Shown piece after piece: positions 1 through 64,000 of a DNA stretch of 64,000 nt. The number at the start of each line of letters is the position of its first letter. Position 1 is the stretch's first letter. The stretch comes from an uncultured Flavobacteriaceae bacterium. Its GTDB lineage: Bacteria; Bacteroidota; Bacteroidia; Flavobacteriales; Flavobacteriaceae. The notes under the pieces were generated by a model. The model saw only the letters and a list, made by a program, of their open reading frames with translations. It was not told where the DNA came from and ran no database searches. Both the position numbers and the translations under genes were made by a program. The DNA is taken from contig CANLXN010000010.1 in assembly GCA_947495135.1 (NCBI GenBank), positions 124,001-188,000 on the forward strand, read 5' to 3'.

Positions 1-1372
1 TTAGTGAGAATACGGCACGCATTGCACCTAAAAATTTGTTGTCACGCTTATTCGAACAACAAAACAAAGATAAATTTGCAGACATTTTTGATCAAACCCT
101 ACTCAATGTTGCTAAAGATAATATTGATATTTTCTCGGTACTTACACAAGGTGGCGAAAAAGTAGTCTTGTTTGAAAACCTAAGCAAGTATGTAACCGAT
201 AACAAAGATGCCTTTTGCAAAGCCATAGTAAACAAACTGGTAAATTTTAGTTTTGAACATATCTTCACACAGAAGTTCGATTTCTTTGCAACCATTTTTG
301 AATATTTAATTAAAGATTATAACTCAAATAGTGGGGGAAAGTATGCTGAGTATTTCACACCTCACGCAGTCGCTAAAATTATGGCTGCCTGTTTGGTAAC
401 CGAAGACAATGTAAATAATGCCACCTGTTATGATCCTAGTGCAGGTTCTGGTACTTTGCTCATGAATTTGGCACATGCCATTGGTGAAGATAAATGTACC
501 ATCTACTCACAAGATATTTCACAAAAATCTTCTGCATTATTGCGTTTAAACCTTATTTTAAACAATCTGGTACATTCCATACAAAACATTATACAAGGCA
601 ATACCATTTTAAGTCCTTATCATAAACAAGACGATGGACAATTAGACCAGTTTGATTATATCGTATCCAACCCACCATTTAAGTTAGATTTTAGCGATTA
701 TAGTGCAGATTAGATAGTAAAGCCAATAAAGAACGCTTTTTTGCAGGCATTCCAAAAGTACCAGCCAAGAAGAAAGACTCTATGGCTATTTACCTATTGT
801 TCATACAGCATATCATGCACAGTTTAACATCAAAAGGAAAAGCCGCTATTGTTGTGCCAACAGGTTTTATTACAGCACAATCTGGTATTGATAAAAAGAT
901 TAGAAAAAAACTGGTAGAAAGCAAAATGTTAGCAGGTGTCGTAAGTATGCCGTCTAACATATTTGCAACGACTGGGACTAATGTAAGTATTTTGTTTTTA
1001 GACAAAACCAATACTAAAGATGTAGTGTTGGTAGATGCCTCTAATTTAGGAAGCAAAGTCAAAGACAGCAATGGCAACCAAAAGACTTTATTAAGTGAGA
1101 AAGAAGAGCAGAGAATAATAGATGTTTTTAATGCTAAAGAAGTACAAGATGACTTTTCTGTAGTGGTTAGTTATGAAGACATTGAAGCCAAAAACTATTC
1201 GTTGAGTGCAGGACAGTATTTTGAAATTAAAATTGAATATATTGATATTACAGCGGAAGAGTTTAATGCTAAAATAAAAGGTTTTGAAAGTAAATTGGGA
1301 GCCTTGTTTTCTGAATCAAAAAAATTAGAAAAGGAAATTCAGAGTAATTTGAAAGAATTGAACTATGAATGA
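1..1372 (+). pseudogene. hsdM: Type I restriction-modification DNA methylase HsdM, 5'-truncated by window edge and frameshifted
   Basis: Adenine-N6 methyltransferase subunit of a type I restriction-modification system. It would transfer a methyl group from SAM to DNA, guided by HsdS. The reading frame is already open at base 3, so the N-terminal helical domain lies upstream of the window. Motif I (DPSAGSG, near 433-453) and the catalytic NPPF motif (near 670-681) are both visible. The frame stops at 711-713, and the homologous sequence continues at once in another frame (LDSKANKERFF, then the C-terminal part from 782). One missing base near 710, in the run gattaga, explains this: with one extra T the two parts join cleanly. 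It could be a real disabling mutation, a slippage site, or a sequencing error. The last codons overlap hsdS by 8 nt. Confidence 0.85.
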
Positions 1373-2564
1373 ATTCAGATTAAAGGATTTACTAGAAATA
1401 AAGAATGGTAGAGATTACAAGCATCTAAATGATGGTTCTATACCTGTTTATGGGAGTGGTGGCTTAATGAGATACGTTGATGAATCCCTTTATGATGGAA
1501 AAAGTATTTTATTACCTAGAAAAGGAACTTTAAGTAATATACAGTATGTAAACGAATCATTTTGGACAGTTGATACTATTTATTATTCGATTGTTGACGA
1601 AGATAAGGCTGATCCATACTTCTTATATAATTATATCAAACTATTAGATTTAGAGCACTTAAACTCTGGTACAGGTGTTCCAAGTATGACATTTGGTGCT
1701 TACTATGATGTGCCAATTATTCTACCTGATCTTACTATACAAAAACAAATCGCCAAAGTCTTATCCGATTTAGATGCTAAGATTGAAGTCAACAACAAAA
1801 TCAACCAAGATTTAGAGGTGATGACAAAAACGATTTACGACTATTGGTTTGTACAGTTTGATTTTCCAGATGCTAATGGTAAGCCTTATAAATCGTCTGG
1901 TGGAACAATGGTGTATAATGAGGAGTTGAAACGTGAGATTCCTGAGGGTTGGGAAGTTAAAAAAATCAACGATATAGCTAAAACTGGCTCTGGAGGAACA
2001 CCTTTAAAATCAAAAAAAGAATATTATGATAACGGTAATATACCTTGGATAAATAGTGGCGAAGTAAATGCTTCATTTATAATTTCCGCAAAAAAGTTTA
2101 TCTCTCAATTAGGTTTAGAAAAGTCTAGCGCAAAATTATTTAAAAAAGGAACTATACTCATGGCAATGTATGGAGCAACGGCTGGTCAGGTTAGTTTAAT
2201 GGATATTGAAGCAACCACTAATCAGGCAATTTGCGGAATAAATACTAAAGATGAGAAATTGAAATATTATACTAAATTTTCATTAGAAGATATGTATCAA
2301 TATTTAATCAATTTAAGCACTGGTTCAGCAAGAGATAATTTGTCACAAGATAAAATTAGGAACTTAAATATCGTGATTCCTGAAGAGAATTCGATTTCAA
2401 ATTTTCATAAAATAATAGAGCCTAATTTTGATAAAATATTAATAAACTTAAAACAAAACCAAAAACTCGCCGAGTTACGCGATTGGTTGTTACCTATGCT
2501 TATGAATGGACAGGTTACTGTTGGTGAGGTTGAGAGTGAAACTAATCAAAATGTTAACGTATGA
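1365..2564 (+). CDS. hsdS: Type I restriction-modification specificity subunit HsdS
   Basis: 399-aa DNA-recognition subunit of a type I system; it sets the target sequence for methylation and cleavage. Two target-recognition halves can be seen. The first is about residues 1-150 (GRDYKHLNDGSIPVYGSGG, a typical TRD start). It is followed by a helical spacer (QKQIAKVLSDLDAKIEVNN), and then a second TRD at about 190-385 starting PEGWEVKKINDIAKTGSGG. The C-terminal helix repeats the spacer pattern (LAELRDWLLPMLMNGQ). The start ATG lies inside the hsdM end and its stop overlaps the next gene by 4 nt, so translation is probably coupled. The length is normal for a two-TRD HsdS. No hsdR is present in the window. 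Confidence 0.9.
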   Translation: MNEFRLKDLLEIKNGRDYKHLNDGSIPVYGSGGLMRYVDESLYDGKSILLPRKGTLSNIQYVNESFWTVDTIYYSIVDEDKADPYFLYNYIKLLDLEHLNSGTGVPSMTFGAYYDVPIILPDLTIQKQIAKVLSDLDAKIEVNNKINQDLEVMTKTIYDYWFVQFDFPDANGKPYKSSGGTMVYNEELKREIPEGWEVKKINDIAKTGSGGTPLKSKKEYYDNGNIPWINSGEVNASFIISAKKFISQLGLEKSSAKLFKKGTILMAMYGATAGQVSLMDIEATTNQAICGINTKDEKLKYYTKFSLEDMYQYLINLSTGSARDNLSQDKIRNLNIVIPEENSISNFHKIIEPNFDKILINLKQNQKLAELRDWLLPMLMNGQVTVGEVESETNQNVNV

Positions 2565-4504
2565 GATTGGCGGCATTATATATTCCGGGAAATATGTTAC
2601 CACATGTCTTTGGTGACGATCACGAAGATTTAACAATCAACTTTGGAGGTAAATATATATACAAGGTAAAAAATGATAAAGTCGTTGAAAAAAAACTTAA
2701 TAATAAATTCATTCCTGAACTGTGGGATTCTATAACATTATTAAGTGCTATTGTCGGTGCGAATGGAACTGGTAAATCAAGTTTACTAAACTGTTTTAGA
2801 GGTAACTCTTTCTGTTTAAGCGTATATGAGAATGAAATTAATGATGAATATGAAATTACCGCAATAGAAAGTGCTTATCAAGATTTTTTTTATTACACCC
2901 CCCATTTTGAAATGATTTCGGAAGGTTCTGAAAATAATAATTTCCGAGATATTTCAAAATTTCCATTAATGGTTGATGATGTTGAATATGAACGAAATGA
3001 TCTTACCACTCTATTGGAATTGCATGCCTCTGAAAACTTAAAGCGCTGGATAAAATTCTCAAATCTAGAATTTCTTAAAGAAGATAAAATTGATCTACCA
3101 ATTTTTGATAAGATTAAGATTAAGATTAATCATATCCCCATAAGAGAAAGTGAAACTTCCTATAAGTTTAGAGATTTCTTTCGGAGATTTAAAGAAATAG
3201 AAAGTGAGCAAAGGCCTATTGATGAACAAAAAAAATTGGATGAAGCCGGTCTAAAAACTAGCGAAGAAGTTAGAAGATCGAACGTAAACAATCAACTTCG
3301 TTTGAGTTACGAAATTATTTCAAGAGTTATTGATAAAACTCAAAATATACTTGAAGCTACGGACAATAAATTTTTAATTGAAGGATATATTAATAGCGAT
3401 TGGGACACGGACAGTCTGGAATTTACAAAGCACGCTAAAAGCTTAAAGCGTTCGTTCTACTGGTTTTTAGAAAACGCTTATGTTCAATTAAGTTCTAAAT
3501 CGGAAAAAAAATATTTACCAAAAAAGGAAATTTCAGCCCTCTTAGAAGCTTTGTTAAAACACATTCCTGAAAATGATGAGATAAAAAATTGGACGGAGAT
3601 GAATGTTTCTCAAGAAGCGGCTTTAGAGATTTTGGAGACCTATGAACAATTTTTATTAGCCTTCAAAGATGACTTTGCGTTCGACAGAAAAATACTTTTA
3701 ACCTTCAGTCCGTATAGACGTTTAAGCTCAGGTGAAAGAGGAATGTATAATCTATTTTCATCATTTCTTGATTTGAAATATCGATATGAGAATAGTATCG
3801 CTAATGATTATTTCAAATTCGGCAAGAAAGATACATTGGCAAACGATCTGGCCATTCTAATTGATGAGGGTGATTTAGGTTTTCATCCGCATTGGAAAAA
3901 GAAGTATGTTCATTTTTTGATTACTATTTTACCAAAAATATTTTCCACCCAATCTCTTCAAATCATTATCGCTACACATGATCCATTGACTTTATCCGAC
4001 ATTCCGAACAATAATATTGTCTATATGACAAAGCGTTTAGGAGAATATTCTGAAATTTTGGACAAATTTAAAAACCCAAAACAATCATTTGGCGCAAATA
4101 TAACTGATTTATTAGCGGATTCTTTTTTTGTTGAAAATGGTTTGATAGGAGATTTTGCAAAGGGGAAAATTGAAGAAGTTATAAATTGGCTAAATTATAA
4201 GATACTTACTGATGAAATAGTCGCGATAAAGTATAAGTTACTTAACGGAATTGAGGATGAAAGTACGAAGCTCCTCAAAAGTAAAACGGAGGAAGCAAAA
4301 CTTTTACATGATTCTAGATTAGAATTAACCTCGGAATATTGTTTTTCTTTGATAAACATTGTAGACGAGCCGCTTCTCAAATATAAATTAGAAGAGATGT
4401 ATTATTTAGCGTTTCCAGAAAAATTGCAAGAAAATAATACTAAAGAACAAATCAAGGCATTTGCGCGAAAACTGGGTAGAGATGATATAGCAGGAAAGAT
4501 ATGA
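2561..4504 (+). CDS. AAA/ABC-type ATPase, Septu PtuA-like
   Basis: 647-aa ATPase of the overcoming-lysogenization/SMC-like type. Walker A is GANGTGKS at residues 66-73, the ABC signature-like LSSGER is at 388-393, Walker B is ILIDEGD with D435-E436, and a switch histidine is H473 in ATHDP. A long charged, helical insert lies between Walker A and the signature, as in PtuA-type ATPases. The start ATG overlaps the hsdS stop and its stop overlaps the following HNH gene, both as ATGA. A large ATPase followed directly by an HNH nuclease is the arrangement of the anti-phage system Septu (PtuAB), also used as the effector of some retrons. No reverse transcriptase is present here, so Septu-like is the better name. 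The exact subtype is inferred. Confidence 0.75.
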   Translation: MRLAALYIPGNMLPHVFGDDHEDLTINFGGKYIYKVKNDKVVEKKLNNKFIPELWDSITLLSAIVGANGTGKSSLLNCFRGNSFCLSVYENEINDEYEITAIESAYQDFFYYTPHFEMISEGSENNNFRDISKFPLMVDDVEYERNDLTTLLELHASENLKRWIKFSNLEFLKEDKIDLPIFDKIKIKINHIPIRESETSYKFRDFFRRFKEIESEQRPIDEQKKLDEAGLKTSEEVRRSNVNNQLRLSYEIISRVIDKTQNILEATDNKFLIEGYINSDWDTDSLEFTKHAKSLKRSFYWFLENAYVQLSSKSEKKYLPKKEISALLEALLKHIPENDEIKNWTEMNVSQEAALEILETYEQFLLAFKDDFAFDRKILLTFSPYRRLSSGERGMYNLFSSFLDLKYRYENSIANDYFKFGKKDTLANDLAILIDEGDLGFHPHWKKKYVHFLITILPKIFSTQSLQIIIATHDPLTLSDIPNNNIVYMTKRLGEYSEILDKFKNPKQSFGANITDLLADSFFVENGLIGDFAKGKIEEVINWLNYKILTDEIVAIKYKLLNGIEDESTKLLKSKTEEAKLLHDSRLELTSEYCFSLINIVDEPLLKYKLEEMYYLAFPEKLQENNTKEQIKAFARKLGRDDIAGKI

Positions 4505-5511
4505 TATACTTGGGAGATCAAATGACTGCATTAAACGCTTATAGCAAAGAAGCTGTGTGTTGGCTAAATATCAAACTATTTGGTAAGTTGAAACCAAATG
4601 GAATGGGTTATAAATGTTCGGATTCAAATTGCATTATTTGTAATAAGGATTTAAGAAAGAACACAGCAATTAATGATGTTTTCAGGGGATTGTTTAGTAG
4701 CCAAATTATTGAGGACGTCGTTAAAAGCAAACCTAATCAATTGCTAGCCTTAATAGCCACATTAATTGCTCAATATATACCTCCATCTATTGCTGAAGAT
4801 GATTCGTTTGATATACAATGTAAGAAATTGTTTGTGACATCTGGATACCTTGGTTGGTTTCAAAAAAAGGATGAAAATACCCCTCAGTTGAAATGGAATT
4901 ACAGATTAGCTCTTCTTTTAGACAAACATGCATGTACCTACTGCAATAGAGAATATATTTTCGTTTATGAAAATAAAAATGGCGGTAAGGGGATGGTCCC
5001 TCAATTTGACCATTGGTTCGCAAAAACTGATTTTCCGTTATTAGCATTGTCATTCTATAATCTAATTCCTTCTTGTGCAACTTGCAATGGCATTAAATCT
5101 GACATAGAAATGAACCTAGGAGATCATTTGCATCCTTATGTGGACCCTAATATTTCAGATTCATATCGCTTTAGCTATTTTTTGAACTCTATAGATGCCC
5201 TTAAGGTTGTTTTAAAAAACAACTCTTTGCTCAGTTTTAAACCTGAGAAAACTTTTAAGGCTCTCAATTTAGAAATGATTTATAAAGGCCATTCTGGTAA
5301 AGAATTAAAAGACTTATATGAGCTTAGATATAAATACTCGGAAAACTACCTTAAGATTTTACTAGAAAATACGTTTGGGAATTTGTCAATGACAGATCAA
5401 GAAAAGTATCGATTAATATTTGGGATTGAACTAGACGACGAAAATTATCATAAACGAATTATGAGTAAGTTCAAAAAAGACATAATTACAGAATTATTAA
5501 ATAATACATAG
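4501..5511 (+). CDS. HNH endonuclease, Septu PtuB-like
   Basis: 336-aa HNH nuclease, the probable effector partner of the upstream ATPase. The fold is marked by CTYC (C145, C148), the FDHW segment with D170-H171, a conserved N187 in FYNLIPSC, and a second zinc pair C192-x2-C195 followed by N196 and K199. The pattern CxxC...DH...NLIPSCxxCNxxK is typical of PtuB-like HNH proteins. There is also an N-terminal cysteine cluster (C39, C44, C47), possibly a second metal site. It overlaps the ATPase by 4 nt and is 3 nt from the Mrr gene. By analogy with PtuB it should cut DNA or a host target when triggered by phage. The trigger cannot be read from the sequence. Confidence 0.75.
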   Translation: MIYLGDQMTALNAYSKEAVCWLNIKLFGKLKPNGMGYKCSDSNCIICNKDLRKNTAINDVFRGLFSSQIIEDVVKSKPNQLLALIATLIAQYIPPSIAEDDSFDIQCKKLFVTSGYLGWFQKKDENTPQLKWNYRLALLLDKHACTYCNREYIFVYENKNGGKGMVPQFDHWFAKTDFPLLALSFYNLIPSCATCNGIKSDIEMNLGDHLHPYVDPNISDSYRFSYFLNSIDALKVVLKNNSLLSFKPEKTFKALNLEMIYKGHSGKELKDLYELRYKYSENYLKILLENTFGNLSMTDQEKYRLIFGIELDDENYHKRIMSKFKKDIITELLNNT

Positions 5512-5514
5512 CAA

Positions 5515-6447
5515 ATGCCCATACCAAAACATTTTGAAATTCGCGTTCCTGCCTTGCAATTACTTCAAGACGAAGGAACCTTAAAGCTTAATGAAATTGT
5601 GACCTCGCTTGGTGAACAATTTCAACTTAATGAAGAAGCTATGTCGGAAATGTATCCTTCCGGCAACGGCCATATTTTTTATGACCGTGTAAGTTGGGCA
5701 CTTAGTTACTTGAATATGGCAGATTTGTTGGATAAGCCAAAAAGAGGGCTTTACAAGATTAATGATACTGGTATGCTACTATTACAAACACCAGAGAAGG
5801 TAAATAAATATGTAGACTCTAAAGTCAATGAGCGTGAAATACCAAGTAAATCTAAGAAAAGTTCTCAGTTGGATGAAGAAATTAACGAATCAACCAATAG
5901 CAGTACTCCCTCTGAAAAACTATATAATTCTTTTGAGAAAATAAAAGCTGCTCGGAAAACGGAGGTTTTAAATATGATACTGAGTAAAACTCCATATGAG
6001 TTTGAAAATCTAGTGGTGCAACTTTTACAAAAGATGGGATATGGAGGTGAGATCAAGGATTCTGGTTTAGTCACAAAAGCATCCAATGATGGTGGTATTG
6101 ATGGAATTATAAAAGAAGACGAATTGGGGTTAGGTAGAATTCATATTCAAGCCAAAAGATATGACCACAAAAATGGGGTTGGGAGAGACGATATTCAAAG
6201 GTTTGCAGGTGCCCTCTTAGGAGCGCCAATGAGTAAAGGAGTTTTTATAACTACATCTTACTTTTCTAAGGGAGCCATTGAATATGTAGACAAATTGAAC
6301 AATGCAACAATTATTCTTATCGATGGTGACCAATTAGCAGAATACATTTACAAATTTGGATTGGGGATGCAAGTGGTTCAAACCATCGAGATTAAAAAAT
6401 TGGATACGGATTTTTGGGATACGATGAAGGATAACTCAAATGGTTAG
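5515..6447 (+). CDS. mrr: Mrr-type restriction endonuclease
   Basis: 310-aa protein with the two Mrr domains. The N-terminal winged-helix domain, about residues 1-95 (Mrr_N, PF14338 type), opens with PKHFEIRVPALQLLQDEG. The C-terminal nuclease domain, about 155-290, opens with YEFENLVVQLLQKMGYGG and carries the PD-(D/E)xK-like core GGIDG (D196) and QAK (Q212-K214). Mrr enzymes are type IV or stand-alone restriction enzymes that cleave methylated DNA, or DNA of particular structure. The gene starts 3 nt after the HNH stop. An Mrr enzyme beside a type I methylase is notable, because some Mrr proteins attack DNA modified by foreign type I or III methylases. Confidence 0.88.
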   Translation: MPIPKHFEIRVPALQLLQDEGTLKLNEIVTSLGEQFQLNEEAMSEMYPSGNGHIFYDRVSWALSYLNMADLLDKPKRGLYKINDTGMLLLQTPEKVNKYVDSKVNEREIPSKSKKSSQLDEEINESTNSSTPSEKLYNSFEKIKAARKTEVLNMILSKTPYEFENLVVQLLQKMGYGGEIKDSGLVTKASNDGGIDGIIKEDELGLGRIHIQAKRYDHKNGVGRDDIQRFAGALLGAPMSKGVFITTSYFSKGAIEYVDKLNNATIILIDGDQLAEYIYKFGLGMQVVQTIEIKKLDTDFWDTMKDNSNG

Positions 6448-6450
6448 ACG

Positions 6451-7344
6451 ATGGAAGAGGATAAACTTATTAAAATTGAGAAATCTATTCGGTCCTATCG
6501 AGCCGTAGCCTTTGCATGCATAGTTCTGGGTTTTCTTTGCATATTTGTTGTCTTTTATGAGAATCAGTTCGTTGGACCAATGAAATGGAATGAAATTGGT
6601 GATTATTTGGGGGGAACTATGGTGGGACTATGGTCGTTAGCAGGTCTATTTTTTATTTATGTAGCTTTCTTAGGCCAAAGGTTAGATATACAGTTAACGA
6701 AAAAGGAACTTGAAGAGACTCGAAAAGTCCACTCAAGAAATACGACACTCATCAATAGGCAACAATTTGACAATTTGTTTTTTAATTTAATTCAAACACA
6801 TATTCAAATTGTAGCAGATTTAGACGCAACATTTCAGGTGATAAATCACCTTAATCAATATGAAACTACTAACTCGCAAGGAAGAGATGTATTTAGAGAT
6901 GCATTTATTCAATATATGCAGCCGGTTAAGGAAGGGGCGGATAGGCTAGAGGCATACCATAAATTATATAATGCGAATAGAGGTGAATTTGGTCATTATT
7001 ACAGATTCCTTTATCGTTTGATTGATACGGTGGAAAGAAAGCAATTTGTCGAGGAATTAGATATAAAAGGAAAAATTCCAGATCATGAGTATAAAAAAAT
7101 TAAAGAGAAGATGAATTTTGACATTCAATATGAATATACGTCTATAGTTCGCTCATTATTATCAGATGATGAGTTGGAATTGCTTTTTTATAATATGCTA
7201 CATTTCGATGAATTGAAGTTTAAAAGACTTATTGAGAAATATGTTTTATTAAAGAACATACCTAATGGTGAAAAGAAGATATCTATGACGGCATATAATT
7301 TCAATCCGGGAGCAATCAAGAAAGAAGAAAATCCTCATTTCTAA
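6451..7344 (+). CDS. Putative phage abortive infection protein (AbiC-like membrane protein)
   Basis: 297-aa protein with two N-terminal membrane segments (about residues 17-37 and 52-75) and a long cytoplasmic helical domain. The segment FDNLFFNLIQTH at 106-117, the later LYRLIDTV and the C-terminal ELELLFYNML region match my memory of the putative phage abortive infection family (putAbiC, PF16872). It begins 3 nt after mrr and is the last gene of the defence operon, so it is likely co-expressed. By family analogy it would kill or arrest the infected cell. The mechanism is unknown to me, and no nuclease or toxin motif is visible. Confidence 0.7.
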   Translation: MEEDKLIKIEKSIRSYRAVAFACIVLGFLCIFVVFYENQFVGPMKWNEIGDYLGGTMVGLWSLAGLFFIYVAFLGQRLDIQLTKKELEETRKVHSRNTTLINRQQFDNLFFNLIQTHIQIVADLDATFQVINHLNQYETTNSQGRDVFRDAFIQYMQPVKEGADRLEAYHKLYNANRGEFGHYYRFLYRLIDTVERKQFVEELDIKGKIPDHEYKKIKEKMNFDIQYEYTSIVRSLLSDDELELLFYNMLHFDELKFKRLIEKYVLLKNIPNGEKKISMTAYNFNPGAIKKEENPHF

Positions 7345-7427
7345 TCTTATCAATTCTCATTCCCTCCTTATTATCCCGAAGCTAGTCAACTCCTTTCTAA
7401 ATATGAAGTTTTAATACATAACAATCT

Positions 7428-7712
7428 ATGCCCAACAAAACCCCCACCCCCTGGAAAACAGCCCTTCTCGAGTTTATCGAGCTCATCTTAAAAAGTTTGG
7501 GCGGCAAAAGAAAACGGACTTGGCATCAACATGTCGTACCCTATGAAGACGATTGGGCGGTGCGGCGTGAGGGGAATAAGCGGATTACTTCTAAGCATAG
7601 AAAGCAATCTACTGCTATTAAGAAGGCCAAAACCATTGCAAGGAAGCATAAGGCAGATGTCATTATTCATCGCGCGGATGGGACGATACGGGATCGGATT
7701 AATTATGATTAA
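7428..7712 (+). CDS. DUF2188 domain protein
   Basis: 94-aa basic protein. Residues about 36-94 form a DUF2188 domain, recognised by VVPYEDDWAVRREGNKR, a run of helix KQSTAIKKAKTIARKHKAD and the closing strand VIIHRADGTIRDRINYD. The N-terminal 35 residues are an extra helical extension. The function of DUF2188 proteins is not established. The gene stands 83 nt after the defence operon on the same strand, so it may be a passenger of the island or the first host gene. No promoter was identified. Confidence 0.75.
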   Translation: MPNKTPTPWKTALLEFIELILKSLGGKRKRTWHQHVVPYEDDWAVRREGNKRITSKHRKQSTAIKKAKTIARKHKADVIIHRADGTIRDRINYD

Positions 7713-7776
7713 GATTGGAGAGCATCCAAAAAAGTATGCTCAAACCATCTAGAGCTGCAAAAACCCAATCGCTTCT

Positions 7777-8454
7777 TTACTCAACTAAGAGCTCTAATCC
7801 ACTAATGTAATCACCAACTGTATAACCGTCTGGGTTCGTTCCCCATGTAAAGTTGATAGCATCTCCACCAGCATTTTCATAAAACCAAAACTCAATTTTA
7901 TGTAATCCAGCGGCTAAATTAATAGTAGCAGAAGCAACAGAACCTGTTCCTTGATTAATCCAATCATCTAGCACCAGCACCCCATCGATATAAATTCTAG
8001 AACCATCATCGGAGTCCGAATTGAAGGTGAAGTTACCTGTGTTATCTACTGGTAACGATCCCTGAAATAAAATAATATAACCGTCTGCTGCCGGCGCGAT
8101 TGCGTCTGAAGTAGTCTCGTCCAGTAACCCAGTTACCAAACCACTGGAGGAAGGAATACCTAGTGTTCTCGGATTATCAATATCTGGTGAAGTGGTGTTT
8201 GGTATATCCCAAGTGTAATATTGAATGCCTGGAGTGCCAAATGAATTTGGCGATACCTCTATGATGTCTCCATCGGTTTCAACGCCGAGTAAATAAGACA
8301 CAGTCCCTGAGTAGGTTTGAGATCCATAGTTAGATAGTCTAACGGAGCCTCCATCTACATCTAGAAAGGCTTGAGGCGTTGTGGTTCCAATTCCAACTTG
8401 CGCGAAAGAAATGATAGAAGGTAAAAATGCGCATAACATAAGTAGTCGTTTCAT
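7777..8454 (-). CDS. Secreted protein with PA14-like carbohydrate-binding domain
   Basis: 225-aa exported protein. It has a signal peptide (cleavage after ISFA, residues about 1-18) followed by QVGIGTTTPQAFLDVDGGSVRL, a module common at the start of Bacteroidota tail-fibre-like surface proteins. From about residue 110 it shows a PA14-like beta fold: the core SDDGSRIYIDGVLVLDDW followed by LAAGLHKIEFWFYENAGGDA. PA14 domains usually bind sugars. No T9SS sorting domain or lipobox is seen, so it is probably periplasmic or released. It is a monocistronic minus-strand gene convergent with the DUF2188 gene. Confidence 0.65.
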   Translation of the reverse strand: MKRLLMLCAFLPSIISFAQVGIGTTTPQAFLDVDGGSVRLSNYGSQTYSGTVSYLLGVETDGDIIEVSPNSFGTPGIQYYTWDIPNTTSPDIDNPRTLGIPSSSGLVTGLLDETTSDAIAPAADGYIILFQGSLPVDNTGNFTFNSDSDDGSRIYIDGVLVLDDWINQGTGSVASATINLAAGLHKIEFWFYENAGGDAINFTWGTNPDGYTVGDYISGLELLVE

Positions 8455-8853
8455 AAGTAAGGGTTTTAGGGACTACGAAGGTATCTATCTTCTTACGAAC
8501 TAGGTCTGCGCTTTATCCGATTGTTGAGTGATTAAGCGAAAAGCCATGAAACAACGTTTCATCATTATTATAAAAGATGGAACATTAAATTGGAAGCCAC
8601 TAGAGCTCAAGAACTAATGGAAGTAGTGGATGTTACTCAATAAGGTGATGATATTTATCTCTCAACTTTAGCCAAATAAATGCAGCCTTAACGTTTAATA
8701 ATAACGAAACTGAGCCCGAGGGTTATTCGTTTTTAGAAAGGCGTCACCATTTCCATACCTTTAACCGCTCAGCATTTGTATCTATGAACCCTTTAACATG
8801 GTGCAGGAGGGAGTATATGTACCATCAACTCAATATCGAATAGAAGAAACTCT
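8455..8853. other. 399-nt intergenic region without a recognisable gene
   Basis: No convincing coding frame or RNA was found between the PA14 gene start and the end of the LytTR regulator gene. A 17-bp perfect dyad ATGAAACAACGTTTCAT (7-bp arms, 3-nt spacer) lies at 8546-8562, about 90 bp upstream of the PA14 gene start, and could be an operator. The rest may be decayed sequence. Confidence 0.4.
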
Positions 8854-9573
8854 TTAAAAATTATGGCCTTCATTTTTTAGCGTCATCAAAACCTTCTCTT
8901 TAAACACTTCTCCTATAGGGATTTCTAGATCCCCAATTTCCACATCTTTGGCGGTAAACGCGGTGATTTGATCGCTGTTCACGATATAGGAACGATGCGT
9001 TTGTATAAAATGGGCGGGGAGTTTTTCTAGGAAGCTGCTTATTTTATCTTTTGTGGTAATCGCTTGAGCAGTGGTATGGATGCGGATGTAATCTTTTAGG
9101 CTCTCCACATAGAGGATGCTGCTAAACTCAATTTTGATGTGTTTTTTATTGGAGTTTACATACAGGTGATCGTTGAGGACGTTTTCTTGGGTTGGCGTTG
9201 TTGGTTGCAAAGTGGAACCAGTAAGGCTGCGGTATTTGTTGATGGCTTTAAAAAAGCGGCTAAAGGAAATGGGCTTTAAGAGATAGTCGATTACATCTAG
9301 TTCGTAGCTTTCCAGTGCGTAGTTTCGGTAAGCGGTGGTGAAAATTACTTTGGGCTTGATATGGGTGCTTTTTAAAAAATCGATTCCGGTGAGGAGCGGC
9401 ATTTGGATGTCTAAAAAGAGCAGATCTACTTGGGTTTCTTTGAGGAAGGTCATTGCCTCCATCGGGTTTTGGAAGGTGGCGACCACTTCTAGGTCGGTTA
9501 CCTGTTCCACATGCTGCTGTAGTACTTGGATTGCCAAAGGCTCGTCGTCTATGATCACGCATTGTATCGCCAT
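8854..9573 (-). CDS. LytTR-family response regulator
   Basis: 239-aa response regulator when started at the ATG MAIQCVIIDDEP. An upstream ATG at 9591 would overlap the kinase gene. The receiver domain has the acidic pair D9-D10, phospho-acceptor D55 (LFLDIQMP), TTAY and the conserved LLKP lysine. The C-terminal half is a LytTR DNA-binding domain (KHIKIEFSSILYVESLKDYIRIHT and FIQTHRSYIVN). Such proteins bind direct-repeat sites and often control surface or regulatory functions. It starts 4 nt after the stop of the kinase gene and is certainly its partner. Confidence 0.92.
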   Translation of the reverse strand: MAIQCVIIDDEPLAIQVLQQHVEQVTDLEVVATFQNPMEAMTFLKETQVDLLFLDIQMPLLTGIDFLKSTHIKPKVIFTTAYRNYALESYELDVIDYLLKPISFSRFFKAINKYRSLTGSTLQPTTPTQENVLNDHLYVNSNKKHIKIEFSSILYVESLKDYIRIHTTAQAITTKDKISSFLEKLPAHFIQTHRSYIVNSDQITAFTAKDVEIGDLEIPIGEVFKEKVLMTLKNEGHNF

Positions 9574-9577
9574 AGGG

Positions 9578-10651
9578 TTAAGATAAGTCAATTTTTAAAG
9601 ACACGTTGTACTCCTTTTCGGTCTCGTTAATGTCTAATTGGTAGTGGTTGGTGTAGTTGAGGTCCAGTTGTCTAATAGCGTTTACACTTCCTATGCCTGT
9701 TTTGTGCTCTGAGTTTGTGTTGTCCAGGACTGATGATTTGGTGTTGTATACTTCCAACGATAGTTTTTTGTTGGTAACGTTCAAGTCAATTTTGATCACT
9801 GGATCGATGGGATTGCCACTGGCGCCATGTTTAAAAGCGTTCTCAATAAACGAAAGCAAGATAAGCGGAGCAATTTGCGTATTGGGTTGGTCTATTTGGT
9901 GGTTAAATTGAAGTTTTAGGTTGTTTCCATAACGCAGACCTTCGAGGTCTAGATAGTTTTGGATTAGTTCAATTTCCTTTTCGATGGCAATGGTAGGATC
10001 GTTGCATTGGTAGAGCATATAATCCAGCATTTCACTTAGTTTAAGCACTACCTGAGGCGCTACGTCACTTTTGGTGAGGGTGAGGGAGTATAGGTTATTA
10101 AGGGTGTTAAACAGGAAATGTGGGTGAATCTGGGCTCGTAGGAACTTGAGTTCGGTGTTGGCTTTTTCTTTTTGGATGGTTTCAAGCAATTGTTTCTCTT
10201 CGAAACGGTCTTTGATGATTTTGAAGATGAGCATCAAAAAGACAATCACATAAACAGCCGGGAAGTAAACAATGGTTAAATACAACGGATCTGCAGCAAT
10301 TTCCCAAATACTCTCTTGCTCAAAAGTTTGTCTAAAAAAAGGTTCGGCTACATAAATGGACGAAAGTCGAGCCAGGATCGAAAAACCATAGACCGAAACG
10401 ATGATAGAGATAGCAAAGGCTACATACTTTTTCTTCAGTAATAATTTGGGCACTTGGTAATACACCAGCAAGTATCCGGCAGTCATTTGGATAGGGAGCA
10501 GGGAGAGATAACTAATGAGCGGTTCTTTAATGCTTCCCGAGTTGAGTGCTGCGATGATCGTAAAGAGAATGAGGAATCCTGCCCAGAACAAGATGTGGGT
10601 TAGGATTCGGTTTTGTAGCACACGATCTACAAAAGAGGTTTTATCACTCAT
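9578..10651 (-). CDS. LytS/YehU-type sensor histidine kinase
   Basis: 357-aa membrane kinase. Four transmembrane helices fill residues about 17-147 with little extracellular sequence. They are followed by a coiled region and the His_kinase domain (PF06580) with H178 in HPHFLFNTLNNLYSL. The ATPase part includes PLILLSFIENAFKHG, an N-box. The signal is unknown; the lack of a large sensor domain suggests membrane or small-ligand sensing. It forms an operon with the downstream LytTR regulator. Confidence 0.92.
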   Translation of the reverse strand: MSDKTSFVDRVLQNRILTHILFWAGFLILFTIIAALNSGSIKEPLISYLSLLPIQMTAGYLLVYYQVPKLLLKKKYVAFAISIIVSVYGFSILARLSSIYVAEPFFRQTFEQESIWEIAADPLYLTIVYFPAVYVIVFLMLIFKIIKDRFEEKQLLETIQKEKANTELKFLRAQIHPHFLFNTLNNLYSLTLTKSDVAPQVVLKLSEMLDYMLYQCNDPTIAIEKEIELIQNYLDLEGLRYGNNLKLQFNHQIDQPNTQIAPLILLSFIENAFKHGASGNPIDPVIKIDLNVTNKKLSLEVYNTKSSVLDNTNSEHKTGIGSVNAIRQLDLNYTNHYQLDINETEKEYNVSLKIDLS

Positions 10652-10897
10652 AAGGCATAAATGTACTACATAGTGCAGTTTCTCCCATTAAAAATCGATG
10701 AGTATGGTTTTGCTCCCCATGAAAAGGCCTTTGTGTTGGGTATTTCCTTTTTTTAACTGAAATGTGCTTTCGGTGGGTAGCTAGATGGAGTTCGTCTATA
10801 TTTTAAATAGTGTGTGAAGATGTCCCATAGATTTGTCCCAGCTGGATGCTTCTGCGGAAGAAGACGGTCCAGAATGTTTCATAAAAATATCATCATC

Positions 10898-11461
10898 ATG
10901 AAAAAAATCAGTTATTTAGTATGTGTATTATGCGTTGTGCAACTAGGAATGGCACAAAATTATTCCTGTGGCAATTTATTAAAAGCCGTTGAGGACGAAA
11001 ATAGGTCGGCTATAGTTGCCTTATTAGAAGGTGTAGATCCCAATTGCAATATAATGGGCGATGGGACTCCCTTGGTAGCCGCGGTGCGAACTCAAAATAT
11101 GGAGCTCGTAAAGCTATTAGTGAACAAAGGAGCGAACGTCAATTATGCTATCAAGGGCGACGGGAGTCCGTTAATTGAGGCCGCTCGTACGGGGCAATTG
11201 GAGATTGTTCGCTATTTGTTAGCACAAAATGCCGATGTGAATGTGTATCTTGAGAGTGACGAAACGCCTTTAATTCAGGCTGCATGGAATGGACACTTGC
11301 CAGTGGTACGGTATTTGGTCGACCATGGAGCAGAGGTAAATAAAACAGTGCGCGATAAGTACGGGCTCGTTTCAGAAAAAAGAAATGCTCTGCGCATGGC
11401 AAAACGAGAGGGGCATAGTGCCGTAGTAGATTATTTAATAACCAAAGGAGCAAAACAGTAA
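10898..11461 (+). CDS. Secreted ankyrin-repeat protein
   Basis: 187-aa protein. I chose the ATG at 10898 because MKKISYLVCVLCVVQLGMAQ is a classic signal peptide; the longer frame upstream looks non-coding. After the signal come about four to five ankyrin repeats (GDGTPLVAAVRTQNMELVKLLVNKGANVNY, in pieces such as GSPLIEAARTGQLEIVRYLL and ETPLIQAAWNGHLPVVRYLV). Ankyrin repeats bind proteins. It is the first gene of a three-gene run with the DUF6624 and M28 peptidase genes (4-nt gap to the next), so it may act with them in the periplasm. Confidence 0.85.
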   Translation: MKKISYLVCVLCVVQLGMAQNYSCGNLLKAVEDENRSAIVALLEGVDPNCNIMGDGTPLVAAVRTQNMELVKLLVNKGANVNYAIKGDGSPLIEAARTGQLEIVRYLLAQNADVNVYLESDETPLIQAAWNGHLPVVRYLVDHGAEVNKTVRDKYGLVSEKRNALRMAKREGHSAVVDYLITKGAKQ

Positions 11462-11465
11462 TCAG

Positions 11466-12461
11466 ATGAAATTTCAACGAACTATAAAAGTAATCGCCAT
11501 CGTATTATGCGTTGGGTTTGGAACCATGAACGAGGTGAACGCCCAAGAAGTACCCCAACAAGCGTTAGCAAAAGAGCTTGGAGAGATGCGTGATACCGAC
11601 CAGAAGTTAAGACGGAAATGGGCGAAACTCGCTAAAAAAGGGGATAGAGAAACGGCAAAATTTAAAAAGCTCACCAATACGGTGATCGCTTTGGACAGCA
11701 CCAATACGGAGCGCATGAAAGAAATTGTAGCACAATACGGTTGGCCAACGATTGATATGGTGGGAAAAAGAGCGAGTAATAGTGCTTGGCTTTTGGTGCA
11801 GCATGCAGATCGGGATCCCTTATTTCAGGCCCATTGTTTGCCTTTGTTGAAAGAGGCTTCCGATACTGGCTTTGCAGATCCTGTAAACTACGCTTATCTC
11901 TATGATCGAGTTCAGGTTGCAAAGGGTCAGAAGCAATTATATGCCACCCAAAGTTCCACCAATAATGGCATTAAGAAAGGCTCTTATTATCCTATTGAAG
12001 AAGAGGCTGAGGTGCAGAACAGACGTGCCGTTATGGGATTTGATTTACATATTGAAACCTATGCGAAGAGTATGGGCTTTGAGTACAAAGTGTTGAATGA
12101 AGCAGAAGCCCAACAGAAGTCGGATGCCTTTGCTGCCGATTATGAAAAAAATATCGATTTAGGTAAGAAAGCCAAGGTGGCGGGTGATCACGAATTGGCC
12201 GTCACACATTATGAATTGGCTTTAAAGAACTTCGGATCAATACAAGCAGAAGATTATGTAGTACTGGCGAGAATGTTATCAATTTCGAAACACACCGATG
12301 CAAAGTACGCGGCTTCGTATCTTATGAAAGCGGCATTGAATGGTTGGAGCGACTGGGATGAAGTGATGTCTAGTCCCGACTTTGAGTTTGCAAAAGCTGA
12401 AAGTCCGAGAAACTGGGATCGATTGCTACGCATGATTTCTGAACTTCGAAAGAAAGAGTAG
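11466..12461 (+). CDS. DUF6624-like secreted protein
   Basis: 331-aa exported protein with a signal peptide (about residues 1-26, ending VNAQ). The segment around residues 88-125, YGWPTIDMVGKRASNSAWLL then VQHADRDPLFQ, is the signature of the DUF6624 family. The C-terminal part, about residues 220-320, is helical and may hold one or two TPR-like units (GDHELAVTHYELALKNFG). The biochemical role is unknown. It sits 4 nt after the ankyrin gene and 1 nt before the M28 peptidase gene. Confidence 0.75.
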   Translation: MKFQRTIKVIAIVLCVGFGTMNEVNAQEVPQQALAKELGEMRDTDQKLRRKWAKLAKKGDRETAKFKKLTNTVIALDSTNTERMKEIVAQYGWPTIDMVGKRASNSAWLLVQHADRDPLFQAHCLPLLKEASDTGFADPVNYAYLYDRVQVAKGQKQLYATQSSTNNGIKKGSYYPIEEEAEVQNRRAVMGFDLHIETYAKSMGFEYKVLNEAEAQQKSDAFAADYEKNIDLGKKAKVAGDHELAVTHYELALKNFGSIQAEDYVVLARMLSISKHTDAKYAASYLMKAALNGWSDWDEVMSSPDFEFAKAESPRNWDRLLRMISELRKKE

Positions 12462-12462
12462 G

Positions 12463-13374
12463 ATGCGACTTTTATGGATCACACTTTTCCTACTTGCCAG
12501 CTTAAAATTACAAGCACAGCAAGTGGAGGTTTCGAGCATTGAATCTCATTTTGCCGAGATTATGGCTACGGAAAATTTCAGAAATTATAGACATGTAGAA
12601 GCGTTGAACACCGTTGCGCACTATATAAAAAACGAACTAGAACGGTATGCAGACTCCACCTATTATCAGCCTTACGAAGTTAATGGTACGGAGTATAAGA
12701 ATGTGGTGGCTGTCTTCGGAAATGAGCACGACGAGACTATTGTGGTAGGAGCACATTACGATGTCTGTGGCGATCAAGACGGGGCAGACGATAATGCTAG
12801 TGGTGTTATTGGAATCTTAGAATTAGCGAAATTACTCCAAGGCGAGACACTGGCATATCGCATCGAATTGGTGGCCTTCACATTAGAGGAACCTCCTTTT
12901 TTTAGAACAGAACACATGGGGAGTTACCAACACGCGAAGTCGTTGTTCGAGTCCAATCGAAAGGTCTACGGAATGATCGCACTCGATATGATTGGCTATT
13001 TTGATGATACTAAAAAGTCGCAACATTTTCCAGTTGGGATCATGTCTTGGATCTACGGAAACAAAGGCGACTTTATTCTACTAGCCAACAAATGGGGAAA
13101 GGGAGCCTTCGCAAGAAAATTCTCTCGAAAGTTTAAGCGACAAGATGCTATTAAGGTCGCCCGGCTTACAGGACCCAAATCCATTGAAGGTTTGGATTGG
13201 AGTGATCATCTTAACTATTGGCATTTTGGATATAGCGCCTCAATGATTACCGATACTGCCGCCAACCGAAACAAGAATTATCATCGCAAAAGCGATACGA
13301 TAGACACCATCGATATGGATAAAATGGCGAAGGTGATTGAAGGGATTTTTAGTGCGCTTAAAGAATTGGAGTAG
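12463..13374 (+). CDS. Secreted M28-family metallopeptidase
   Basis: 303-aa zinc peptidase of the M28 (aminopeptidase/glutaminyl cyclase-like) fold, with a signal peptide at residues 1-18. Expected metal and catalytic residues are present: H98 (GAHYD), bridging D109 (GADDNASG), the E142-E143 pair (TLEEPPF), D175 (ALDMIGYF) and H274 (NYHRKSDT). It probably releases amino acids from peptides in the periplasm or outside. It starts 1 nt after the DUF6624 gene, so the two are likely translationally coupled. Confidence 0.9.
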   Translation: MRLLWITLFLLASLKLQAQQVEVSSIESHFAEIMATENFRNYRHVEALNTVAHYIKNELERYADSTYYQPYEVNGTEYKNVVAVFGNEHDETIVVGAHYDVCGDQDGADDNASGVIGILELAKLLQGETLAYRIELVAFTLEEPPFFRTEHMGSYQHAKSLFESNRKVYGMIALDMIGYFDDTKKSQHFPVGIMSWIYGNKGDFILLANKWGKGAFARKFSRKFKRQDAIKVARLTGPKSIEGLDWSDHLNYWHFGYSASMITDTAANRNKNYHRKSDTIDTIDMDKMAKVIEGIFSALKELE

Positions 13375-13404
13375 GGCAGGGGAATGATCTCATGATATTT
13401 ATGC

Positions 13405-14886
13405 TTATTTTTTCTGTTCTAACAGTTCTATACGTTTTAGCAGGTCTTTGTTTATCGAATTTAATTCCTGTATTGCTTTAGTCAGCACAGGAATTAAATC
13501 GTTATAGCGCAGACTTAAGTTGCCTTTAACGTCTTTAGATAATAATCCTTGATTTACGAAACCAAGTTGTGCTAATGTATTTTCTACATCTTGAGCTACA
13601 AAGCCTATTTCTCTAGTTTTAGCTTCATTGTTTTTGCGGATATAGTCTACTGGTTTTAGTTTTGATATAAAGTCTAAACCATAGGGCAAAGACCTAATCT
13701 GCTCTTTCCATTTTTTATCTGAAGTAATGGTCCAGGGAACTTGTATGGTGGCAGATGTGATTTGTGTGTCACCTATTCGCACTTGATGCGAAGCGGCAGG
13801 ATTTGCCAATTCAGCATCATGCCCAATAGCCGTATTGTTAAACCCAGTTGCATTGGGCATGGCGTTGGTTCCTATTGCTGTATTATTAGATGAAGATGTA
13901 ACACTCGCCATTGCATTGCTCCCCAGTGCCGTGTTTGATCCGCCAATGGTAACATCGAGCATTACATTATTTCCAATTGCTGTATTTTCTGAGCCAGTGG
14001 TAGTACTTTCTAAGGCATCGTTGCCTAGGGCAACATTATTAGTTCCCGTGGTATTATCTTCTAATACTTCATATCCAATACCAATATTATTGTTGGCTGT
14101 ATTGCTTACAAGAGCTCTATAGCCGATTCCGATATTATAGTCCCCCGTAATAGAGGAAGTGAGTGTTAAATTACCTATGCCAATATTATTGTTTCCGTCA
14201 GAATTTCTTAGCGAACTGTTTCCCAGTCCTATATTATGACTTCCACCTTCACTATCTTTTCCTGCCTCTCTTCCCAGATAAAGGTGCCAAGAGATGGGAT
14301 TGAATGATCCAAATTCAGTCTGGCTCACTTTAAACTTTAAAGCCTCGTCATCTGTAGTTCCAAGAAAATGAAAAAGTTCGCTGGTTCCTGTATTGCCAGA
14401 TAAATTCCAACTTTCATTTGTATTGGCGTCTCCACTCGTTTCTGCATAGAGCGCATAAGGCACACTCAATAATTCACTTATACCGTTAATTGTATAGTCT
14501 GTTCCGCCTGTAGGATCTATACCTATTCTTAAAAAAAATGGTCCGTTTGCCCAGTCGATATTTGAAAAGACACCAGTTGATGGTATGCCTGTTCCAATAG
14601 CTAAGGTAACTAGGCCATTGATGTTGGTTTGAGGATTAGGATTATATGTTTCGGTATATACGTTTGTACCATTAGCTGAGCCTTGTAGAATGCTGATCTG
14701 CACTCCAATGGTTGCATTGGAGAGTAAGTTATTTGAAGCATCTCTAACAACGCTTTGATACGATATTTTCTGTGGCGATTGTGCAAATACAGTTGTAAGT
14801 GAACTACAAAATAGTATCAAGCACAAAATGTAGTTATGTCTAGTGAATAGAGATATAAACCTGTTTTGATAGTGTTTTGTTTTCAT
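13405..14886 (-). CDS. Tail-fibre-like surface protein with YadA-head repeats and S74 chaperone domain
   Basis: 493-aa exported protein. After a signal peptide (ends VFAQ) comes an N-terminal beta domain (SPQKISYQSVVRDASNNLL ... GLVTLAIGTG) that also opens the next gene. Residues about 205-365 are left-handed helix repeats of the trimeric YadA-head type (NNIGIGYEVL, NTAIGNNVM and similar, each about 14-16 residues). The C-terminal part is an S74 intramolecular chaperone: SDKKWK places S389 and K394 five residues apart, as in the known Ser-Lys self-cleaving dyad. It is followed by GLDFISKLKPVDYIRK and a terminal coiled coil (residues ~470-493). It is likely a trimeric adhesin whose end is clipped off after folding. 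Confidence 0.82.
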   Translation of the reverse strand: MKTKHYQNRFISLFTRHNYILCLILFCSSLTTVFAQSPQKISYQSVVRDASNNLLSNATIGVQISILQGSANGTNVYTETYNPNPQTNINGLVTLAIGTGIPSTGVFSNIDWANGPFFLRIGIDPTGGTDYTINGISELLSVPYALYAETSGDANTNESWNLSGNTGTSELFHFLGTTDDEALKFKVSQTEFGSFNPISWHLYLGREAGKDSEGGSHNIGLGNSSLRNSDGNNNIGIGNLTLTSSITGDYNIGIGYRALVSNTANNNIGIGYEVLEDNTTGTNNVALGNDALESTTTGSENTAIGNNVMLDVTIGGSNTALGSNAMASVTSSSNNTAIGTNAMPNATGFNNTAIGHDAELANPAASHQVRIGDTQITSATIQVPWTITSDKKWKEQIRSLPYGLDFISKLKPVDYIRKNNEAKTREIGFVAQDVENTLAQLGFVNQGLLSKDVKGNLSLRYNDLIPVLTKAIQELNSINKDLLKRIELLEQKK

Positions 14887-14903
14887 CTTACATCGTTTAA
14901 TAA

Positions 14904-16004
14904 TTAATCCTTTTGTTCTAATTGTTCTATGCGCGCATTCAACTCCTGAATTGCTTTGGTTAACACAGGAATTAAATCGTTATAGCGCAAGCTTAAGCTG
15001 CCTTTAGCGTCTTTAGACAGTATTCCTTGATCTACATAACCAATTTCTGCCAGTGTATTTTCAACATCTTGAGCCAAAAAGCCTATTTCTCTAGTCTTAG
15101 CTTCATTGTTTTTGCGGATGTAGTCTACTGGTTTTAGTTGTGACACCAAGTCTAAACCATAAGGTAAAGACCTAATATGCTCTTTCCATTTTTTATCAGA
15201 AGTGATGGTCCAGGGAACTTGAATACCGGCATAGGTGACCTCTGTGTTACCTATTTGCACCTGATTTGAATTAGAGGAATTAGGTAATTGTGCATCGTAT
15301 CCAATAGCTGTATTATTATCGCCAGAGGTAATACTGGATAATGTACTATGGCCAATGGCAGTATTTTTTTCCCCAATAATAGGATCAACAAGGAGTCTTC
15401 TTCCCAGATAGAGGTTGTTTTTGCTTGCATCTATACCTCCTACTAATACATTGTTCGATTTAAAATTTAGAGGTTGGTCGTCTGTAGTGCCTATAAAATT
15501 AGTAGCAGCGTCTGTTCCTGCATTACCTGTAGTGCTCCAGTTATCTCCGGAGTTCGAATTACCGCTTGTTTCTGCGTATAAAGCATAAGGCACACTCAAT
15601 AATTCACTAATACCAACAATAGAATAACCGGTACCTCCTGATGGGTCAATCCTTACACGTAAAAAGTAAGGACCACTTGCCCAATCTATATCGCCAAATA
15701 AACCAATAGAAGGCGTTCCTGTTCCAATAGCTAAGGTAACCAAACCATTGATGTTGGTTTGAGGGATTGGGTTGTAGGTTTCTGTATAGACATTTGTTCC
15801 GTTAGGAGAACCTTTTAGCAAACTTATTTGTACACCTACAATTGTATTAGCTAGTAAATTCCCAGAAGTGTCTCTAACAACACTCTGATAAGACATCTTT
15901 TGAGGTGACTGCGCATTACTTTTTAAAAGTGTAAAAAGAAAGAGTACACATAGAGATGCAGTATAAATTTTGTTGAATTTTATATGAAAGGGAACTTTTT
16001 TCAT
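14904..16004 (-). CDS. Tail-fibre-like surface protein with S74 chaperone domain (paralogue)
   Basis: 366-aa paralogue of the downstream gene. It shares the signal peptide type, the N-terminal domain (SPQKMSYQSVVRDTSGNLL) and the S74 end with S269-x4-K274 (SDKKWKEHI) and GLDLVSQLKPVDYIRK. It has far fewer YadA-head repeats (about three, e.g. NTAIGHSTL and NTAIGYDAQ). The two look like a tandem duplication in which the repeat stalk changed length. The gap to the following gene is 17 nt and to the preceding T9SS gene 3 nt, so they are co-transcribed. The C-terminal end is a short coiled coil for trimer formation. Confidence 0.82.
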   Translation of the reverse strand: MKKVPFHIKFNKIYTASLCVLFLFTLLKSNAQSPQKMSYQSVVRDTSGNLLANTIVGVQISLLKGSPNGTNVYTETYNPIPQTNINGLVTLAIGTGTPSIGLFGDIDWASGPYFLRVRIDPSGGTGYSIVGISELLSVPYALYAETSGNSNSGDNWSTTGNAGTDAATNFIGTTDDQPLNFKSNNVLVGGIDASKNNLYLGRRLLVDPIIGEKNTAIGHSTLSSITSGDNNTAIGYDAQLPNSSNSNQVQIGNTEVTYAGIQVPWTITSDKKWKEHIRSLPYGLDLVSQLKPVDYIRKNNEAKTREIGFLAQDVENTLAEIGYVDQGILSKDAKGSLSLRYNDLIPVLTKAIQELNARIEQLEQKD

Positions 16005-16007
16005 TTC

Positions 16008-16502
16008 TTAGGTTTTTATAATCTTAATAGTCTTGAGAATTCTGTTCCTATCCATAATTTTTAGAAAATAAACAGCCGCAGGTAATTGCCTAATTGAGAT
16101 GATAGTCTCCAATTTGTCGATTTTTTGATCGATAAGAATGCGCCCTAGATTATCGTATAAATGATAACTCAAATTATTTGAACTCAAGTTGTCTATGGAT
16201 AATTGCAGCTCGTCTGATGTAGGATTTGGATAGGTATTTATCTGAAAGGTACCATCCAGAAAATCGTTCGTCTCCAAAATATAAAACTCAATGGGCTGTT
16301 GCACCCCTTGATTGGCCGAACCACTGGAGCTATTTATTGCAGTATATGCTATTTGTCCGATAGAATACGACGCAAAACCACCACTTCCATTTGCCGAACC
16401 TCCAGAGGTAAGAATAGCGGTCTGCGCCGTTAGGGGCATACAAACAGAAAACAATGCTATTAAGTAAAGTAGATGCCATTTTCTTATGTAGGTAGTTTTC
16501 AT
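16008..16502 (-). CDS. Short T9SS type A sorting-domain protein
   Basis: 164-aa exported protein. A signal peptide (ends PLTAQ) is followed by a Gly/Ser-rich segment (ILTSGGSANGSGGFASYSIG ... GVQQPIEFYIL) that I have often seen at the start of small Flavobacteriia surface proteins. The C-terminal third, from about residue 88, is a T9SS type A sorting domain (INTYPNPTSDELQLSI ... GIYFLKI-like AAVYFLKIM). It should be exported by type IX secretion and attached to the cell surface. It lies 1 nt from the DUF6515 gene and 3 nt from the S74 gene, so it is part of one operon. Confidence 0.85.
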   Translation of the reverse strand: MKTTYIRKWHLLYLIALFSVCMPLTAQTAILTSGGSANGSGGFASYSIGQIAYTAINSSSGSANQGVQQPIEFYILETNDFLDGTFQINTYPNPTSDELQLSIDNLSSNNLSYHLYDNLGRILIDQKIDKLETIISIRQLPAAVYFLKIMDRNRILKTIKIIKT

Positions 16503-16503
16503 T

Positions 16504-17094
16504 TTATGGAGCTTTGGTTACCAAGAAATACGGGGCTTCGCCTTCATTGTCTACATACTCATAATAGACCCCGTCTAGTCGATAGTATACCATACCATTT
16601 ACTTCGACCGTCTCATAATCTTCGGGTAGGGCATCAACTTTGGCGCCAATAGGAGGTTCGACCACTACATATTCTTCAGTATCTGCAGCTTTTTGGTAAT
16701 AGGTGCCATAGTAGTAATAATAGACATTGGTGCCGACCATAATTCTTGGTTGAGCTAGGACTAAGGGCAATCTACGCACTCTAACTCCTATGGGTGCCTT
16801 AATTACGATATAGCGATTTCTTGTGGTAGGTCTATACCAAACACCATTGTGAACAAAAAGATTTGATCCCCTAAAACGAATATTTACAAATCCCGCTCCC
16901 AATTTTCTAACCACTTTACCTCGTCGTGGTAGATTTCTATATCTAATGCGAGATATATGTTTCGCCTTTCTTACTTTGTGGCGCTTTGCTATGTGTTTCT
17001 TTACTGCTTTCCTTCTTTTCTGAGCTGTTATTTCGGTTGGGCATGCAAAGCAGAATAGGAGACTTAACAATAATATTGATATAGTATTTTTCAT
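16504..17094 (-). CDS. DUF6515-like secreted protein
   Basis: 196-aa exported protein, basic at its N-terminus after a signal peptide (residues ~1-24; QKRRKAVKKHIAKRHKVRK follows). It contains two related units ending in short Tyr-rich strands: NVYYYYYGTYYQKA followed by EYVVVEPPIGAKVDALPEDY, and MVYYRLDGVYYEYV. This unit (xYYxxGxYY ... VxxPxGxxVxxLP) is the DUF6515 pattern. Function unknown; probably a small envelope protein. It sits in the operon with the T9SS and S74 proteins. Confidence 0.72.
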   Translation of the reverse strand: MKNTISILLLSLLFCFACPTEITAQKRRKAVKKHIAKRHKVRKAKHISRIRYRNLPRRGKVVRKLGAGFVNIRFRGSNLFVHNGVWYRPTTRNRYIVIKAPIGVRVRRLPLVLAQPRIMVGTNVYYYYYGTYYQKAADTEEYVVVEPPIGAKVDALPEDYETVEVNGMVYYRLDGVYYEYVDNEGEAPYFLVTKAP

Positions 17095-17121
17095 TTGAAA
17101 TGTTTTGATGAATAAAATGGT

Positions 17122-18288
17122 TTATCGAACAAGAAGCTTTTTCGAAATAGTTCCTGTTTCAGAAGATATTTTAAGAAAATAGAGACCGTTTGGAAATTGA
17201 TGGGTATTAATATAATTGGTTTGATTGGCCTCAAGAGTGTAATCACCTATTCGTTTCCCAAGAATATCGAAAACTACTAGTTTGGACTTTTGGCTTAGAT
17301 TACTAATCCCAACATAATCTGTAGCCGGATTTGGATAAATTTCGATACCAAGTATGTCTTCCTCTTCTACACTCAAAATGTCGGCTTCAGACCAATACCA
17401 TAATTCTTGTTTCGAATTTATCCAAGTAGAAGTATTATCGTCCCAGTCTGAGGTATTAACTTCTTCGATATTTTCATTGGTGTCATAGACTCGTATAGTA
17501 CGAAAACTATTTTCCCAAAAGTTCCCTGAACTGTTCCATATCTGACTTATTTCTTCTGTTGGTAAATCGCCATCGTAACTAATCAAGATTTGTAAGTAGG
17601 GTTGTGAATCCCAATTAGAACCTAGCCAACTATAAAAGTCTTTTTGTATGGGTAAATTTCCGCTGTAGCTATATTCAACTTTTAAATTATTTAACCATGT
17701 GTTTGAAGAACTACTCCAAAATCGAGTGATTTCTTCTTCTTTATTAAGACCATTGTAAGTAGTGGTAATCTGTCCCAAATTGATCATTGTCATGGTAACA
17801 GGATCATAATACCTATTCGTAAATTCGGTGATCAAATTATCGCTGTTGTAAGCGTACTCTTGTTCCGTGCGCGGAATATCCCATGTTACACCTCCATCTG
17901 GGGAGGTAAAATCTTCTATTAAAATTACATTTTGAGAGGAGTCGTAGGTGTAATAGTCTTTGGTACTTGCATTCCAAACATCCAGTGCAGAATCGTAGGT
18001 TTCATTAACCTTTTCAATTACATTATTATCTTCATTATAAAGCTTGTTATAACGGATACTAGGATTCCATTGGTTGCCAGTGCGTAAATACCAGATATAA
18101 AAGGTTTCTTTGGTACCTCCGTTTTCGTAGGTGTAGTGATCGCGATTGTTTAATTTGAAAGTGCTCGTATTCGCATTCCAGTCATATCGTTGTATGGAGT
18201 CTAATTTGTATTCGGTTTGCGAGTGCCCAACGGGCATCGTTAATAGCATAAAAGTTATGCTAACGAATAATAGTAATTTCTTTTTCAT
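17122..18288 (-). CDS. T9SS type A sorting-domain protein with Tyr-Asp-rich repeats
   Basis: 388-aa exported protein. The signal peptide (ends GHSQ) is followed by about six to seven repeated units of 40 residues with the rhythm W...W/YxYD...N...E (DYYTYDSSQNVI, QEYAYNSDNLI, VEYSYSGNLPIQ), like short YD-repeat surface proteins. The C-terminal 75 residues are a T9SS type A sorting domain (IEIYPNPATDYVGISN ... GLYFLKISS). It is likely anchored on the outer surface. It is the second gene of the run, 10 nt after the small lipoprotein. Confidence 0.85.
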   Translation of the reverse strand: MKKKLLLFVSITFMLLTMPVGHSQTEYKLDSIQRYDWNANTSTFKLNNRDHYTYENGGTKETFYIWYLRTGNQWNPSIRYNKLYNEDNNVIEKVNETYDSALDVWNASTKDYYTYDSSQNVILIEDFTSPDGGVTWDIPRTEQEYAYNSDNLITEFTNRYYDPVTMTMINLGQITTTYNGLNKEEEITRFWSSSSNTWLNNLKVEYSYSGNLPIQKDFYSWLGSNWDSQPYLQILISYDGDLPTEEISQIWNSSGNFWENSFRTIRVYDTNENIEEVNTSDWDDNTSTWINSKQELWYWSEADILSVEEEDILGIEIYPNPATDYVGISNLSQKSKLVVFDILGKRIGDYTLEANQTNYINTHQFPNGLYFLKISSETGTISKKLLVR

Positions 18289-18298
18289 GACATTTTAT

Positions 18299-18469
18299 TT
18301 AGATTAGCGTGTTTTGATCTGTAGAAGTTTTTAGCACTATGCCATCAGGGTCTGGATTAACAGGTTCTTCGTTAACGTCGTCATCGCCTCTACATGAAGT
18401 CGCGAGGAATAGGAGTAATACAAGGAATATATAGGTGGGAGCTTTTGTTGTTAGAATGAACATTTTCAT
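18299..18469 (-). CDS. Small lipoprotein, 56 aa
   Basis: A 56-aa frame, easily missed by length cut-offs. The N-terminus has a hydrophobic signal (YIFLVLLLF) and a lipobox LATSC with the lipidated cysteine at position 26. The mature part is about 30 residues, acidic and Asp/Pro rich (RGDDDVNEEPVNPDPDG), as in many Bacteroidota lipoproteins; the acidic residues after Cys could act as a surface export signal. Its stop lies 10 nt before the T9SS gene, and a Bacteroidota-type promoter lies just upstream. The codons are coherent, but function is unknown. An alternative start is the second ATG, two codons later. Confidence 0.72.
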   Translation of the reverse strand: MKMFILTTKAPTYIFLVLLLFLATSCRGDDDVNEEPVNPDPDGIVLKTSTDQNTLI

Positions 18470-18492
18470 TTATATATCTTTTAAAATCTATA

Positions 18493-18524
18493 TAAATCTA
18501 GCTGTCATTTTACATTTAAACCAA
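18493..18524 (-). promoter_or_regulatory. Candidate Bacteroidota promoter for the lipoprotein/T9SS/S74 run
   Basis: On the minus strand TTG is followed after 21 nt by TAGATTTA, close to the Bacteroidota -33 TTG / -7 TAnnTTTG pattern. It sits 24 nt upstream of the lipoprotein ATG and would start an operon running to 13405. Confidence 0.4.
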
Positions 18525-18584
18525 GACAAATCAGCAACTGGCACCTAATTTCCAGTAAGTGTGTAGATGAGCTTAGTAAGTGGT

Positions 18585-19328
18585 TTAAAGTTTCTGTAAG
18601 GCCTGGAGAAAGGCCTCTTTTTTTCTTCGAGAAACGTCTAAATGTCGACGGCCTGTAACCAAGACGTAACCGCCTTCACCTTTTACATATTTTGTGACAT
18701 GGGCGAGATTCACTAAGGTTGCATGGTGTATTCTACAAAAATCGGTTTCGGGTAAGATGTTTTCAAAATCCTTTAATGTTTTGGAAACGGTAATTTTTTT
18801 ATCATTTGCTAAATGAAGTATGGTGTAATTGCTGGACGCTTCGCAATAAACAATATCTGCTACCTTTTGAAGAATAATTTCATTATCCGAAGGAATGGCC
18901 AGTCGTTCTAGCTTTTGAGAATTTTGCCTTACATTACTTAACAACGATTTGAAATGTGAAGTCTTGCTCTGCTGTTTTTCTTTAACTCTTTGAACTGCAC
19001 TCACCAAATCATCTACTTCTATTGGTTTTAGTAAATAATCTAGCGCACTAAACTTTATAGCCTTAATCGCATATTTATCGAATGCCGTTACAAAAATTAC
19101 ATCAAAATTAATGGTGTCAATAGTTTCTAAAAGATCAAAGCCGCTTAAACGAGGCATTTGTACATCGAGAAATACAAGATTGGGCTGTAGCTCCGAAATT
19201 TTTTCCAAACCAATTTCGGGAGATTCACATAAGGCTATCAAGGAGACTTCCGGGCAGAATTTTTCAACCATAAGTTTTAGACCATCTCTGGCGTCTTGTT
19301 CATCATCTATAACTATGGCTCTAATCAT
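18585..19328 (-). CDS. LytTR-family response regulator
   Basis: 247-aa regulator. The receiver domain has D8-D9, phospho-acceptor D55 (LVFLDVQMP) and LLKP; the LytTR DNA-binding domain covers about residues 145-245 (NEIILQKVADIVYCEASSNY, FCRIHHATLVNLAHV). It starts 7 nt after the kinase gene at 19336 and is its partner. It lies directly upstream of the lipoprotein/T9SS/S74 run on the same strand and is a natural candidate to regulate it, although the sequence does not prove this. Confidence 0.92.
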   Translation of the reverse strand: MIRAIVIDDEQDARDGLKLMVEKFCPEVSLIALCESPEIGLEKISELQPNLVFLDVQMPRLSGFDLLETIDTINFDVIFVTAFDKYAIKAIKFSALDYLLKPIEVDDLVSAVQRVKEKQQSKTSHFKSLLSNVRQNSQKLERLAIPSDNEIILQKVADIVYCEASSNYTILHLANDKKITVSKTLKDFENILPETDFCRIHHATLVNLAHVTKYVKGEGGYVLVTGRRHLDVSRRKKEAFLQALQKL

Positions 19329-19335
19329 TTTGATC

Positions 19336-21336
19336 TTACGAAATAGGGATTAATATATCTACCTGAGTGCCAAGAGCATTGTTTTTTTCATCTTTTAAGT
19401 CGATTATTTTAACCACTTCCTTGATTTTCTCTTTTGTTAAAAGTGATAGTCGGTCTGTCGTAATTTTAATTCCCATTGATTTATTTTTTGACGTTGCTTT
19501 CTTATGAAGTTTTAATGCTGCTTCTCTACCCACACCGTTGTCTAAAATACTGCAATGCAAAAAATCGTTTTTCTCTTGGACTTTAATCGAAAGTTGTCCC
19601 GTTTCGTTTGTCGTATGCATTAGTCCATGCCAGATCGCATTTTCCACAAAAGGTTGCAAGATCATAGAAGGGATTAGTATACTTTCCCTGTCGATGGCTT
19701 CACTTACATCAAGAACATATTTTATTTTTCCTTTAAACCGAATGGACTCCAGAGCAATGTACGCATTTAGCATCTCTAATTCGTCTTGCAAACTTACTTT
19801 TGGATTCTCAGAATTCTCGAGCATGAGCCGAACAAGTTTTGAAAACTTTGTCAAATATTTACTCGCTGTGGCATTGTCGTTACGCAGAATCATGGTATTT
19901 ATTGAATTCATACAATTGAATAAAAAGTGCGGATTCATTTGTGCTCTTAAGGCTTTCATTTCTAAGGTGCCTAGCTCTTTCTTTAAATTTGAAATTTTAA
20001 TTTCCTCGTTTTTTGCTGCAATAATTTTTTGATTTTTTAGTCTTTGTCGAAGGGTGTAGACTACCAGCCCTGCAAGAAGTAATGTTAGGAAGAAACCTAT
20101 TAGCATTGTTATTTTAATCGCACTTTGCTGTTGAGCTTCCTTTTCTTTTAATTCATTGTCTTTTGTGAGTAGTGCGATCTCTTGGTCTTTTTGAGCCGTT
20201 TGATACTTGGTTTGTAATTCTGCAATTTGCTTGTTAGAGGCTTCATTAAAAATACTATCCCGCAATTGATTGGACAACTCTGTATTTTCAAGAGCCATTT
20301 TGTAATCACCTTTCTTCTTTCCTAAATCCGACTTCAGTTCGTGCAAATCTGATAAAATGTTTAGGGCACCAATATTAGACGCCAATTCTATTCCTTCGTT
20401 TAAGCTTTTTTCAGCTTCATCAAATCGGTTCAAGTTTATATAAGATTCGCCAACACCTGCTAAGCCATAAGCCATGGTTCTCTTGTTTTTAAATGTTCGT
20501 CTTATTTTGTTGGCTTTGAGATGGTGTTTTAGAGCATTTTCATAGTCGTTTAAACCATTATAGGAACCGCCTATATTGCCAAGTATAATGGCCTTTTGAA
20601 AACTTAGATCACCATCTAGGCGTTCAATTAATTTCAGAGCGCTGTTATAGTAGGCAATAGCTTCCTTATAATCGCCTTGGGTTCCATGTACATTCCCAAC
20701 ATTCATAAGACTCATGGCTTGCATTTTAGTGTCTTTTAGGGCAATAAAAATGTCTTTTGCCTTATTGTAGTAGGTCAAGGCTTCATCGTACTTTTTTAAA
20801 CTTCTATTAATATTTGCAATGGTATTGTAGGCAAGGGCTAGTCCGTCGTTGTCACCAATTTTTTCAGAAATAGTGGCCGATCTGTATAGATTCTTCAAAC
20901 TTTCGTCAAAATTACTTTCCGCTTTATAAGCCTTCCCAAGTTGAAAGAGGCCTTGAGTAATCCTTAGGGAGTCACCTTGTTTTTCGTGATATTCAAGATA
21001 ACTGTTAAGGTGGTCTATTGCCTCCTCAAATTTTCCTTGAAAGAATTTAACCTTGGCATACGAATAATGAGAACTAGCAATTCCGAAGTCATAATTTAGG
21101 TCGGTTGAAAGTAGATAAATACTATCTGCATATTTTTTTGACCTTTCTAATTCGCTTTTATTCTTGATATAACTGTTGAAGACATTAATATAAGTACTTG
21201 CCTTATCAATATTAGGTGGCAACGTTTTTAATTGAAACAAGAGACTATCTAATTCTTGCTGTCTTTGAGCGGCGAGTTCATGAACAGAAAAACAAAACGA
21301 TGTGAGAAGAAGGAAGGTGAAAAAATTAGTTTTCAT
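19336..21336 (-). CDS. TPR-containing LytS-type histidine kinase
   Basis: 666-aa kinase. A signal peptide (ends ELAAQ) is followed by about seven TPR units in the periplasm (residues ~60-370; e.g. ALTYYNKAKDIFIALKD, AIAYYNSALKLIERL). Then come a coiled coil, one transmembrane helix near residues 405-428 (ITMLIGFFLTLLLAGLVVY), a second coiled coil and the His_kinase domain with QMNPHFLFNCMNSIN and PSMILQPFVENAIWHG. This architecture is frequent in Flavobacteriia. The ligand of the TPR part is unknown. It forms an operon with the LytTR regulator downstream. Confidence 0.92.
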   Translation of the reverse strand: MKTNFFTFLLLTSFCFSVHELAAQRQQELDSLLFQLKTLPPNIDKASTYINVFNSYIKNKSELERSKKYADSIYLLSTDLNYDFGIASSHYSYAKVKFFQGKFEEAIDHLNSYLEYHEKQGDSLRITQGLFQLGKAYKAESNFDESLKNLYRSATISEKIGDNDGLALAYNTIANINRSLKKYDEALTYYNKAKDIFIALKDTKMQAMSLMNVGNVHGTQGDYKEAIAYYNSALKLIERLDGDLSFQKAIILGNIGGSYNGLNDYENALKHHLKANKIRRTFKNKRTMAYGLAGVGESYINLNRFDEAEKSLNEGIELASNIGALNILSDLHELKSDLGKKKGDYKMALENTELSNQLRDSIFNEASNKQIAELQTKYQTAQKDQEIALLTKDNELKEKEAQQQSAIKITMLIGFFLTLLLAGLVVYTLRQRLKNQKIIAAKNEEIKISNLKKELGTLEMKALRAQMNPHFLFNCMNSINTMILRNDNATASKYLTKFSKLVRLMLENSENPKVSLQDELEMLNAYIALESIRFKGKIKYVLDVSEAIDRESILIPSMILQPFVENAIWHGLMHTTNETGQLSIKVQEKNDFLHCSILDNGVGREAALKLHKKATSKNKSMGIKITTDRLSLLTKEKIKEVVKIIDLKDEKNNALGTQVDILIPIS

Positions 21337-21562
21337 ACATGCATTTTATACAGGAAAGCCTTTTGAAAGTTAACTAAATTTATATAAAAGCATCTGGTTT
21401 TTAAGCTTTTGATAAGTAAATATAGGTGGCTACGCATTTCTTTCTTAGTGAAATGTAGTAGGTGGAGGTTCCTAGAATGCAAGTGGTATGTTAGTTCGAT
21501 TAAGTGGTTTTTGGGCTTGGGTATTAAGAAGTTTATGGTATAATATTACGTCAATGAAACTT

Positions 21563-21648
21563 AAAAAATCCCAATCGAGTGAACCCGTGGGATTTTTTAA
21601 GTTTAATCCGCGTGCGTAAGCACGCTTGAAGGTGGAGCCGGAGGGATT
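21563..21648. repeat. Copy 1 of the tmRNA 3'-tail/terminator repeat (86 bp)
   Basis: Identical over 86 bp to 21888-21973, which spans the last 18 nt of the tmRNA gene, a 6-bp-stem hairpin (GCGTGCTTACGCACGC on the minus strand) and the tmRNA terminator. The offset is exactly 325 bp. The match stops after ggagggatt. No complete RNA gene is attached to this copy. Confidence 0.85.
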
Positions 21649-21717
21649 ACATATCTCACCTAACCGTTGTTGCAATTACAACTGCCTGTCTTTGCAAGCC
21701 AGGTGTCTTAAAATGAC

Positions 21718-21801
21718 AAAACCCATTCAAGCGAGCTTGATGGGTTTTTTACAATTTAATCCACAACGCAGTTGTGAATGTCGTGGAGCCGGAGGGATTA
21801 C
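21718..21801. repeat. Diverged third copy of the tmRNA-tail/terminator unit
   Basis: It has the same layout as the two 86-bp copies: a terminator-like hairpin (ACCCATTCAAGC / GCTTGATGGGT), a spacer containing tttaatcc, a short inverted repeat (CAACgcaGTTG), then GTGGAGCCGGAGGGATTACA. Only the tmRNA-like 3' segment is well conserved; the stems differ in sequence but keep pairing. It lies between copies 1 and 2. Confidence 0.6.
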
Positions 21802-21886
21802 AAAAAAAGTGATCCCTAATTGCTCCCATTTTGCAAATGTACTTACGCACTTATGGCTGCCTTGCAGGCATCCTGCGTCTTAAACC

Positions 21887-21923
21887 AAAAAAATCCCAAT
21901 CGAGTGAACCCGTGGGATTTTTT
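21887..21923 (-). terminator. tmRNA terminator
   Basis: Perfect 11-bp stem AAAAAATCCCA / TGGGATTTTTT with a 14-nt loop, just after the tmRNA 3' end in the minus direction. The A/T runs on both sides make it usable in both directions. Confidence 0.75.
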
Positions 21924-21973
21924 AAGTTTAATCCGCGTGCGTAAGCACGCTTGAAGGTGGAGCCGGAGGGATT
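21888..21973. repeat. Copy 2 of the 86-bp repeat, overlapping the tmRNA 3' end
   Basis: Partner of copy 1 at 21563-21648. Here the unit continues into the full tmRNA gene, so this is the likely parent copy. Confidence 0.85.
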
Positions 21974-22354
21974 CGAACCCTCGTCCAAACAAGCAATGAC
22001 AATGCTTTCTACATGTTTAGTTTTCATTTAAATTTTCGAGAAGTTGCCGGTCGAAAACTACCAACGCGTTCCTTATCCTAAATTAGATGTCTCAGATATA
22101 TCTAGGCACTATATCCAATAGGTCTACTTTTACGAAGTCACTATATCAAATGCCGCAAACCAAGGCCTTTGAGTGACTTCCTGCTTTCCCACCTTGTGGG
22201 ACGAGGCGTAATCCTACTGTAATTCAGATTATGCAGCTAGGGCGTAGTTATTCTCGCCGTTTAAAAAGTTTGAAAAATGAGATTTACGAGCTGTTTCCCA
22301 GCGCTCGACATGCTTACAATACCATTAGACCCGCTGTCAAAACCAGTCGGCCCC
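21956..22354 (-). ncRNA. ssrA: tmRNA (ssrA)
   Basis: About 399-nt transfer-messenger RNA, which rescues stalled ribosomes and tags proteins for degradation. The 5' end GGGGCCG (from 22354) pairs with CGGCTCC near the 3' end to form a 7-bp acceptor stem. A T-arm GAGGGTTCGAATCCCTC and the early GACTGGTTTTGACAGCGGG segment are present. The tag reading frame ends NGENNYALAA then TAA (about 22227-22256), the expected Bacteroidota tag ending. The DNA after the discriminator A reads CCT rather than CCA, so the final A must be added after processing. The resume codon is not certain. SmpB would be the partner; its gene is not in the window. Confidence 0.95.
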
Positions 22355-22449
22355 AATTGAATTACGAAGTACGATGTACCATATACCAAGTATAAAGCTC
22401 GTCTTCTCAATTCAAGGTTTTTTCAAAGAACTAATATTTTACATTAGTC

Positions 22450-22577
22450 GGGCGTGCTTTGATACACCTTCGCTGATGCTTCGGTGCACAATGCCGGGCT
22501 TTCCGCTGTATCTCTCCGTATCCGCCTCAAGCGGAGAAGGAGAGGATGCCGCTGCAATCCCTCACGCGGGTTGCGAA
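22450..22577. repeat. Flavobacterial dispersed palindromic element (copy A)
   Basis: A GC-richer stretch with nested stems (CTCTCC / GGAGAG around CCGC / GCGG) bounded by CGGGCTTTCCGCTGTATCT and GGATGCCGCTGCAATCCCTC then ACGCGG. I recognise this layout from intergenic regions of many Flavobacteriia genomes. A related copy in the opposite orientation is at 38608-38690. The apparent 96-aa frame over it is not coding-like. Confidence 0.55.
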
Positions 22578-22679
22578 TTTATGAATAATAATCAGCAAAA
22601 GATATACCAAATCAGTTTTATAGAAAAATTAAGACAAAATGACCATTTCAATTTTTATTTTTAAGTAAAATACAGATTT

Positions 22680-22892
22680 ATGATACGAAAAGGAACAGAG
22701 GTTCAATGGAAATGGGGGAGTGGAATTGCCAAAGGAAAGGTAGAAGAAACCTACACATCGTCGGTTACCAAAACAATTAAGGGTACAGAAGTAACTAGAA
22801 ATGGTGACCAAGACAACAAAGCACTCTATATCCAACAAGATGATGGAGACTATGTCTTGAAAAGTGAAAGTGAAGTGCAGCGAACCGATTAA
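22680..22892 (+). CDS. HVA/TUDOR-domain small protein (DUF2945-like)
   Basis: 70-aa protein made of a single small beta-barrel domain. The start IRKGTEVQWKWGSGIAKGKV and the end ALYIQQDDGDYVLKSESEV match the hypervirulence-associated TUDOR (HVA1, formerly DUF2945) family. Such proteins are small, cytoplasmic and of unclear role, often near stress or envelope genes. It stands alone, 58 nt before the dehydrogenase gene on the same strand. Confidence 0.8.
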   Translation: MIRKGTEVQWKWGSGIAKGKVEETYTSSVTKTIKGTEVTRNGDQDNKALYIQQDDGDYVLKSESEVQRTD

Positions 22893-22950
22893 AATGATTA
22901 CTTGCGGGAGCATTTTTTTAGGTTTATTTTAGCTGAAAATTTACTACTCC

Positions 22951-24159
22951 ATGAAATTCGCCATCATCAAAGAACGCAAGAATCCGCCAGATCGTCGGGT
23001 TGTTTTCTCACCTGAAAAATTGAAAGAAGCTGCTGCACAGTTTCCAGAAGCTCAGTTCGTCGTGGAGTCCAGTGATATTCGCATTTTTTCTGACGAGGCG
23101 TATCGAGCTGCCGGATTTGAGGTGTCCAACGATGTTTCAGAAGCAGATGTGATGTTGGGCGTGAAAGAAGTTCCAATTGAGGCGCTTATTCCAAATAAGA
23201 AGTATTTCTATTTCAGTCATACCATCAAAAAACAACCGTACAATCGAAAGCTATTAGTGGCCATGTTAGAACGTAATATTGAAATGTTCGATCATGAAAC
23301 TATTGTAAAGAAAAGCAACGCCAGACTCATCGGTTTTGGAAGATATGCTGGCTTGGTTGGAGCTTATAACGGTTTTAGAGCAATGGGAATTAGAGATGGG
23401 CTGTTTAATTTACCGAAAGTAGAAAATTTAGCCGATTTAGCCGCGGTAAAAGCAGCGCTCGATAAAATCACCATTCCCAATGTGAAAATTCTTTTAACAG
23501 GAACCGGGAAAGTTGCGCATGGAGCAAGAGAAATTCTGGACCACCTTAAGATAAAAGAGGTTTCAGATAGTGCTTACCTAACTTCAGATTTTACCGAACC
23601 GGTCTACTGCATGGCAGATGTGATGGAATACAACAAAAGAACCGATGGTAAAGTAGGGGACAAATATGAGTTTTATAAAGATCCTTCCGGATACGAAAGT
23701 AACTTTATGCCTTACGCCAAGATGACCGACTATTTTATAGCAGGTCATTTCTATGGAGACGGAGCACCTTATTTGTTTACTAGAGAAGATGCGCGTCATC
23801 CAGAATTCAGAATTAATTTAGTTGCAGATGTTTCCTGTGATATCGATGGACCAGTGGCAAGTACCATTAGACCGTCCACAATTGCCAATCCGTTTTATGG
23901 GTACGACCCCATTACTGAAAAGGAAGTGGAAATGGGAACTCCTGGTTCTATTGCCATGATGGCCGTGGATAATCTGCCTTGTGAGTTGCCAAAAGACGCT
24001 AGCGAGGGCTTTGGAGAAATGTTTTTAGAACATGTGATTCCTTCCTTTTTCAATGGAGATCAAAATGGAATCTTAAAAAGAGCCCAAATGACTACCTCCG
24101 AAGGAAAACTGGCGGAGCGATACCAATACTTGCAAGATTATGTAGACGGAAACGATTAG
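22951..24159 (+). CDS. NAD(P)-dependent oxidoreductase, saccharopine/alanine dehydrogenase-like
   Basis: 402-aa enzyme. The N-terminal domain resembles the AlaDH/PNT N-terminal fold (MKFAIIKERKNPPDRRVVFSPEKL, a common start for lysine-forming saccharopine dehydrogenases). A nucleotide-binding segment VKILLTGTGKVAHGAREILDHL lies near residues 177-198 and a conserved ADVSCDIDGPVASTIRPST near 293-311. The substrate is probably an amino acid or a 2-oxo acid adduct; saccharopine itself is only one possibility. Its stop overlaps the stop of the minus-strand gene 24156-26120 by 4 nt. Confidence 0.82.
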   Translation: MKFAIIKERKNPPDRRVVFSPEKLKEAAAQFPEAQFVVESSDIRIFSDEAYRAAGFEVSNDVSEADVMLGVKEVPIEALIPNKKYFYFSHTIKKQPYNRKLLVAMLERNIEMFDHETIVKKSNARLIGFGRYAGLVGAYNGFRAMGIRDGLFNLPKVENLADLAAVKAALDKITIPNVKILLTGTGKVAHGAREILDHLKIKEVSDSAYLTSDFTEPVYCMADVMEYNKRTDGKVGDKYEFYKDPSGYESNFMPYAKMTDYFIAGHFYGDGAPYLFTREDARHPEFRINLVADVSCDIDGPVASTIRPSTIANPFYGYDPITEKEVEMGTPGSIAMMAVDNLPCELPKDASEGFGEMFLEHVIPSFFNGDQNGILKRAQMTTSEGKLAERYQYLQDYVDGND

Positions 24160-26120
24160 CGTTTCTTAAAACCAATAGGTTCCTTGGTTTGTATGTCTAC
24201 AACCTTCTCAAAAAAATCTTTTAAAGCTGGATAATTTTCTGGCGGATATATATGATTGTTGATTTTCAAATTAAATCGGAGGTTCAACTTGGAGCCGTCG
24301 AGGGTATAATTTACGACACACTCTGCCGAGTTATCTGGAAACTTGATTAGTTTGTTTTCTGGGATGTTGATCACTTCGTATTCTTCGGAAATTTGAAGCG
24401 CCATTAAGTAAGTGTAGTTTATTGGGAATCCTAAATTTACTGGGTAATCGCGCGTCTCCAATTGAAACGGGTTTTCAGAAAAACCATCCGACAGGAAAAA
24501 GGGCTCGAAGTAAATTTCCCCGTTAATAGATTCAGGTTCTAACTGTACCGTATATTTTTCTTTTACACTCTTATCAGACTTAAATCGATTGGTGACAAGG
24601 TAGTTAGTAAGGTTGGAGAACGGAGCTCTTTGCAATTTTTCATTGAGATAGTTTTCTTTAGAGGTTTCGCTCATCTCATCACGCTTTCGAAGCGCAAATT
24701 GTCCTGCATTGTTTTCTTCTACAGTACCACCAATAATACCATTGTTATCTAATTCAAGTTGGAGATGGGAGTAAATGATATTTCTGTTAAAAGGTTCTAT
24801 TGGTTGCCAATAACTACCATTTTCAAAATCCATAATTCGTGCCACCAAATTTAGTGCCCGAAGTGGTACTACTGAAAAGGAAGCATATTTGTCTGTTGCG
24901 TCCAAGAAATACGATCGATCACCTATGCGCAAGAACGCCATCACATAATTGAATTCTGTTTGCACTGGATAAATTTGATTGGGTATTTTTCTATTACGCG
25001 TAGAACTTAGCGAAAGCTCTACATCCAAGTTAGCTGCCCGCAAAGCATTGATGAGTGCTAGGTTAATTTCGGCACTATTTCCTACCTTCGACTCAAATGC
25101 ATCTTTTACTCGAATATTACTGTAGATTCGATATTTTCCATCCCAAGTGAAGTGCTTCTGGATAAAGTAGAATACAGCTTTGGCTCTCGCCAGTGGGTCG
25201 GTAATATTTAATATTTCGGCGGGAATTCGATCTTCAAAATAAGACGTATAATTGAGCTGTCTCCCCATATCCTTGTCGTATCGATACTCATCATCTACAT
25301 CTTTCCAAGTTTTGGTATAGCTTGTTTTCTCTCCATAGATTCCCTGTCGTTGTTTTAAATCGTATTTTATTTTGATGAGGTAATTATCTGAAGACAACAT
25401 ATAATCTTCCTCGTAAAAGGCAGGAATGTTCTTCATTATATACTCGTTAATGAGGCAATCTCCAGCTTTGTCAAGTCCGCTTAGAGAAAAACAATTTCGT
25501 TTTATTTTGGATTCGTTATAGTCGAACTTCTGTTTGCCTGTGAGCGCTCCTCTATAGCTGTAATTTCCAGGAATTTCTGTCACAAACTCACTATACAAAG
25601 TAGGGATCTTGTCCTGAAGTCCCCATTCGAATGTGCTAAAAAAAGGAGATTGAACCGTGTACTTATATTCTAAAACACTCCCTTTTTTTACCGCTGGGAA
25701 TGTAAAACTTTTGGAAGACCACACGTCGGTTTCGTCCTTGTCATAAATTTGCTGGTCACTTACGTAGGTTTGATGATTTCCGTTATGGGTGATGGCGGTG
25801 AGATCGACAATCTTTTCTTTGGCTTTCTTATCGTTGTAATAAGGAATTTGTATGGTCGAACCTTGAAAATTATTGGGATCTAAGACTTTAATTTTGATAT
25901 GGGTTTCTTTAATTAGTATAATATAGTCATCAACTACATCGACCGAAACGTTTCCTTTTTCATATAAAATCACTGCTTTTGCTCTTTCGTCTTCCGGGTA
26001 AGAAGAGAATTCGATGTCTTTTGCAGAAAGTTGTCCAAATGTTGCGGGTATGCGTTCTTGCGCTAAAACAGAAAGACTAAAAATAAAAAGTGTAAAAGTA
26101 GAGTAGAAGTTTAAAGGCAT
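24156..26120 (-). CDS. DUF3857 / transglutaminase-like secreted protein
   Basis: 654-aa exported protein; the ATG at 26120 gives a proper signal peptide (MPLNFYSTFTLFIFSLSVLAQ), whereas the upstream ATG adds 13 unlikely residues. Residues about 50-210 form a DUF3857 domain (ILIKETHIKIKVLDPNNFQG, SVLEYKYTVQSPFFSTFEWG). A transglutaminase-like core follows at about 300-400 (ARAKAVFYFIQKHFTWDG ... KVGNSAEINLALINALRAAN ... FLDATD). The catalytic Cys expected near VGNSAEIN is Ser here (G-N-S-A), so enzyme activity is doubtful, as in many family members. Role unknown. Confidence 0.85.
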   Translation of the reverse strand: MPLNFYSTFTLFIFSLSVLAQERIPATFGQLSAKDIEFSSYPEDERAKAVILYEKGNVSVDVVDDYIILIKETHIKIKVLDPNNFQGSTIQIPYYNDKKAKEKIVDLTAITHNGNHQTYVSDQQIYDKDETDVWSSKSFTFPAVKKGSVLEYKYTVQSPFFSTFEWGLQDKIPTLYSEFVTEIPGNYSYRGALTGKQKFDYNESKIKRNCFSLSGLDKAGDCLINEYIMKNIPAFYEEDYMLSSDNYLIKIKYDLKQRQGIYGEKTSYTKTWKDVDDEYRYDKDMGRQLNYTSYFEDRIPAEILNITDPLARAKAVFYFIQKHFTWDGKYRIYSNIRVKDAFESKVGNSAEINLALINALRAANLDVELSLSSTRNRKIPNQIYPVQTEFNYVMAFLRIGDRSYFLDATDKYASFSVVPLRALNLVARIMDFENGSYWQPIEPFNRNIIYSHLQLELDNNGIIGGTVEENNAGQFALRKRDEMSETSKENYLNEKLQRAPFSNLTNYLVTNRFKSDKSVKEKYTVQLEPESINGEIYFEPFFLSDGFSENPFQLETRDYPVNLGFPINYTYLMALQISEEYEVINIPENKLIKFPDNSAECVVNYTLDGSKLNLRFNLKINNHIYPPENYPALKDFFEKVVDIQTKEPIGFKKR

Positions 26121-26279
26121 ATGATGGAAAAAGTATGGAAAATAATATTTTATATCCACTCTTACTGTGAATAGTTATGAATCAAACATACTAAAATTCT
26201 GTGCCATTTCAATTAAATCCCTACCAACTAACAAGAAATTTACGAACCATGTCTGTCTTCGTAAAAAGAATAAATTTAG

Positions 26280-26310
26280 TTGTTATTGAATAGGAAAATT
26301 CCTACATTTG
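26280..26310 (+). promoter_or_regulatory. Candidate Bacteroidota promoter (TTG-N20-TACATTTG)
   Basis: TTG at 26280-26282 and TACATTTG at 26303-26310, an exact TAnnTTTG match with 20-nt spacing. No long frame follows directly. It may drive the short structured transcript described at 26314-26444, or the gene at 26587 with a long leader. The 466-nt gap 26121-26586 holds nothing else I can name. Confidence 0.45.
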
Positions 26311-26313
26311 ATG

Positions 26314-26444
26314 AATAGAAAGCTTAAAAAGAGCAGTTGTTTATGAAGGCCTTTGGAAGTACGTTTTCGCCTCATTTGTTTCTATCAAAATCATTTTTCG
26401 GTTTACTTGGAAACAATAATTGAGGGTCAATTAGGCTTTCTATT
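26314..26444 (+). ncRNA. Candidate small structured RNA
   Basis: Starting where transcription from the 26280-26310 promoter should begin, AATAGAAAGC (26314-26323) pairs perfectly with GCTTTCTATT (26435-26444). Inside, AATTGA-GGG-TCAATT forms a small hairpin at 26418-26432. A closing 5'/3' stem suggests a folded RNA of about 130 nt, but no U-rich terminator directly follows. This is a hypothesis only. Confidence 0.25.
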
Positions 26445-26586
26445 TAGTATTCAGGTAATTACGAAGAAATAATTTATTGAATATTCATAAAAAATAAATT
26501 TATTGAGTTTTATTATTAGATTTTTCCTACATTTACACACGAAAATACGGTTAAACCGTACAATTTCGACTATTAAAGCCTCAAAT

Positions 26587-27180
26587 ATGAAAAAAATTAC
26601 ACTCCTACTGTTATTTGTAATGGCCTACTCTGGCTATGCTCAGGTGGGTATTAACACCACCAAACCTACCACTACATTAGATGTTAATGGTACCATGCGC
26701 CTTCGCGGTGTGAAGTCCTCTTCATACGCAGATGACGTTGAAGCTGTCCGCGTGGTCGGTATCGATGCTGATGGTAATTTGGTTGAGGTAGAGATTGATG
26801 AAAACCTAATCCTAGAAAATAACAGAATCCGCGCAATAGATTCGAAAGTTAGAATGGGAAGTACGTCTGTAATTAATATTGGAACCGTGAACAATCTCGG
26901 TTTAATTATTTTACCAGGAGAACCCAATGACGATAAGAGGCTTATTCGTATTTTATCTTCAGTAGGCAATGTGGACGTCACAGGAATAGTGGCAGGTGAA
27001 GATGGGCAGACCATATGGGTAATGGCCTACGACGGAACAGTTCGATTACGTGGTAGCAATGCTGGCTCTGACCCCGAAAATAGATTTGCTCATACAGGTA
27101 ATGTTACCCTCCAACAATATGAAATGGTTCAGTTATTATACGATGCCACTTTACAAAAATGGTTGGTTATGGGTTACTAA
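26587..27180 (+). CDS. Secreted protein of unknown function with tail-fibre-like N-terminal motif
   Basis: 197-aa exported protein. The ATG at 26587 gives the signal peptide MKKITLLLLFVMAYSGYAQ; the longer upstream frame is not used. After it comes VGINTTKPTTTLDVNGTMRL, the same kind of GIGTTTPxxxLDVxGxxR module as in the 7777-8454 protein. The rest is beta-rich with a small C-terminal domain (NVTLQQYEMVQLLYDATLQK). I do not recognise a named family. It stands alone and is followed by a clear terminator at 27202-27234. Confidence 0.65.
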   Translation: MKKITLLLLFVMAYSGYAQVGINTTKPTTTLDVNGTMRLRGVKSSSYADDVEAVRVVGIDADGNLVEVEIDENLILENNRIRAIDSKVRMGSTSVINIGTVNNLGLIILPGEPNDDKRLIRILSSVGNVDVTGIVAGEDGQTIWVMAYDGTVRLRGSNAGSDPENRFAHTGNVTLQQYEMVQLLYDATLQKWLVMGY

Positions 27181-27201
27181 ATTCAAAAACATAGATATTT
27201 T

Positions 27202-27234
27202 AAAATGCATGATCTTCGGGTCATGCATTTTTTG
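27202..27234 (+). terminator. Intrinsic terminator after the 26587-27180 gene
   Basis: Stem AAAATGCATGA / TCATGCATTTT with loop TCTTCGGG, followed by TTT; strong rho-independent form. Confidence 0.8.
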
Positions 27235-27338
27235 TTTGGTTGATTCTTGGCTCATTCTAAAGAGGGATTACTCTTTGTGTTCACTCAATTAAGTAAACAA
27301 GAAAACCCTGCGCATAAGGAAGAGTTGTGCGCTTATTT

Positions 27339-27515
27339 CTAAGGCTTTATCCAATTCTCTAGGGAGGTCGTCTTGACGGTAAAAACGCTTAACTCAGCCA
27401 AGCTCTTATTCGCTAAAGATGCACTGTTCATAAGAGCGTAAAAAAGCTCATCTGCATCTTCTAAGTAAGTAAGCTCAACCTTATGGTTAAGTAATAGTAT
27501 TGTGCAAATTGTCAA
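27339..27515 (-). CDS. Candidate small protein, 58 aa, TTG start
   Basis: An open frame of 58 codons starts with TTG four nt after the stop of the hybrid kinase gene and reads MTICTILLLNHKVELTYLED, then continues ADELFYALMNSASLANKSLA and ends SLENWIKP. The amino-acid pattern looks like a folded domain piece rather than noise. No ATG is available because a stop precedes the TTG in frame. It could be a real small gene translated by coupling, or the remnant of a longer gene. Not recognised as a known family. Confidence 0.35.
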   Translation of the reverse strand: MTICTILLLNHKVELTYLEDADELFYALMNSASLANKSLAELSVFTVKTTSLENWIKP

Positions 27516-27519
27516 CCTC

Positions 27520-29736
27520 TTAAGATCGCAGGTGTTTTAAGATGGTATCTATAAATACCTTGGGCTTGTAGGGTTTTAATATGAAATCGTTTAACAGATC
27601 CAACGTGTTTTCAATAATAATCTTCTCTTCTTCAACCGCAGTTAGGGCGATTATCGGGATGGAGGTGTCGAAAGAACGGATGGCTTCAGAAGCTTGAAAA
27701 CCATTCATGCCAGGCATGTTGATGTCCATTAGGATCAGGTCTAGGGTTTCTGCTTTAGCAATCTCCACGGCTTTTTCCCCACCTTCAGCAGTTGTTACTG
27801 TCGCGCCTCGCTTTTCTAATGTTTTAGAGGTTACTAAGCGGTTAATTTTATTGTCGTCTACTACTAATATTTTTCTTCCTTCTAGAACGTTTTGAGCATT
27901 TTGGGTGCTTTCAGATTTAAATCCAACTCCTTCAGTAAGCTTATAAGAAAGAATAAAAGATGCTTCAGTTCCTTTGTTAATTTCACTTTCTAGTTTTAGT
28001 TCAGAATTGTGTAGATGAAGAATCTTTTTAACAATGTTTAGTCCTAATCCGGTTCCTTGGTGCTCGTAATTGGAAGAAGTTTGGGAGAACTCTTCAAAAA
28101 CATGGGAGATGGTTTCCTCAGACATACCGAAACCAGTGTCTTTAACCCGAAAACGGATGGTGCATTTTCCGTCGAGATCCTCTAAACGCTCTACACGTAT
28201 TGTGATAGTTCCATTCTCTGTAAACTTAGATGCGTTGCTAATAAGATTCATTAAAACCTGTGACAATTTGATATCGTCTCCGTTTAGGAGCTTAGGAACC
28301 TCTTTATCCACCTCAATTTGGTAAGTGTTAGGTTCGGTTGTATTTAGAAATTTAGAAGACTCTACCACGCTGGCCACTAATTCTCTCACATTAAAATCGG
28401 TTTGCTTTAGTTTGGCTGCGTTGGCCGCTTCCAGCTGTGTTAACTGCAGCACATTGTTTACAAGCGATAATAGGTAATCTGCAGAAAACTTAAGCGAGTT
28501 TAAATTTTCGGCTTGATGGGCGAGCTTTTCATCATCTTGTAAGAGAGAAGAAATACCAATAATTCCATACATGGGTGTTCGAAGCTCATGCGTAATGTTG
28601 GAAAAGAGTTGGTTTTTAGCGCGTACTTGTTTTTCACTCAGTTCTTTGGCTTCTAAGTATTGTTTGTTCTTTTTAACTAAATTTTTGAGTAGTTTCTTTC
28701 TTTTTAAATACGAAATAAAGAGTATAACAGCAGAAAGCAGCAGAATTGCGGATGCAATTTTGATCCAGAGGTATGTAGTCTCTCGCTTGGTTTTTTGTTG
28801 GTTAACTTCGTTTTGAAGATTAGCAGCTAACAGTTCTTGTTTGTATTGATCTAGTTTAAATTTAGCAGTGGTAGTTTCAATGATCTGCATTTTATCTGCA
28901 CGATATTTTTCACTTTTATAGGTGTCTGCTTTTTTGAGTAATTCTATAGCCGCTTCCAGATTGCCGCGTTCTATTTCCACTTCAGCATATACTTCACTTG
29001 TTTCAATAAGGGCATCCATGTAGCTAGCGCTTTCTGCTAACCTCATGCTTTCTTTGAGGTATTTGGCGGCCTCTTCTGGATCTTTTTTAAGTTTGTAAAG
29101 CCTTCCCGTAACCAGGTTAGCCACCGCATGATAGGCTTCGGCGTTGAGCTTAGTGACGTAGCTGTTGGTCTTGTTTACGAAGTAGGTGGCGTCATCAATT
29201 CTTTCGGCATCAAGACTCAACTCCGATAAATTATAGTTAAGAATAAAAAGGTGAGTGGTGTCTTTGAGTTTTTCGGCTAGAGGTAGAGCAGACTTATACT
29301 GTTTTACAGCCTCTTCTGGTTTTTCTTCTAGAAGATATAAATTACCCAAATCGATTCTTGCCGTAGTTATGTTTCGGGTGGTGTCGTTTAGTTTTTCGGC
29401 CTCTGTAATTGCCTCTAGAAAGATTTTTTTGGCTTGAAGGGTATCCTCAATTTTAAGAAAAGCATTTCCCATAAGACTATACAGACGGAAAACCGACTGA
29501 TATTCTTTGATTTGCTTAGCCAAATCCAACGTTTCTTGCCCCACTTCTATGGTGCGATCAAAATTGTTTTTGTAGAATTGTTTTCGGGTAAATCGAACTA
29601 AGGTGTCTACTCTTTCGGCCAGTTCTATTTGTTGAGGGCTTTGAACAGAATCCGTCGCCACTTCACCACCATCTTGGGCAAAGCAGACAATTGTGCTCAT
29701 AAAGCACCAAAAGAATAAGTTAGCTAGTCGATTCAA
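27520..29736 (-). CDS. Hybrid TPR sensor histidine kinase with C-terminal receiver
   Basis: 738-aa kinase. A signal peptide (ends CFAQ) and about six TPR units in the periplasm (residues ~45-290) are followed by a transmembrane helix near 325-345 (IKIASAILLLSAVILFISYL). Then come a coiled coil and HisKA with H383 (FSNITHELRTPMYGI), a HATPase domain with NLISNASKF and GTGLGLNIVKKIL, and a receiver domain with VVDDNKINR and phospho-acceptor D671 (LILMDINMPGMNG). The output must be a separate phosphotransfer or regulator protein, as no DNA-binding domain is attached. It is an orphan in this window. Confidence 0.93.
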   Translation of the reverse strand: MNRLANLFFWCFMSTIVCFAQDGGEVATDSVQSPQQIELAERVDTLVRFTRKQFYKNNFDRTIEVGQETLDLAKQIKEYQSVFRLYSLMGNAFLKIEDTLQAKKIFLEAITEAEKLNDTTRNITTARIDLGNLYLLEEKPEEAVKQYKSALPLAEKLKDTTHLFILNYNLSELSLDAERIDDATYFVNKTNSYVTKLNAEAYHAVANLVTGRLYKLKKDPEEAAKYLKESMRLAESASYMDALIETSEVYAEVEIERGNLEAAIELLKKADTYKSEKYRADKMQIIETTTAKFKLDQYKQELLAANLQNEVNQQKTKRETTYLWIKIASAILLLSAVILFISYLKRKKLLKNLVKKNKQYLEAKELSEKQVRAKNQLFSNITHELRTPMYGIIGISSLLQDDEKLAHQAENLNSLKFSADYLLSLVNNVLQLTQLEAANAAKLKQTDFNVRELVASVVESSKFLNTTEPNTYQIEVDKEVPKLLNGDDIKLSQVLMNLISNASKFTENGTITIRVERLEDLDGKCTIRFRVKDTGFGMSEETISHVFEEFSQTSSNYEHQGTGLGLNIVKKILHLHNSELKLESEINKGTEASFILSYKLTEGVGFKSESTQNAQNVLEGRKILVVDDNKINRLVTSKTLEKRGATVTTAEGGEKAVEIAKAETLDLILMDINMPGMNGFQASEAIRSFDTSIPIIALTAVEEEKIIIENTLDLLNDFILKPYKPKVFIDTILKHLRS

Positions 29737-29831
29737 TACACAAATTTGGGGGCATAAAGATATCTTTTTTTATGTTAAATCCAAATAATTGAAGGGATTA
29801 GCCATCTTATATTCAGAATTCAAAACGCCAT

Positions 29832-30503
29832 TTAATTAAACTTTTGATAAGAGAAACGAGTTTTTTTAAAGAGTCCATAAGTGAAGTTAAGTCCGATCCC
29901 AAAAGAAAAGGTAACCAACCAGGCGCCCATGTGTTGAGTTGGATGAAAAATAATATGGAAAATATTCTGCATTAAGCCAGACGGATTTTGTAGAATATCC
30001 CAAGAATTCCAGCGTAGAAACCTTCCTAGATAAATCCCAAAACCACATAAAAATGGAATGACTAACATCATCACTTTCGTTCTTTTTTCAGTAGAAAACC
30101 GTCGAAGAAAGATCTCCATGTCTGTTAAAGATACCAGGTAAAAAAGGAGTCCGCTTAAGGCACAGCTCGAGATAAGCAAGAAATCTAACACTACCATGTT
30201 CGCTTTTAGATGTTGTAAATGAATAAAATCTGTAATGATATAAGGAGCATTGGGTAGAAACAATAGCCAAAGAAAGAAACAGATAGCAAAAGGCCATTTT
30301 TTGAGGTGTTCTTTACTGGAAAGATAAAAGGTGATAAAAAATGGTATGGCCGCTAGAAATAGATTCCATACCAAGAATAAAAGAAAGAATGAATGTGTCA
30401 GTTTTAACCGAATCATAAGCAGAAAAAGACTGAGTCCGGTAATAGATACCACCAAAAAGACGGTTCGAAAGCGATTGAAGAGAAATGATTTAAGAGTTTC
30501 CAT
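29832..30503 (-). CDS. DUF1361 membrane protein
   Basis: 223-aa integral membrane protein with about six to seven helices. I chose ATG 30503 (METLKSFLFNRFRTVFLV) because the longer frame lies inside the preceding gene. The signature FFLWLLFLPNAPYIITDFIHL (in two parts, around residues 75-95) is typical of DUF1361. The function is unknown. Its start overlaps the end of the DUF2809 gene by 14 nt, so the two are coupled. Confidence 0.85.
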   Translation of the reverse strand: METLKSFLFNRFRTVFLVVSITGLSLFLLMIRLKLTHSFFLLFLVWNLFLAAIPFFITFYLSSKEHLKKWPFAICFFLWLLFLPNAPYIITDFIHLQHLKANMVVLDFLLISSCALSGLLFYLVSLTDMEIFLRRFSTEKRTKVMMLVIPFLCGFGIYLGRFLRWNSWDILQNPSGLMQNIFHIIFHPTQHMGAWLVTFSFGIGLNFTYGLFKKTRFSYQKFN

Positions 30504-30852
30504 GTATGTGTTGTTTTTCAATGTATAAAACGGGTAAGATTCCAAACCAATAAGCGACCAAATCCCAGCCGTCAAAGGTGTTGCCTAAAATAATTTGTAA
30601 AACTTTATTGTTGATGTTTAATCGTTCAGAAATAGAAAAAAGCTGTAAGAATTCTATAGAAAAAGCAAGCGCTAAAACCATGATTAGCACTTTTTTCCCG
30701 GGAATTTTAGTCACTGCCCGGCAAAGGACGTACAGCAATGGAATTACGAGCACATCTCCCACAAAGCCTCTAATAAAGCGATGAAAATGGAAAACGGCAA
30801 TCGCAATTTCTGTAATAAGAAGGAGCGTGAATAGGGTGAAGTATCTTTTCAT
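30490..30852 (-). CDS. DUF2809 membrane protein
   Basis: 120-aa protein with four predicted helices. The segments FIRGFVGDVLVIPLLYVL and FSIEFLQLFSISERLN, plus GNTFDGWDLVAYWFGI, are typical of DUF2809 (VanZ-like small membrane proteins). It overlaps the following DUF1361 gene. Function unknown. Confidence 0.85.
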   Translation of the reverse strand: MKRYFTLFTLLLITEIAIAVFHFHRFIRGFVGDVLVIPLLYVLCRAVTKIPGKKVLIMVLALAFSIEFLQLFSISERLNINNKVLQIILGNTFDGWDLVAYWFGILPVLYIEKQHIHGNS

Positions 30853-30891
30853 TTTTTAAGAAGTGAGACATTATACATTAGACGTGATAGT

Positions 30892-30924
30892 AAAAAGTCC
30901 TCCCCAATTCTGGGGAGGACTTTT
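30892..30924 (-). terminator. Intrinsic terminator after creD
   Basis: Stem AAAAGTCCTCCCC / GGGGAGGACTTTT with a 6-nt loop, directly after the creD stop in the minus direction; A/T runs make it bidirectional. Confidence 0.85.
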
Positions 30925-30929
30925 GAAAC

Positions 30930-32282
30930 CTAATCATTGCCCCAATCAATTTTTCTAGATGCAAACATTACAATCGCTAGTATGGCGAACAAGCCTAAAC
31001 TTCCTACTAAAAGTGCATAGTTTTCAAGCTGAATAATTACATAGATAAAACCATAAAGGGAAGCTAACGAAGCAAAGATGAGTAACGGGAACTTAATGCC
31101 CTTTAGAATAACCTTTGAGTAAATGGTAATAAGACCAAGAACTGCCCCTGAAGCCGCTGCATATCCTTTTAAAAAAGAACTGTGTTCGGTTATGGAGATG
31201 AGAAGTGTATAAAACATTACCAATGCCAATCCTATCATGACGTATTGAAATGGGTGGATATAGATTTTACTTGCAATTTGAATAAGTAAGAAAACCAATA
31301 AGGTGAGTCCTATTACCAAGAACCCATATTTAGCGGTGCGCTCACTCTTTTGATATTCATCAACTGGAATAATGAGTTTGGTTCCAAATGCGAATTCGTT
31401 AAGGCTTGGCAACTGGTTGTAGAACTTTTGTTCAAACTGTCTGTTAATTTGAAGTACTTTCCAAGCTGCTTTAAATCCGTCTTTGTTGGCTACTCTCGAG
31501 CCGTCTTCTGGGATATACTTGCCCATGTAATTTGGAGACTTCCAATCCGATTCCATTTTCGCCGTGGTTTCTTTTCCAATAGGTATAAATTGAAGACTTT
31601 CGCTACCATTTACTTTTAAATTAAATGAAAAGGGAAGTGGTGCATTGTTTTCTTCGGAAATATTCTCAGCTGGTTTACTCTCCACAGTGGTCATGTAATT
31701 TTGTGAATAACGTGGGGACATGGCCAATGTTTGTTCACCTAATTTGACTTCCAGGGTGTTTCGGATTCCTTTAAGATTAGATGTTTTGATTAGAACCGAT
31801 ATTTTATCCCAAAGAATATCCTTTGGGTCGATATCGGCATCGGTAAAGTCGATAGGAGGGAAGTGGCCATCAATTTCCATATCGGCCGTGTAAACAATCG
31901 ACTCGTAGATCCCAATTTTAAGAGGCTTTTCTTTCGTTTTGACCATAGAATTAATATTTAGGTCGTCTGGAAATAGATAAGCCTCTTTGATAATGGTTTC
32001 GGTCACTGTTTGGTACGATTTAGTTTTTTCAATAAAAATGCGCTCCTCCTTATAGGTTTTATAAGGCACTTTTAGAATAGGTCCAGACAGCACTACTTCA
32101 TTACCCCATTTATTATTAATTTCGTTCACTACTTCTACTTGTCTTAGAGCGCGTTCCTGAATAAGGCTTTTTACAAATTCTAGTGGGATGAGAAGAATAA
32201 CGAGTAAAAATCCTACTACAAGCATTCGTGCAGTAATCGATTCTTTGAGCCAGCTTGAAAATTTTGCTTTTTTAGGTTCCAT
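30930..32282 (-). CDS. creD: CreD family inner-membrane protein
   Basis: 450-aa membrane protein. An N-terminal anchor helix (MLVVGFLLVILLIPLEFV) is followed by a large periplasmic domain (residues ~50-310, with YLFPDDLNINSMVKTKEKPL and GIYESIVYTADMEIDGHF). A five-helix C-terminal bundle contains PFQYVMIGLALVMFYTLLIS, the hallmark of CreD. CreD is linked to envelope stress and beta-lactam responses in other bacteria. In Bacteroidota it is commonly found beside a small winged-helix regulator, as here. It is the last gene of the 33143-to-30930 run. Confidence 0.92.
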   Translation of the reverse strand: MEPKKAKFSSWLKESITARMLVVGFLLVILLIPLEFVKSLIQERALRQVEVVNEINNKWGNEVVLSGPILKVPYKTYKEERIFIEKTKSYQTVTETIIKEAYLFPDDLNINSMVKTKEKPLKIGIYESIVYTADMEIDGHFPPIDFTDADIDPKDILWDKISVLIKTSNLKGIRNTLEVKLGEQTLAMSPRYSQNYMTTVESKPAENISEENNAPLPFSFNLKVNGSESLQFIPIGKETTAKMESDWKSPNYMGKYIPEDGSRVANKDGFKAAWKVLQINRQFEQKFYNQLPSLNEFAFGTKLIIPVDEYQKSERTAKYGFLVIGLTLLVFLLIQIASKIYIHPFQYVMIGLALVMFYTLLISITEHSSFLKGYAAASGAVLGLITIYSKVILKGIKFPLLIFASLASLYGFIYVIIQLENYALLVGSLGLFAILAIVMFASRKIDWGND

Positions 32283-32325
32283 AATAGTTGTTTTTATAAG
32301 TGTTAATGATGATTATTTGAAGTGG

Positions 32326-32613
32326 CTAAAAGCCGATTTTTTCGATAATTAAATAGGCGTACCCAATGGCAATTGGTAAATTGATTAGAAGGATACACAT
32401 TACATAGAAAGATTCGAGGTGGTCTGTTCTAAGCAAGTCAATAAATGCTATGAGAAACATCACGGTATTTACTAGAAATGCTACTACTATGAACATAAGA
32501 CCCAACCCAGTAATACCTATTCCTTCCCCAAAAATGAATTGAACAATAAAGAGAATAGTTCCAATAAGGAAAGTGACTAGGGCGAGTATTTTAGCTGTTT
32601 TTAAAGAGATCAT
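32326..32613 (-). CDS. Small three-helix membrane protein
   Basis: 95-aa protein with three hydrophobic helices (about residues 8-28, 34-60 and 70-90). I do not recognise a family. Its start overlaps the Coq4-like gene end by 4 nt, and creD follows after 43 nt, so it belongs to the same operon. Confidence 0.65.
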   Translation of the reverse strand: MISLKTAKILALVTFLIGTILFIVQFIFGEGIGITGLGLMFIVVAFLVNTVMFLIAFIDLLRTDHLESFYVMCILLINLPIAIGYAYLIIEKIGF

Positions 32614-33143
32614 ACCGTGGCTGTTTTTAAAGATGGTTGTGCGTTTATTTTATGCTGAAATTTTCGAATCTCGTTCAACGTTGTTTCAGAAAACAAGGCA
32701 TCGTGAAAAAGCTGAAAGTCTAACTGAAGTACTTTTTGATAGTCGAAGTGATGAAACGAAATGGTCTTTTTTCCGAAGTAATAAGATTGGAGGTAATACT
32801 TCCAATATTCTGGTAGAATAAGTGTTCCTATAATTAGTACGCCAAATAAATAAGGAGTGCGTTTGCCATTTCCAAAACAGGTGTACTGCAGGGCGATTTC
32901 ATCTTCAACAGATGTGCTAAAACCAGTAAGTAGGTGGTACGCATCATGGCGCTCCACTTTAGGGATTAATTGGAACCCGCGAATGTCGAGAAACTGACCC
33001 AGACGATACCCGAACGTATGGGAGGGCATTTCCAAAAGTTCTTTTGTGGTAATTCCCCAAGCTTTTTTTCTCTTGAATTTGCAATAGACTAGCATGGTCT
33101 TTTCAAAGAGCCAGTGAATAATATGTTTTCTATTAAGTATCAT
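32610..33143 (-). CDS. Coq4-like protein
   Basis: 177-aa protein. The segment RHDAYHLLTGFSTSVEDEIA (residues ~64-83) carries the HDxxH...G...E pattern of Coq4, in which these residues bind metal in ubiquinone biosynthesis complexes. The rest is short and mostly helical. Bacteroidota use menaquinone and lack ubiquinone synthesis, so another substrate is likely. The gene starts 4 nt downstream of a 19-bp palindromic operator (33148-33166) and leads an operon with a small membrane protein and creD. Confidence 0.7.
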   Translation of the reverse strand: MILNRKHIIHWLFEKTMLVYCKFKRKKAWGITTKELLEMPSHTFGYRLGQFLDIRGFQLIPKVERHDAYHLLTGFSTSVEDEIALQYTCFGNGKRTPYLFGVLIIGTLILPEYWKYYLQSYYFGKKTISFHHFDYQKVLQLDFQLFHDALFSETTLNEIRKFQHKINAQPSLKTATV

Positions 33144-33147
33144 AAAG

Positions 33148-33166
33148 TACTTTGTATTTCAAAGTA
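33148..33166. promoter_or_regulatory. Palindromic operator, site 1
   Basis: TACTTTGTATTTCAAAGTA: 7-bp perfect arms around a 5-bp spacer, 4 bp before the Coq4-like ATG. It is the exact reverse complement of site 2 at 34133-34151. Probably the target of the winged-helix regulator at 33224-33514. Confidence 0.75.
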
Positions 33167-33223
33167 AATAATTAAAAAAAAGCGACTATCGCCGTGTGTG
33201 GTAGTCCAGTGGACGCACCGATT

Positions 33224-33514
33224 TTATTTTCGTAATAATTTTTCCAATGCGGTAATATGTTTTCTAAATTCTGCTTTTCCCAATTTGGTTGCACTGTATC
33301 TCGTATTTGGTTTCCGACCTATAAACTGCTTTTCAACCAAAATATATTCTTCTTTTTCCAAGGCTTTTAAGTGGCTGGCCAGATTGCCGTCTGTTACCCC
33401 CAGCAGCTCTTTCAAGCGATTGAAATCGGCATCATCATTCACAGCGAGAATAGACATGATGCCCAGTCGTATTCGGTGATCGAATATTTTATTTATGTTA
33501 TCAATAATTCCCAT
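33224..33514 (-). CDS. Winged-helix transcriptional regulator
   Basis: 96-aa DNA-binding protein with a single winged helix (HTH_34/MarR-like small type): IRLGIMSILAVNDDADFNRL, then the recognition part GVTDGNLASHLKALEKEEYI and the wing GRKPNTRYSATKLGKAEF. ATG 33514 was chosen because longer versions overlap the membrane-protein gene in another frame. It starts 2 nt after that gene. Twin palindromes upstream of its own operon and of the Coq4-like/creD operon indicate control of both. Confidence 0.9.
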   Translation of the reverse strand: MGIIDNINKIFDHRIRLGIMSILAVNDDADFNRLKELLGVTDGNLASHLKALEKEEYILVEKQFIGRKPNTRYSATKLGKAEFRKHITALEKLLRK

Positions 33515-33516
33515 GT

Positions 33517-34125
33517 TTAAGCCTTTTTCTCCTGTATCATCATGATACTTCCATAGATAATGTGCATCACACCGAACCCGAGGATCCATAGCCAGAATCC
33601 GTATCCTGGAAGTATTGCACAAATCAATCCTAAAGCGATTTCAATAAACCCAAGGTATTTTATGTTTCCTACAGTGTATTTTGATGCATTCACTAGAGCA
33701 AGGCCGTAAAAAATTAACATGAGTGCCCCAGTTTGTCCATATTTTTGTTGATTCAGGATAATTAAAATATACAGGCCGCCAGCAATTAAGGGGACTAGAA
33801 AATTAAAAAGAAGCCTTTTGGTGGATGCATCCCAAACTTTCACACCATCTTTTTTGGCTTTACGTGTTGTGAGTAAGACCGCCGTAACTACACTAAAAAA
33901 GGCGATAAGAAATAAATCGAGCATGATCAGTCTAAATACCGTGCCGTCTAATATAAGGACACTTCTTCCAGAGTTTGCAACCAGCCAGTAGGCCACCGCA
34001 CCACCAATGAGGGCGTATAGTCCGGCAAAAATCCCAGAGAGACCGCTTAATGAAATAAAACGGGAAGAACGATGCATCAAATCCTTGATCTCGCTAATGT
34101 CTTTTAAATAATCCTGTTCACTCAT
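33517..34125 (-). CDS. Membrane protein of unknown function
   Basis: 202-aa protein with a short cytoplasmic N-terminus (MSEQDYLKDISEIKDLMHRS) and five to six helices. Proteins of this form are often found beside small winged-helix regulators and creD in Flavobacteriia; the name is not settled. It leads the operon with the regulator and begins 7 nt from the operator at 34133-34151. Confidence 0.75.
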   Translation of the reverse strand: MSEQDYLKDISEIKDLMHRSSRFISLSGLSGIFAGLYALIGGAVAYWLVANSGRSVLILDGTVFRLIMLDLFLIAFFSVVTAVLLTTRKAKKDGVKVWDASTKRLLFNFLVPLIAGGLYILIILNQQKYGQTGALMLIFYGLALVNASKYTVGNIKYLGFIEIALGLICAILPGYGFWLWILGFGVMHIIYGSIMMIQEKKA

Positions 34126-34132
34126 ATTAAAG

Positions 34133-34151
34133 TACTTTGAAATACAAAGTA
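34133..34151. promoter_or_regulatory. Palindromic operator, site 2
   Basis: TACTTTGAAATACAAAGTA, the reverse complement of site 1, centred about 17 bp upstream of the 34125 ATG. The position suggests it blocks RNA polymerase or early elongation, and that the regulator controls its own expression. Confidence 0.75.
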
Positions 34152-34285
34152 AGCGTAATTATTTGAATTATTTTGAAATTTTAGATATTATTTAACAGGA
34201 GCCATATGAAGTTGAAATGGAAGTGGGGTAGAATGGAGATAGAATCCTCCTTTGGGCCTGTCTATTGAGGGGCTAACATCTAAAT

Positions 34286-34320
34286 AGGAAAAACCCCTTT
34301 TTCAAATACAGGAAAAACCC
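34286..34320 (+). promoter_or_regulatory. Two direct repeats AGGAAAAACCC upstream of a candidate sRNA
   Basis: AGGAAAAACCC occurs at 34286-34296 and 34310-34320, 24 bp start to start. LytTR regulators typically bind direct repeats about 21-23 bp apart, so this could be such a site; which regulator is unknown. A promoter-like TTG (34323-34325)-N20-CATCTTTG (34346-34353) follows. Confidence 0.4.
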
Positions 34321-34357
34321 TCTTGCCTCGCATATATAAATGTTTCATCTTTGGAAT

Positions 34358-34488
34358 ATCTTAAGGTAATCGACTAATTAACCGTAAGATGATAAATAAG
34401 TATTAATACGTTGTTATATTAATTGGGGAGTTAATAGACGTAATTAATTGGTAAATTTAAGGCTGCTCTTTTTAAGGGCAGCCTTTTT
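34358..34488 (+). ncRNA. Candidate small RNA with intrinsic terminator
   Basis: Downstream of the promoter-like element at 34323-34353 the sequence is AT-rich and structured (repeated ATTAATT / AATTAAT segments, GTAATTAATTGGTAAATT). It ends with a stem GGCTGC / GCAGCC and a T-run at 34462-34488. No + strand gene follows; the next gene is on the minus strand. A 5-codon frame (ATG at 34389) is the only short reading frame noticed. The 346-nt gap 34152-34497 otherwise holds the direct repeats. Confidence 0.4.
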
Positions 34489-34497
34489 CATTGTTTC

Positions 34498-35619
34498 TTA
34501 CTTTATTTCTTCAAAAATCCCGTTCATTGTATCCCAAAGTTTGTTGCCAGTTTCCATGTCGCTTTGGTTAGTGATAATAGATATACCTATGTTATATTTT
34601 GGCGCTATAAAAAACCAGTTTTGCATACCAAAAGCACCTCCATGGTGTCTGTAATACACTCCATCTTCCGGGCTTTCGTCTATAGGCCAATAGTAGCCCG
34701 TTTTAGTGGTTTCCCATTCTTTTAAAACCTCATGAGATTTTACAATTCCTTCGTTTTCGGTCCCCAGTTGCAGTTTTATATACGTTAACAAATCGGCAGT
34801 TGTAGATTTCATATTTCCTCCTGCTCCCCAAAGCCTACTTTCCATGTGAGGTGTTAACTTACTGGTCATACCATATCCATTTGCTAAGCGCCTTTTCTGT
34901 TCGTCGTTCAATGCTATTTTGGTATCCCTCATTCCTGCTTTTGCACAGATTTTCTCATCTAAGAGTTCTTCGTAGGTTTTACCATAGGCTTCTTCCAGAA
35001 TAGCCGCCATGAGCTCGGTGTCGGCGTTGGAATATTCGTAGGTCGTTCCTGGAATGGTATCTATAGTAATTTCTCTTAGGTCTTTAAAGAATTGTTCTTT
35101 TGAATAGTTCTTCTCAATTTCGTGTATTTTAAATGGAAGCTCTTCGTTGAAATCGGTCATAAGATCATTCATACTAACCGGTAAAAACCTTGGTAATCTA
35201 CTAGTATGGGTAAGTAAATCTCTTACTCTAATTGGTGTCTCATTATATGATAAATTAGGAAAATCGCCTTTCAAATAATCTCTAATATCATCATCCAAAC
35301 TTATTTTTCCGTCTATTACACCCTGCGCTGCCAGCGCTCCAGCAAATGTTTTGCTCACGGAAGCGATTTCGTAAATGGTTTGATCGTTCGGTTTGTTTCC
35401 TTTTCCAGGATCTAATTCGCCATAATGACCAGTATATTCTTCCCCGTCTTTATAAACAACAATGGAAGCAGAATGAATCATGGAGTCCATAAGAAGCGAG
35501 TCGGCGTACGAGTCCATAGATAATTGGATGGGCTCCTTGGTGGTTTCAGGTTGCTTTGCCGTATTCTTGCAGCCAAAAATTGAAAGGATCGTAAGTAAAA
35601 ATAGATGTGATAATTTCAT
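34498..35619 (-). CDS. Serine hydrolase, class C beta-lactamase/PBP-like lipoprotein
   Basis: 373-aa lipoprotein (lipobox LSIFGC, Cys 17). The beta-lactamase fold has the SxxK motif SVSK (S87-K90), a YSN motif (YEYSNADTELMAAIL, near residue 195) and HHGG near residue 332 in place of KTG. Such proteins are usually D-Ala-D-Ala peptidases or esterases, not antibiotic-destroying enzymes. The signal and Cys point to an outer-envelope location. It is monocistronic; the candidate sRNA terminator lies just after its stop. Confidence 0.88.
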   Translation of the reverse strand: MKLSHLFLLTILSIFGCKNTAKQPETTKEPIQLSMDSYADSLLMDSMIHSASIVVYKDGEEYTGHYGELDPGKGNKPNDQTIYEIASVSKTFAGALAAQGVIDGKISLDDDIRDYLKGDFPNLSYNETPIRVRDLLTHTSRLPRFLPVSMNDLMTDFNEELPFKIHEIEKNYSKEQFFKDLREITIDTIPGTTYEYSNADTELMAAILEEAYGKTYEELLDEKICAKAGMRDTKIALNDEQKRRLANGYGMTSKLTPHMESRLWGAGGNMKSTTADLLTYIKLQLGTENEGIVKSHEVLKEWETTKTGYYWPIDESPEDGVYYRHHGGAFGMQNWFFIAPKYNIGISIITNQSDMETGNKLWDTMNGIFEEIK

Positions 35620-35755
35620 TAGTGATAGGTTTTAGATAGCTTGATACTATAAAGACGATTGCTTTATTAAAACGTTGCTACTTGTCAAAATTATATGATG
35701 TGCTGTTTTAAGCTGAATTTTTTTTAATTTACAATTTGTTACTTAGTTTTAAGCA

Positions 35756-36121
35756 ATGAATCCTTCAGAAGAATATATTCTAAACAGTAAAGAGCCTTTC
35801 CGAAGTATATTACTACACCTTCAAGTAGTAATAGAGACTACTATTCCGGAGGCAGAGTTACTTTATAAATGGAGAATGCCCTTTTATTATTTAAATGGAA
35901 AGCAGGGCTTTGTTTTTTTGAATCAGACTAAAAATTATGTAGATGTTGGTTTTTGGCATGGCGCTCATTTAACGGTCCATACAGATAGCCTTATTTCCGA
36001 AGGAAGAAAACATATGAAATCACTTCGGTATTTTAAACCTGAAGATGTGAACGAGGAAATACTGATGGATGTTTTACAAGAAGCCTATGCAGTGAGAGAT
36101 AGGAAGTATTACTTAGAATAA
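35756..36121 (+). CDS. DUF1801 (YdhG-like) family protein
   Basis: 121-aa cytoplasmic protein. The pattern EEYILNSKEPFRSILLHLQ, ETTIPEAELLYKWRMPFYYL and FVFLNQTKNYVDVGFWHG matches the DUF1801 fold (YdhG/YyaD type). Its biochemical role is not established. It stands alone on the + strand between two minus-strand genes. Confidence 0.85.
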   Translation: MNPSEEYILNSKEPFRSILLHLQVVIETTIPEAELLYKWRMPFYYLNGKQGFVFLNQTKNYVDVGFWHGAHLTVHTDSLISEGRKHMKSLRYFKPEDVNEEILMDVLQEAYAVRDRKYYLE

Positions 36122-36206
36122 GTTCAAGGCTTAAATTGAAATATTCTAGTTCATATTTAAACACCCACATTGAAAAAATGCCGTCTGTTTATTTTTTAGT
36201 CTATTC

Positions 36207-37025
36207 CTAAAGTTGATTCACCACTTTACGAATTGCAACCAAATCGGACAACAATTTCTCAAGCAACGAAAGATCGAGCATATTAGCGCCGTCACTCTTT
36301 GCATTTGCTGGGTCGAAATGGGTTTCTATAAAAAGGCCATCAACACCGGTGGCAATTCCTGCCTTTGCAATAGTAGAAATCATTTCTGGTCTTCCTCCCG
36401 TTACACCAATGGTTTGATTAGGCTGCTGTAGGCTATGTGTTACGTCTAAAACGGTAGAAGCATATTGTTTCATGGTTGGAATACCCCTAAAATCAACAAT
36501 CATGTCTTGGTAGCCAAACATAGTCCCTCTATCGGTAATCATTACTTTTTGATTTCCCATATCGGTCACTTTCTTAACGGCGTGTTGCATGCTTTCTGGA
36601 CTCATAAACTGTCCTTTTTTCAAGTTCACCACTTTACCTGTTTCTGCCGCAGCAACAACTAGGTCTGTTTGTCTTACCAGAAACGCAGGGATTTGAAGGA
36701 TGTCTACATATTCTGCCGCCAAAGTGGCATCGCTTGCTTCGTGAATATCGGTTACTGTTGGCACATCAAATGTTTCCGAGACTTTCCGAAGAATTTTTAA
36801 TGCTTTTTCATTTCCAATTCCCGTAAAACTATCTATTCTACTTCGATTTGCCTTTTTGAAACTCCCTTTAAATACATATGGAATTTCAAGTTTATTGGTA
36901 ATTTCAATCACCTTTTCAGCAATACGCAAAGCCATATCCTCTCCTTCAATAGCACAGGGGCCAGCGAGAAGAAAAAAGTTGTTGCTATTAGGGTGTTTTA
37001 ACTTTGGAATTGTGTGAAGATCCAT
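36207..37025 (-). CDS. kdsA: 3-deoxy-8-phosphooctulonate synthase (KdsA)
   Basis: 272-aa enzyme that condenses arabinose 5-phosphate with phosphoenolpyruvate to KDO 8-phosphate, for the lipopolysaccharide core. The family motifs are complete: FLLAGPCAIEGEDMALRIAE near the N-terminus, FKGSFKKANRSRIDSFTG (residues ~52-70), VTDIHEASDA, RGTMFGYQD and VTGGRPEM near the end. Length is normal. It implies a KDO-containing lipid A core. A single gene. Confidence 0.95.
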   Translation of the reverse strand: MDLHTIPKLKHPNSNNFFLLAGPCAIEGEDMALRIAEKVIEITNKLEIPYVFKGSFKKANRSRIDSFTGIGNEKALKILRKVSETFDVPTVTDIHEASDATLAAEYVDILQIPAFLVRQTDLVVAAAETGKVVNLKKGQFMSPESMQHAVKKVTDMGNQKVMITDRGTMFGYQDMIVDFRGIPTMKQYASTVLDVTHSLQQPNQTIGVTGGRPEMISTIAKAGIATGVDGLFIETHFDPANAKSDGANMLDLSLLEKLLSDLVAIRKVVNQL

Positions 37026-37093
37026 GCATGAGTTTTAGAGATGCAAAGATAGTTAAAAGTAAGTACTAAGAAATGTGCTGGCTTTAATGACTC

Positions 37094-38515
37094 TTAATAT
37101 TTAATTACCTTAAAAACCTTTATTGAATCTTGCGGATCTGTTATGCGCACAAAATAAACACCCGATTCCACATTGGAGAGGTCTAAGCTGTTACCATTTT
37201 TTATTACATCTATCCTCGTTCCAATGCTCGTTCTAATATCTACATGTTTAATTTCGGCGTCTGAGTTAATCTTAAAAACTCCAGAGCTGGGATTAGGAGA
37301 GATGATAATTTTTTGGAATTGGTAATCGAAAATTCCAAAAGTCTCATCGTTCTCGTACCAAGCAATTTTTCCATCTATAGAGGAAGCTGATACAATATCC
37401 AAATCCCCATCTTGGTCTAAATCGGCTGCACGCGCATCATTGGCTCGAAGGGTCTCGGTTGTAATGGTTTTTCGGTTGCTTAGACTGCCTTGCCCATCTG
37501 TGTTTTCGTACCAGGCAACCGAATTTCCAGAGCTAAAATTAAATGAAACTAGAACGTCATTGTCTCCATCGTCGTCCAGGTCATATGATCTTAAGGAACC
37601 CAAAGAATTATTGATGCCTTCAATTCCGATAGGAGGTGTGAAATTTTGTTCTGAACCTATTTGTTTGATCCAAGAAATAGCCCGAAAGTCATCATATACG
37701 CTGCTTATCATTATATCCATATTTCCATCATTAGAGAGATCGGCCGCGGCAATTTGATGTACCCTTGTCCAATCTGAAAAGAAATCGAACTGATAGATGA
37801 GTTGCTCTGGTCCGAAGCTAGCCGATCCATTGTTTGCATACCATACAATTTTATGAGCTCCACCTCCATAGGCTGTGACGATATCCAAATCTCCATCGTT
37901 GTCTAAATCTGTGGCAATATTTTGCGCTGCAATAGCAATGTCGTCGACTAAAATCACAGGAGCAGAAAAATTTCCTTGACCGTCCGTGTTTTCCAACCAA
38001 AGAATGTCATTAAAGAAACCATCAAATTGATTAGCGATAATATCTAGGTCTTGATCTCCGTCAATATCTGCTGCGTAGGCTCCATGTAAAGAGCCTAAAT
38101 CAGAAATTATTATTTGTTCTGTTCCATAGTTTCCAAGACCATCTAAATTTTCAAACCACACAATTTTGTCTCCATACGAGGTGTGATACATTAGATCTTG
38201 ATCGCCATCAGAGTCTAGATCATATAGCTCGAGTGATTGCAGGACCAAAGCAGTGGTTGAAATAATTTGCTCATCGCCAAAATTACCGAGACCATCAAGG
38301 TTTCGATACCATGCTAATTTTCCGCCATCGTAGGAACCAGAAATAACGTCTACATAACCATCTTGATCCACGTCAAAAGGAATTACTCGTCTAGCTAAGT
38401 AAGCGTCTGTTGAAATAATTTGCTGAGGTCCAAATTGGGCAAACAACTGGCCAGTAGAAAAGATGAGTAAGAGGTAGAGTAATCTTGTAGCCATTGTTTT
38501 TATAGGTTCCATCAT
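37094..38515 (-). CDS. FG-GAP/VCBS-repeat T9SS surface protein
   Basis: 473-aa exported protein with a signal peptide (ends GQLFAQ). It carries about seven FG-GAP/VCBS repeats of about 50 residues, each with an Asp-rich calcium loop (DVDQDGYVDVI, DLDSDGDQDLM, DIDGDQDLDII, DLDNDGDLDIV, DLDQDGDLDIV) and a WYxN segment. The C-terminal 75 residues form a T9SS type A sorting domain (ISPNPSSGVFKINSD ... GVYFVRI). It should be a beta-propeller at the cell surface; role unknown. Confidence 0.88.
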   Translation of the reverse strand: MMEPIKTMATRLLYLLLIFSTGQLFAQFGPQQIISTDAYLARRVIPFDVDQDGYVDVISGSYDGGKLAWYRNLDGLGNFGDEQIISTTALVLQSLELYDLDSDGDQDLMYHTSYGDKIVWFENLDGLGNYGTEQIIISDLGSLHGAYAADIDGDQDLDIIANQFDGFFNDILWLENTDGQGNFSAPVILVDDIAIAAQNIATDLDNDGDLDIVTAYGGGAHKIVWYANNGSASFGPEQLIYQFDFFSDWTRVHQIAAADLSNDGNMDIMISSVYDDFRAISWIKQIGSEQNFTPPIGIEGINNSLGSLRSYDLDDDGDNDVLVSFNFSSGNSVAWYENTDGQGSLSNRKTITTETLRANDARAADLDQDGDLDIVSASSIDGKIAWYENDETFGIFDYQFQKIIISPNPSSGVFKINSDAEIKHVDIRTSIGTRIDVIKNGNSLDLSNVESGVYFVRITDPQDSIKVFKVIKY

Positions 38516-38607
38516 GAAATTCTAGCAATTTTAATAGAAATATACCAATTCTAGATTAAAAAACACTCCCATTTTAAATTAGTTAAGATTGGGAGACGTC
38601 ATCTTAT

Positions 38608-38690
38608 CGCTGCGTTAAGGATAGAACGGCATGTTTGAGCTCTTCGCCCTAAGCGAAAGCGAGTAGTGATAGCCTGGTGCTAACATACTT
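38608..38690. repeat. Flavobacterial dispersed palindromic element (copy B)
   Basis: CGCTGCGTTAAGGATAGAAC, then GGCATG, a central stem (CTTCGCCC / GCGAAAGCGAG region) and TGATAGCCTGGTGC. It corresponds to the reverse complement of copy A at 22450-22577 in its flanking segments (GCGTTAAGGAT versus GCGTGAGGGAT; CGGCAT shared). The rest of the 418-nt gap 38516-38933 holds the typA promoter. Confidence 0.5.
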
Positions 38691-38808
38691 GAGGTTCCGA
38701 AAGGATGGTTGTGAACGCCCATAGAGTCTGTGTCATTGTTAAATACAGGGTAATCAATTGATTAGGTAAATATTATGAATATCTCTCCTGAAAATATAAA
38801 TCTTGTTA

Positions 38809-38842
38809 TTGGTCTTAAATAAGATAATAAATAGTACTTTTG
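38809..38842 (+). promoter_or_regulatory. Promoter of typA
   Basis: TTG (38809-38811) and TACTTTTG (38835-38842), an exact TAnnTTTG match, with a leader of about 90 nt before the typA ATG. Confidence 0.6.
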
Positions 38843-38933
38843 CAGCCTCGAACAAAGGTGGTTTGGTTTTCTGAATTAATAAGAGCGTAATCCACTGTAA
38901 AATAAGGTGTTCGGAATTAAAAGGAGTAACATT

Positions 38934-40727
38934 ATGAATATTAAAAACATTGCAATTATTGCCCACGTAGACCACGGTAAGACCACTTTGGTAGACAAAA
39001 TCATGCACCACTGTAGCCTTTTTCGTGAAAACGAGAATACAGGAGAGCTTATTTTGGACAATAATGATTTGGAACGCGAACGTGGTATTACTATTACCTC
39101 AAAGAACGTTTCAGTTGTGTACAAGGATACCAAGATAAATATCATCGATACCCCTGGTCACGCCGATTTTGGTGGTGAGGTAGAGCGTGTATTGAATATG
39201 GCCGATGGCGTATTACTTTTAGTAGATGCTTTTGAGGGACCAATGCCTCAAACGCGTTTCGTATTGCAAAAAGCAATCGATCTTGGGTTGAAGCCATGTG
39301 TGGTTGTAAATAAAGTAGACAAGGAGAACTGTACTCCAGATGAGGTACACGAAGCAGTGTTTGATTTAATGTTCGAATTAGGTGCAGAAGAATGGCAATT
39401 AGACTTCCCAACCGTTTACGGTAGTGCGAAGAACAATTGGATGAGTGATGACTGGCAAAATGAAACAGATAATATCGAGCCTTTACTTGATATGGTGTTG
39501 GAACACATTCCTGCTCCAAAAATTGAAGAAGGAACTACGCAGATGTTGATTACTTCATTAGATTATTCCTCTTTCACAGGTCGAATAGCTATTGGACGTC
39601 TTCAACGTGGTTCTCTAAAAGAAAACATGCAGATTTCACTAATGAAGCGCGATGGTTCAGTAGCGAAGGCAAGAATAAAAGAATTACACACGTTTGTAGG
39701 TCTAGGTCGTATTAAAGTGACTGAAGTACAGGCAGGTGATATTTGTGCTCTTGTGGGAATCGAAGGTTTTGAGATTGGTGACACGGTTGCTGATATTGAA
39801 AACCCTGAAGCTCTTAAAACTATTGCGATTGACGAGCCAACCATGAGCATGCTTTTTACCATTAACGATTCTCCTTTCTTCGGAAAAGATGGAAAGTTTG
39901 TAACCTCTCGCCATATTAGAGAGCGTTTGGAGCGTGAGCTTGAAAAGAATTTGGCTTTACGAGTACAGTCTACAGACAGTGCAGATAAATTCATGGTTTT
40001 TGGACGTGGAGTATTACACCTTTCGGTTTTAATTGAAACGATGCGTCGTGAAGGTTACGAGCTGCAAATTGGTCAGCCACAGGTAATCATCAAAGAAATT
40101 GATGGTGTTAAATGTGAGCCAGTTGAAGAGTTAACTATTGATCTTCCTGAAAACGTAAGCGGACGAGCCATTGATATGGTAACTATTCGTAAGGGAGAAA
40201 TGTTGAGTATGGAAGCTAAAGGAGATCGTATGATCTGTAAATTCAATATTCCATCTAGAGGGATTATTGGTTTGCGTAACAATCTTCTTACTGCAACAGC
40301 AGGGGAAGCAATTATGACACACCGTTTCTTAGAATACCAGCCGTTAAAAGGTGGTATTCCAGAACGTTTGAATGGAAGTTTGGTTTCTATGGAGAATGGA
40401 GCGGCTATACCTTATTCTATCGATAAGTTACAAGACCGTGGACGTTTCTTCGTAAATCCAAATGAGAATATCTATGAAGGACAAGTAATTGGTGAAAATA
40501 CACGTCAGGATGATATGACGGTGAACATCACCAAGACCAAGAAATTATCGAATGTACGTTCTTCAGGAGCAGATGACAAGGCAAAAATTGTTCCTGCAAT
40601 TAAGTTTTCTTTAGAGGAGGCTTTAGAATATATCCAGAAAGATGAGTACGTAGAGGTTACACCTAATCACTTAAGACTGCGTAAAGTATATCTTAAAGAG
40701 GTGGATCGTAAACGTAATAAACTATAA
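38934..40727 (+). CDS. typA: Translational GTPase TypA/BipA
   Basis: 597-aa ribosome-binding GTPase used in ribosome assembly and stress growth. ATG 38934 (MNIKNIAIIAHVDHGKTTLV) is chosen because AAGGAG sits 13 nt upstream and family members start here. G-domain motifs: AHVDHGKTT (P-loop), RERGITI (switch), DTPGHADF, NKVDK. Then the beta-barrel domain II, the EF-G III/V-like domains and the BipA-specific C-terminal part (GRGVLHLSVLIETMRREGYE, GRFFVNPNENIYEGQVIGEN). Normal length. A terminator follows at 40737-40766. Confidence 0.97.
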   Translation: MNIKNIAIIAHVDHGKTTLVDKIMHHCSLFRENENTGELILDNNDLERERGITITSKNVSVVYKDTKINIIDTPGHADFGGEVERVLNMADGVLLLVDAFEGPMPQTRFVLQKAIDLGLKPCVVVNKVDKENCTPDEVHEAVFDLMFELGAEEWQLDFPTVYGSAKNNWMSDDWQNETDNIEPLLDMVLEHIPAPKIEEGTTQMLITSLDYSSFTGRIAIGRLQRGSLKENMQISLMKRDGSVAKARIKELHTFVGLGRIKVTEVQAGDICALVGIEGFEIGDTVADIENPEALKTIAIDEPTMSMLFTINDSPFFGKDGKFVTSRHIRERLERELEKNLALRVQSTDSADKFMVFGRGVLHLSVLIETMRREGYELQIGQPQVIIKEIDGVKCEPVEELTIDLPENVSGRAIDMVTIRKGEMLSMEAKGDRMICKFNIPSRGIIGLRNNLLTATAGEAIMTHRFLEYQPLKGGIPERLNGSLVSMENGAAIPYSIDKLQDRGRFFVNPNENIYEGQVIGENTRQDDMTVNITKTKKLSNVRSSGADDKAKIVPAIKFSLEEALEYIQKDEYVEVTPNHLRLRKVYLKEVDRKRNKL

Positions 40728-40736
40728 ATTTTGGCT

Positions 40737-40766
40737 AAAAACAGGGAGTTTATCTCCCTGTTTTTT
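40737..40766 (+). terminator. Terminator after typA
   Basis: Stem AAACAGGGA / TCCCTGTTT with a T-run, 10 nt after the typA stop. Confidence 0.85.
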
Positions 40767-40804
40767 ACTTTATTTGTTAGGATTCAAAAAATTTCGAAAT
40801 AATT

Positions 40805-41023
40805 ATGAGCGTATTTTCTACAATAGCATTGTATTTCGACCCAGGATTGGGCGCAATGATCGTGCAAGCAGTTGTTGCGGCAGCCGCGGGAATTTTATTG
40901 TTTTCGAAAGGTGTTATGTATAAGGTGAAGTCCTTTTTTGGATTGATGAAAGAGCAGGAAGATACCTACGATTCTATCGATATTGATGAGGAAGACACTT
41001 TAGAAGATGACACAACTAAGTAA
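40805..41023 (+). CDS. Small membrane protein leading the polysaccharide cluster
   Basis: 72-aa protein: a YFDPGLGAMIVQAVVAAAAG motif leading into one transmembrane helix (residues ~16-40), then a basic turn and an acidic tail (DSIDIDEEDTLEDD). Similar small proteins often precede methyltransferase and sulfatase-like genes in O-antigen type loci. It overlaps the next gene by 17 nt, so it is coupled to it. The function is unknown, possibly a membrane anchor or chaperone. Confidence 0.72.
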   Translation: MSVFSTIALYFDPGLGAMIVQAVVAAAAGILLFSKGVMYKVKSFFGLMKEQEDTYDSIDIDEEDTLEDDTTK

Positions 41024-42404
41024 TAACGCACACGAAGCGTCATTTCGTGATCCTTCGGGTTATATGTTTCATGATGGCAATGTCCTAAGAAGGGCCATCA
41101 ATCCTATTTATTTTCCACAGTATACCAAGCTCAAAGATTCTGGCTTTTTTAACAATCTTATTAAAAAAGGTTTACTTATTGGGCATGAAGAAACCTCTGT
41201 GAGCGCAGAGCGCATTGTAATTACTCCAGAACACATTCCTTTTATTACTAATCCTTACGAGTGGAGTTTTGAACAATTCAAACACGCAGCATTACTCACA
41301 TTACAGATTCAGAAATACGCCTTGTCTAAGGGGTTTATTCTGAAGGATGCATCTGCCTATAACGTTACTTTCCATAAGGGTAAAGCGGTGTTTATTGATA
41401 CGCTGTCGTTCGATTTTTATGAAGAAGGGACTCCTTGGAGAGCTTACAAGCAATTTATCACTCACTTTTTTGGACCTTTGGTGCTCGCGAAATACCATGG
41501 CACCGAAATTTTCAAAATGCTGCAAACCCATATAGATGGGCTTCCTGTGAAATTAATTGCGTCCATGTTACCTGGAAAAACCAAGTTAAGTTCTACGCTG
41601 TACACCAATATTCATTTATTGGCTAAAATGGAAAGTAAGCACAGTGAAGATTATAAAGCGGAGACCAAAGTTGCTAAACTTTCTCAGAAAGCGCAAAACA
41701 ATATTTTAGAAAGCCTTTTTCATTTTATCAAAAACTTGAAACTCAATGAGGCCAGTGAGTGGGGAGATTACTATCAGAAAACCAACTATAACGATCAAGC
41801 GTTCGACGCGAAAAAAGAACTTATTAGGGAATGGGTTTTACCTCTTCAAACGGAGCGTTTAATTGATATTGGTGGTAACGACGGTACTTTCGCGCGCACC
41901 GTTTTAAGCGATGTGAAGGATGTAATTGTTACCGATATTGACAGTAATGCAGTAGGTTATAATTACCATCAATCTCAAAAAAATAAGGAGCAAAACATGC
42001 TTGCGTTTGTATGTGATGTATTACAACCTGCACCAGGTATTGGTTTTAATAATACAGAACGTAACTCACTTATCGACCGTTTAAAGAATTATGCGCCAGA
42101 TGTTACTATGGCTTTGGCTTTAATACATCATATCACTCTTTCTGGAAATGTTCCTTTCGAAAAGAGTGCTCAGTTTTTTGCAAAGTTTTCAAACTACCTC
42201 ATTATAGAGTTTCCCAAACGAGAAGATTCTTGGGTAGAATCACTTTTGGTCCGAAAGAGGGAATTTATCAATCACTTCGATTTTTACAATGAAGACGATT
42301 TCGAAAAGGGATATCTAACACAGTTTGAGATGCTAAAAAAGCAACCAATAGCAGGTACTAAAAGAGTGCTTTATCTTTTGAAGAATAAGAATTCACTTTC
42401 TTAG
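41007..42404 (+). CDS. Class I SAM-dependent methyltransferase
   Basis: 465-aa protein. An N-terminal domain of about 230 residues (FRDPSGYMFHDGNVLRRAIN; GLLIGHEETSVSAERIVI) is linked to a class I methyltransferase domain with motif I LIDIGGNDGTFARTV near residues 284-298, a DIDSNAV motif II and ALALIHHITLS near 370. It resembles nodulation NoeA-type methyltransferases of polysaccharide clusters. It may modify a sugar in the surface glycan; the acceptor is not shown by the sequence. Confidence 0.8.
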   Translation: MTQLSNNAHEASFRDPSGYMFHDGNVLRRAINPIYFPQYTKLKDSGFFNNLIKKGLLIGHEETSVSAERIVITPEHIPFITNPYEWSFEQFKHAALLTLQIQKYALSKGFILKDASAYNVTFHKGKAVFIDTLSFDFYEEGTPWRAYKQFITHFFGPLVLAKYHGTEIFKMLQTHIDGLPVKLIASMLPGKTKLSSTLYTNIHLLAKMESKHSEDYKAETKVAKLSQKAQNNILESLFHFIKNLKLNEASEWGDYYQKTNYNDQAFDAKKELIREWVLPLQTERLIDIGGNDGTFARTVLSDVKDVIVTDIDSNAVGYNYHQSQKNKEQNMLAFVCDVLQPAPGIGFNNTERNSLIDRLKNYAPDVTMALALIHHITLSGNVPFEKSAQFFAKFSNYLIIEFPKREDSWVESLLVRKREFINHFDFYNEDDFEKGYLTQFEMLKKQPIAGTKRVLYLLKNKNSLS

Positions 42405-42438
42405 TTTTGGTTATCTTCACGGTTCAAACAAACAACCA

Positions 42439-43905
42439 TTGAGTACAAACGAAAAGACCTTTTCTTTTAAAACGAGAATTTTGGCTGCCCTTGCGGCCGG
42501 ACTTTATCCTTTTTTGCATTACTACAATGGTAATTTTGATATCGCAGATACGTGGGTGCAGTTCTTTTTCCTAATTGGTCTCTGTCTAGTATTACCCGTT
42601 TTATTAGTACTTGTTTTTCCCTTCATTCTGAAATTTTCTTTTCTGAAAAGAGTTCGCAAAACCTACCTTGCAGGAATCAACTTTGTAATGTTTGTTGGAT
42701 TACTTGGGCTGCTCATTTTTCAATTTGATAAAAAAATCTTCGCCTTAGTTCTACTTGGGGCTGGACTGTTGAGTTTTCTTCTCTATAAACAACTCAATAA
42801 GATTGTGATAATCCAGTTACTCTTAGCAGTAATGAGTTTGGTTACTTTAGTACCTCGATTGCTGTTTATGCATAATTATAGCAGCGATTGGACCTTGCAG
42901 CCGGATCAAATAACTGCAGTTAAATTCAAGCAAACGCCAAATATTTATGTGATTCAGCCAGATGGATATGCCAACTTTTCGGAAATGCGTAAACCTCCGT
43001 ATAATAATGAAGACAAATGGTTTGAGAATTGGTTGTTAAAACACGATTTTAGTAATTATGAAAATTTCAGAAGTAATTATTACTCTACGCTTACTTCGAA
43101 CGCTTCCCTTTTCGCGATGAAGCATCATTATTACGAAAACACCTATCCAGGAAATTTGAAAACCTACGGCTCTCAGGAGGTGATTGTGGGGGATAATGCG
43201 GTGCTTCAGACCTTAAAACACAACAATTATAAGACCCACCTGTTAACCGATAACTCCTTTTTTCTCGTCAATCGAAAATTGAAAGGATACGATTACTGTA
43301 ATGTCCCGCAACATAAGGTGTTGTTATACGATACAGGGGGAGTTAAGGGAATCGATATTGTAAGTGACTTAGAGAAATCGCTTCAAACACAAGGAGACGA
43401 ACCACAGTTTTACTTTATTGAAAAGACCACTCCAAGTCATATAATGTATACCACAGAGCGTTCATTAGGAGTGGAAGGAGAGCGAACAGATTATTTGCGA
43501 AGATTGAAAAAGGCGCATGGTTGGCTTACAAGTTTGATCCAATTAATTGAAAAACACGACCCCAAAGCGATGGTTGTTATTGTTGCAGATCACGGGGGTT
43601 ACGTTGGGCTCACTTCCGTAAAAGAAGTAGAAAAGAAGAAGTTAAACGAACTAGAGACGGTTTCCGTTTTTACGAGTCTGTTAAGTATTAAATGGCCCGA
43701 AAATAACGAGCCAACGGGAATAGAGTTTGACACCAGTGTGAATTTATTTAGAACTCTTTTTTCTCACCTTGGAGAGGCTCCTGAGCTCCTTAAAAACAAA
43801 GAGGAAAATGGTAGTTATTTACCACTGTATGACGGAATGAGCGCGAACTATTTTCAAGTATTAAGTGACGAAGGAGTATTTGATTACAAAAAAATAGATG
43901 ACTAA
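42439..43905 (+). CDS. Membrane sulfatase-like hydrolase/transferase (copy 1)
   Basis: 488-aa protein starting with TTG (no ATG nearby fits). Five N-terminal helices (residues ~10-150) are followed by a periplasmic alkaline-phosphatase/sulfatase-fold domain with a metal-site aspartate in IYVIQPDGYANFS and a metal-binding VADHGGYVG. The expected Ser/Thr/Cys nucleophile position after the first Asp is occupied by Gly-Tyr, so a transferase of the LTA-synthase kind is not certain. It is followed immediately (1-nt overlap) by a paralogue. Likely transfers or removes a phospho-group on surface glycans. Confidence 0.8.
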   Translation: MSTNEKTFSFKTRILAALAAGLYPFLHYYNGNFDIADTWVQFFFLIGLCLVLPVLLVLVFPFILKFSFLKRVRKTYLAGINFVMFVGLLGLLIFQFDKKIFALVLLGAGLLSFLLYKQLNKIVIIQLLLAVMSLVTLVPRLLFMHNYSSDWTLQPDQITAVKFKQTPNIYVIQPDGYANFSEMRKPPYNNEDKWFENWLLKHDFSNYENFRSNYYSTLTSNASLFAMKHHYYENTYPGNLKTYGSQEVIVGDNAVLQTLKHNNYKTHLLTDNSFFLVNRKLKGYDYCNVPQHKVLLYDTGGVKGIDIVSDLEKSLQTQGDEPQFYFIEKTTPSHIMYTTERSLGVEGERTDYLRRLKKAHGWLTSLIQLIEKHDPKAMVVIVADHGGYVGLTSVKEVEKKKLNELETVSVFTSLLSIKWPENNEPTGIEFDTSVNLFRTLFSHLGEAPELLKNKEENGSYLPLYDGMSANYFQVLSDEGVFDYKKIDD

Positions 43906-45374
43906 TGCAAATAGTAAGAAACTTTTTGAAAAGCACCAAAGACTATCCCTTGCTTACGGCATTGGCGGCAGGATTATATCCGGTGTTCTTTTATTACACC
44001 AATAATTTTACACTGGTGAATACTTGGAAACATTTTGGGTATTTCTGTTTAATGTTTGTCTTAGTTCCAGTAGTGTTAATTTTTGTTGCATACCGAATTT
44101 CAGGTTGGTCTTTTTTGAAGAAATTTCAGAAATACGTTTTACCGTTTCTAAATATGTTCGTCTTTCTGTTTTTGATGAAGGTTTCGTTGTATGCGGGATT
44201 GCAAAAGAAGATGACGCTCGCTATTCTAATTGTGGCCGCTTTATTCGCGTTTTTTCTGTATAAACATTATAAGAAAGCGGTTGTTTTTCAACTGTTGTTA
44301 GCGGCCATTGGGTTTGTCACCTTTAGTGCCACGGTTATTAGTCAGCTAAACTTCAGTAGCGAATGGATGAAGCAGCCGGATGATATTGCGAGTGTTCAAT
44401 TTAAAAAGAAGCCCAACGTCTATTTTATTCAGCCAGATGGATATATGAATTTCTCTAAAATAGGAAAGGGTTATTACGAAATAGACAATACGGTCTTTGA
44501 ACAATTTTTATTAGACCACAATTTTACGAACTACGCAGATTTCAGAAGTAATTATGGGTCTACACTTTCCTCGAATAGTTCGGCTTTTATGATGAAGCAT
44601 CACTTTTACAATAGAGGAACTAGTTTTAGCGAGGGGTTAAATGCCCGAAACGTGATTATTTCCAACAATACGGTACTGGATGCCTTTAATAACAATGGAT
44701 ATAAAACCTACTTTGTCTCTGAAAAACCTTACTTACTTCTAAACAGGCCTAAAATAGGTTTTGATGAGGCAAATTTTAGCTATGACGATATTCCCTACAT
44801 AAGTTCTGGGCTAAAATTATCTCGAGATGTGCAGGAGAATTTGGACGAATATATAAGCGAGCCTGGATCTGAACCTCGATTCTTTTTTATCGAAATTTTT
44901 AATCCTGGTCATATTTCAAATAATAAATTGAAGAGTGGAGGAGTAGAGGTTGAAAAAGAGCTTTGGAAGGACAGTTTAGTGAGAGCTAATGGTAAACTTA
45001 CCAAAATGGTGAATCTCATAAAAGAGAAAGACCCCAACGCTCTTATACTAATCATGGCAGATCACGGTGGTTTTGTGGGACTTGAAAATGCCACCCAGGC
45101 CTATCATAAAACAGAAGATCCAGATCTTATTGATTCCATGTTTGGGGCGCAATTATCGATTCACTGGCCCAATGGCGAACGTCCTTCTTATGAGGATAAA
45201 TTGAAAAGTAATGTCAATGTTTTCAGGATTTTGTTTGCATATCTTAGTGACAACCAAAAGTATTTACAACATTTGCAGGATAATAGCAGTTATATGATCA
45301 TCTACAAGGGAGCTCCTAAAGGAATCTATCAGTATTTTGATGATAACGGGAATCATACATTCAACAAGCATTAA
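43905..45374 (+). CDS. Membrane sulfatase-like hydrolase/transferase (copy 2)
   Basis: 489-aa paralogue of the preceding gene, same topology (about five N-terminal helices) and same sites (VYFIQPDGYMNFSKIG, LIMADHGGFVG). The sequences differ widely, so the duplication is old and the two may act on different substrates. It overlaps the previous gene by 1 nt and the next by 1 nt, within one operon. Confidence 0.8.
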   Translation: MQIVRNFLKSTKDYPLLTALAAGLYPVFFYYTNNFTLVNTWKHFGYFCLMFVLVPVVLIFVAYRISGWSFLKKFQKYVLPFLNMFVFLFLMKVSLYAGLQKKMTLAILIVAALFAFFLYKHYKKAVVFQLLLAAIGFVTFSATVISQLNFSSEWMKQPDDIASVQFKKKPNVYFIQPDGYMNFSKIGKGYYEIDNTVFEQFLLDHNFTNYADFRSNYGSTLSSNSSAFMMKHHFYNRGTSFSEGLNARNVIISNNTVLDAFNNNGYKTYFVSEKPYLLLNRPKIGFDEANFSYDDIPYISSGLKLSRDVQENLDEYISEPGSEPRFFFIEIFNPGHISNNKLKSGGVEVEKELWKDSLVRANGKLTKMVNLIKEKDPNALILIMADHGGFVGLENATQAYHKTEDPDLIDSMFGAQLSIHWPNGERPSYEDKLKSNVNVFRILFAYLSDNQKYLQHLQDNSSYMIIYKGAPKGIYQYFDDNGNHTFNKH

Positions 45375-46318
45375 TGAATTTCACGATACGACCATACCAA
45401 AAAGAAGACAAGGAAATTTGGAACAATTTTGTACGGAGTTCGCCCAATGCTACTTTTTTGTTTCATCGTGATTTTATGGAGTATCATGCTCACCGTTTTA
45501 ATGATCATTCGTTGATGATATTTAGGAATGAGAAACTGTTTGCGATTCTACCTGCTCATATTGAGGATAATGGCATCTGTAGTCATAACGGTCTCACCTA
45601 TGGAGGGATTATTACCTCTAAAGTGCATGGTACGGATGCTATGGAAGCGGGAGTCGATGCGCTAGTTAAATATGCAAAGGAGAACGATTTTGAACGGATT
45701 GTTGTAAAGGTGACCCCTTCATTTTTGCAAGAAAAATATAGCAGCGCCCAAGAGTATTTTTTGTTTCATAACGGCTTTGAGTTGACAAGAAGAGATTTAA
45801 ATTTTGTACTCGACCTACGCAACGCTTTAGGGATCCATAAGTCTAAACTAAAAAAGTTACAGCATATAGACGCCGCTGGCATTCGTATTTATGAGACCAA
45901 GGATCTTCTTCCTTTTTGGGAACAGGTATTAGTTCCAGTACTAAGGGAAAGTCATGATGTGAGTCCGGTACACAGCATCGAGGAAATAAGTTCGTTGCGA
46001 GAAAATTTTCCGAATAATATTCTACAGTACAATGTAGAGGAAGACGGAAGTGTAGTTGCTGGTATGACGCTATTTGTTGCCAATGGAGTGGTAAAGTCTC
46101 AGTATGGTGCTGCAACAAAAAGGGGAAAAGAATTGAGAGCTTTAGATTTGTTGTATGTGGATTTGTTTAACGAATACAAGGCAAAGAAATTTAGATACTT
46201 TGATATGGGGACTACCACGGTCAATGGAGGTAAAGATTTTAACAAGGGGCTTACGAGGTATAAAGAAGAATTTGGCGCGCTTCCAGTGAGCCTAGACCAT
46301 TATAAAAAAGAGTTGTAA
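45374..46318 (+). CDS. FemAB/GNAT-like transferase
   Basis: 314-aa protein with two GNAT-like folds in tandem, like FemAB/acetyltransferase proteins of polysaccharide clusters. The N-terminal half has FLFHRDFMEYHAHRFNDHSL and the C-terminal half has QYNVEEDGSVVAGMTLFVAN followed by RALDLLYVDLFNEYKAKKFR and YFDMGTTTVNGGKDFNKGLT. It would add an acyl or amino-acyl group to an amino sugar. It lies 1 nt from the DegT aminotransferase, which fits N-acylation of the amino sugar that enzyme makes. Confidence 0.75.
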   Translation: MNFTIRPYQKEDKEIWNNFVRSSPNATFLFHRDFMEYHAHRFNDHSLMIFRNEKLFAILPAHIEDNGICSHNGLTYGGIITSKVHGTDAMEAGVDALVKYAKENDFERIVVKVTPSFLQEKYSSAQEYFLFHNGFELTRRDLNFVLDLRNALGIHKSKLKKLQHIDAAGIRIYETKDLLPFWEQVLVPVLRESHDVSPVHSIEEISSLRENFPNNILQYNVEEDGSVVAGMTLFVANGVVKSQYGAATKRGKELRALDLLYVDLFNEYKAKKFRYFDMGTTTVNGGKDFNKGLTRYKEEFGALPVSLDHYKKEL

Positions 46319-47421
46319 TGATACCATTTTTGGACTTACATAAGATCAATGCTCGATACGAAGATTCGTTTAAAGCTGCTTTTCAAAGCTTTTTAGATTC
46401 TGGTTACTATATTTTGGGAAACGAGGTTAAAAAGTTCGAAAAAGAATATGCAGATTATTGTGGCGTACAGCATTGCGTTGGAGTAGGAAATGGTTTAGAT
46501 GCACTTCGATTGATACTGGAAGGGTATAAAATCTTAGGAAAGATAGCAGACGGAGATGAGGTACTGGTATCGTCCAATACGTTTATTGCAACTATTTTGG
46601 CGATCCAACAAGCTGGGTTGGAGCCTGTTTTGGTAGAGGCCGATACCGCTACTTATAATTTTGATTTAAAGGTGTTAGGCGATCATATTTCAGAAAAAAC
46701 AACCGTGATTATGCCTGTTCATTTGTATGGGCAATTAGCACCTATGGAAGCTATTTTGACTTTGGCTAAAGAGCATAATTTATTGGTAGTAGAGGACGCC
46801 GCACAAGCGCACGGCGCTAAAAACGATTTGGGGAATAGAGCAGGGAACTTAGGAAACGCAGCTGCGTTTAGTTTTTACCCAGCCAAGAACCTTGGGGCTT
46901 TGGGGGATGGAGGAGCCATCACCACCAATGACGAAAGCCTTGCTGAGGTAGTGCGAAAACTTAGAAATTACGGTACGTCTTCTAAGTATGTGAATGAGGA
47001 ATTAGGGTTTAACTCTAGGTTAGACGAAATTCAGGCTTCATTTTTGGGTGTCAAACTTAAAGGCTTAGACGCAGATAATAAGATAAGGCAATCGATTGCA
47101 CGAAGGTATATTTCAGAAATAAAAAATGAAAAGGTCATTTTACCGAAATACAAGGGGGGTGAGAATCATGTCTTTCATTTGTTTGTGGTGAGAGTGGAAG
47201 ATCGAGACCGGTTTATCAATTATTTAAAGGAAAATGAGGTTGGGAGTTTAATTCACTATCCCATTGCCCCGCATCAGCAAGAGGCTTTGAAGAACCTTGC
47301 GCATTTGAAATTTCCAATCACGGAAAAGATACATCGAGAAGTGGTGAGTATTCCTTTGAGTCCAGTAATGACCAACGAACAGATAGCGCGTGTGATAACT
47401 GTTTTAAATGCCTATAAATAA
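46318..47421 (+). CDS. DegT/DnrJ/EryC1 family aminotransferase
   Basis: 367-aa PLP-dependent sugar aminotransferase. The PLP lysine is K190 (FSFYPAKNLGALGDGGA). Other marks are GVGNGLDALRLIL near the N-terminus, VVEDAAQAHGA and LGFNSRLDEIQAS. It would aminate a 3- or 4-keto nucleotide sugar. The FdtA-like ketoisomerase at 51940 and the transferase at 45374 support an FdtB/QdtB-type product (a 3-amino-3,6-dideoxyhexose), although the genes are not adjacent. Confidence 0.93.
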   Translation: MIPFLDLHKINARYEDSFKAAFQSFLDSGYYILGNEVKKFEKEYADYCGVQHCVGVGNGLDALRLILEGYKILGKIADGDEVLVSSNTFIATILAIQQAGLEPVLVEADTATYNFDLKVLGDHISEKTTVIMPVHLYGQLAPMEAILTLAKEHNLLVVEDAAQAHGAKNDLGNRAGNLGNAAAFSFYPAKNLGALGDGGAITTNDESLAEVVRKLRNYGTSSKYVNEELGFNSRLDEIQASFLGVKLKGLDADNKIRQSIARRYISEIKNEKVILPKYKGGENHVFHLFVVRVEDRDRFINYLKENEVGSLIHYPIAPHQQEALKNLAHLKFPITEKIHREVVSIPLSPVMTNEQIARVITVLNAYK

Positions 47422-47512
47422 TGTGCAATATTCAACGCTCAATCGTCAATTTTCAACACAGGAATAATTACTTTTACAACCAACATCAACCTACTAATAC
47501 CCGTTTAAGAAT

Positions 47513-48844
47513 TTGAAGCTCCGCATACCTAATTTTCTTAAGAAGAACTTGTTACTTAAAATGACATCGCTCAACGCGGGTGTTATTGTAATACGCTTAA
47601 TTGTTGCAGTATTTCTAAACAGAGAGATTACGGATGTTGTTGGGAAAACTGGATATGCCAAAATTGGAAATCTTAGAAATTTACTTGCACAACTTCAATC
47701 GCTTACCTCTTTGGGGGTTTTCAATGGAATTATTAAATACGTTTCGGAACATAAGGAGGATAAAGAGCAGCTGCAAAAACTCTTTTCTACCACCTTTGTA
47801 TTTACGCTTTTTGGAAGTATAGTTACGTTTGCGGGTCTCTTTTTTGGTGCAGAGTTTTTGAGTACACAATATTTTAATTCGCCAGACTATACTAGTATTA
47901 TCAAAGTGCTGGCAGTGGTGGTGCCTTTTATTAGCATTCAGCGTGTTTTTAATGGGGTTGTAAATGGCCTCTCCAAATACAAGAGTTTCGCTAAAATTGA
48001 GTTGTTTGCCTATTTGCTAAGCGCTGTGCTTATGTTGGTGTTACTCTTTCAATACGGTCTTGATGGGGCTTTAATTGCAATTGCTATTACCCCAGCCATT
48101 CAGGTAATGGTAATGCTGTTTGTCTTTGTGAAGGTCTTAAGAGAATATGTGCAGTTTTCTAAACTTCAATTAAAGATACCTTTTGCAAAAAGCTTGTTGG
48201 CTTTTACAGCAATGTCTTTTTTTTCTACCCTACTTTTAAATCAGGTTGAGATCGAGGTTAGAAATATGATTACCGATAAAATCAATGAAGCCGAAGCAGG
48301 AGTATGGACCGGGATGTTGTTTATTTCCAAGAATTACATGGTTTTTTCGAATGCGCTTTTCACCTTGTATGTAATTCCGAAATTTGCTGGAATTAAAAAT
48401 AAATTCGACTTTACGGTTGAGCTTAAATCTATTTACAAGACGTTGTTGCCTATTTTCGGTTTAGGAATGTTGGCCATCTATCCATTTAGAAATCTGATTA
48501 TCGATATTCTGTTCCAAGACGACTTTAGCGCCATGGCACCACTATTTAAATGGCAGCTAATGGGAGACTTTGTGCGTTTGGGAGCTTTAGTACTGGCGCA
48601 TCAGTTTGTGGCTAAAAAGTTGGTAAGGGCATTTATCTTCACAGAGCTGATCTCTTTGGGGCTTTTCTTTATCTTCTCCTATTTCCTAGTAGATCTTTAT
48701 GGAATTGAGGGTGTACCAATGGCACACTTTTTCAGATTTATTATTTACTTTGTAATTGTGTTTTTTATGGTGATGCGCTATTTCAGAAAACAACCAAAAG
48801 ACCTCGACTTAGAACAAGAAAAACCTTCCGAAGATGCCAGTTAA
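47513..48844 (+). CDS. Wzx-type O-antigen flippase
   Basis: 443-aa polytopic protein with about 12 helices; the start is a TTG (LKLRIPNFLKKNLLLKM). The first helices (TSLNAGVIVIRLIVAVFL; GKTGYAKIGNLRNLLAQLQS) and the C-terminal half with RFIIYFVIVFFMVMRYFRK resemble WzxE-like flippases that move lipid-linked oligosaccharides across the inner membrane. It overlaps the PhyH gene by 11 nt. Confidence 0.85.
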   Translation: MKLRIPNFLKKNLLLKMTSLNAGVIVIRLIVAVFLNREITDVVGKTGYAKIGNLRNLLAQLQSLTSLGVFNGIIKYVSEHKEDKEQLQKLFSTTFVFTLFGSIVTFAGLFFGAEFLSTQYFNSPDYTSIIKVLAVVVPFISIQRVFNGVVNGLSKYKSFAKIELFAYLLSAVLMLVLLFQYGLDGALIAIAITPAIQVMVMLFVFVKVLREYVQFSKLQLKIPFAKSLLAFTAMSFFSTLLLNQVEIEVRNMITDKINEAEAGVWTGMLFISKNYMVFSNALFTLYVIPKFAGIKNKFDFTVELKSIYKTLLPIFGLGMLAIYPFRNLIIDILFQDDFSAMAPLFKWQLMGDFVRLGALVLAHQFVAKKLVRAFIFTELISLGLFFIFSYFLVDLYGIEGVPMAHFFRFIIYFVIVFFMVMRYFRKQPKDLDLEQEKPSEDAS

Positions 48845-49667
48845 AACCTGTGAGTTACATATCGATAGCAAACCTTTTCAGTTTGAAGTGGAAGGAGAAT
48901 TCTCCTGGGGAAATCCCGAACTACTTTTTGTTGAAGAAAACAATGTAATTTCGAAAACTCCTTGGAAGGATAAAGGCTTTGGAGTGGTCAATGCTTTTAC
49001 AAAAGAGGAATTTAGCGCGCTTAAAGCTTCGGTCACTAAAAACATCTTGAAGGCTATTAAAGCCAATAATATCCCAGTAGATGAAGCCACATTCCAATTA
49101 GAGGATTACCACAAGGTAGTAACTACAGATGTAGGTCATTTAGGGGTCATTGATATTACGAGGAATCTTAGGAACTCCGACTTCGATTTTGACATAGAGT
49201 TGTTGGTGGAGCGGTTTGGGAAAGAATTGGGTTACAAGCTCACTTCTTGGGTAGAAGAACTGCAAAAAACGCACATCCAAATTAGGATCAATAGGCCAAG
49301 TAGTTTGGATATTAATCCGCCGCACAAAGATGGTTATTTGAGTTATTGGGAGGACATTGTGAACGTTTGGATTCCGGTAGCCGGCTGCAATGAACACACC
49401 TCTTTGCCAGTTGCTCCTGGGAGCCATTTACTGCCAGAAGACGAAATCTACAGAACCGAAAGCAAGGGAGCCAAAATCAATGGGAATACCTATTATGTTC
49501 CTTGTATTTTAAAGACCAAACAAGGAAACTTAAAGATGATTAGGCCAAATCCAAAAGAAGGCGAGGCCCTGCTGTTTTCACCTTTTCTTGTGCATGGGGC
49601 AGCCGTCAATTTAAGCGATCATGCCAGAGTTTCTATCGAATTGCGTTTCCCTAGAGTTGGAGACTAA
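48834..49667 (+). CDS. Phytanoyl-CoA dioxygenase (PhyH)-like protein
   Basis: 277-aa Fe(II)/2-oxoglutarate oxygenase-like protein. Iron ligands are visible as HKD (NPPHKDGYL, residues ~163-165) and HGA (FLVHGAAVNL, near 257), with the 2-oxoglutarate arginine in RVSIELRF near the end. In a polysaccharide locus it may hydroxylate a sugar or acyl group. It overlaps the flippase by 11 nt and converges on the glycosyltransferase 49664-50806 with a 4-nt overlap. Confidence 0.85.
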   Translation: MPVKTCELHIDSKPFQFEVEGEFSWGNPELLFVEENNVISKTPWKDKGFGVVNAFTKEEFSALKASVTKNILKAIKANNIPVDEATFQLEDYHKVVTTDVGHLGVIDITRNLRNSDFDFDIELLVERFGKELGYKLTSWVEELQKTHIQIRINRPSSLDINPPHKDGYLSYWEDIVNVWIPVAGCNEHTSLPVAPGSHLLPEDEIYRTESKGAKINGNTYYVPCILKTKQGNLKMIRPNPKEGEALLFSPFLVHGAAVNLSDHARVSIELRFPRVGD

Positions 49668-50806
49668 ATCTTCGATTTCCATTTGTTCAAGTAATCTCCA
49701 GCCGCTAACAAATGATCGTGTTTCTCTTCAATAAACGTTCGAGCATTTTTTGAGATTTCCAATATTTTTTCTGGATGAACAATAAGCCATTCTAATTTTT
49801 CAGCAATTTTTTGTGCATCTGGAAGTGCGTTAATGGCAACCGTGTCTTCTTCTAGCTGGAAGTAATCCAACCATTCCTGTTCTGCTCCTGTAAATACCAC
49901 TTTTCCTTTCGCCATTGCCTCCAGTGCGTTAAACCCTTGATCATACGCAAATACTTGGTCAAGTAGAATGTGTGCATCATTAAACAAATTAATATAGGTG
50001 TCGTAAGGAACACTTTCAACGGTGATTATTTTTATTTTTTCTGAAAATTTCTCTTGAATTATTTCCAGCGCTTCCTCGAAGAGATAGTTTCCTTTTTTAT
50101 AGTAGTTGTTTCTGTTGATGCCATGGAAGATCACAATTTTACCCTCGACGCTCAACGGAATGTATTTTAGCTCCTTTATATTAATTGGATTGGGAACCAT
50201 ACCAAGGTATTTAGGGTGCCCAAGGAGTGGTACTTCGTAATCCAGATCTGATGCAATGACTCCTTTAATATTTTCAAAAATGAATTGGTGTAATTTTTTG
50301 GATTGCGGGGTAATGTATTTAGTAATGGAATATTGATTTTTCTTATGTCTTTTCCCGTCAAAATAAGGAGTGAGGATAGAATAGCGGTATTTTTTGTCCA
50401 TCGCAAATTGAACACTGATGTAATCCATCCCACAGGAAAGAAGGAATACATTCTGGTTGTTTTTGAAAATAAATTCTAAGAGTTCCCGTTCCGTTTCTGG
50501 CTGTGTTGAAAATGCATGTTCGTTTATTAATTGAACAATGTCATTGTTAGAGAACAGTTCCTGTTGCTTGAAAAATTGCCGCTTAATGGAAACTGAATAA
50601 AGATCAATTTTGAAAAGTTTAAAGAGAACTTTATTAAAAAAGAGGGGAAGTCCGCTTTTGTATGGAGCCTTGAAATTAACATCCGAAACACGTTTCTTAA
50701 AGCCATCTCCTAGTCCGACCACTGTTACTTCATGACCCAATTCGACCAAACCATCTTTTAAGGTTTTGTGAGACGAATTATATTCCCCTACCAGTAAAAT
50801 CTTCAT
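49664..50806 (-). CDS. Glycosyltransferase, GT-B fold
   Basis: 380-aa protein of the GT4-like type: MKILLVGEYNSSHKTLKDGL at the start, VIFHGINRNNYYKKGNYLFE, and a donor-binding segment ending EAMAKGKVVFTGAEQEWLDYFQ with the family E at the expected place (QGFNALEAM). The acceptor and donor are unknown. It is on the minus strand, opposite to its neighbours, with 29 nt between it and the divergent gene at 50836. Confidence 0.8.
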   Translation of the reverse strand: MKILLVGEYNSSHKTLKDGLVELGHEVTVVGLGDGFKKRVSDVNFKAPYKSGLPLFFNKVLFKLFKIDLYSVSIKRQFFKQQELFSNNDIVQLINEHAFSTQPETERELLEFIFKNNQNVFLLSCGMDYISVQFAMDKKYRYSILTPYFDGKRHKKNQYSITKYITPQSKKLHQFIFENIKGVIASDLDYEVPLLGHPKYLGMVPNPINIKELKYIPLSVEGKIVIFHGINRNNYYKKGNYLFEEALEIIQEKFSEKIKIITVESVPYDTYINLFNDAHILLDQVFAYDQGFNALEAMAKGKVVFTGAEQEWLDYFQLEEDTVAINALPDAQKIAEKLEWLIVHPEKILEISKNARTFIEEKHDHLLAAGDYLNKWKSKI

Positions 50807-50835
50807 TTATTGTCTTAATTTAGGTCGCTAGAACA

Positions 50836-51936
50836 ATGAGTGTGCAAAGTAAGAATAAAAAAATTTGTATTGTAAGCATTTCTTTAGGGAAAGGTGGTGC
50901 CGAGCGTTCCTGTGCGATGCTTTCTGAAATGCTTACCGCAATGGGACATGAGGTACACCTGGTCATTCTAAATGATATTATTGATTACAATTATGCGGGA
51001 AAATTATTCAATTTGGGCGTACTTAAAACGGCTAATGATGGTTTGCTTGGCAGATTTAAGCGCTTCTCTATACTTCGGAAATTTTTGAGATCAGAAAATT
51101 TCGACTATATCATTGATCACCGTTCAAAGAATCACTACTACAGAGAATTGTTTTATTATAAATATGTCTATAAAGGACAGAATACGATTTATGTTACTCA
51201 CAGTTCGAAGAAAGAACAATACCTCACTCAATTTCCAAAGAAATTCAGTAATATCTGTAACAAGAATTACCACAATGTGGGAGTTTCAAGTTATATAGAA
51301 AAAGAGGTGTTACAACATACAGGGATCCAAAATACAACTACTATTCACAATGCCTACGATCCAGATTGGAGCGATCAAACAAGTGAGTTGCCAGATGGGC
51401 TCGGTGAAAAAAAGTACGTTCTTGCTTATGGTCGCATTGTAGATGCAATCAAAGATTTTTCGTTTTTAATAAAATCTTTTGAGCACTCAAAGCTGTACCA
51501 AACTGATGTTTATTTAGTAATTATGGGTGATGGCCCAGACAAGGAGATGTTGGAACAACTTTCAAAAGAGGGTAGGGCGGCAGATTATGTGATGTTTCTT
51601 CCATTTGTTAAATCCCCTTTTTCAATTATTAAGAATGCTCAATTTGTTACTCTCACTAGCACTTACGAAGGGTTTCCAATGGTGCTGGTAGAAGCCCTGT
51701 CTGTTGGAACTCCCGTAATATCTTTGGATATTGTGTCTGGACCTAATGAGATTATTCAACATGAGGAGAATGGTTTGCTAATTCGTGAAAGAAGTCTACC
51801 TTTGTTTGCAGCGGCAATGGAACGTATGAGTTCAGATCAACGGCTATACGGTCATTGTGCTAGAAATGCAAAAAACTCGGTGGCACAATTTTCTAAGACC
51901 GAGATTGCAAAGAAATGGAACCTATTACTGAAATAG
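50836..51936 (+). CDS. Glycosyltransferase, group 1 (GT4)
   Basis: 366-aa GT-B enzyme. Visible marks: SLGKGGAERSCAMLSEMLTA (start of the acceptor domain), VLAYGRIVDAIKDFSFLIKS, then the E-x7-E motif in STYEGFPMVLVEALSVGTPV and SGPNEIIQHEENGLLI. It is 3 nt from the FdtA-like gene. It probably adds one sugar of the surface repeat unit. Confidence 0.9.
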   Translation: MSVQSKNKKICIVSISLGKGGAERSCAMLSEMLTAMGHEVHLVILNDIIDYNYAGKLFNLGVLKTANDGLLGRFKRFSILRKFLRSENFDYIIDHRSKNHYYRELFYYKYVYKGQNTIYVTHSSKKEQYLTQFPKKFSNICNKNYHNVGVSSYIEKEVLQHTGIQNTTTIHNAYDPDWSDQTSELPDGLGEKKYVLAYGRIVDAIKDFSFLIKSFEHSKLYQTDVYLVIMGDGPDKEMLEQLSKEGRAADYVMFLPFVKSPFSIIKNAQFVTLTSTYEGFPMVLVEALSVGTPVISLDIVSGPNEIIQHEENGLLIRERSLPLFAAAMERMSSDQRLYGHCARNAKNSVAQFSKTEIAKKWNLLLK

Positions 51937-51939
51937 ATC

Positions 51940-52365
51940 ATGCACACTATAAACGACCACCGATTAATTGATATTCCGAAAATTGTAGCCGATGATGGTC
52001 GAGGGAATCTATCTGTGATTGAAAAGGACTTGATTCCTTACGAAATCAAGCGTGTTTATTATTTATACGATGTGCCTAGTGATTCCATTCGGGGAGGCCA
52101 TGCTCATAAAGAATTGCAACAATTTTTAATTCCTTTAAGCGGTAGTTTCGATGTTGTTTTGGACGATGGAGATCATAAAGTTACCATTACTCTTAACCGG
52201 CCTTTCAAGGGTTTGTATATTCCTAACGGATTGTGGCGAGAGCTAGAAAACTTTTCTGCAGGTGCAGTTTGTTTGTCGTTGGTAAGCGAGGTATATATGG
52301 AGAGTGATTACATTCGAAATTACAAAGATTTTAAGCTATTTAAAGCTAGTAACTCTCCAACCTAG
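51940..52365 (+). CDS. FdtA/QdtA-like sugar 3,4-ketoisomerase
   Basis: 141-aa cupin of the WxcM-like/FdtA type: DDGRGNLSVIEKDLIPYEIK, RVYYLYDVPSDSIRGGHAHK (H54, H56 form part of the active site) and RELENFSAGAVCLSLVSE. It would turn dTDP-4-keto-6-deoxyglucose into the 3-keto isomer, the step before FdtB/QdtB transamination. It starts 3 nt after a GT4 gene. It converges on the next gene with a 30-nt overlap of coding ends. Confidence 0.9.
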   Translation: MHTINDHRLIDIPKIVADDGRGNLSVIEKDLIPYEIKRVYYLYDVPSDSIRGGHAHKELQQFLIPLSGSFDVVLDDGDHKVTITLNRPFKGLYIPNGLWRELENFSAGAVCLSLVSEVYMESDYIRNYKDFKLFKASNSPT

Positions 52366-53280
52366 TTTTTCCGCAATCACTTTTATATTCAAAAATAGTT
52401 TTAGCATCCAGACTGGCTTATTCAACAGAAACCGTTGTTTTGAAGTGATGTTTTTAAGATCTATCTGATTCGCATATTTTTTGAACGTTTTCTTATCGCC
52501 CGCCAGTTTATGTTGGATAGCGAAAGAATAGCGGTTGAGGTCCAGGTACTTTTTAAGAAAGCTGTCGTTGGCTGCTTGTTGATTATAGTTGTCTACATTC
52601 ATAAAATTACGATGGAGCGTAGGTGTATGAGAAATACGATTACTTCCGTCTAGATTATGACGTGCAGAGATGGTGTTCGAGAAAGCCAAAGGTGCGGCAA
52701 GAGCAGCGCGAATCCACAAATCGGTATCCTCGCCAGCTCCATTGGTAATGGTGTGATCGAAGCCATGTAGTGATGTAAAAAAATCTTTTCTAAAACAAAC
52801 AGCGGAGGTCCATGCCAGTGCATCAATTAAACTATGTTTAAAATAATTGTCGACAATTCCCTGCCAGTTTGAGGATTCCATAATAGGCGAAATCATAGGA
52901 GTTATGAGTTGGTCGTTATGTTTCTTCTCATAGGCAGTTGCAAACCAAGAATTGTCTGGGAATTGAAGGATAAGGTTGTTTAAATTTTCTAAGTGGTTAG
53001 GATGCCAGTAATCATCTGCATCTAAAAAAGCGACATGATTGGTGACGGCCTTGGATACTGCAAAATTTCTGGTTAGTGCCACTCCTTCGTTTTTCTTTGT
53101 ATAGAAAACAATTTTAGGATGATTTAGAGATTTTACAACAGCCGCGCTGCCATCTGTGGAGCCGTCATCTACGAGCACAATTTCATAATCGGTAAAAGTT
53201 TGCGCAAAAACACTGGAGAGCGTCATTTCGATGTCTCTTTCTTTGTTATAAAGCGGTATAATGACTGAAAACTTAGGCAC
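52336..53280 (-). CDS. Glycosyltransferase family 2
   Basis: 314-aa GT-A enzyme: FSVIIPLYNKERDIEMTLSS, the DDGSTDGSA acceptor segment, the DADDYW donor-site segment (residues ~90) and TNGAGEDTDLW (ED, catalytic region). Its C-terminal 30 nt overlap the FdtA-like gene on the other strand. Its start overlaps the end of the preceding gene by 8 nt. Sugar specificity is not readable. Confidence 0.9.
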   Translation of the reverse strand: MPKFSVIIPLYNKERDIEMTLSSVFAQTFTDYEIVLVDDGSTDGSAAVVKSLNHPKIVFYTKKNEGVALTRNFAVSKAVTNHVAFLDADDYWHPNHLENLNNLILQFPDNSWFATAYEKKHNDQLITPMISPIMESSNWQGIVDNYFKHSLIDALAWTSAVCFRKDFFTSLHGFDHTITNGAGEDTDLWIRAALAAPLAFSNTISARHNLDGSNRISHTPTLHRNFMNVDNYNQQAANDSFLKKYLDLNRYSFAIQHKLAGDKKTFKKYANQIDLKNITSKQRFLLNKPVWMLKLFLNIKVIAEKLGWRVTSFK

Positions 53281-54160
53281 GTGGTTTTTTCTTTAGCTGA
53301 ATATAGTGGTTTAAGCGATACAGATCGAACCAAAATAAATTAGGAGATCCAGAATCGAAGTTTTTTTCCATGGTCCGTTTCATCTTGGAAATGATGAATG
53401 AAAACAATCCAGTAGCTCCAAAAGATGTTAGTTTTTTATAAGCTTTTTGGATAGGCCGAAGATTGGAGTCCATTAATCCCCGTTCCTCAAATATGATAGT
53501 AGTTTCCACTGCTTTCAGTGCCTTTGTGGTAAAAGATTGGTTGTTTTCTAATCCCAAATGGATCACAGGATTGTCAATATGTGAAACAGTTGCCTTGATG
53601 CGTTGTAATTGGTTAGAAAACAGGTTGTCTAGACCGTAGTAGTTTTCAGAAACCACATTAGCGGTTAGGAATATCTGTTTTTTGATAAAAAGATTTTGTG
53701 ATATAATAAAGTACGGCGATTTTTCTCGCTCTTCCACACTCTTGGCTTCGCGTGAGTTACCGTAGTGCCATCTCAAACTCAGTTCCCTTGGCGGAATTTC
53801 TTCATCATAGCTCACTCCACCAAAAATAACATCTGTACTATTGGTAATTACCCGCACATATTGGGAGATGAAAATTTCCGAAGGGATTCTTATATCTGCA
53901 TCCAAAAAGAGCAACCAATTAAACTGGGCTTGCTCTGCCAGTTTAGTGCGTATTGCAGTTCTTCCTAAATTTGTGGTTTGTATGATATAGCTTGCGTTCG
54001 ATAATGAGTTGATTTTTTTGTTTTCTTCAGAAGGCGAAGGCGAGCCATCGTCCATTACGAGAATTTCGAAATCGACATCTAAATTCACACCCTGACGATG
54101 TAGCTCCTCCACTAGGGAAAGTACATTGTAGTTGTAGGTGGGAATTAGGATCGAAATCAT
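53273..54160 (-). CDS. Glycosyltransferase family 2
   Basis: 295-aa GT-A enzyme: MISILIPTYNYNVLSLVEEL, VMDDGSPSPSEE and LFLDADIRIP near residue 90, with the DxD-like metal site. The C-terminal third has KRTMEKNFDSGSPNLFWFDL. It is adjacent to the GT-C-like gene and overlaps the next GT2 gene by 8 nt. Confidence 0.88.
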   Translation of the reverse strand: MISILIPTYNYNVLSLVEELHRQGVNLDVDFEILVMDDGSPSPSEENKKINSLSNASYIIQTTNLGRTAIRTKLAEQAQFNWLLFLDADIRIPSEIFISQYVRVITNSTDVIFGGVSYDEEIPPRELSLRWHYGNSREAKSVEEREKSPYFIISQNLFIKKQIFLTANVVSENYYGLDNLFSNQLQRIKATVSHIDNPVIHLGLENNQSFTTKALKAVETTIIFEERGLMDSNLRPIQKAYKKLTSFGATGLFSFIISKMKRTMEKNFDSGSPNLFWFDLYRLNHYIQLKKKPRA

Positions 54161-55738
54161 CTAGTTTTGGTATACTTTAAAATGGGTGGTTTCTCGAATC
54201 AATTTCCAATCTTTTTCTATGAGCGTTTTTATCTTGTAACCAGCGAGTTGGGTTTCTGTTAGGAATTTCTTTTCCATAAAAACCGTTGTCTTTTGTTCTT
54301 TTAGTTTTTTCACGAGCAAATGTGCTTCATCATTGATTTCTACATCTAATGGCCAGTCAATTCCTATCGGGTTTATTGTTTTAGTCAAATAATGTGCCTG
54401 GGTATTTGCTGGAAGAACAGTGAAGTTTTGATACTGAACAGATAGTTCTTTTAATTCAACTAATTCGTCATAAGTCTCTTTGTCACTTTTAATAAATCCT
54501 AATTGCGGAAATACCTCTCCCAGCGCATAATCTAGTTCCGAGCGTTCCGAATCTCTATAAATGGTTTGATACCCTATAAAAAACGTAATTAGATAAGCAC
54601 TTAGTACTGTAGGGGTGATAAATCTGTGAAATTGTTTGGTGTGCATTTCAAAGAAGAAAAATAGACTCACTACAAACGGCAGGCTAAAGTGAATTGGTGT
54701 TCTGTAGCCATTACTTATGGACGCACTCCAACTTACAGATAATAATAAAAGGGCTAAATAATACCCGTTGTCTTTTCGAGCCTTTACTAGGAAGTAAATT
54801 CCGGAGCCAATGAGCCAAAGTTGAAATAAGTTCTTTACAATAATCCAATTATTGGTGTCATTGTAGAAGGTAAGAAGCATATAACCACAAATAATTAGGT
54901 TGAAAGCCAGATAGCTGTATTTTTTTGGCAGATATTTATAAGAAACCCATAGGAGTGCACCAATTCCAATAACGTAAAGGGCATTTAATTTGATAGCTAA
55001 ATAGTAGGCTTTGATTCCAGATTTTACGAGCCCAGAGGTAGGAGTTCTCACGAATGTTTGATCGATAAACGGAAACAAGGCATCTGTGGCATACTTAAAG
55101 CCTGCGTATGCCAAAACCCAAAATAAACCAAAAGCAACGTACCATTTAAGCTTTTGATATTCTTTGCTCACTATTAAATAGAGAAATATAAAAATAGGAA
55201 CAAAGTAGAACGATTGTTTGGAGAATGTTCCTAAAACGAGGAGCAGACTTCCAAAGAAGACGGCTGTAAATTTAGCCTCTTGTTTGGTTATAAAATAGAT
55301 TCCTAAGACACAGAAAAATACACCATCTATAGTATTCCAACCCATAGGCGGATAGTTGTGAATAGAGAGCAATGCTCCAATTGTGGCTATGAAGTATAGA
55401 TTGTTTTGTGATTTTAACTGAAATTTTTCAAAAATGAGACGGGCGCCCACATTGGAGTATGTAAACACCTGAATGTAAAAAAAGATGCGTTCCAGAAGAT
55501 ATCCGTAGGTTTCAGAAATAAATAAAAAGACAGTATGTAAAAATGCAGGAATGGCTGGGCGCGTATAAATAAAGTCGCGATGTGGAAATTGACCGTTGTA
55601 GATGTTCCAAGAAGTGCCAAAAATATATCCAGTGTCCGATCCTTCAAATCCGTAAGGTGCGTAGAGGAATATATAGATGATGCCCGTTAAGAAAAACACC
55701 AGTTTCCAACTATTTTCTTTAACCCATGCTAATATCAT
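54161..55738 (-). CDS. Polytopic GT-C-like membrane protein
   Basis: 525-aa membrane protein with about 11-12 helices and a soluble C-terminal domain (residues ~420-525). The first loop, RDFIYTRPAIPAFLHTVF (near residue 55), has the acidic/basic pattern seen in dolichol- or polyprenyl-phosphate sugar transferases (GT39/ArnT-like). It starts 4 nt inside the GT2 gene 55735-56688, a DPM1/ArnC-like protein, which fits a two-step transfer of a sugar via a lipid carrier. The family assignment is tentative. Confidence 0.65.
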   Translation of the reverse strand: MILAWVKENSWKLVFFLTGIIYIFLYAPYGFEGSDTGYIFGTSWNIYNGQFPHRDFIYTRPAIPAFLHTVFLFISETYGYLLERIFFYIQVFTYSNVGARLIFEKFQLKSQNNLYFIATIGALLSIHNYPPMGWNTIDGVFFCVLGIYFITKQEAKFTAVFFGSLLLVLGTFSKQSFYFVPIFIFLYLIVSKEYQKLKWYVAFGLFWVLAYAGFKYATDALFPFIDQTFVRTPTSGLVKSGIKAYYLAIKLNALYVIGIGALLWVSYKYLPKKYSYLAFNLIICGYMLLTFYNDTNNWIIVKNLFQLWLIGSGIYFLVKARKDNGYYLALLLLSVSWSASISNGYRTPIHFSLPFVVSLFFFFEMHTKQFHRFITPTVLSAYLITFFIGYQTIYRDSERSELDYALGEVFPQLGFIKSDKETYDELVELKELSVQYQNFTVLPANTQAHYLTKTINPIGIDWPLDVEINDEAHLLVKKLKEQKTTVFMEKKFLTETQLAGYKIKTLIEKDWKLIRETTHFKVYQN

Positions 55739-56688
55739 TGGTCTTCTAGATTACAGTTGGTGTCTTCAATAATGTAAAGAGGTCTATTGAGAATGTTCTT
55801 ATTGATCCTGCTAATGTACTCGCCAATAATTCCAATAGAGATTAATTGAATTCCGCCAATAAACATGGTACTTACGATAATAGAGGTCCAGCCAGTAATT
55901 GTTTTGTCTAGCACAAAATAGGAGAAAAGAGCATAAATAATAATACAAAATGATACGAAAGACATTACAATCCCCATTCTGCTTACAAACAAAAGGGGTT
56001 TGTCTGAAAAACCCGTAATACCATCCATTGCAAATTTGAACATCTTAGATATAGAATAACCTGTTTCCCCTGTAGTGCGAGGATCTCGGTCGTATTCTAC
56101 AAAACCTTGTTTAAATCCAACCCAAGCAATTTGACCTCGCAAAAATTTATTTTGTTCTGGCATGGATTTAAGGGCGCGGAGTACCTTTTTGTCTATGAGT
56201 CTAAAATCGCCAGTGTCAAGAGGAATATTGGTAGAAGTAAGCGATCTTAAAATTCTGTAAAAAAGTTTGGCGGTAATTAGTTTGAAAAACGTCTCTCCTT
56301 TGCGTTTCTTTCGTTTCGCATACACCACGTTATAACCTTCTTTGTGTTTTTTATAAAGTTCAGGGATAAGCTCTGGAGGATCTTGTAGATCTGCGTCGAT
56401 GATAACTGTTGTAAGTCCGTTAGAATGATTAAGTCCAGCGGTTACAGCAACCTGATGGCCAAAGTTTTTACTGAAGTTTATGAAGAATACCTTTTTGTTT
56501 TTACCTGCGATTTTTTTAATTTCTTCTATGGAATCATCAAAACTTCCATCATTCACAAAAATGATTTCGTAATTATCCGAAACTTTTGTGACGCTTTTTA
56601 AAAGTCTTTCATAGAGTTCGGCAATAATAGCTTCCTCGTTGAAGACGGGAACAACTACAGAAATTTGGGCGTGGACTACTGGTGTCAT
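55735..56688 (-). CDS. ArnC/DPM1-like glycosyltransferase family 2
   Basis: 317-aa enzyme. N-terminal GT2 domain: ISVVVPVFNEEAIIAELYER, VNDGSFDDS, the DADLQDPPE donor/metal segment and DTGDFRLIDKKV. The C-terminus has two transmembrane helices (about residues 235-295; MGIVMSFVSFCIIIYALFSY and IIVSTMFIGGIQLISIGIIG). This is the layout of polyprenyl-phosphate glycosyltransferases (DPM1, ArnC, GtrB). It would load a sugar on undecaprenyl phosphate for the GT-C-like partner. Confidence 0.92.
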   Translation of the reverse strand: MTPVVHAQISVVVPVFNEEAIIAELYERLLKSVTKVSDNYEIIFVNDGSFDDSIEEIKKIAGKNKKVFFINFSKNFGHQVAVTAGLNHSNGLTTVIIDADLQDPPELIPELYKKHKEGYNVVYAKRKKRKGETFFKLITAKLFYRILRSLTSTNIPLDTGDFRLIDKKVLRALKSMPEQNKFLRGQIAWVGFKQGFVEYDRDPRTTGETGYSISKMFKFAMDGITGFSDKPLLFVSRMGIVMSFVSFCIIIYALFSYFVLDKTITGWTSIIVSTMFIGGIQLISIGIIGEYISRINKNILNRPLYIIEDTNCNLEDQ

Positions 56689-56823
56689 AGATTAGTTGTG
56701 TAATGCCTTCTTATCTTTTCTTTTGTTTCTTGAAGAGATATTTTACATTCAGGCATCCAGACAAAAGTAACTAAATAAATGGTTTTTTTTGGTTACTTTT
56801 ATAGGACACAAAAGAATTCACGA

Positions 56824-58464
56824 TTGAAAAATCCCTTTTATTTACTAGCGCTTCTCTTTTTAATATCTTTCGGAAATACGGTGGCCCAGACCGAAACCTG
56901 GTTCTACTTGCGTGCGGTTGATAATAATGTGTCTCCTAATTTCACAGAAACCAATGGAATCCTGAAGTATACTGGAAGCGATTCTAGGTTAGCTGGTGTT
57001 CTTTCTAGGTATGAAATATACGATTTCAAGAAAACCCTCCGCAATACAAATAAAAAAACAGTAGGGCGCACCTTTTTTGTTCGTGCTAATTCCAGTAACC
57101 TTCTTTCCGATTTGCTTCAAAAGGCAGGACATGCATTTGCCAGCGGGGAGCAAATTTCAAAAGAGGACATGAAAATCTATGAGCCCAACGATTATGGACT
57201 TACCAGTACTATTGGTGATAATCTAGGAATGCAAGCCAATTTAGATTATTTAGATTTTTTAGGGTTACCCAAGGCATGGTATTATACTACAGGGAATAAA
57301 GATTTCTATATCGGAATCTCAGACGGTATTGTAGATACCACCGACATTGATTTTAGGGATAAAACTACCATAGTTCGAAAATCGCGTTTGGCCAAAGGAC
57401 ACGGATATAGTATTGGAGCTAATGCCGCTGCTCAAGGGGACAACGGGCATGGGATTCCTGGAGTGTGTTACGATTGTAAAATCTACTCTACTACCTATGG
57501 AGATTTTGCCTATTTAAAAATGCTTAAAGAGTTATCTGATAAAGGAGTAAAAGTAATTAATTGTAGCTGGTCTGGTCGTGTGAAACGACAGTCGGCTCAA
57601 GACACCGTAAATGCGATGTTCGCAAACGGGACCTTAATTGTGGCTACAGCTGGGAATGAAGATTGGAAAAGAACTAGGGGAGAACTGGTATTGTACCCAG
57701 CTGCGTACGATCACGTGATTTCTGTGTCTTCTGGTATGTATAAATACGACAAGCCAACAGATAACCTAGGCGTCAATAAGAGCGGAGAATACAATGCCGG
57801 GAATATTAAGGGCTATGTTGGACGTGCTTTGGGATTTAAGAATAATGATACCTTGGGGGAAGCTTTTATTTGGGGACAGTCTACTGCAAATCTAAATAGG
57901 CATGTAGATATTTTGGCTCCTACTGCGGGCTTGGTTTCCTACGGGAAAATGATTTTAAACGATACGATCTCCTACAGTAGGTTTGAAACAACATCTGGGG
58001 CAGCTCCATTGGTTTCTGGAACGATCGCCTTAATGCAATCGCTTAATCCTTGTTTACCAACCGATGAGGTGGAGAGTATTCTAAAAATTACCGCTATGAA
58101 TATTGATCACATTCCGGCTAACAGAAAGTATAAGGATATGTATGGTGCAGGAATGCTTCAAACAGGTGATGCGGTTGAAATGGTGTACAAACTGTATACA
58201 GAAAATGAAACCGCTTACATAGAAGATCAAGCGTTTTCTAGATGGAATTTTAAGGTGACGGCCCTTTCAGAAGAAGTAAAAATTCAGAATCAGAAATTTA
58301 CAGAATCGGCTTCCTTAAAATTAAAAGCGAGGAATAGAATCGTGATTGGTAAGAATACGGTGCTTAGGCCCAATAATAAAGGAAGTATTTCACTCAAGAT
58401 CGATCCCAATTTGCAGAAGCAGTGCGATTTAGTCCTGCGAGATCCTAGTATTGCTGAGAATTAA
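56824..58464 (+). CDS. Secreted S8 (subtilisin-like) peptidase
   Basis: 546-aa serine protease. The TTG start at 56824 gives the signal peptide MKNPFYLLALLFLISFG...VAQ; the ATG at 56779 would add 15 unlikely residues. The catalytic triad appears as ISDG (Asp), GHGYSIGANAAA (His in a variant of HGTxVAG) and TTSGAAPLVSG (Ser), with the oxyanion Asn in TAGNED. The C-terminal 100 residues form a beta-rich tail, apparently not a classic T9SS domain. The HGT and GTSMAAP motifs are altered (GHGY, TTSGAAP), so its activity should be checked. Confidence 0.85.
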   Translation: MKNPFYLLALLFLISFGNTVAQTETWFYLRAVDNNVSPNFTETNGILKYTGSDSRLAGVLSRYEIYDFKKTLRNTNKKTVGRTFFVRANSSNLLSDLLQKAGHAFASGEQISKEDMKIYEPNDYGLTSTIGDNLGMQANLDYLDFLGLPKAWYYTTGNKDFYIGISDGIVDTTDIDFRDKTTIVRKSRLAKGHGYSIGANAAAQGDNGHGIPGVCYDCKIYSTTYGDFAYLKMLKELSDKGVKVINCSWSGRVKRQSAQDTVNAMFANGTLIVATAGNEDWKRTRGELVLYPAAYDHVISVSSGMYKYDKPTDNLGVNKSGEYNAGNIKGYVGRALGFKNNDTLGEAFIWGQSTANLNRHVDILAPTAGLVSYGKMILNDTISYSRFETTSGAAPLVSGTIALMQSLNPCLPTDEVESILKITAMNIDHIPANRKYKDMYGAGMLQTGDAVEMVYKLYTENETAYIEDQAFSRWNFKVTALSEEVKIQNQKFTESASLKLKARNRIVIGKNTVLRPNNKGSISLKIDPNLQKQCDLVLRDPSIAEN

Positions 58465-58619
58465 ATGCCCTATCTTATCTAGCCATTCGAGCTTAGCTTA
58501 ACTAAAGAAATATTTATTACAACTGCCGTTTATAACTAGCGTTCTATTGTTTGTGGTTATAAGTCGTCAATTCGCAAGAAATCTTATATATGTCAATTTC
58601 AATTTCGGTTTAGAGCTTT

Positions 58620-59414
58620 CTAGTTACCTCCCTTTGCTGCTAGATCTTCCAGACATAACGGGTCTAAGACTGGTACTTCCGCCTGTCTCTCCATTCGGGT
58701 CATTAATTGTCTAAACTGAGTTTCGGTTACGCTGGTGGCATCAAAGTACATAAGGCAATCTTCTACCATGCAGTGTTTGGCGTTTTCGGTGTCCTCATGT
58801 TCTTGGTGGATATCGTCATCAGATACATTGGTGAGTCCTAAAATGTGTCCAAATTCATGATGTAGCGTGGTGCTTTCTAAAATTGGCAGTAAATCTTGGT
58901 TAGATTCGGTTAACAGACGAAGGGTGCTTTCGTACACAACTACAGAAGTGTTTTGATAGGCTGTTCCTAATGTAACCGTGGTTTGAGTGTCGTTGGAAGA
59001 CCTACCGCTTGGGAAATAAACGAAGACAGCTAAATTATCTCCTTCGGTATAAGCAGTTCTAATGTCGGTCTCTATTTCTCTAATTTCTTGTATGCTGTAG
59101 GGCGCCCCTGGCTGCGGTTCTACAACGGTTTCTATAAAAGTAACACCTCCTGGTTTGTCTACCCTTTCATTGATAAAGTCTTTAAATCGCTGCACGGCAA
59201 TTTCGGTAGGGCGGATGGAAGGTTCGAACACCATCTCAATCGTAAGACTTTTATAAGTGTCACTGGAAAGTATATCCTCAGCAGATTCTCCAAGTCCTTT
59301 TCTGTTTTCGGCTAAAGGATCGTTCGCATCGCCATCATTGTCGTCACTTTTGCAGCTCAAAACTGAAGTTAGTAAACCGAGTAAAAGAAAGTATTTGAAA
59401 TATTTGAATCTCAT
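58620..59414 (-). CDS. Lipoprotein zinc metalloprotease (HEFGH)
   Basis: 264-aa lipoprotein (lipobox LSC, Cys 21) with an acidic stretch after it (CKSDDNDGDAND). The zinc motif is HEFGHILGL at residues 186-194, followed by TNVSDDDIHQEH where a third ligand is expected, as in matrixin- or archaemetzincin-like peptidases. It acts at the envelope surface. It is divergent from the DUF2059 gene at 59469. Confidence 0.85.
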   Translation of the reverse strand: MRFKYFKYFLLLGLLTSVLSCKSDDNDGDANDPLAENRKGLGESAEDILSSDTYKSLTIEMVFEPSIRPTEIAVQRFKDFINERVDKPGGVTFIETVVEPQPGAPYSIQEIREIETDIRTAYTEGDNLAVFVYFPSGRSSNDTQTTVTLGTAYQNTSVVVYESTLRLLTESNQDLLPILESTTLHHEFGHILGLTNVSDDDIHQEHEDTENAKHCMVEDCLMYFDATSVTETQFRQLMTRMERQAEVPVLDPLCLEDLAAKGGN

Positions 59415-59427
59415 GGCACTATTTTTG
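59395..59427 (+). promoter_or_regulatory. Candidate promoter for the DUF2059 gene
   Basis: TTG (59395-59397), 22-nt spacing, TATTTTTG (59420-59427), an exact TAnnTTTG; ATG 59469 lies 41 nt further on. It overlaps the start of the divergent metalloprotease gene. Confidence 0.4.
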
Positions 59428-59468
59428 GTATTTTTAACAAACTTAACACTACTAACAACATATAAAAA

Positions 59469-60002
59469 ATGAAGACAATTTTTTTAACGGTTTTTTCTCT
59501 GATTTGTTTTTCAGTTTCTGCACAAGTAGACGCTTTTCAGCAGGAAATCATTAATTATTTAGAGATTAATGGAACGCCAGAACAATATGAAGATGCCTAC
59601 GACGGAATGTTTGATGTATTGAAACAGAATTTCCAAACGGCTAATGTGCCGGACGAAGTTTGGACGCAATTAGCCAAAAACAAGGATGAGAGCATCGATG
59701 AGGTGATAAAGTTTCTTTCGTTTGCTTATAGAAAACACTTTACGCAGTCAGAAATAAGTCAGTTAACCGATTTCTACAAACGTTCTGCAGCGCAAAAAAT
59801 GGTAACAAGAGAAGGAGGAATCACAGAAGGCGAAAATGCCGAGCTTACAGACTTTTTTAAAAGTGATTTAGGAAAGAAAGTGGAAGCAACGCGCAATGCT
59901 TTGGCCGTAGATATTACCGAAATATCTAGTCATTGGAGTCGGGATCTATTTGCTGTTAAAATGAGTGAGTTGATCCAGCAAGGTTATTCTCCACAACAGT
60001 AA
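59469..60002 (+). CDS. DUF2059 domain protein
   Basis: 177-aa exported protein (signal peptide ends SVSA, then QVDAFQQEIINYLEINGTPE). The helical part QSEISQLTDFYKRSAAQKMV around residues 97-116 is the DUF2059 signature. It should lie in the periplasm; the role is unknown. Its 3' end overlaps the methyltransferase on the other strand by 47 nt. Confidence 0.82.
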   Translation: MKTIFLTVFSLICFSVSAQVDAFQQEIINYLEINGTPEQYEDAYDGMFDVLKQNFQTANVPDEVWTQLAKNKDESIDEVIKFLSFAYRKHFTQSEISQLTDFYKRSAAQKMVTREGGITEGENAELTDFFKSDLGKKVEATRNALAVDITEISSHWSRDLFAVKMSELIQQGYSPQQ

Positions 60003-60735
60003 GACGCGCTAGATAATCGAAATTGTCTCCTCTGGATATTATTTCGAATTGAAGTTCGTTTTCTGTACATAATTTTTCAAAAAGCGTTTCGTCCAGGTAA
60101 AGCCATGGAAAAGGAGTTGTTGTTTCACCTTTATATTTCATGGTAAATGTTAGTTCCCCGTAATAATGGTCGCTAGGAACCCAAATAGCGCCGTCTTCAT
60201 TAGAATCGTACATATACTGAAGGTCACTACTATCTACTAATATTTGGCCGTTCGGTTGTAATAAAGACTTTAGTTTCTGTAAGTATGAGGAAACTTTATT
60301 TACATTTTCAAAAATACCCGTGCCATTCATTAGAAGGAGCAGGGTGTCGTATTTTTCTTCTGAAATGTTCATTATATCGATGCATCGCGCTTCTTTAACA
60401 CCACGTTTTTTACAAACTTCTATGGCGCCTTCCGAAATATCTATCGCGTGTACACTGCGTTGGTTTTCCTGAAGGTATAGCGCATGGCTTCCGGCACCGC
60501 ATCCAATATCAAGTATCTTCCCCTTGCATAAATTGAGCGCATTTTGTTCCAATAGAGGCATTTCGGTAAAACTTCTAAAAAAATAGGATAATGGCAATTC
60601 GTCTTCTTCGCTGATATTGGTTTCGGTTAGAAGATCTTCAGTATAGTTGCCATCTTGATAATCCAGTAATGCTTGTCCTAATAGGTCTTTCATGAATACG
60701 CTGTAAAAGTCCGCAAGATAAGTATTAAGGTTCAT
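59956..60735 (-). CDS. Class I SAM-dependent methyltransferase
   Basis: 259-aa enzyme from ATG 60735 (MNLNTYLADFYSVF). Motif I is ILDIGCGAGSHALYLQ, followed by VHAIDISEGAIEVCKKRGVK (motif II) and DTLLLLMNGTGIFENVN (motif IV-like). A small molecule or protein is the likely substrate. It overlaps the DUF2059 gene by 47 nt in a convergent arrangement. Confidence 0.88.
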   Translation of the reverse strand: MNLNTYLADFYSVFMKDLLGQALLDYQDGNYTEDLLTETNISEEDELPLSYFFRSFTEMPLLEQNALNLCKGKILDIGCGAGSHALYLQENQRSVHAIDISEGAIEVCKKRGVKEARCIDIMNISEEKYDTLLLLMNGTGIFENVNKVSSYLQKLKSLLQPNGQILVDSSDLQYMYDSNEDGAIWVPSDHYYGELTFTMKYKGETTTPFPWLYLDETLFEKLCTENELQFEIISRGDNFDYLARLTVVENNLAGSTHSF

Positions 60736-60799
60736 TTTTATGAGTTCCTTAAGTGCCATTCATGCTTCCAGTTCAATTTCAATTTCATAAGTTTACACC

Positions 60800-61294
60800 A
60801 TGGATGAAATTTTAAAAAATCTTCCCAAACAAGCAGCAGACCTCCATAAAGAGCATAAGAAGTTCTTTGTTAAGTTAAAGAAGAAACCACCAAAGCATCT
60901 TGATACGATGATGCAGGATATACACGATGCAGAATTTGAGCGAACAGACTGTCTTAAATGTGCGAACTGTTGTAAGACGACGGGTCCTTTATTTACAGAT
61001 AAGGACGTTTACCGTATTTCGAAACATTTCAGGATGAAAGAACAGCAATTTATAGAAACTTATCTGAAAGTCGATGAGGAAAACGACATGGTACTTAAAT
61101 CGGTTCCATGTACCTTCTTAGGAGCAGATAATTATTGTAGCATTTATGATATTCGACCCAAGGCTTGTAGGGAATTTCCGCATACCGACAGAAAAAAGTT
61201 TCATCAAATTTCTGATATCACTCTCAAGAATGTAGCGGTTTGTCCAGCGGCATTTAACATCGTAAATGAGATAAAAAGGAGAATAGAAGGGTAA
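60800..61294 (+). CDS. YkgJ-type cysteine-cluster protein
   Basis: 164-aa protein with the CxxCxxCC motif (CLKCANCCKTTGPLF) and a second cluster CTFLGADNYCSIYDIRPKAC then REFPHT. This is the YkgJ (CxxCxxCC) family, thought to bind zinc or an iron-sulfur cluster; its function is not established. It is divergent from the methyltransferase with 64 nt between. Confidence 0.92.
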   Translation: MDEILKNLPKQAADLHKEHKKFFVKLKKKPPKHLDTMMQDIHDAEFERTDCLKCANCCKTTGPLFTDKDVYRISKHFRMKEQQFIETYLKVDEENDMVLKSVPCTFLGADNYCSIYDIRPKACREFPHTDRKKFHQISDITLKNVAVCPAAFNIVNEIKRRIEG

Positions 61295-61425
61295 AACCTG
61301 ATATACTTTTACTTTATTTAATAGTTTTTTAATACCTTTAACCCTAGTTATAAGTAGGGATTCTTTTTTAACTTCTCTTTATTATAATTATCCCTTAAGA
61401 ATATTTGTTACTAAAAAACCTGATT

Positions 61426-61788
61426 ATGAAAAAAATTGCTACCCTTATTATAGTGCTTGTTGCGTTCTCAGTACAGGCACAGACAGTGGCCAACTCAGAT
61501 GCTGCTGTGGCAATTGATGGAGTTTCTTTAGACTCTCAAAACGAATTGCGTATAGAGGCTTACCCTAATCCAACTTCAGATTTTGTTACGATCGAATCTG
61601 ATCAATTGATTAGTGGATATGAAATTTACAACGTAAATGGGCAATTAACGGCTCGGAAAAGAATCATTAAAAGAAGAAAGCGTAAAAAGAGAGAATTTAT
61701 CGATTTTACAACGTTGGCCGATGGAGTTTACTTTTTACATGTAGAACTGGAAACAGGCTTTTTACTAAAGCAAATCTTAAAACAATAA
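61426..61788 (+). CDS. Small T9SS type A sorting-domain protein
   Basis: 120-aa exported protein from ATG 61426 (signal peptide MKKIATLIIVLVAFSVQAQ). The rest is almost entirely a T9SS type A sorting domain (EAYPNPTSDFVTIES ... GVYFLHVELETGFLLKQ) with a basic insert (RKRIIKRRKRKKRE). Little is left as a passenger domain, so it may be a remnant or a carrier for a small peptide. Confidence 0.82.
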   Translation: MKKIATLIIVLVAFSVQAQTVANSDAAVAIDGVSLDSQNELRIEAYPNPTSDFVTIESDQLISGYEIYNVNGQLTARKRIIKRRKRKKREFIDFTTLADGVYFLHVELETGFLLKQILKQ

Positions 61789-61849
61789 TAACAGCGAAAT
61801 ACGTCCGCTAGTTCCTTGTGATGCGGATTTCGTAAATTACATATTAGTA

Positions 61850-61890
61850 AAAAACGGCTGTCAAACATTTTGTTTGACAGCCGTTTTTTA
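61850..61890. terminator. Strong bidirectional terminator
   Basis: Stem AAAAAACGGCTGTCAAACA / TGTTTGACAGCCGTTTTTT with a short loop, between the convergent T9SS gene and namZ. Confidence 0.92.
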
Positions 61891-61983
61891 TGCACGTATA
61901 GTTTAAAAGAAGATTACGGGAGGCTCTATTTCCTGAGTTTTGCCTTTCAATCTTTAAAAGAGTAGGGTTTTGGTTTAATTAGA

Positions 61984-63282
61984 CTACTCATACAGCAAAT
62001 AGGGAGTTCTCATTTTATCGTATTCATCAAGTCCCCTTAACCAAGTTTTCCTAATTTCATTGTATGTATAACCTTGCTCTATCTGCTTTTGCAATTGAGT
62101 AGTTCCTGCAAGGGTGGTAAAGAAGTCGGTAAAGAAGTCTGGTTTTTTTCCATAACCAACATAGGCCTCGATCAACCATGCCAAATTTAATCTCTTCAAT
62201 TTTTTCGTAGCTCGTAAATCTAGGCCGTTACAAAGCTCTCCTTTGAACTTTGGATATTTAGCTCCCTCATTTGCCTGGGGTGTAAAAGTATACGGAAAGA
62301 ACTCACTAGGTAAAGATGGCGCCCCAAAAATTTGAAATTGTTGCTCGGTTCCTCGGCCTGCGCTTACAATGGTTCCTTCAAAAAAACAAAGACTAGGATA
62401 TAGATTGATGGCCATATCATTAGGTAAATTTGGCGAAGGTTTAATAGGTAGGGAGTAAGCGGTTTGGTGATTGTAATTTTCCATCTTTACAACATTAATA
62501 TCACACTTAATTCCATTAGTTAACCAACCCCTGCCATTAATCATTTGCGCATATTCTCCAACCGTCATTCCATGTACCACAGGAACGGGATGCATACCAA
62601 CAAAACTTTTGTGTTTCATATCGAGTATGGGACCATCTATATAGTGGCCGTTTGGGTTGGGACGATCCAGAATTAAAACTGGAATTCCCTTTTCAGCACA
62701 TGCTTCCATCACATAATGAAGGCTGGAAATATATGTGTAGAATCGCGCTCCAACATCCTGAATATCAAAAACCATTATATCAATCCCCGCCAACTGGTCT
62801 TTAGACGGTTTTTTATTTTTACCATAAAGCGAAATAATAGGTAATCCAGTTTTCGTGTCAACACCATCTTTTACTATTTCTCCTGCATCTGCCGTTCCTC
62901 TAAATCCGTGTTCTGGTGCAAAAACACTTTTTATCGCAATTTTTTTAGCCACTAGGGCATCGACTAAATGCGCGTTTTCCATTCCTTGGGCTAGGTGCAT
63001 GTTGTCTAGTTTCTCATTAATTTGAGTGACAATAGACGTTTGATTAGCAACAATACCTACATTCTTTCCTTCTAGAAGTGGCACGTATAAATCAAATCGA
63101 TCTGCACCAACTATAATATCTCCAGGCGCTTCAGTTCCAACCGCAGACGTGTCTTTCAGCTCAACAGTTTCGTGAATAACCAATTCTTCGTTTGAATCAT
63201 TCTTATCTTTCATTCCACTTCCGCAGGAAAAACAAAACATGACAAACAATAATAATGTATTTTTGAAAAAAGATAATCCCAT
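61984..63282 (-). CDS. namZ: DUF1343 lipoprotein, NamZ-like exo-beta-N-acetylmuramidase
   Basis: 432-aa lipoprotein (lipobox CFSC, Cys 20). The DUF1343 domain shows VGIVANQTSIV, KSVFAPEHGFRGTADAGE, LPIISLYGKNKKPSKDQL, DIQDVGARFYTYISSL and PSPNLPNDMAINLYPSLCFF. NamZ-type members remove N-acetylmuramic acid from peptidoglycan fragments, so a role in cell-wall recycling is likely. It diverges from the permease gene at 63292, only 9 nt away. Confidence 0.9.
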   Translation of the reverse strand: MGLSFFKNTLLLFVMFCFSCGSGMKDKNDSNEELVIHETVELKDTSAVGTEAPGDIIVGADRFDLYVPLLEGKNVGIVANQTSIVTQINEKLDNMHLAQGMENAHLVDALVAKKIAIKSVFAPEHGFRGTADAGEIVKDGVDTKTGLPIISLYGKNKKPSKDQLAGIDIMVFDIQDVGARFYTYISSLHYVMEACAEKGIPVLILDRPNPNGHYIDGPILDMKHKSFVGMHPVPVVHGMTVGEYAQMINGRGWLTNGIKCDINVVKMENYNHQTAYSLPIKPSPNLPNDMAINLYPSLCFFEGTIVSAGRGTEQQFQIFGAPSLPSEFFPYTFTPQANEGAKYPKFKGELCNGLDLRATKKLKRLNLAWLIEAYVGYGKKPDFFTDFFTTLAGTTQLQKQIEQGYTYNEIRKTWLRGLDEYDKMRTPYLLYE

Positions 63283-63291
63283 AAGAACCCT

Positions 63292-64000
63292 GTGAATTTC
63301 GAATTTTTTATCGCCCGACGCATTGTTGCCTCGAAGGATTATAAAAGTAGTATTTCGGCACCAATAATAAAAATTGCTATTGCAGCAATTGCTTTGGGGG
63401 TCGTTATTATGCTTATTTCGATTGCTACCAGCGTTGGACTTCAGAAAAAAATTAGAGAAAAGGTGTCTGCTTTTAACGGCGATATCATAATAACCAACTA
63501 CGATACTAATTTCTCAAACGATTCACAGCAGCCTATTTCCAAGAACCAAGATTTCTATCCAGATTTTGCGCAAGTAGAGGGTGTAAAACACATTCAGGTT
63601 ACAGCTTCCAAAGGGGGAGTGATAAGAACAGAAACCGATTTTGAAGGTGTGGTCGTAAAAGGAGTGGGAGACGATTACAATTGGCAATACTTTGAAGAGT
63701 ACCTTGTGGCGGGGAAGTTGCCAAATTATTCGGCGAACTTAAACGACGAAATTTTAATTTCTGAATATCTGTCGAAACGATTGGACATTCAATTAGGTGA
63801 TAAGGTGAGAACCTTTTTTCTACAAGAAGTTGGTAAGACTAAAGCACGAGATAGAGGCTTTACCATTGTAGGTATTTACAACAGTGGCTTTCAAGAATTT
63901 GACGAGCAGTTTTTAATAGCAGACATCCGTCATATCCAACGACTAAACAAGTGGGAAAAAGATCAAATAGGTGGTTTTGAATTATTCGTAGACGACTTTT
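63292..64000 (+). CDS. FtsX-like ABC transporter permease (runs off window)
   Basis: 236 codons are visible, cut by the window end. GTG start at 63292 (VNFEFFIARRIVASKDYKSS). An N-terminal membrane helix (IIKIAIAAIALGVVIMLISI) is followed by the MacB-type periplasmic core (INDEILIS-like NDEILISEYLSKRLDIQLGD, GIYNSGFQEFDEQFLI). It resembles LolC/E-type permeases; the partner ATPase is not in the window. The start codon is uncertain because this frame begins only 9 nt from namZ. Confidence 0.85.
   Translation, partial: MNFEFFIARRIVASKDYKSSISAPIIKIAIAAIALGVVIMLISIATSVGLQKKIREKVSAFNGDIIITNYDTNFSNDSQQPISKNQDFYPDFAQVEGVKHIQVTASKGGVIRTETDFEGVVVKGVGDDYNWQYFEEYLVAGKLPNYSANLNDEILISEYLSKRLDIQLGDKVRTFFLQEVGKTKARDRGFTIVGIYNSGFQEFDEQFLIADIRHIQRLNKWEKDQIGGFELFVDDF

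Follow-up and report, generated by a model that had tools for sequence, protein, structure and literature searches.

At its start, the 64,000-nucleotide stretch of DNA analyzed here (the window) carries the latter part of a type I restriction-modification (R-M) operon, hsdR-hsdM-hsdS, whose 3' end probably acts as a slot for interchangeable defense cargo, so that the whole would form a layered defense. To judge from the sequences compared, the core of type I genes plus a Septu-branch ATPase-nuclease pair is recurrent, while the complete seven-gene set was seen only here.

RESULTS

Organization of the cluster

The genes and the gene segments considered were as follows (coordinates refer to the window unless L002 is given).

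L002:8630-11737, outside the window, 7 nt upstream of hsdM: hsdR, 1035 aa (Pfam HSDR_N, SWI2_SNF2, ResIII)
1..713, + strand: 5' part of hsdM (type I methyltransferase), with a frame stop at 711-713
710..1372, + strand: 3' part of hsdM in another frame (frameshift)
1365..2564, + strand: hsdS specificity subunit, 399 aa, two Methylase_S stretches
2561..4504, + strand: PtuA-like ABC-type ATPase, 647 aa (PADLOC PDC-M62A)
4058..4195, + strand: ATPase codons 500-545, conserved linker and proposed exchange zone (located to within about 30 codons on either side)
4196..4501, + strand: C-terminal helical tail (ATPase codons 546-647), diverging in step with the HNH nuclease; proposed nuclease-docking part
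4501..5511, + strand: HNH nuclease, 336 aa (PADLOC PDC-M62B)
5515..6447, + strand: Mrr-type modification-dependent nuclease, 310 aa (Mrr_N and Mrr_cat)
6451..7344, + strand: putAbiC protein, 297 aa (PF16872), two hydrophobic stretches close to the N terminus
7428..7712, + strand: candidate defense ORF, 94 aa (PADLOC PDC-S16)

All three type I genes are present together, with hsdM starting at L002:11745, 256 nt before the window. The hsdM and hsdS genes overlap by 8 nt, 4-nt overlaps join hsdS to the ATPase gene (2561-2564) and the latter to the HNH gene (4501-4504), and gaps of 3 nt precede the Mrr and AbiC genes. We infer that the hsd genes and their cargo are probably read from one transcript. 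An earlier note on this DNA had described a six-gene operon in one direction; the clustering, the ATGA overlaps, and the 3-nt gaps were confirmed, but hsdM is frameshifted and the upstream hsdR had been overlooked. The PDC-S16 ORF, on the same strand 83 nt past AbiC, is possibly the last gene of the cluster, and a 79% identical copy of it is present in a locus with type I, M62, and McrBC genes (L035).

The GC content dips again to 0.35 to 0.39 at 14 to 20 kb, so low GC alone is no mark of a foreign operon. A search of L002 with a consensus for a Bacteroidetes-type promoter gave two matches, both on the opposite strand and no more than expected by chance, and an internal promoter of this type was discarded.

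The hsdM gene, broken in this assembly

The hsdM gene is frameshifted near position 710: the upstream frame ends at 711-713 and the remainder lies in a different frame, which starts at 710 when aligned with the HsdM proteins of five relatives. All 18 other hsdM places examined were in open frames of 540 to 560 aa. The frameshift may be a real mutation or an error of assembly; unless it is an error, type I activity would be lost in this assembly, and the earlier assumption that HsdMS marks self may not hold.

A true frameshift in a decaying locus, with the cluster on its way out, seems unlikely. The frameshift itself and the single sampled genome of the same genus, in which no ATPase, AbiC, Mrr, or HsdM match was found at the cutoffs used, would fit decay, but the remaining reading frames are open with their motifs present, and draft assemblies also yield single-base frameshifts as errors. 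An empty site in that genome was also considered but dropped, since the sequences flanking the cluster are split there between separate contigs.

The ATPase and the HNH nuclease as a probable distant branch of Septu

The expected motifs were found in the ATPase, HNH, and Mrr proteins. In the ATPase, Walker A (residue 66), the signature (LSSGE, 388), and Walker B (LIDEGD, 433) are intact. In the HNH protein, residues C145, C148, D170, H171, N187, C192, and C195 were invariant across 62 sequences, and the N terminus contains a Cys cluster, C39-x4-C44-x2-C47.

The best PADLOC profiles were PDC-M62A for the ATPase (8.5e-80) and PDC-M62B for the HNH protein (3.7e-45), and these models far outscored those of PtuA and PtuB, with the PtuB profile giving 7.8e-7 on the HNH protein. 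The NCBIfam PtuA model NF041760 (retron Ec78 effector) gave 37.4 bits on the ATPase, below its cutoff of 500. Among solved chains, the best matches of the ATPase profile were the ATPases of retrons Ec83 and Ec78 and chains labeled PtuA or AAA family ATPase (top match, 7.4e-11). The best 50 Foldseek matches listed for its predicted model were all Septu, type I-A retron, or PARIS entries, although local only (TM by query, 0.14 to 0.26), and both profile and fold also matched AriA of PARIS. For the predicted HNH model, the top four fold matches, with E values of 0.012 to 0.19, were chains 205 to 216 residues long in structures of retron Ec78, which we take for PtuB; no fold match fell below 0.001, and a sequence search of the HNH protein against the PDB gave no match.

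Judged from these profiles and predicted folds, which lead to PtuA and weakly to PtuB, the two proteins are a candidate pair, PDC-M62, probably on a distant branch of Septu. Their earlier description as Septu-like was supported as to kinship, but PDC-M62 fits far better than the PtuA and PtuB models. In PMC11811056, 203 calls of PDC-M62 are reported to overlap with calls of Septu.

Recurrence of the type I genes and the pair

Genes of the relatives were ORFs labeled with HMMs built from the window's own genes (custom HMMs). The 80 relative loci compared were the best 80 of 88 confirmed, and all those with an origin in the tree listing were Bacteroidota. They include near-copies (L071 and L074, L083 and L086), and several coincide with contigs of the G-numbered genomes.

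In all of these best 80 of 88 loci, the HNH gene lay 3' of the ATPase gene, on the same strand and within two ORFs. At least 30 of the 80 had an R-M gene in the upstream same-strand run, a lower bound because 7 of the other 50 have less than 4 kb of upstream sequence, and 24 had all three hsd genes there. An hsd gene was directly upstream of the ATPase gene on the same strand in 20/80 loci (gaps of -4 to 64 nt, five of these 20 loci showing a 4-nt overlap), compared to 1/80 with an hsd gene directly downstream of the HNH gene on that strand; from this asymmetry, the adjacency appears to exceed chance.

Pfam reassigned 2 of the 30 R-M loci (L031 and L085) to type ISP and IIG-like systems, while most of the remaining 28 were typed by the custom HMMs. 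Counts of loci lacking R-M are upper bounds because these HMMs miss other R-M types; only family searches revealed BREX at L065, the type III system of L119, and the IIG-like gene of L020. In a family sample of 14 pairs, the window's included, 10 stood behind type I genes and 2 behind IIG-like genes. Overall, the partners comprised several type I subfamilies, IIG-like, type ISP, and BREX systems. Since up to 50 of the best 80 of 88 relatives showed no upstream R-M gene by the HMMs used, the pair does not need R-M.

On the ATPase tree (77 of 81 rows, four shorter than 550 aa being left out), the R-M label required 13 changes, 11 of them forced by well-supported branches, compared to a mean of 24.4 for shuffled labels. 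The association is thus recurrent but clustered across the tree.

The full seven-gene set was found at this locus only. Among the best 80 of 88 relatives, the same-strand run contained Mrr in 2 and AbiC in none, and seven genes acting as a fixed system were accordingly rejected. The same gene order, which the earlier note had proposed to look for across genomes, does recur for the type I, ATPase, and HNH core, but not for the full set. A phage or plasmid home of the pair was likewise rejected, with no phage match at 1e-10, four partial plasmid matches, and at least one viral contig. In the literature searched, largely outside subscription papers, no description of this arrangement was found.

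Shared history of the ATPase tail and the HNH nuclease

Distances were compared over 76 rows. The divergence of the ATPase C-terminal tail tracked that of the HNH protein more than that of the ATPase front, and the switch of shared history from the front to the HNH protein fell in codons 500 to 545. All four ATPase parts correlated with the HNH protein above most permutations (reached by 3, 1, 0, and 0 of 200 for front, middle, core, and tail, respectively), so the claim about the tail depends on how large the change is and where it lies. The AU tests covered 52 of the 76 rows, under a simpler model and with clades chosen after the trees had been viewed. Because the tail tracks the history of the HNH protein, the two together are suggested to form exchangeable effector cassettes.

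On the HNH tree (80 of 81 rows, L057 being left out), the R-M label required 16 changes, 11 of them forced, and was thus no more tightly grouped than among the ATPases. The window's HNH protein fell in a supported clade of 10, of which 9 were R-M linked (8 of 9 without the window), and the N-terminal Cys cluster was also present in 7 loci without R-M.

These data bear on the proposal that the pair specifically guards the type I enzyme and is set off once a phage inhibitor has blocked it, in the manner of PrrC with EcoPrrI. The repeated position right behind hsdS or hsdR, the 4-nt overlaps among the immediate cases, the R-M-linked HNH clade, and the match to AriA are in agreement with such a role, PrrC and PARIS being termed R-M guardians in PMC12707154. 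However, the many pairs without an upstream R-M gene, the changes of label on the HNH tree, the Cys cluster in non-R-M loci, and the diversity of partners make it doubtful as an account of the pair. A broader proposal, which we put forward only tentatively, is that PDC-M62 is a modular sensor-effector platform with linker exchange at about residues 500 to 545. New cassettes, each an ATPase C-terminal domain plus an HNH protein, would be fitted to old sensors, and one HNH clade, the window's included, would have become a specialist second-line killer for type I R-M operons, in effect a guard of the PrrC kind assembled from Septu parts.

Mosaic ancestry of the cargo

HsdM was 91 to 94% identical in five loci (L064, L072, L048, L098, and L061) in which the ATPases were 28 to 37% identical (best segment). 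The closest Mrr (91%) is the last gene of a different type I operon, where a dCTPase-type gene precedes it, and the closest AbiC (54%) lies 25 nt behind a type III R-M system. Since the nearest relatives of HsdM, ATPase, Mrr, and AbiC differ, the cargo is a mosaic, and its genes look separately acquired rather than parts of one coevolved system.

The Mrr protein has Mrr_N and Mrr_cat domains with GGIDG and QAK motifs. Other Mrr loci (13 of 15 genomes, G089 and G094 being left out) had an R-M methylase gene nearby in 5 of 13 cases. The putAbiC protein scored 59.5 bits with PF16872, above the cutoff of 22, while PADLOC gave only AbiP, weakly (6.4e-7); the search returned no viral relative. Among seven other AbiC loci, an R-M gene immediately preceded AbiC in only one, another had AbiC flanked by other defense genes, namely PDC-S06 and a Drt6-like reverse transcriptase, and in five the scanned neighbors had no PADLOC family or matched only ATPases that we take to be UvrA-like.

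Type IV enzymes behind such operons do recur, with Mrr here and McrBC elsewhere (checked with Pfam in L064 and L082, by custom HMM in the others). Within the 65 of the best 80 of 88 loci with 4 kb on both sides, a type IV gene was present in 9 of 27 R-M loci versus 3 of 38 others (Fisher P = 0.02), but a tree-paired sign test gave a median P of 0.375, and the association was not retained as proven once relatedness was controlled.

The mosaic origins and varying partners could also be expected of plain defense-island neighbors, independent systems adjoining by chance with neither functional coupling nor a shared transcript. We regard this as improbable in view of the bias toward an hsd gene directly upstream rather than downstream and of the overlapping start and stop codons. 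One combined modification-guided system, as the earlier note proposed, in which HsdM marks self while Mrr and the Septu pair attack foreign methylated DNA, might draw on the recurring type IV enzymes and on the Mrr loci beside methylase genes, but it is very unlikely given the broken hsdM, the rarity of Mrr and absence of AbiC in the relatives' same-strand runs, the separately acquired look of the genes, and the tRNA cleavage described for one studied Septu pair in PMC13096335. No sign that the pair reads DNA modification was found here.

DISCUSSION

A type I operon with exchangeable cargo, which the relatives suggest is swapped often, is the reading that we favor. The predicted type I enzyme would cut unmodified foreign DNA, and the predicted Mrr would cut modified DNA escaping it. 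The ATPase may keep the HNH nuclease silent until an infection signal releases it; the nuclease would then attack the RNA or DNA of its infected host and, with AbiC, stop that cell, so that the pair and AbiC would serve as an abortive back-up. Part of this layering may be dead because hsdM is broken here.

The cluster joins two lines of work, one on R-M operons in which back-up systems are embedded and the other on ATPase-nuclease pairs of the Septu type. Should the proposed exchange zone be real, the part of a pair that senses and the part that kills would be separable in nature, and both the phage-recognizing part and the guarding of R-M by linked pairs would become directly testable.

Like Septu (PtuA-PtuB, including retron type I-A effectors), the window has an ABC-type ATPase adjoining an HNH nuclease, although its proteins are larger; PDC-M62, the top profile for both genes, is itself only a candidate system. 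Septu has also been reported with Hma (helicase, methyltransferase, ATPase) loci: Hma operons frequently occur with Septu type I according to the PADLOC paper (PMC8565338), and Septu embedded in Hma is cited in PMC12255303. However, Hma is not type I R-M, while the host operon here is hsdRMS. Accessory antiviral genes in or beside hsd operons have precedents in TgvAB (PMC11411939) and DarTG2 (PMC12255303), both in type I operons, and in PrrC (PMC12707154). The cargo here differs in being a Septu-branch pair plus Mrr and putAbiC, placed behind hsdS and not between hsd genes. In the immigration control region of Escherichia coli, the order is mrr-hsd-mcrBC. That region likewise brings type I and type IV enzymes into one variable locus (PMC12707154), whereas here the genes overlap in one direction with the ATPase-HNH pair between them.

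Organization of the operon

The cluster occupies the beginning of the window and belongs to one contig of a draft genome of 45 contigs. When a further 12 kb was read to the left, an hsdR gene (1035 aa; HSDR_N, SWI2_SNF2 and ResIII domains in its product) was found to end 7 nt before hsdM. The gene order is hsdR-hsdM-hsdS-ATPase-HNH-Mrr-putAbiC, putAbiC being the gene of a PF16872 membrane protein, and the gene overlaps and 3-nt gaps that an earlier note had described from hsdM onward were confirmed. The features referred to here are as follows:

2561-4504: PtuA-like ATPase gene (647 aa)
4501-5511: HNH nuclease gene (336 aa)
7428-7712, same strand as the operon: 94-aa ORF with a PADLOC PDC-S16 match, 83 nt after putAbiC
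21956-22354, minus strand: tmRNA gene, tag GENNYALAA

A 79% identical copy of the 94-aa ORF was present in Cochleicola gelatinilyticus (L035:18352-18627), at a locus also holding type I, M62 and McrBC genes. GC content was 0.30-0.36 across the part of the operon within the window and 0.37-0.45 in the few kilobases beyond it; at 14-20 kb it was once more 0.35-0.39.

In this assembly hsdM is frameshifted, through mutation or assembly error (indistinguishable without reads). Two ORFs, one ending at 713 and the other spanning 782-1372, matched the same PADLOC methylase model, covering its positions 87-321 and then 347-541, and comparison with the HsdM proteins of five relatives placed the start of the second frame at position 710. 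Open frames of 540-560 aa were seen at the remaining 18 hsdM places among 299 family genomes.

Identity of the ATPase-HNH pair

The Septu-like label first given to the two genes held in part: both matched the corresponding profiles (PtuA, 2e-18; PtuB, more weakly, 7.8e-7), but the best PADLOC models, PDC-M62A for the ATPase (8.5e-80) and PDC-M62B for the HNH protein (3.7e-45), scored far better. With a profile of 12 ATPases, the best solved chain was the retron Ec83 ATPase (7.4e-11), Ec78 and PtuA chains being among the next, and ABC-F proteins scored more weakly, below these retron and PtuA chains. The HNH profile rendered no match to solved chains.

Foldseek was used to search the PDB with AlphaFold models (mean pLDDT of 86.6 for the ATPase and 92.3 for the HNH protein). 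The best 50 of 594 matches of the ATPase were all Septu, type I-A retron or PARIS entries (top, 4.8e-7), with low TM-scores and large rmsd, and the match is therefore local. For its part, the HNH model yielded as its top four rows 205- to 216-residue chains from retron Ec78 complexes (E, 0.012-0.19), which we take to be PtuB; none of its 19 matches fell below E 0.001. Given the profile scores and these local or weak fold matches, we place the pair on a probable distant branch of Septu rather than among its typical members. In a published survey, 203 PDC-M62 calls were assigned to Septu by another tool (PMC11811056).

Recurrence in relatives

Among 299 family genomes, the genome under study included, the ATPase was found in 14, Mrr in 16 and the AbiC protein in 8 at the cut-offs used. 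This HsdM occurred in 18 genomes at 19 places, 5 of them, by position, less than 6 kb from the pair. Upstream of the 14 pair loci in this sample, type I genes were present in 10 and IIG-like genes in 2, one of the latter (L025) being assigned through L085, taken as its twin.

The ATPase gene was followed by the HNH gene in all 80 loci of relatives. An R-M gene was located in the upstream same-strand run in 30 of these, all three hsd genes in 24, and an hsd gene immediately upstream of the ATPase in 20; 7 of the 50 loci without an upstream R-M gene hold less than 4 kb of upstream sequence. Over the ATPase tree, 13 changes of the R-M label were counted, of which supported branches force 11; a number as low was reached in 0 of 500 shuffles. 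The association was gained or lost many times, yet is clustered. As to the gene order highlighted in the earlier note, the core of the operon recurs, but the exact gene set was found only here.

Other partners of the pair were type ISP (L031), IIG-like with Shedu (L085, L020) and BREX (L065) genes. The IIG-like R-M gene is overlapped by a Shedu (SduA_C) gene and then followed by the pair (L020:4384-8803, L085:4339-8668); nothing lies between in L020, and two small ORFs intervene in L085. At L065:1600-9915, PglX-like, PglZ and BrxL genes lie directly upstream of the pair. ATPase-HNH-ATPase triplets were observed in L030, L034, L071, L074, L083, L086 and L087, the second ATPase (652-682 aa) lying directly behind HNH.

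Relatives of the individual genes

By their nearest relatives, the genes of the operon form a mosaic. Five loci (L064, L072, L048, L098 and L061) encode HsdM and HsdR proteins 91-94% and 86-87% identical to those of the window, together with ATPases just 28-37% identical (best segment). The closest ATPase (49% over 588 columns) belongs to L030, which has no upstream R-M gene by the HMMs used. The closest Mrr (91%) is the last gene of another type I operon, where it follows a dCTPase-type gene; the second closest (67%) directly precedes an hsdR, and R-M methylase genes adjoin Mrr in 5 of the 13 other Mrr loci fetched. In several relatives McrBC occupies the place of Mrr, directly behind HNH in, e.g., L035, L039, L064, L066 and L082; a statistical association between type IV enzymes and R-M loci was lost once relatedness was controlled. 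A type III R-M system precedes the closest AbiC (54%) by 25 nt. An R-M gene directly upstream was found in none of the six other AbiC loci whose neighbours were scanned, in one of which (L120:7553-12873) the AbiC relative is flanked by genes for a PDC-S06 ATPase and a Drt6-like reverse transcriptase.

Further genes were observed in relatives. A dCTPase-type defence gene (∼660 aa, PADLOC) occurs in type I operons at L142:7548-9530 and L055:7788-9785, in one case immediately ahead of Mrr and in the other separating hsdS from the ATPase gene. Among the hsd genes of type I operons lie a RhuM/Fic-like gene (L064:4849-5847, Pfam) and a PDC-S23 gene (L142:4047-5039, PADLOC). Downstream, a pair of 525-aa and 897-aa genes recurs (L061:12933-17200, L048:13663-17930); in L061 both proteins have weak PADLOC matches to ZacA/ZacB, and the second carries a PLD-like domain.

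A proposed exchange zone in the ATPase gene

Distances were compared for the front (residues 1-100), middle (101-370), core (371-545) and tail (546-647) of the ATPase. The first three agreed mutually (rank correlations of 0.59-0.72). The tail correlated at 0.19, 0.13 and 0.38 with front, middle and core, respectively, and at 0.46 with HNH, which itself gave 0.17, 0.13 and 0.37 with those three parts. In 60-residue sliding windows, the correlation with HNH rose from 0.23 at 441-500 to 0.52 at 501-560, and that with the front fell from 0.72 to 0.35 over the same step and to 0.16 at 541-600. In the ATPase model, the ATPase domain ends at ∼500 and is followed by a conserved low-confidence linker and helices at 531-646.

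On the HNH tree, the supported clade that holds the window's protein has 10 members (9 R-M-linked), whose ATPases are dispersed across the ATPase tree. Each gene's clade was rejected on the other gene's data by AU tests (p <1e-60), the clades having been picked after the trees were seen. With all of the HNH tree considered, 16 changes of the R-M label are needed, so that only certain clades show a clear link between HNH type and R-M. Of 80 relatives, 16 (9 R-M-linked, 7 not) share the N-terminal Cys cluster seen in the HNH protein of the window. We read the pattern in these sequences as effector cassettes (tail plus HNH) that were probably exchanged between sensors. This proposed exchange within the ATPase gene would be the most novel feature of the arrangement.

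Proposed working and comparison with known systems

Type I enzymes cut unmethylated sites, and Mrr-type enzymes cut modified DNA. By analogy with known families, a layered defence with an abortive back-up would be the simplest account of the operon. Septu EcB88 is described as cleaving tRNA-Tyr upon infection, with the ATPase and HNH motifs both required (PMC13096335), and a report on TgvAB suggests that this embedded type IV enzyme acts against modified phages as a complement to the type I enzyme (PMC11411939). Alternatively, the pair could sense the R-M enzyme and fire on its inhibition, as does PrrC, which is described as encoded inside a type I locus and activated once a phage inhibitor blocks the type I enzyme (PMC12707154); we consider this unlikely for the present pair, and favour layered defence with abortive back-up. 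The arrangement is real and interesting, and it is not unprecedented: it is a type I operon with embedded defence genes, in a new variant.
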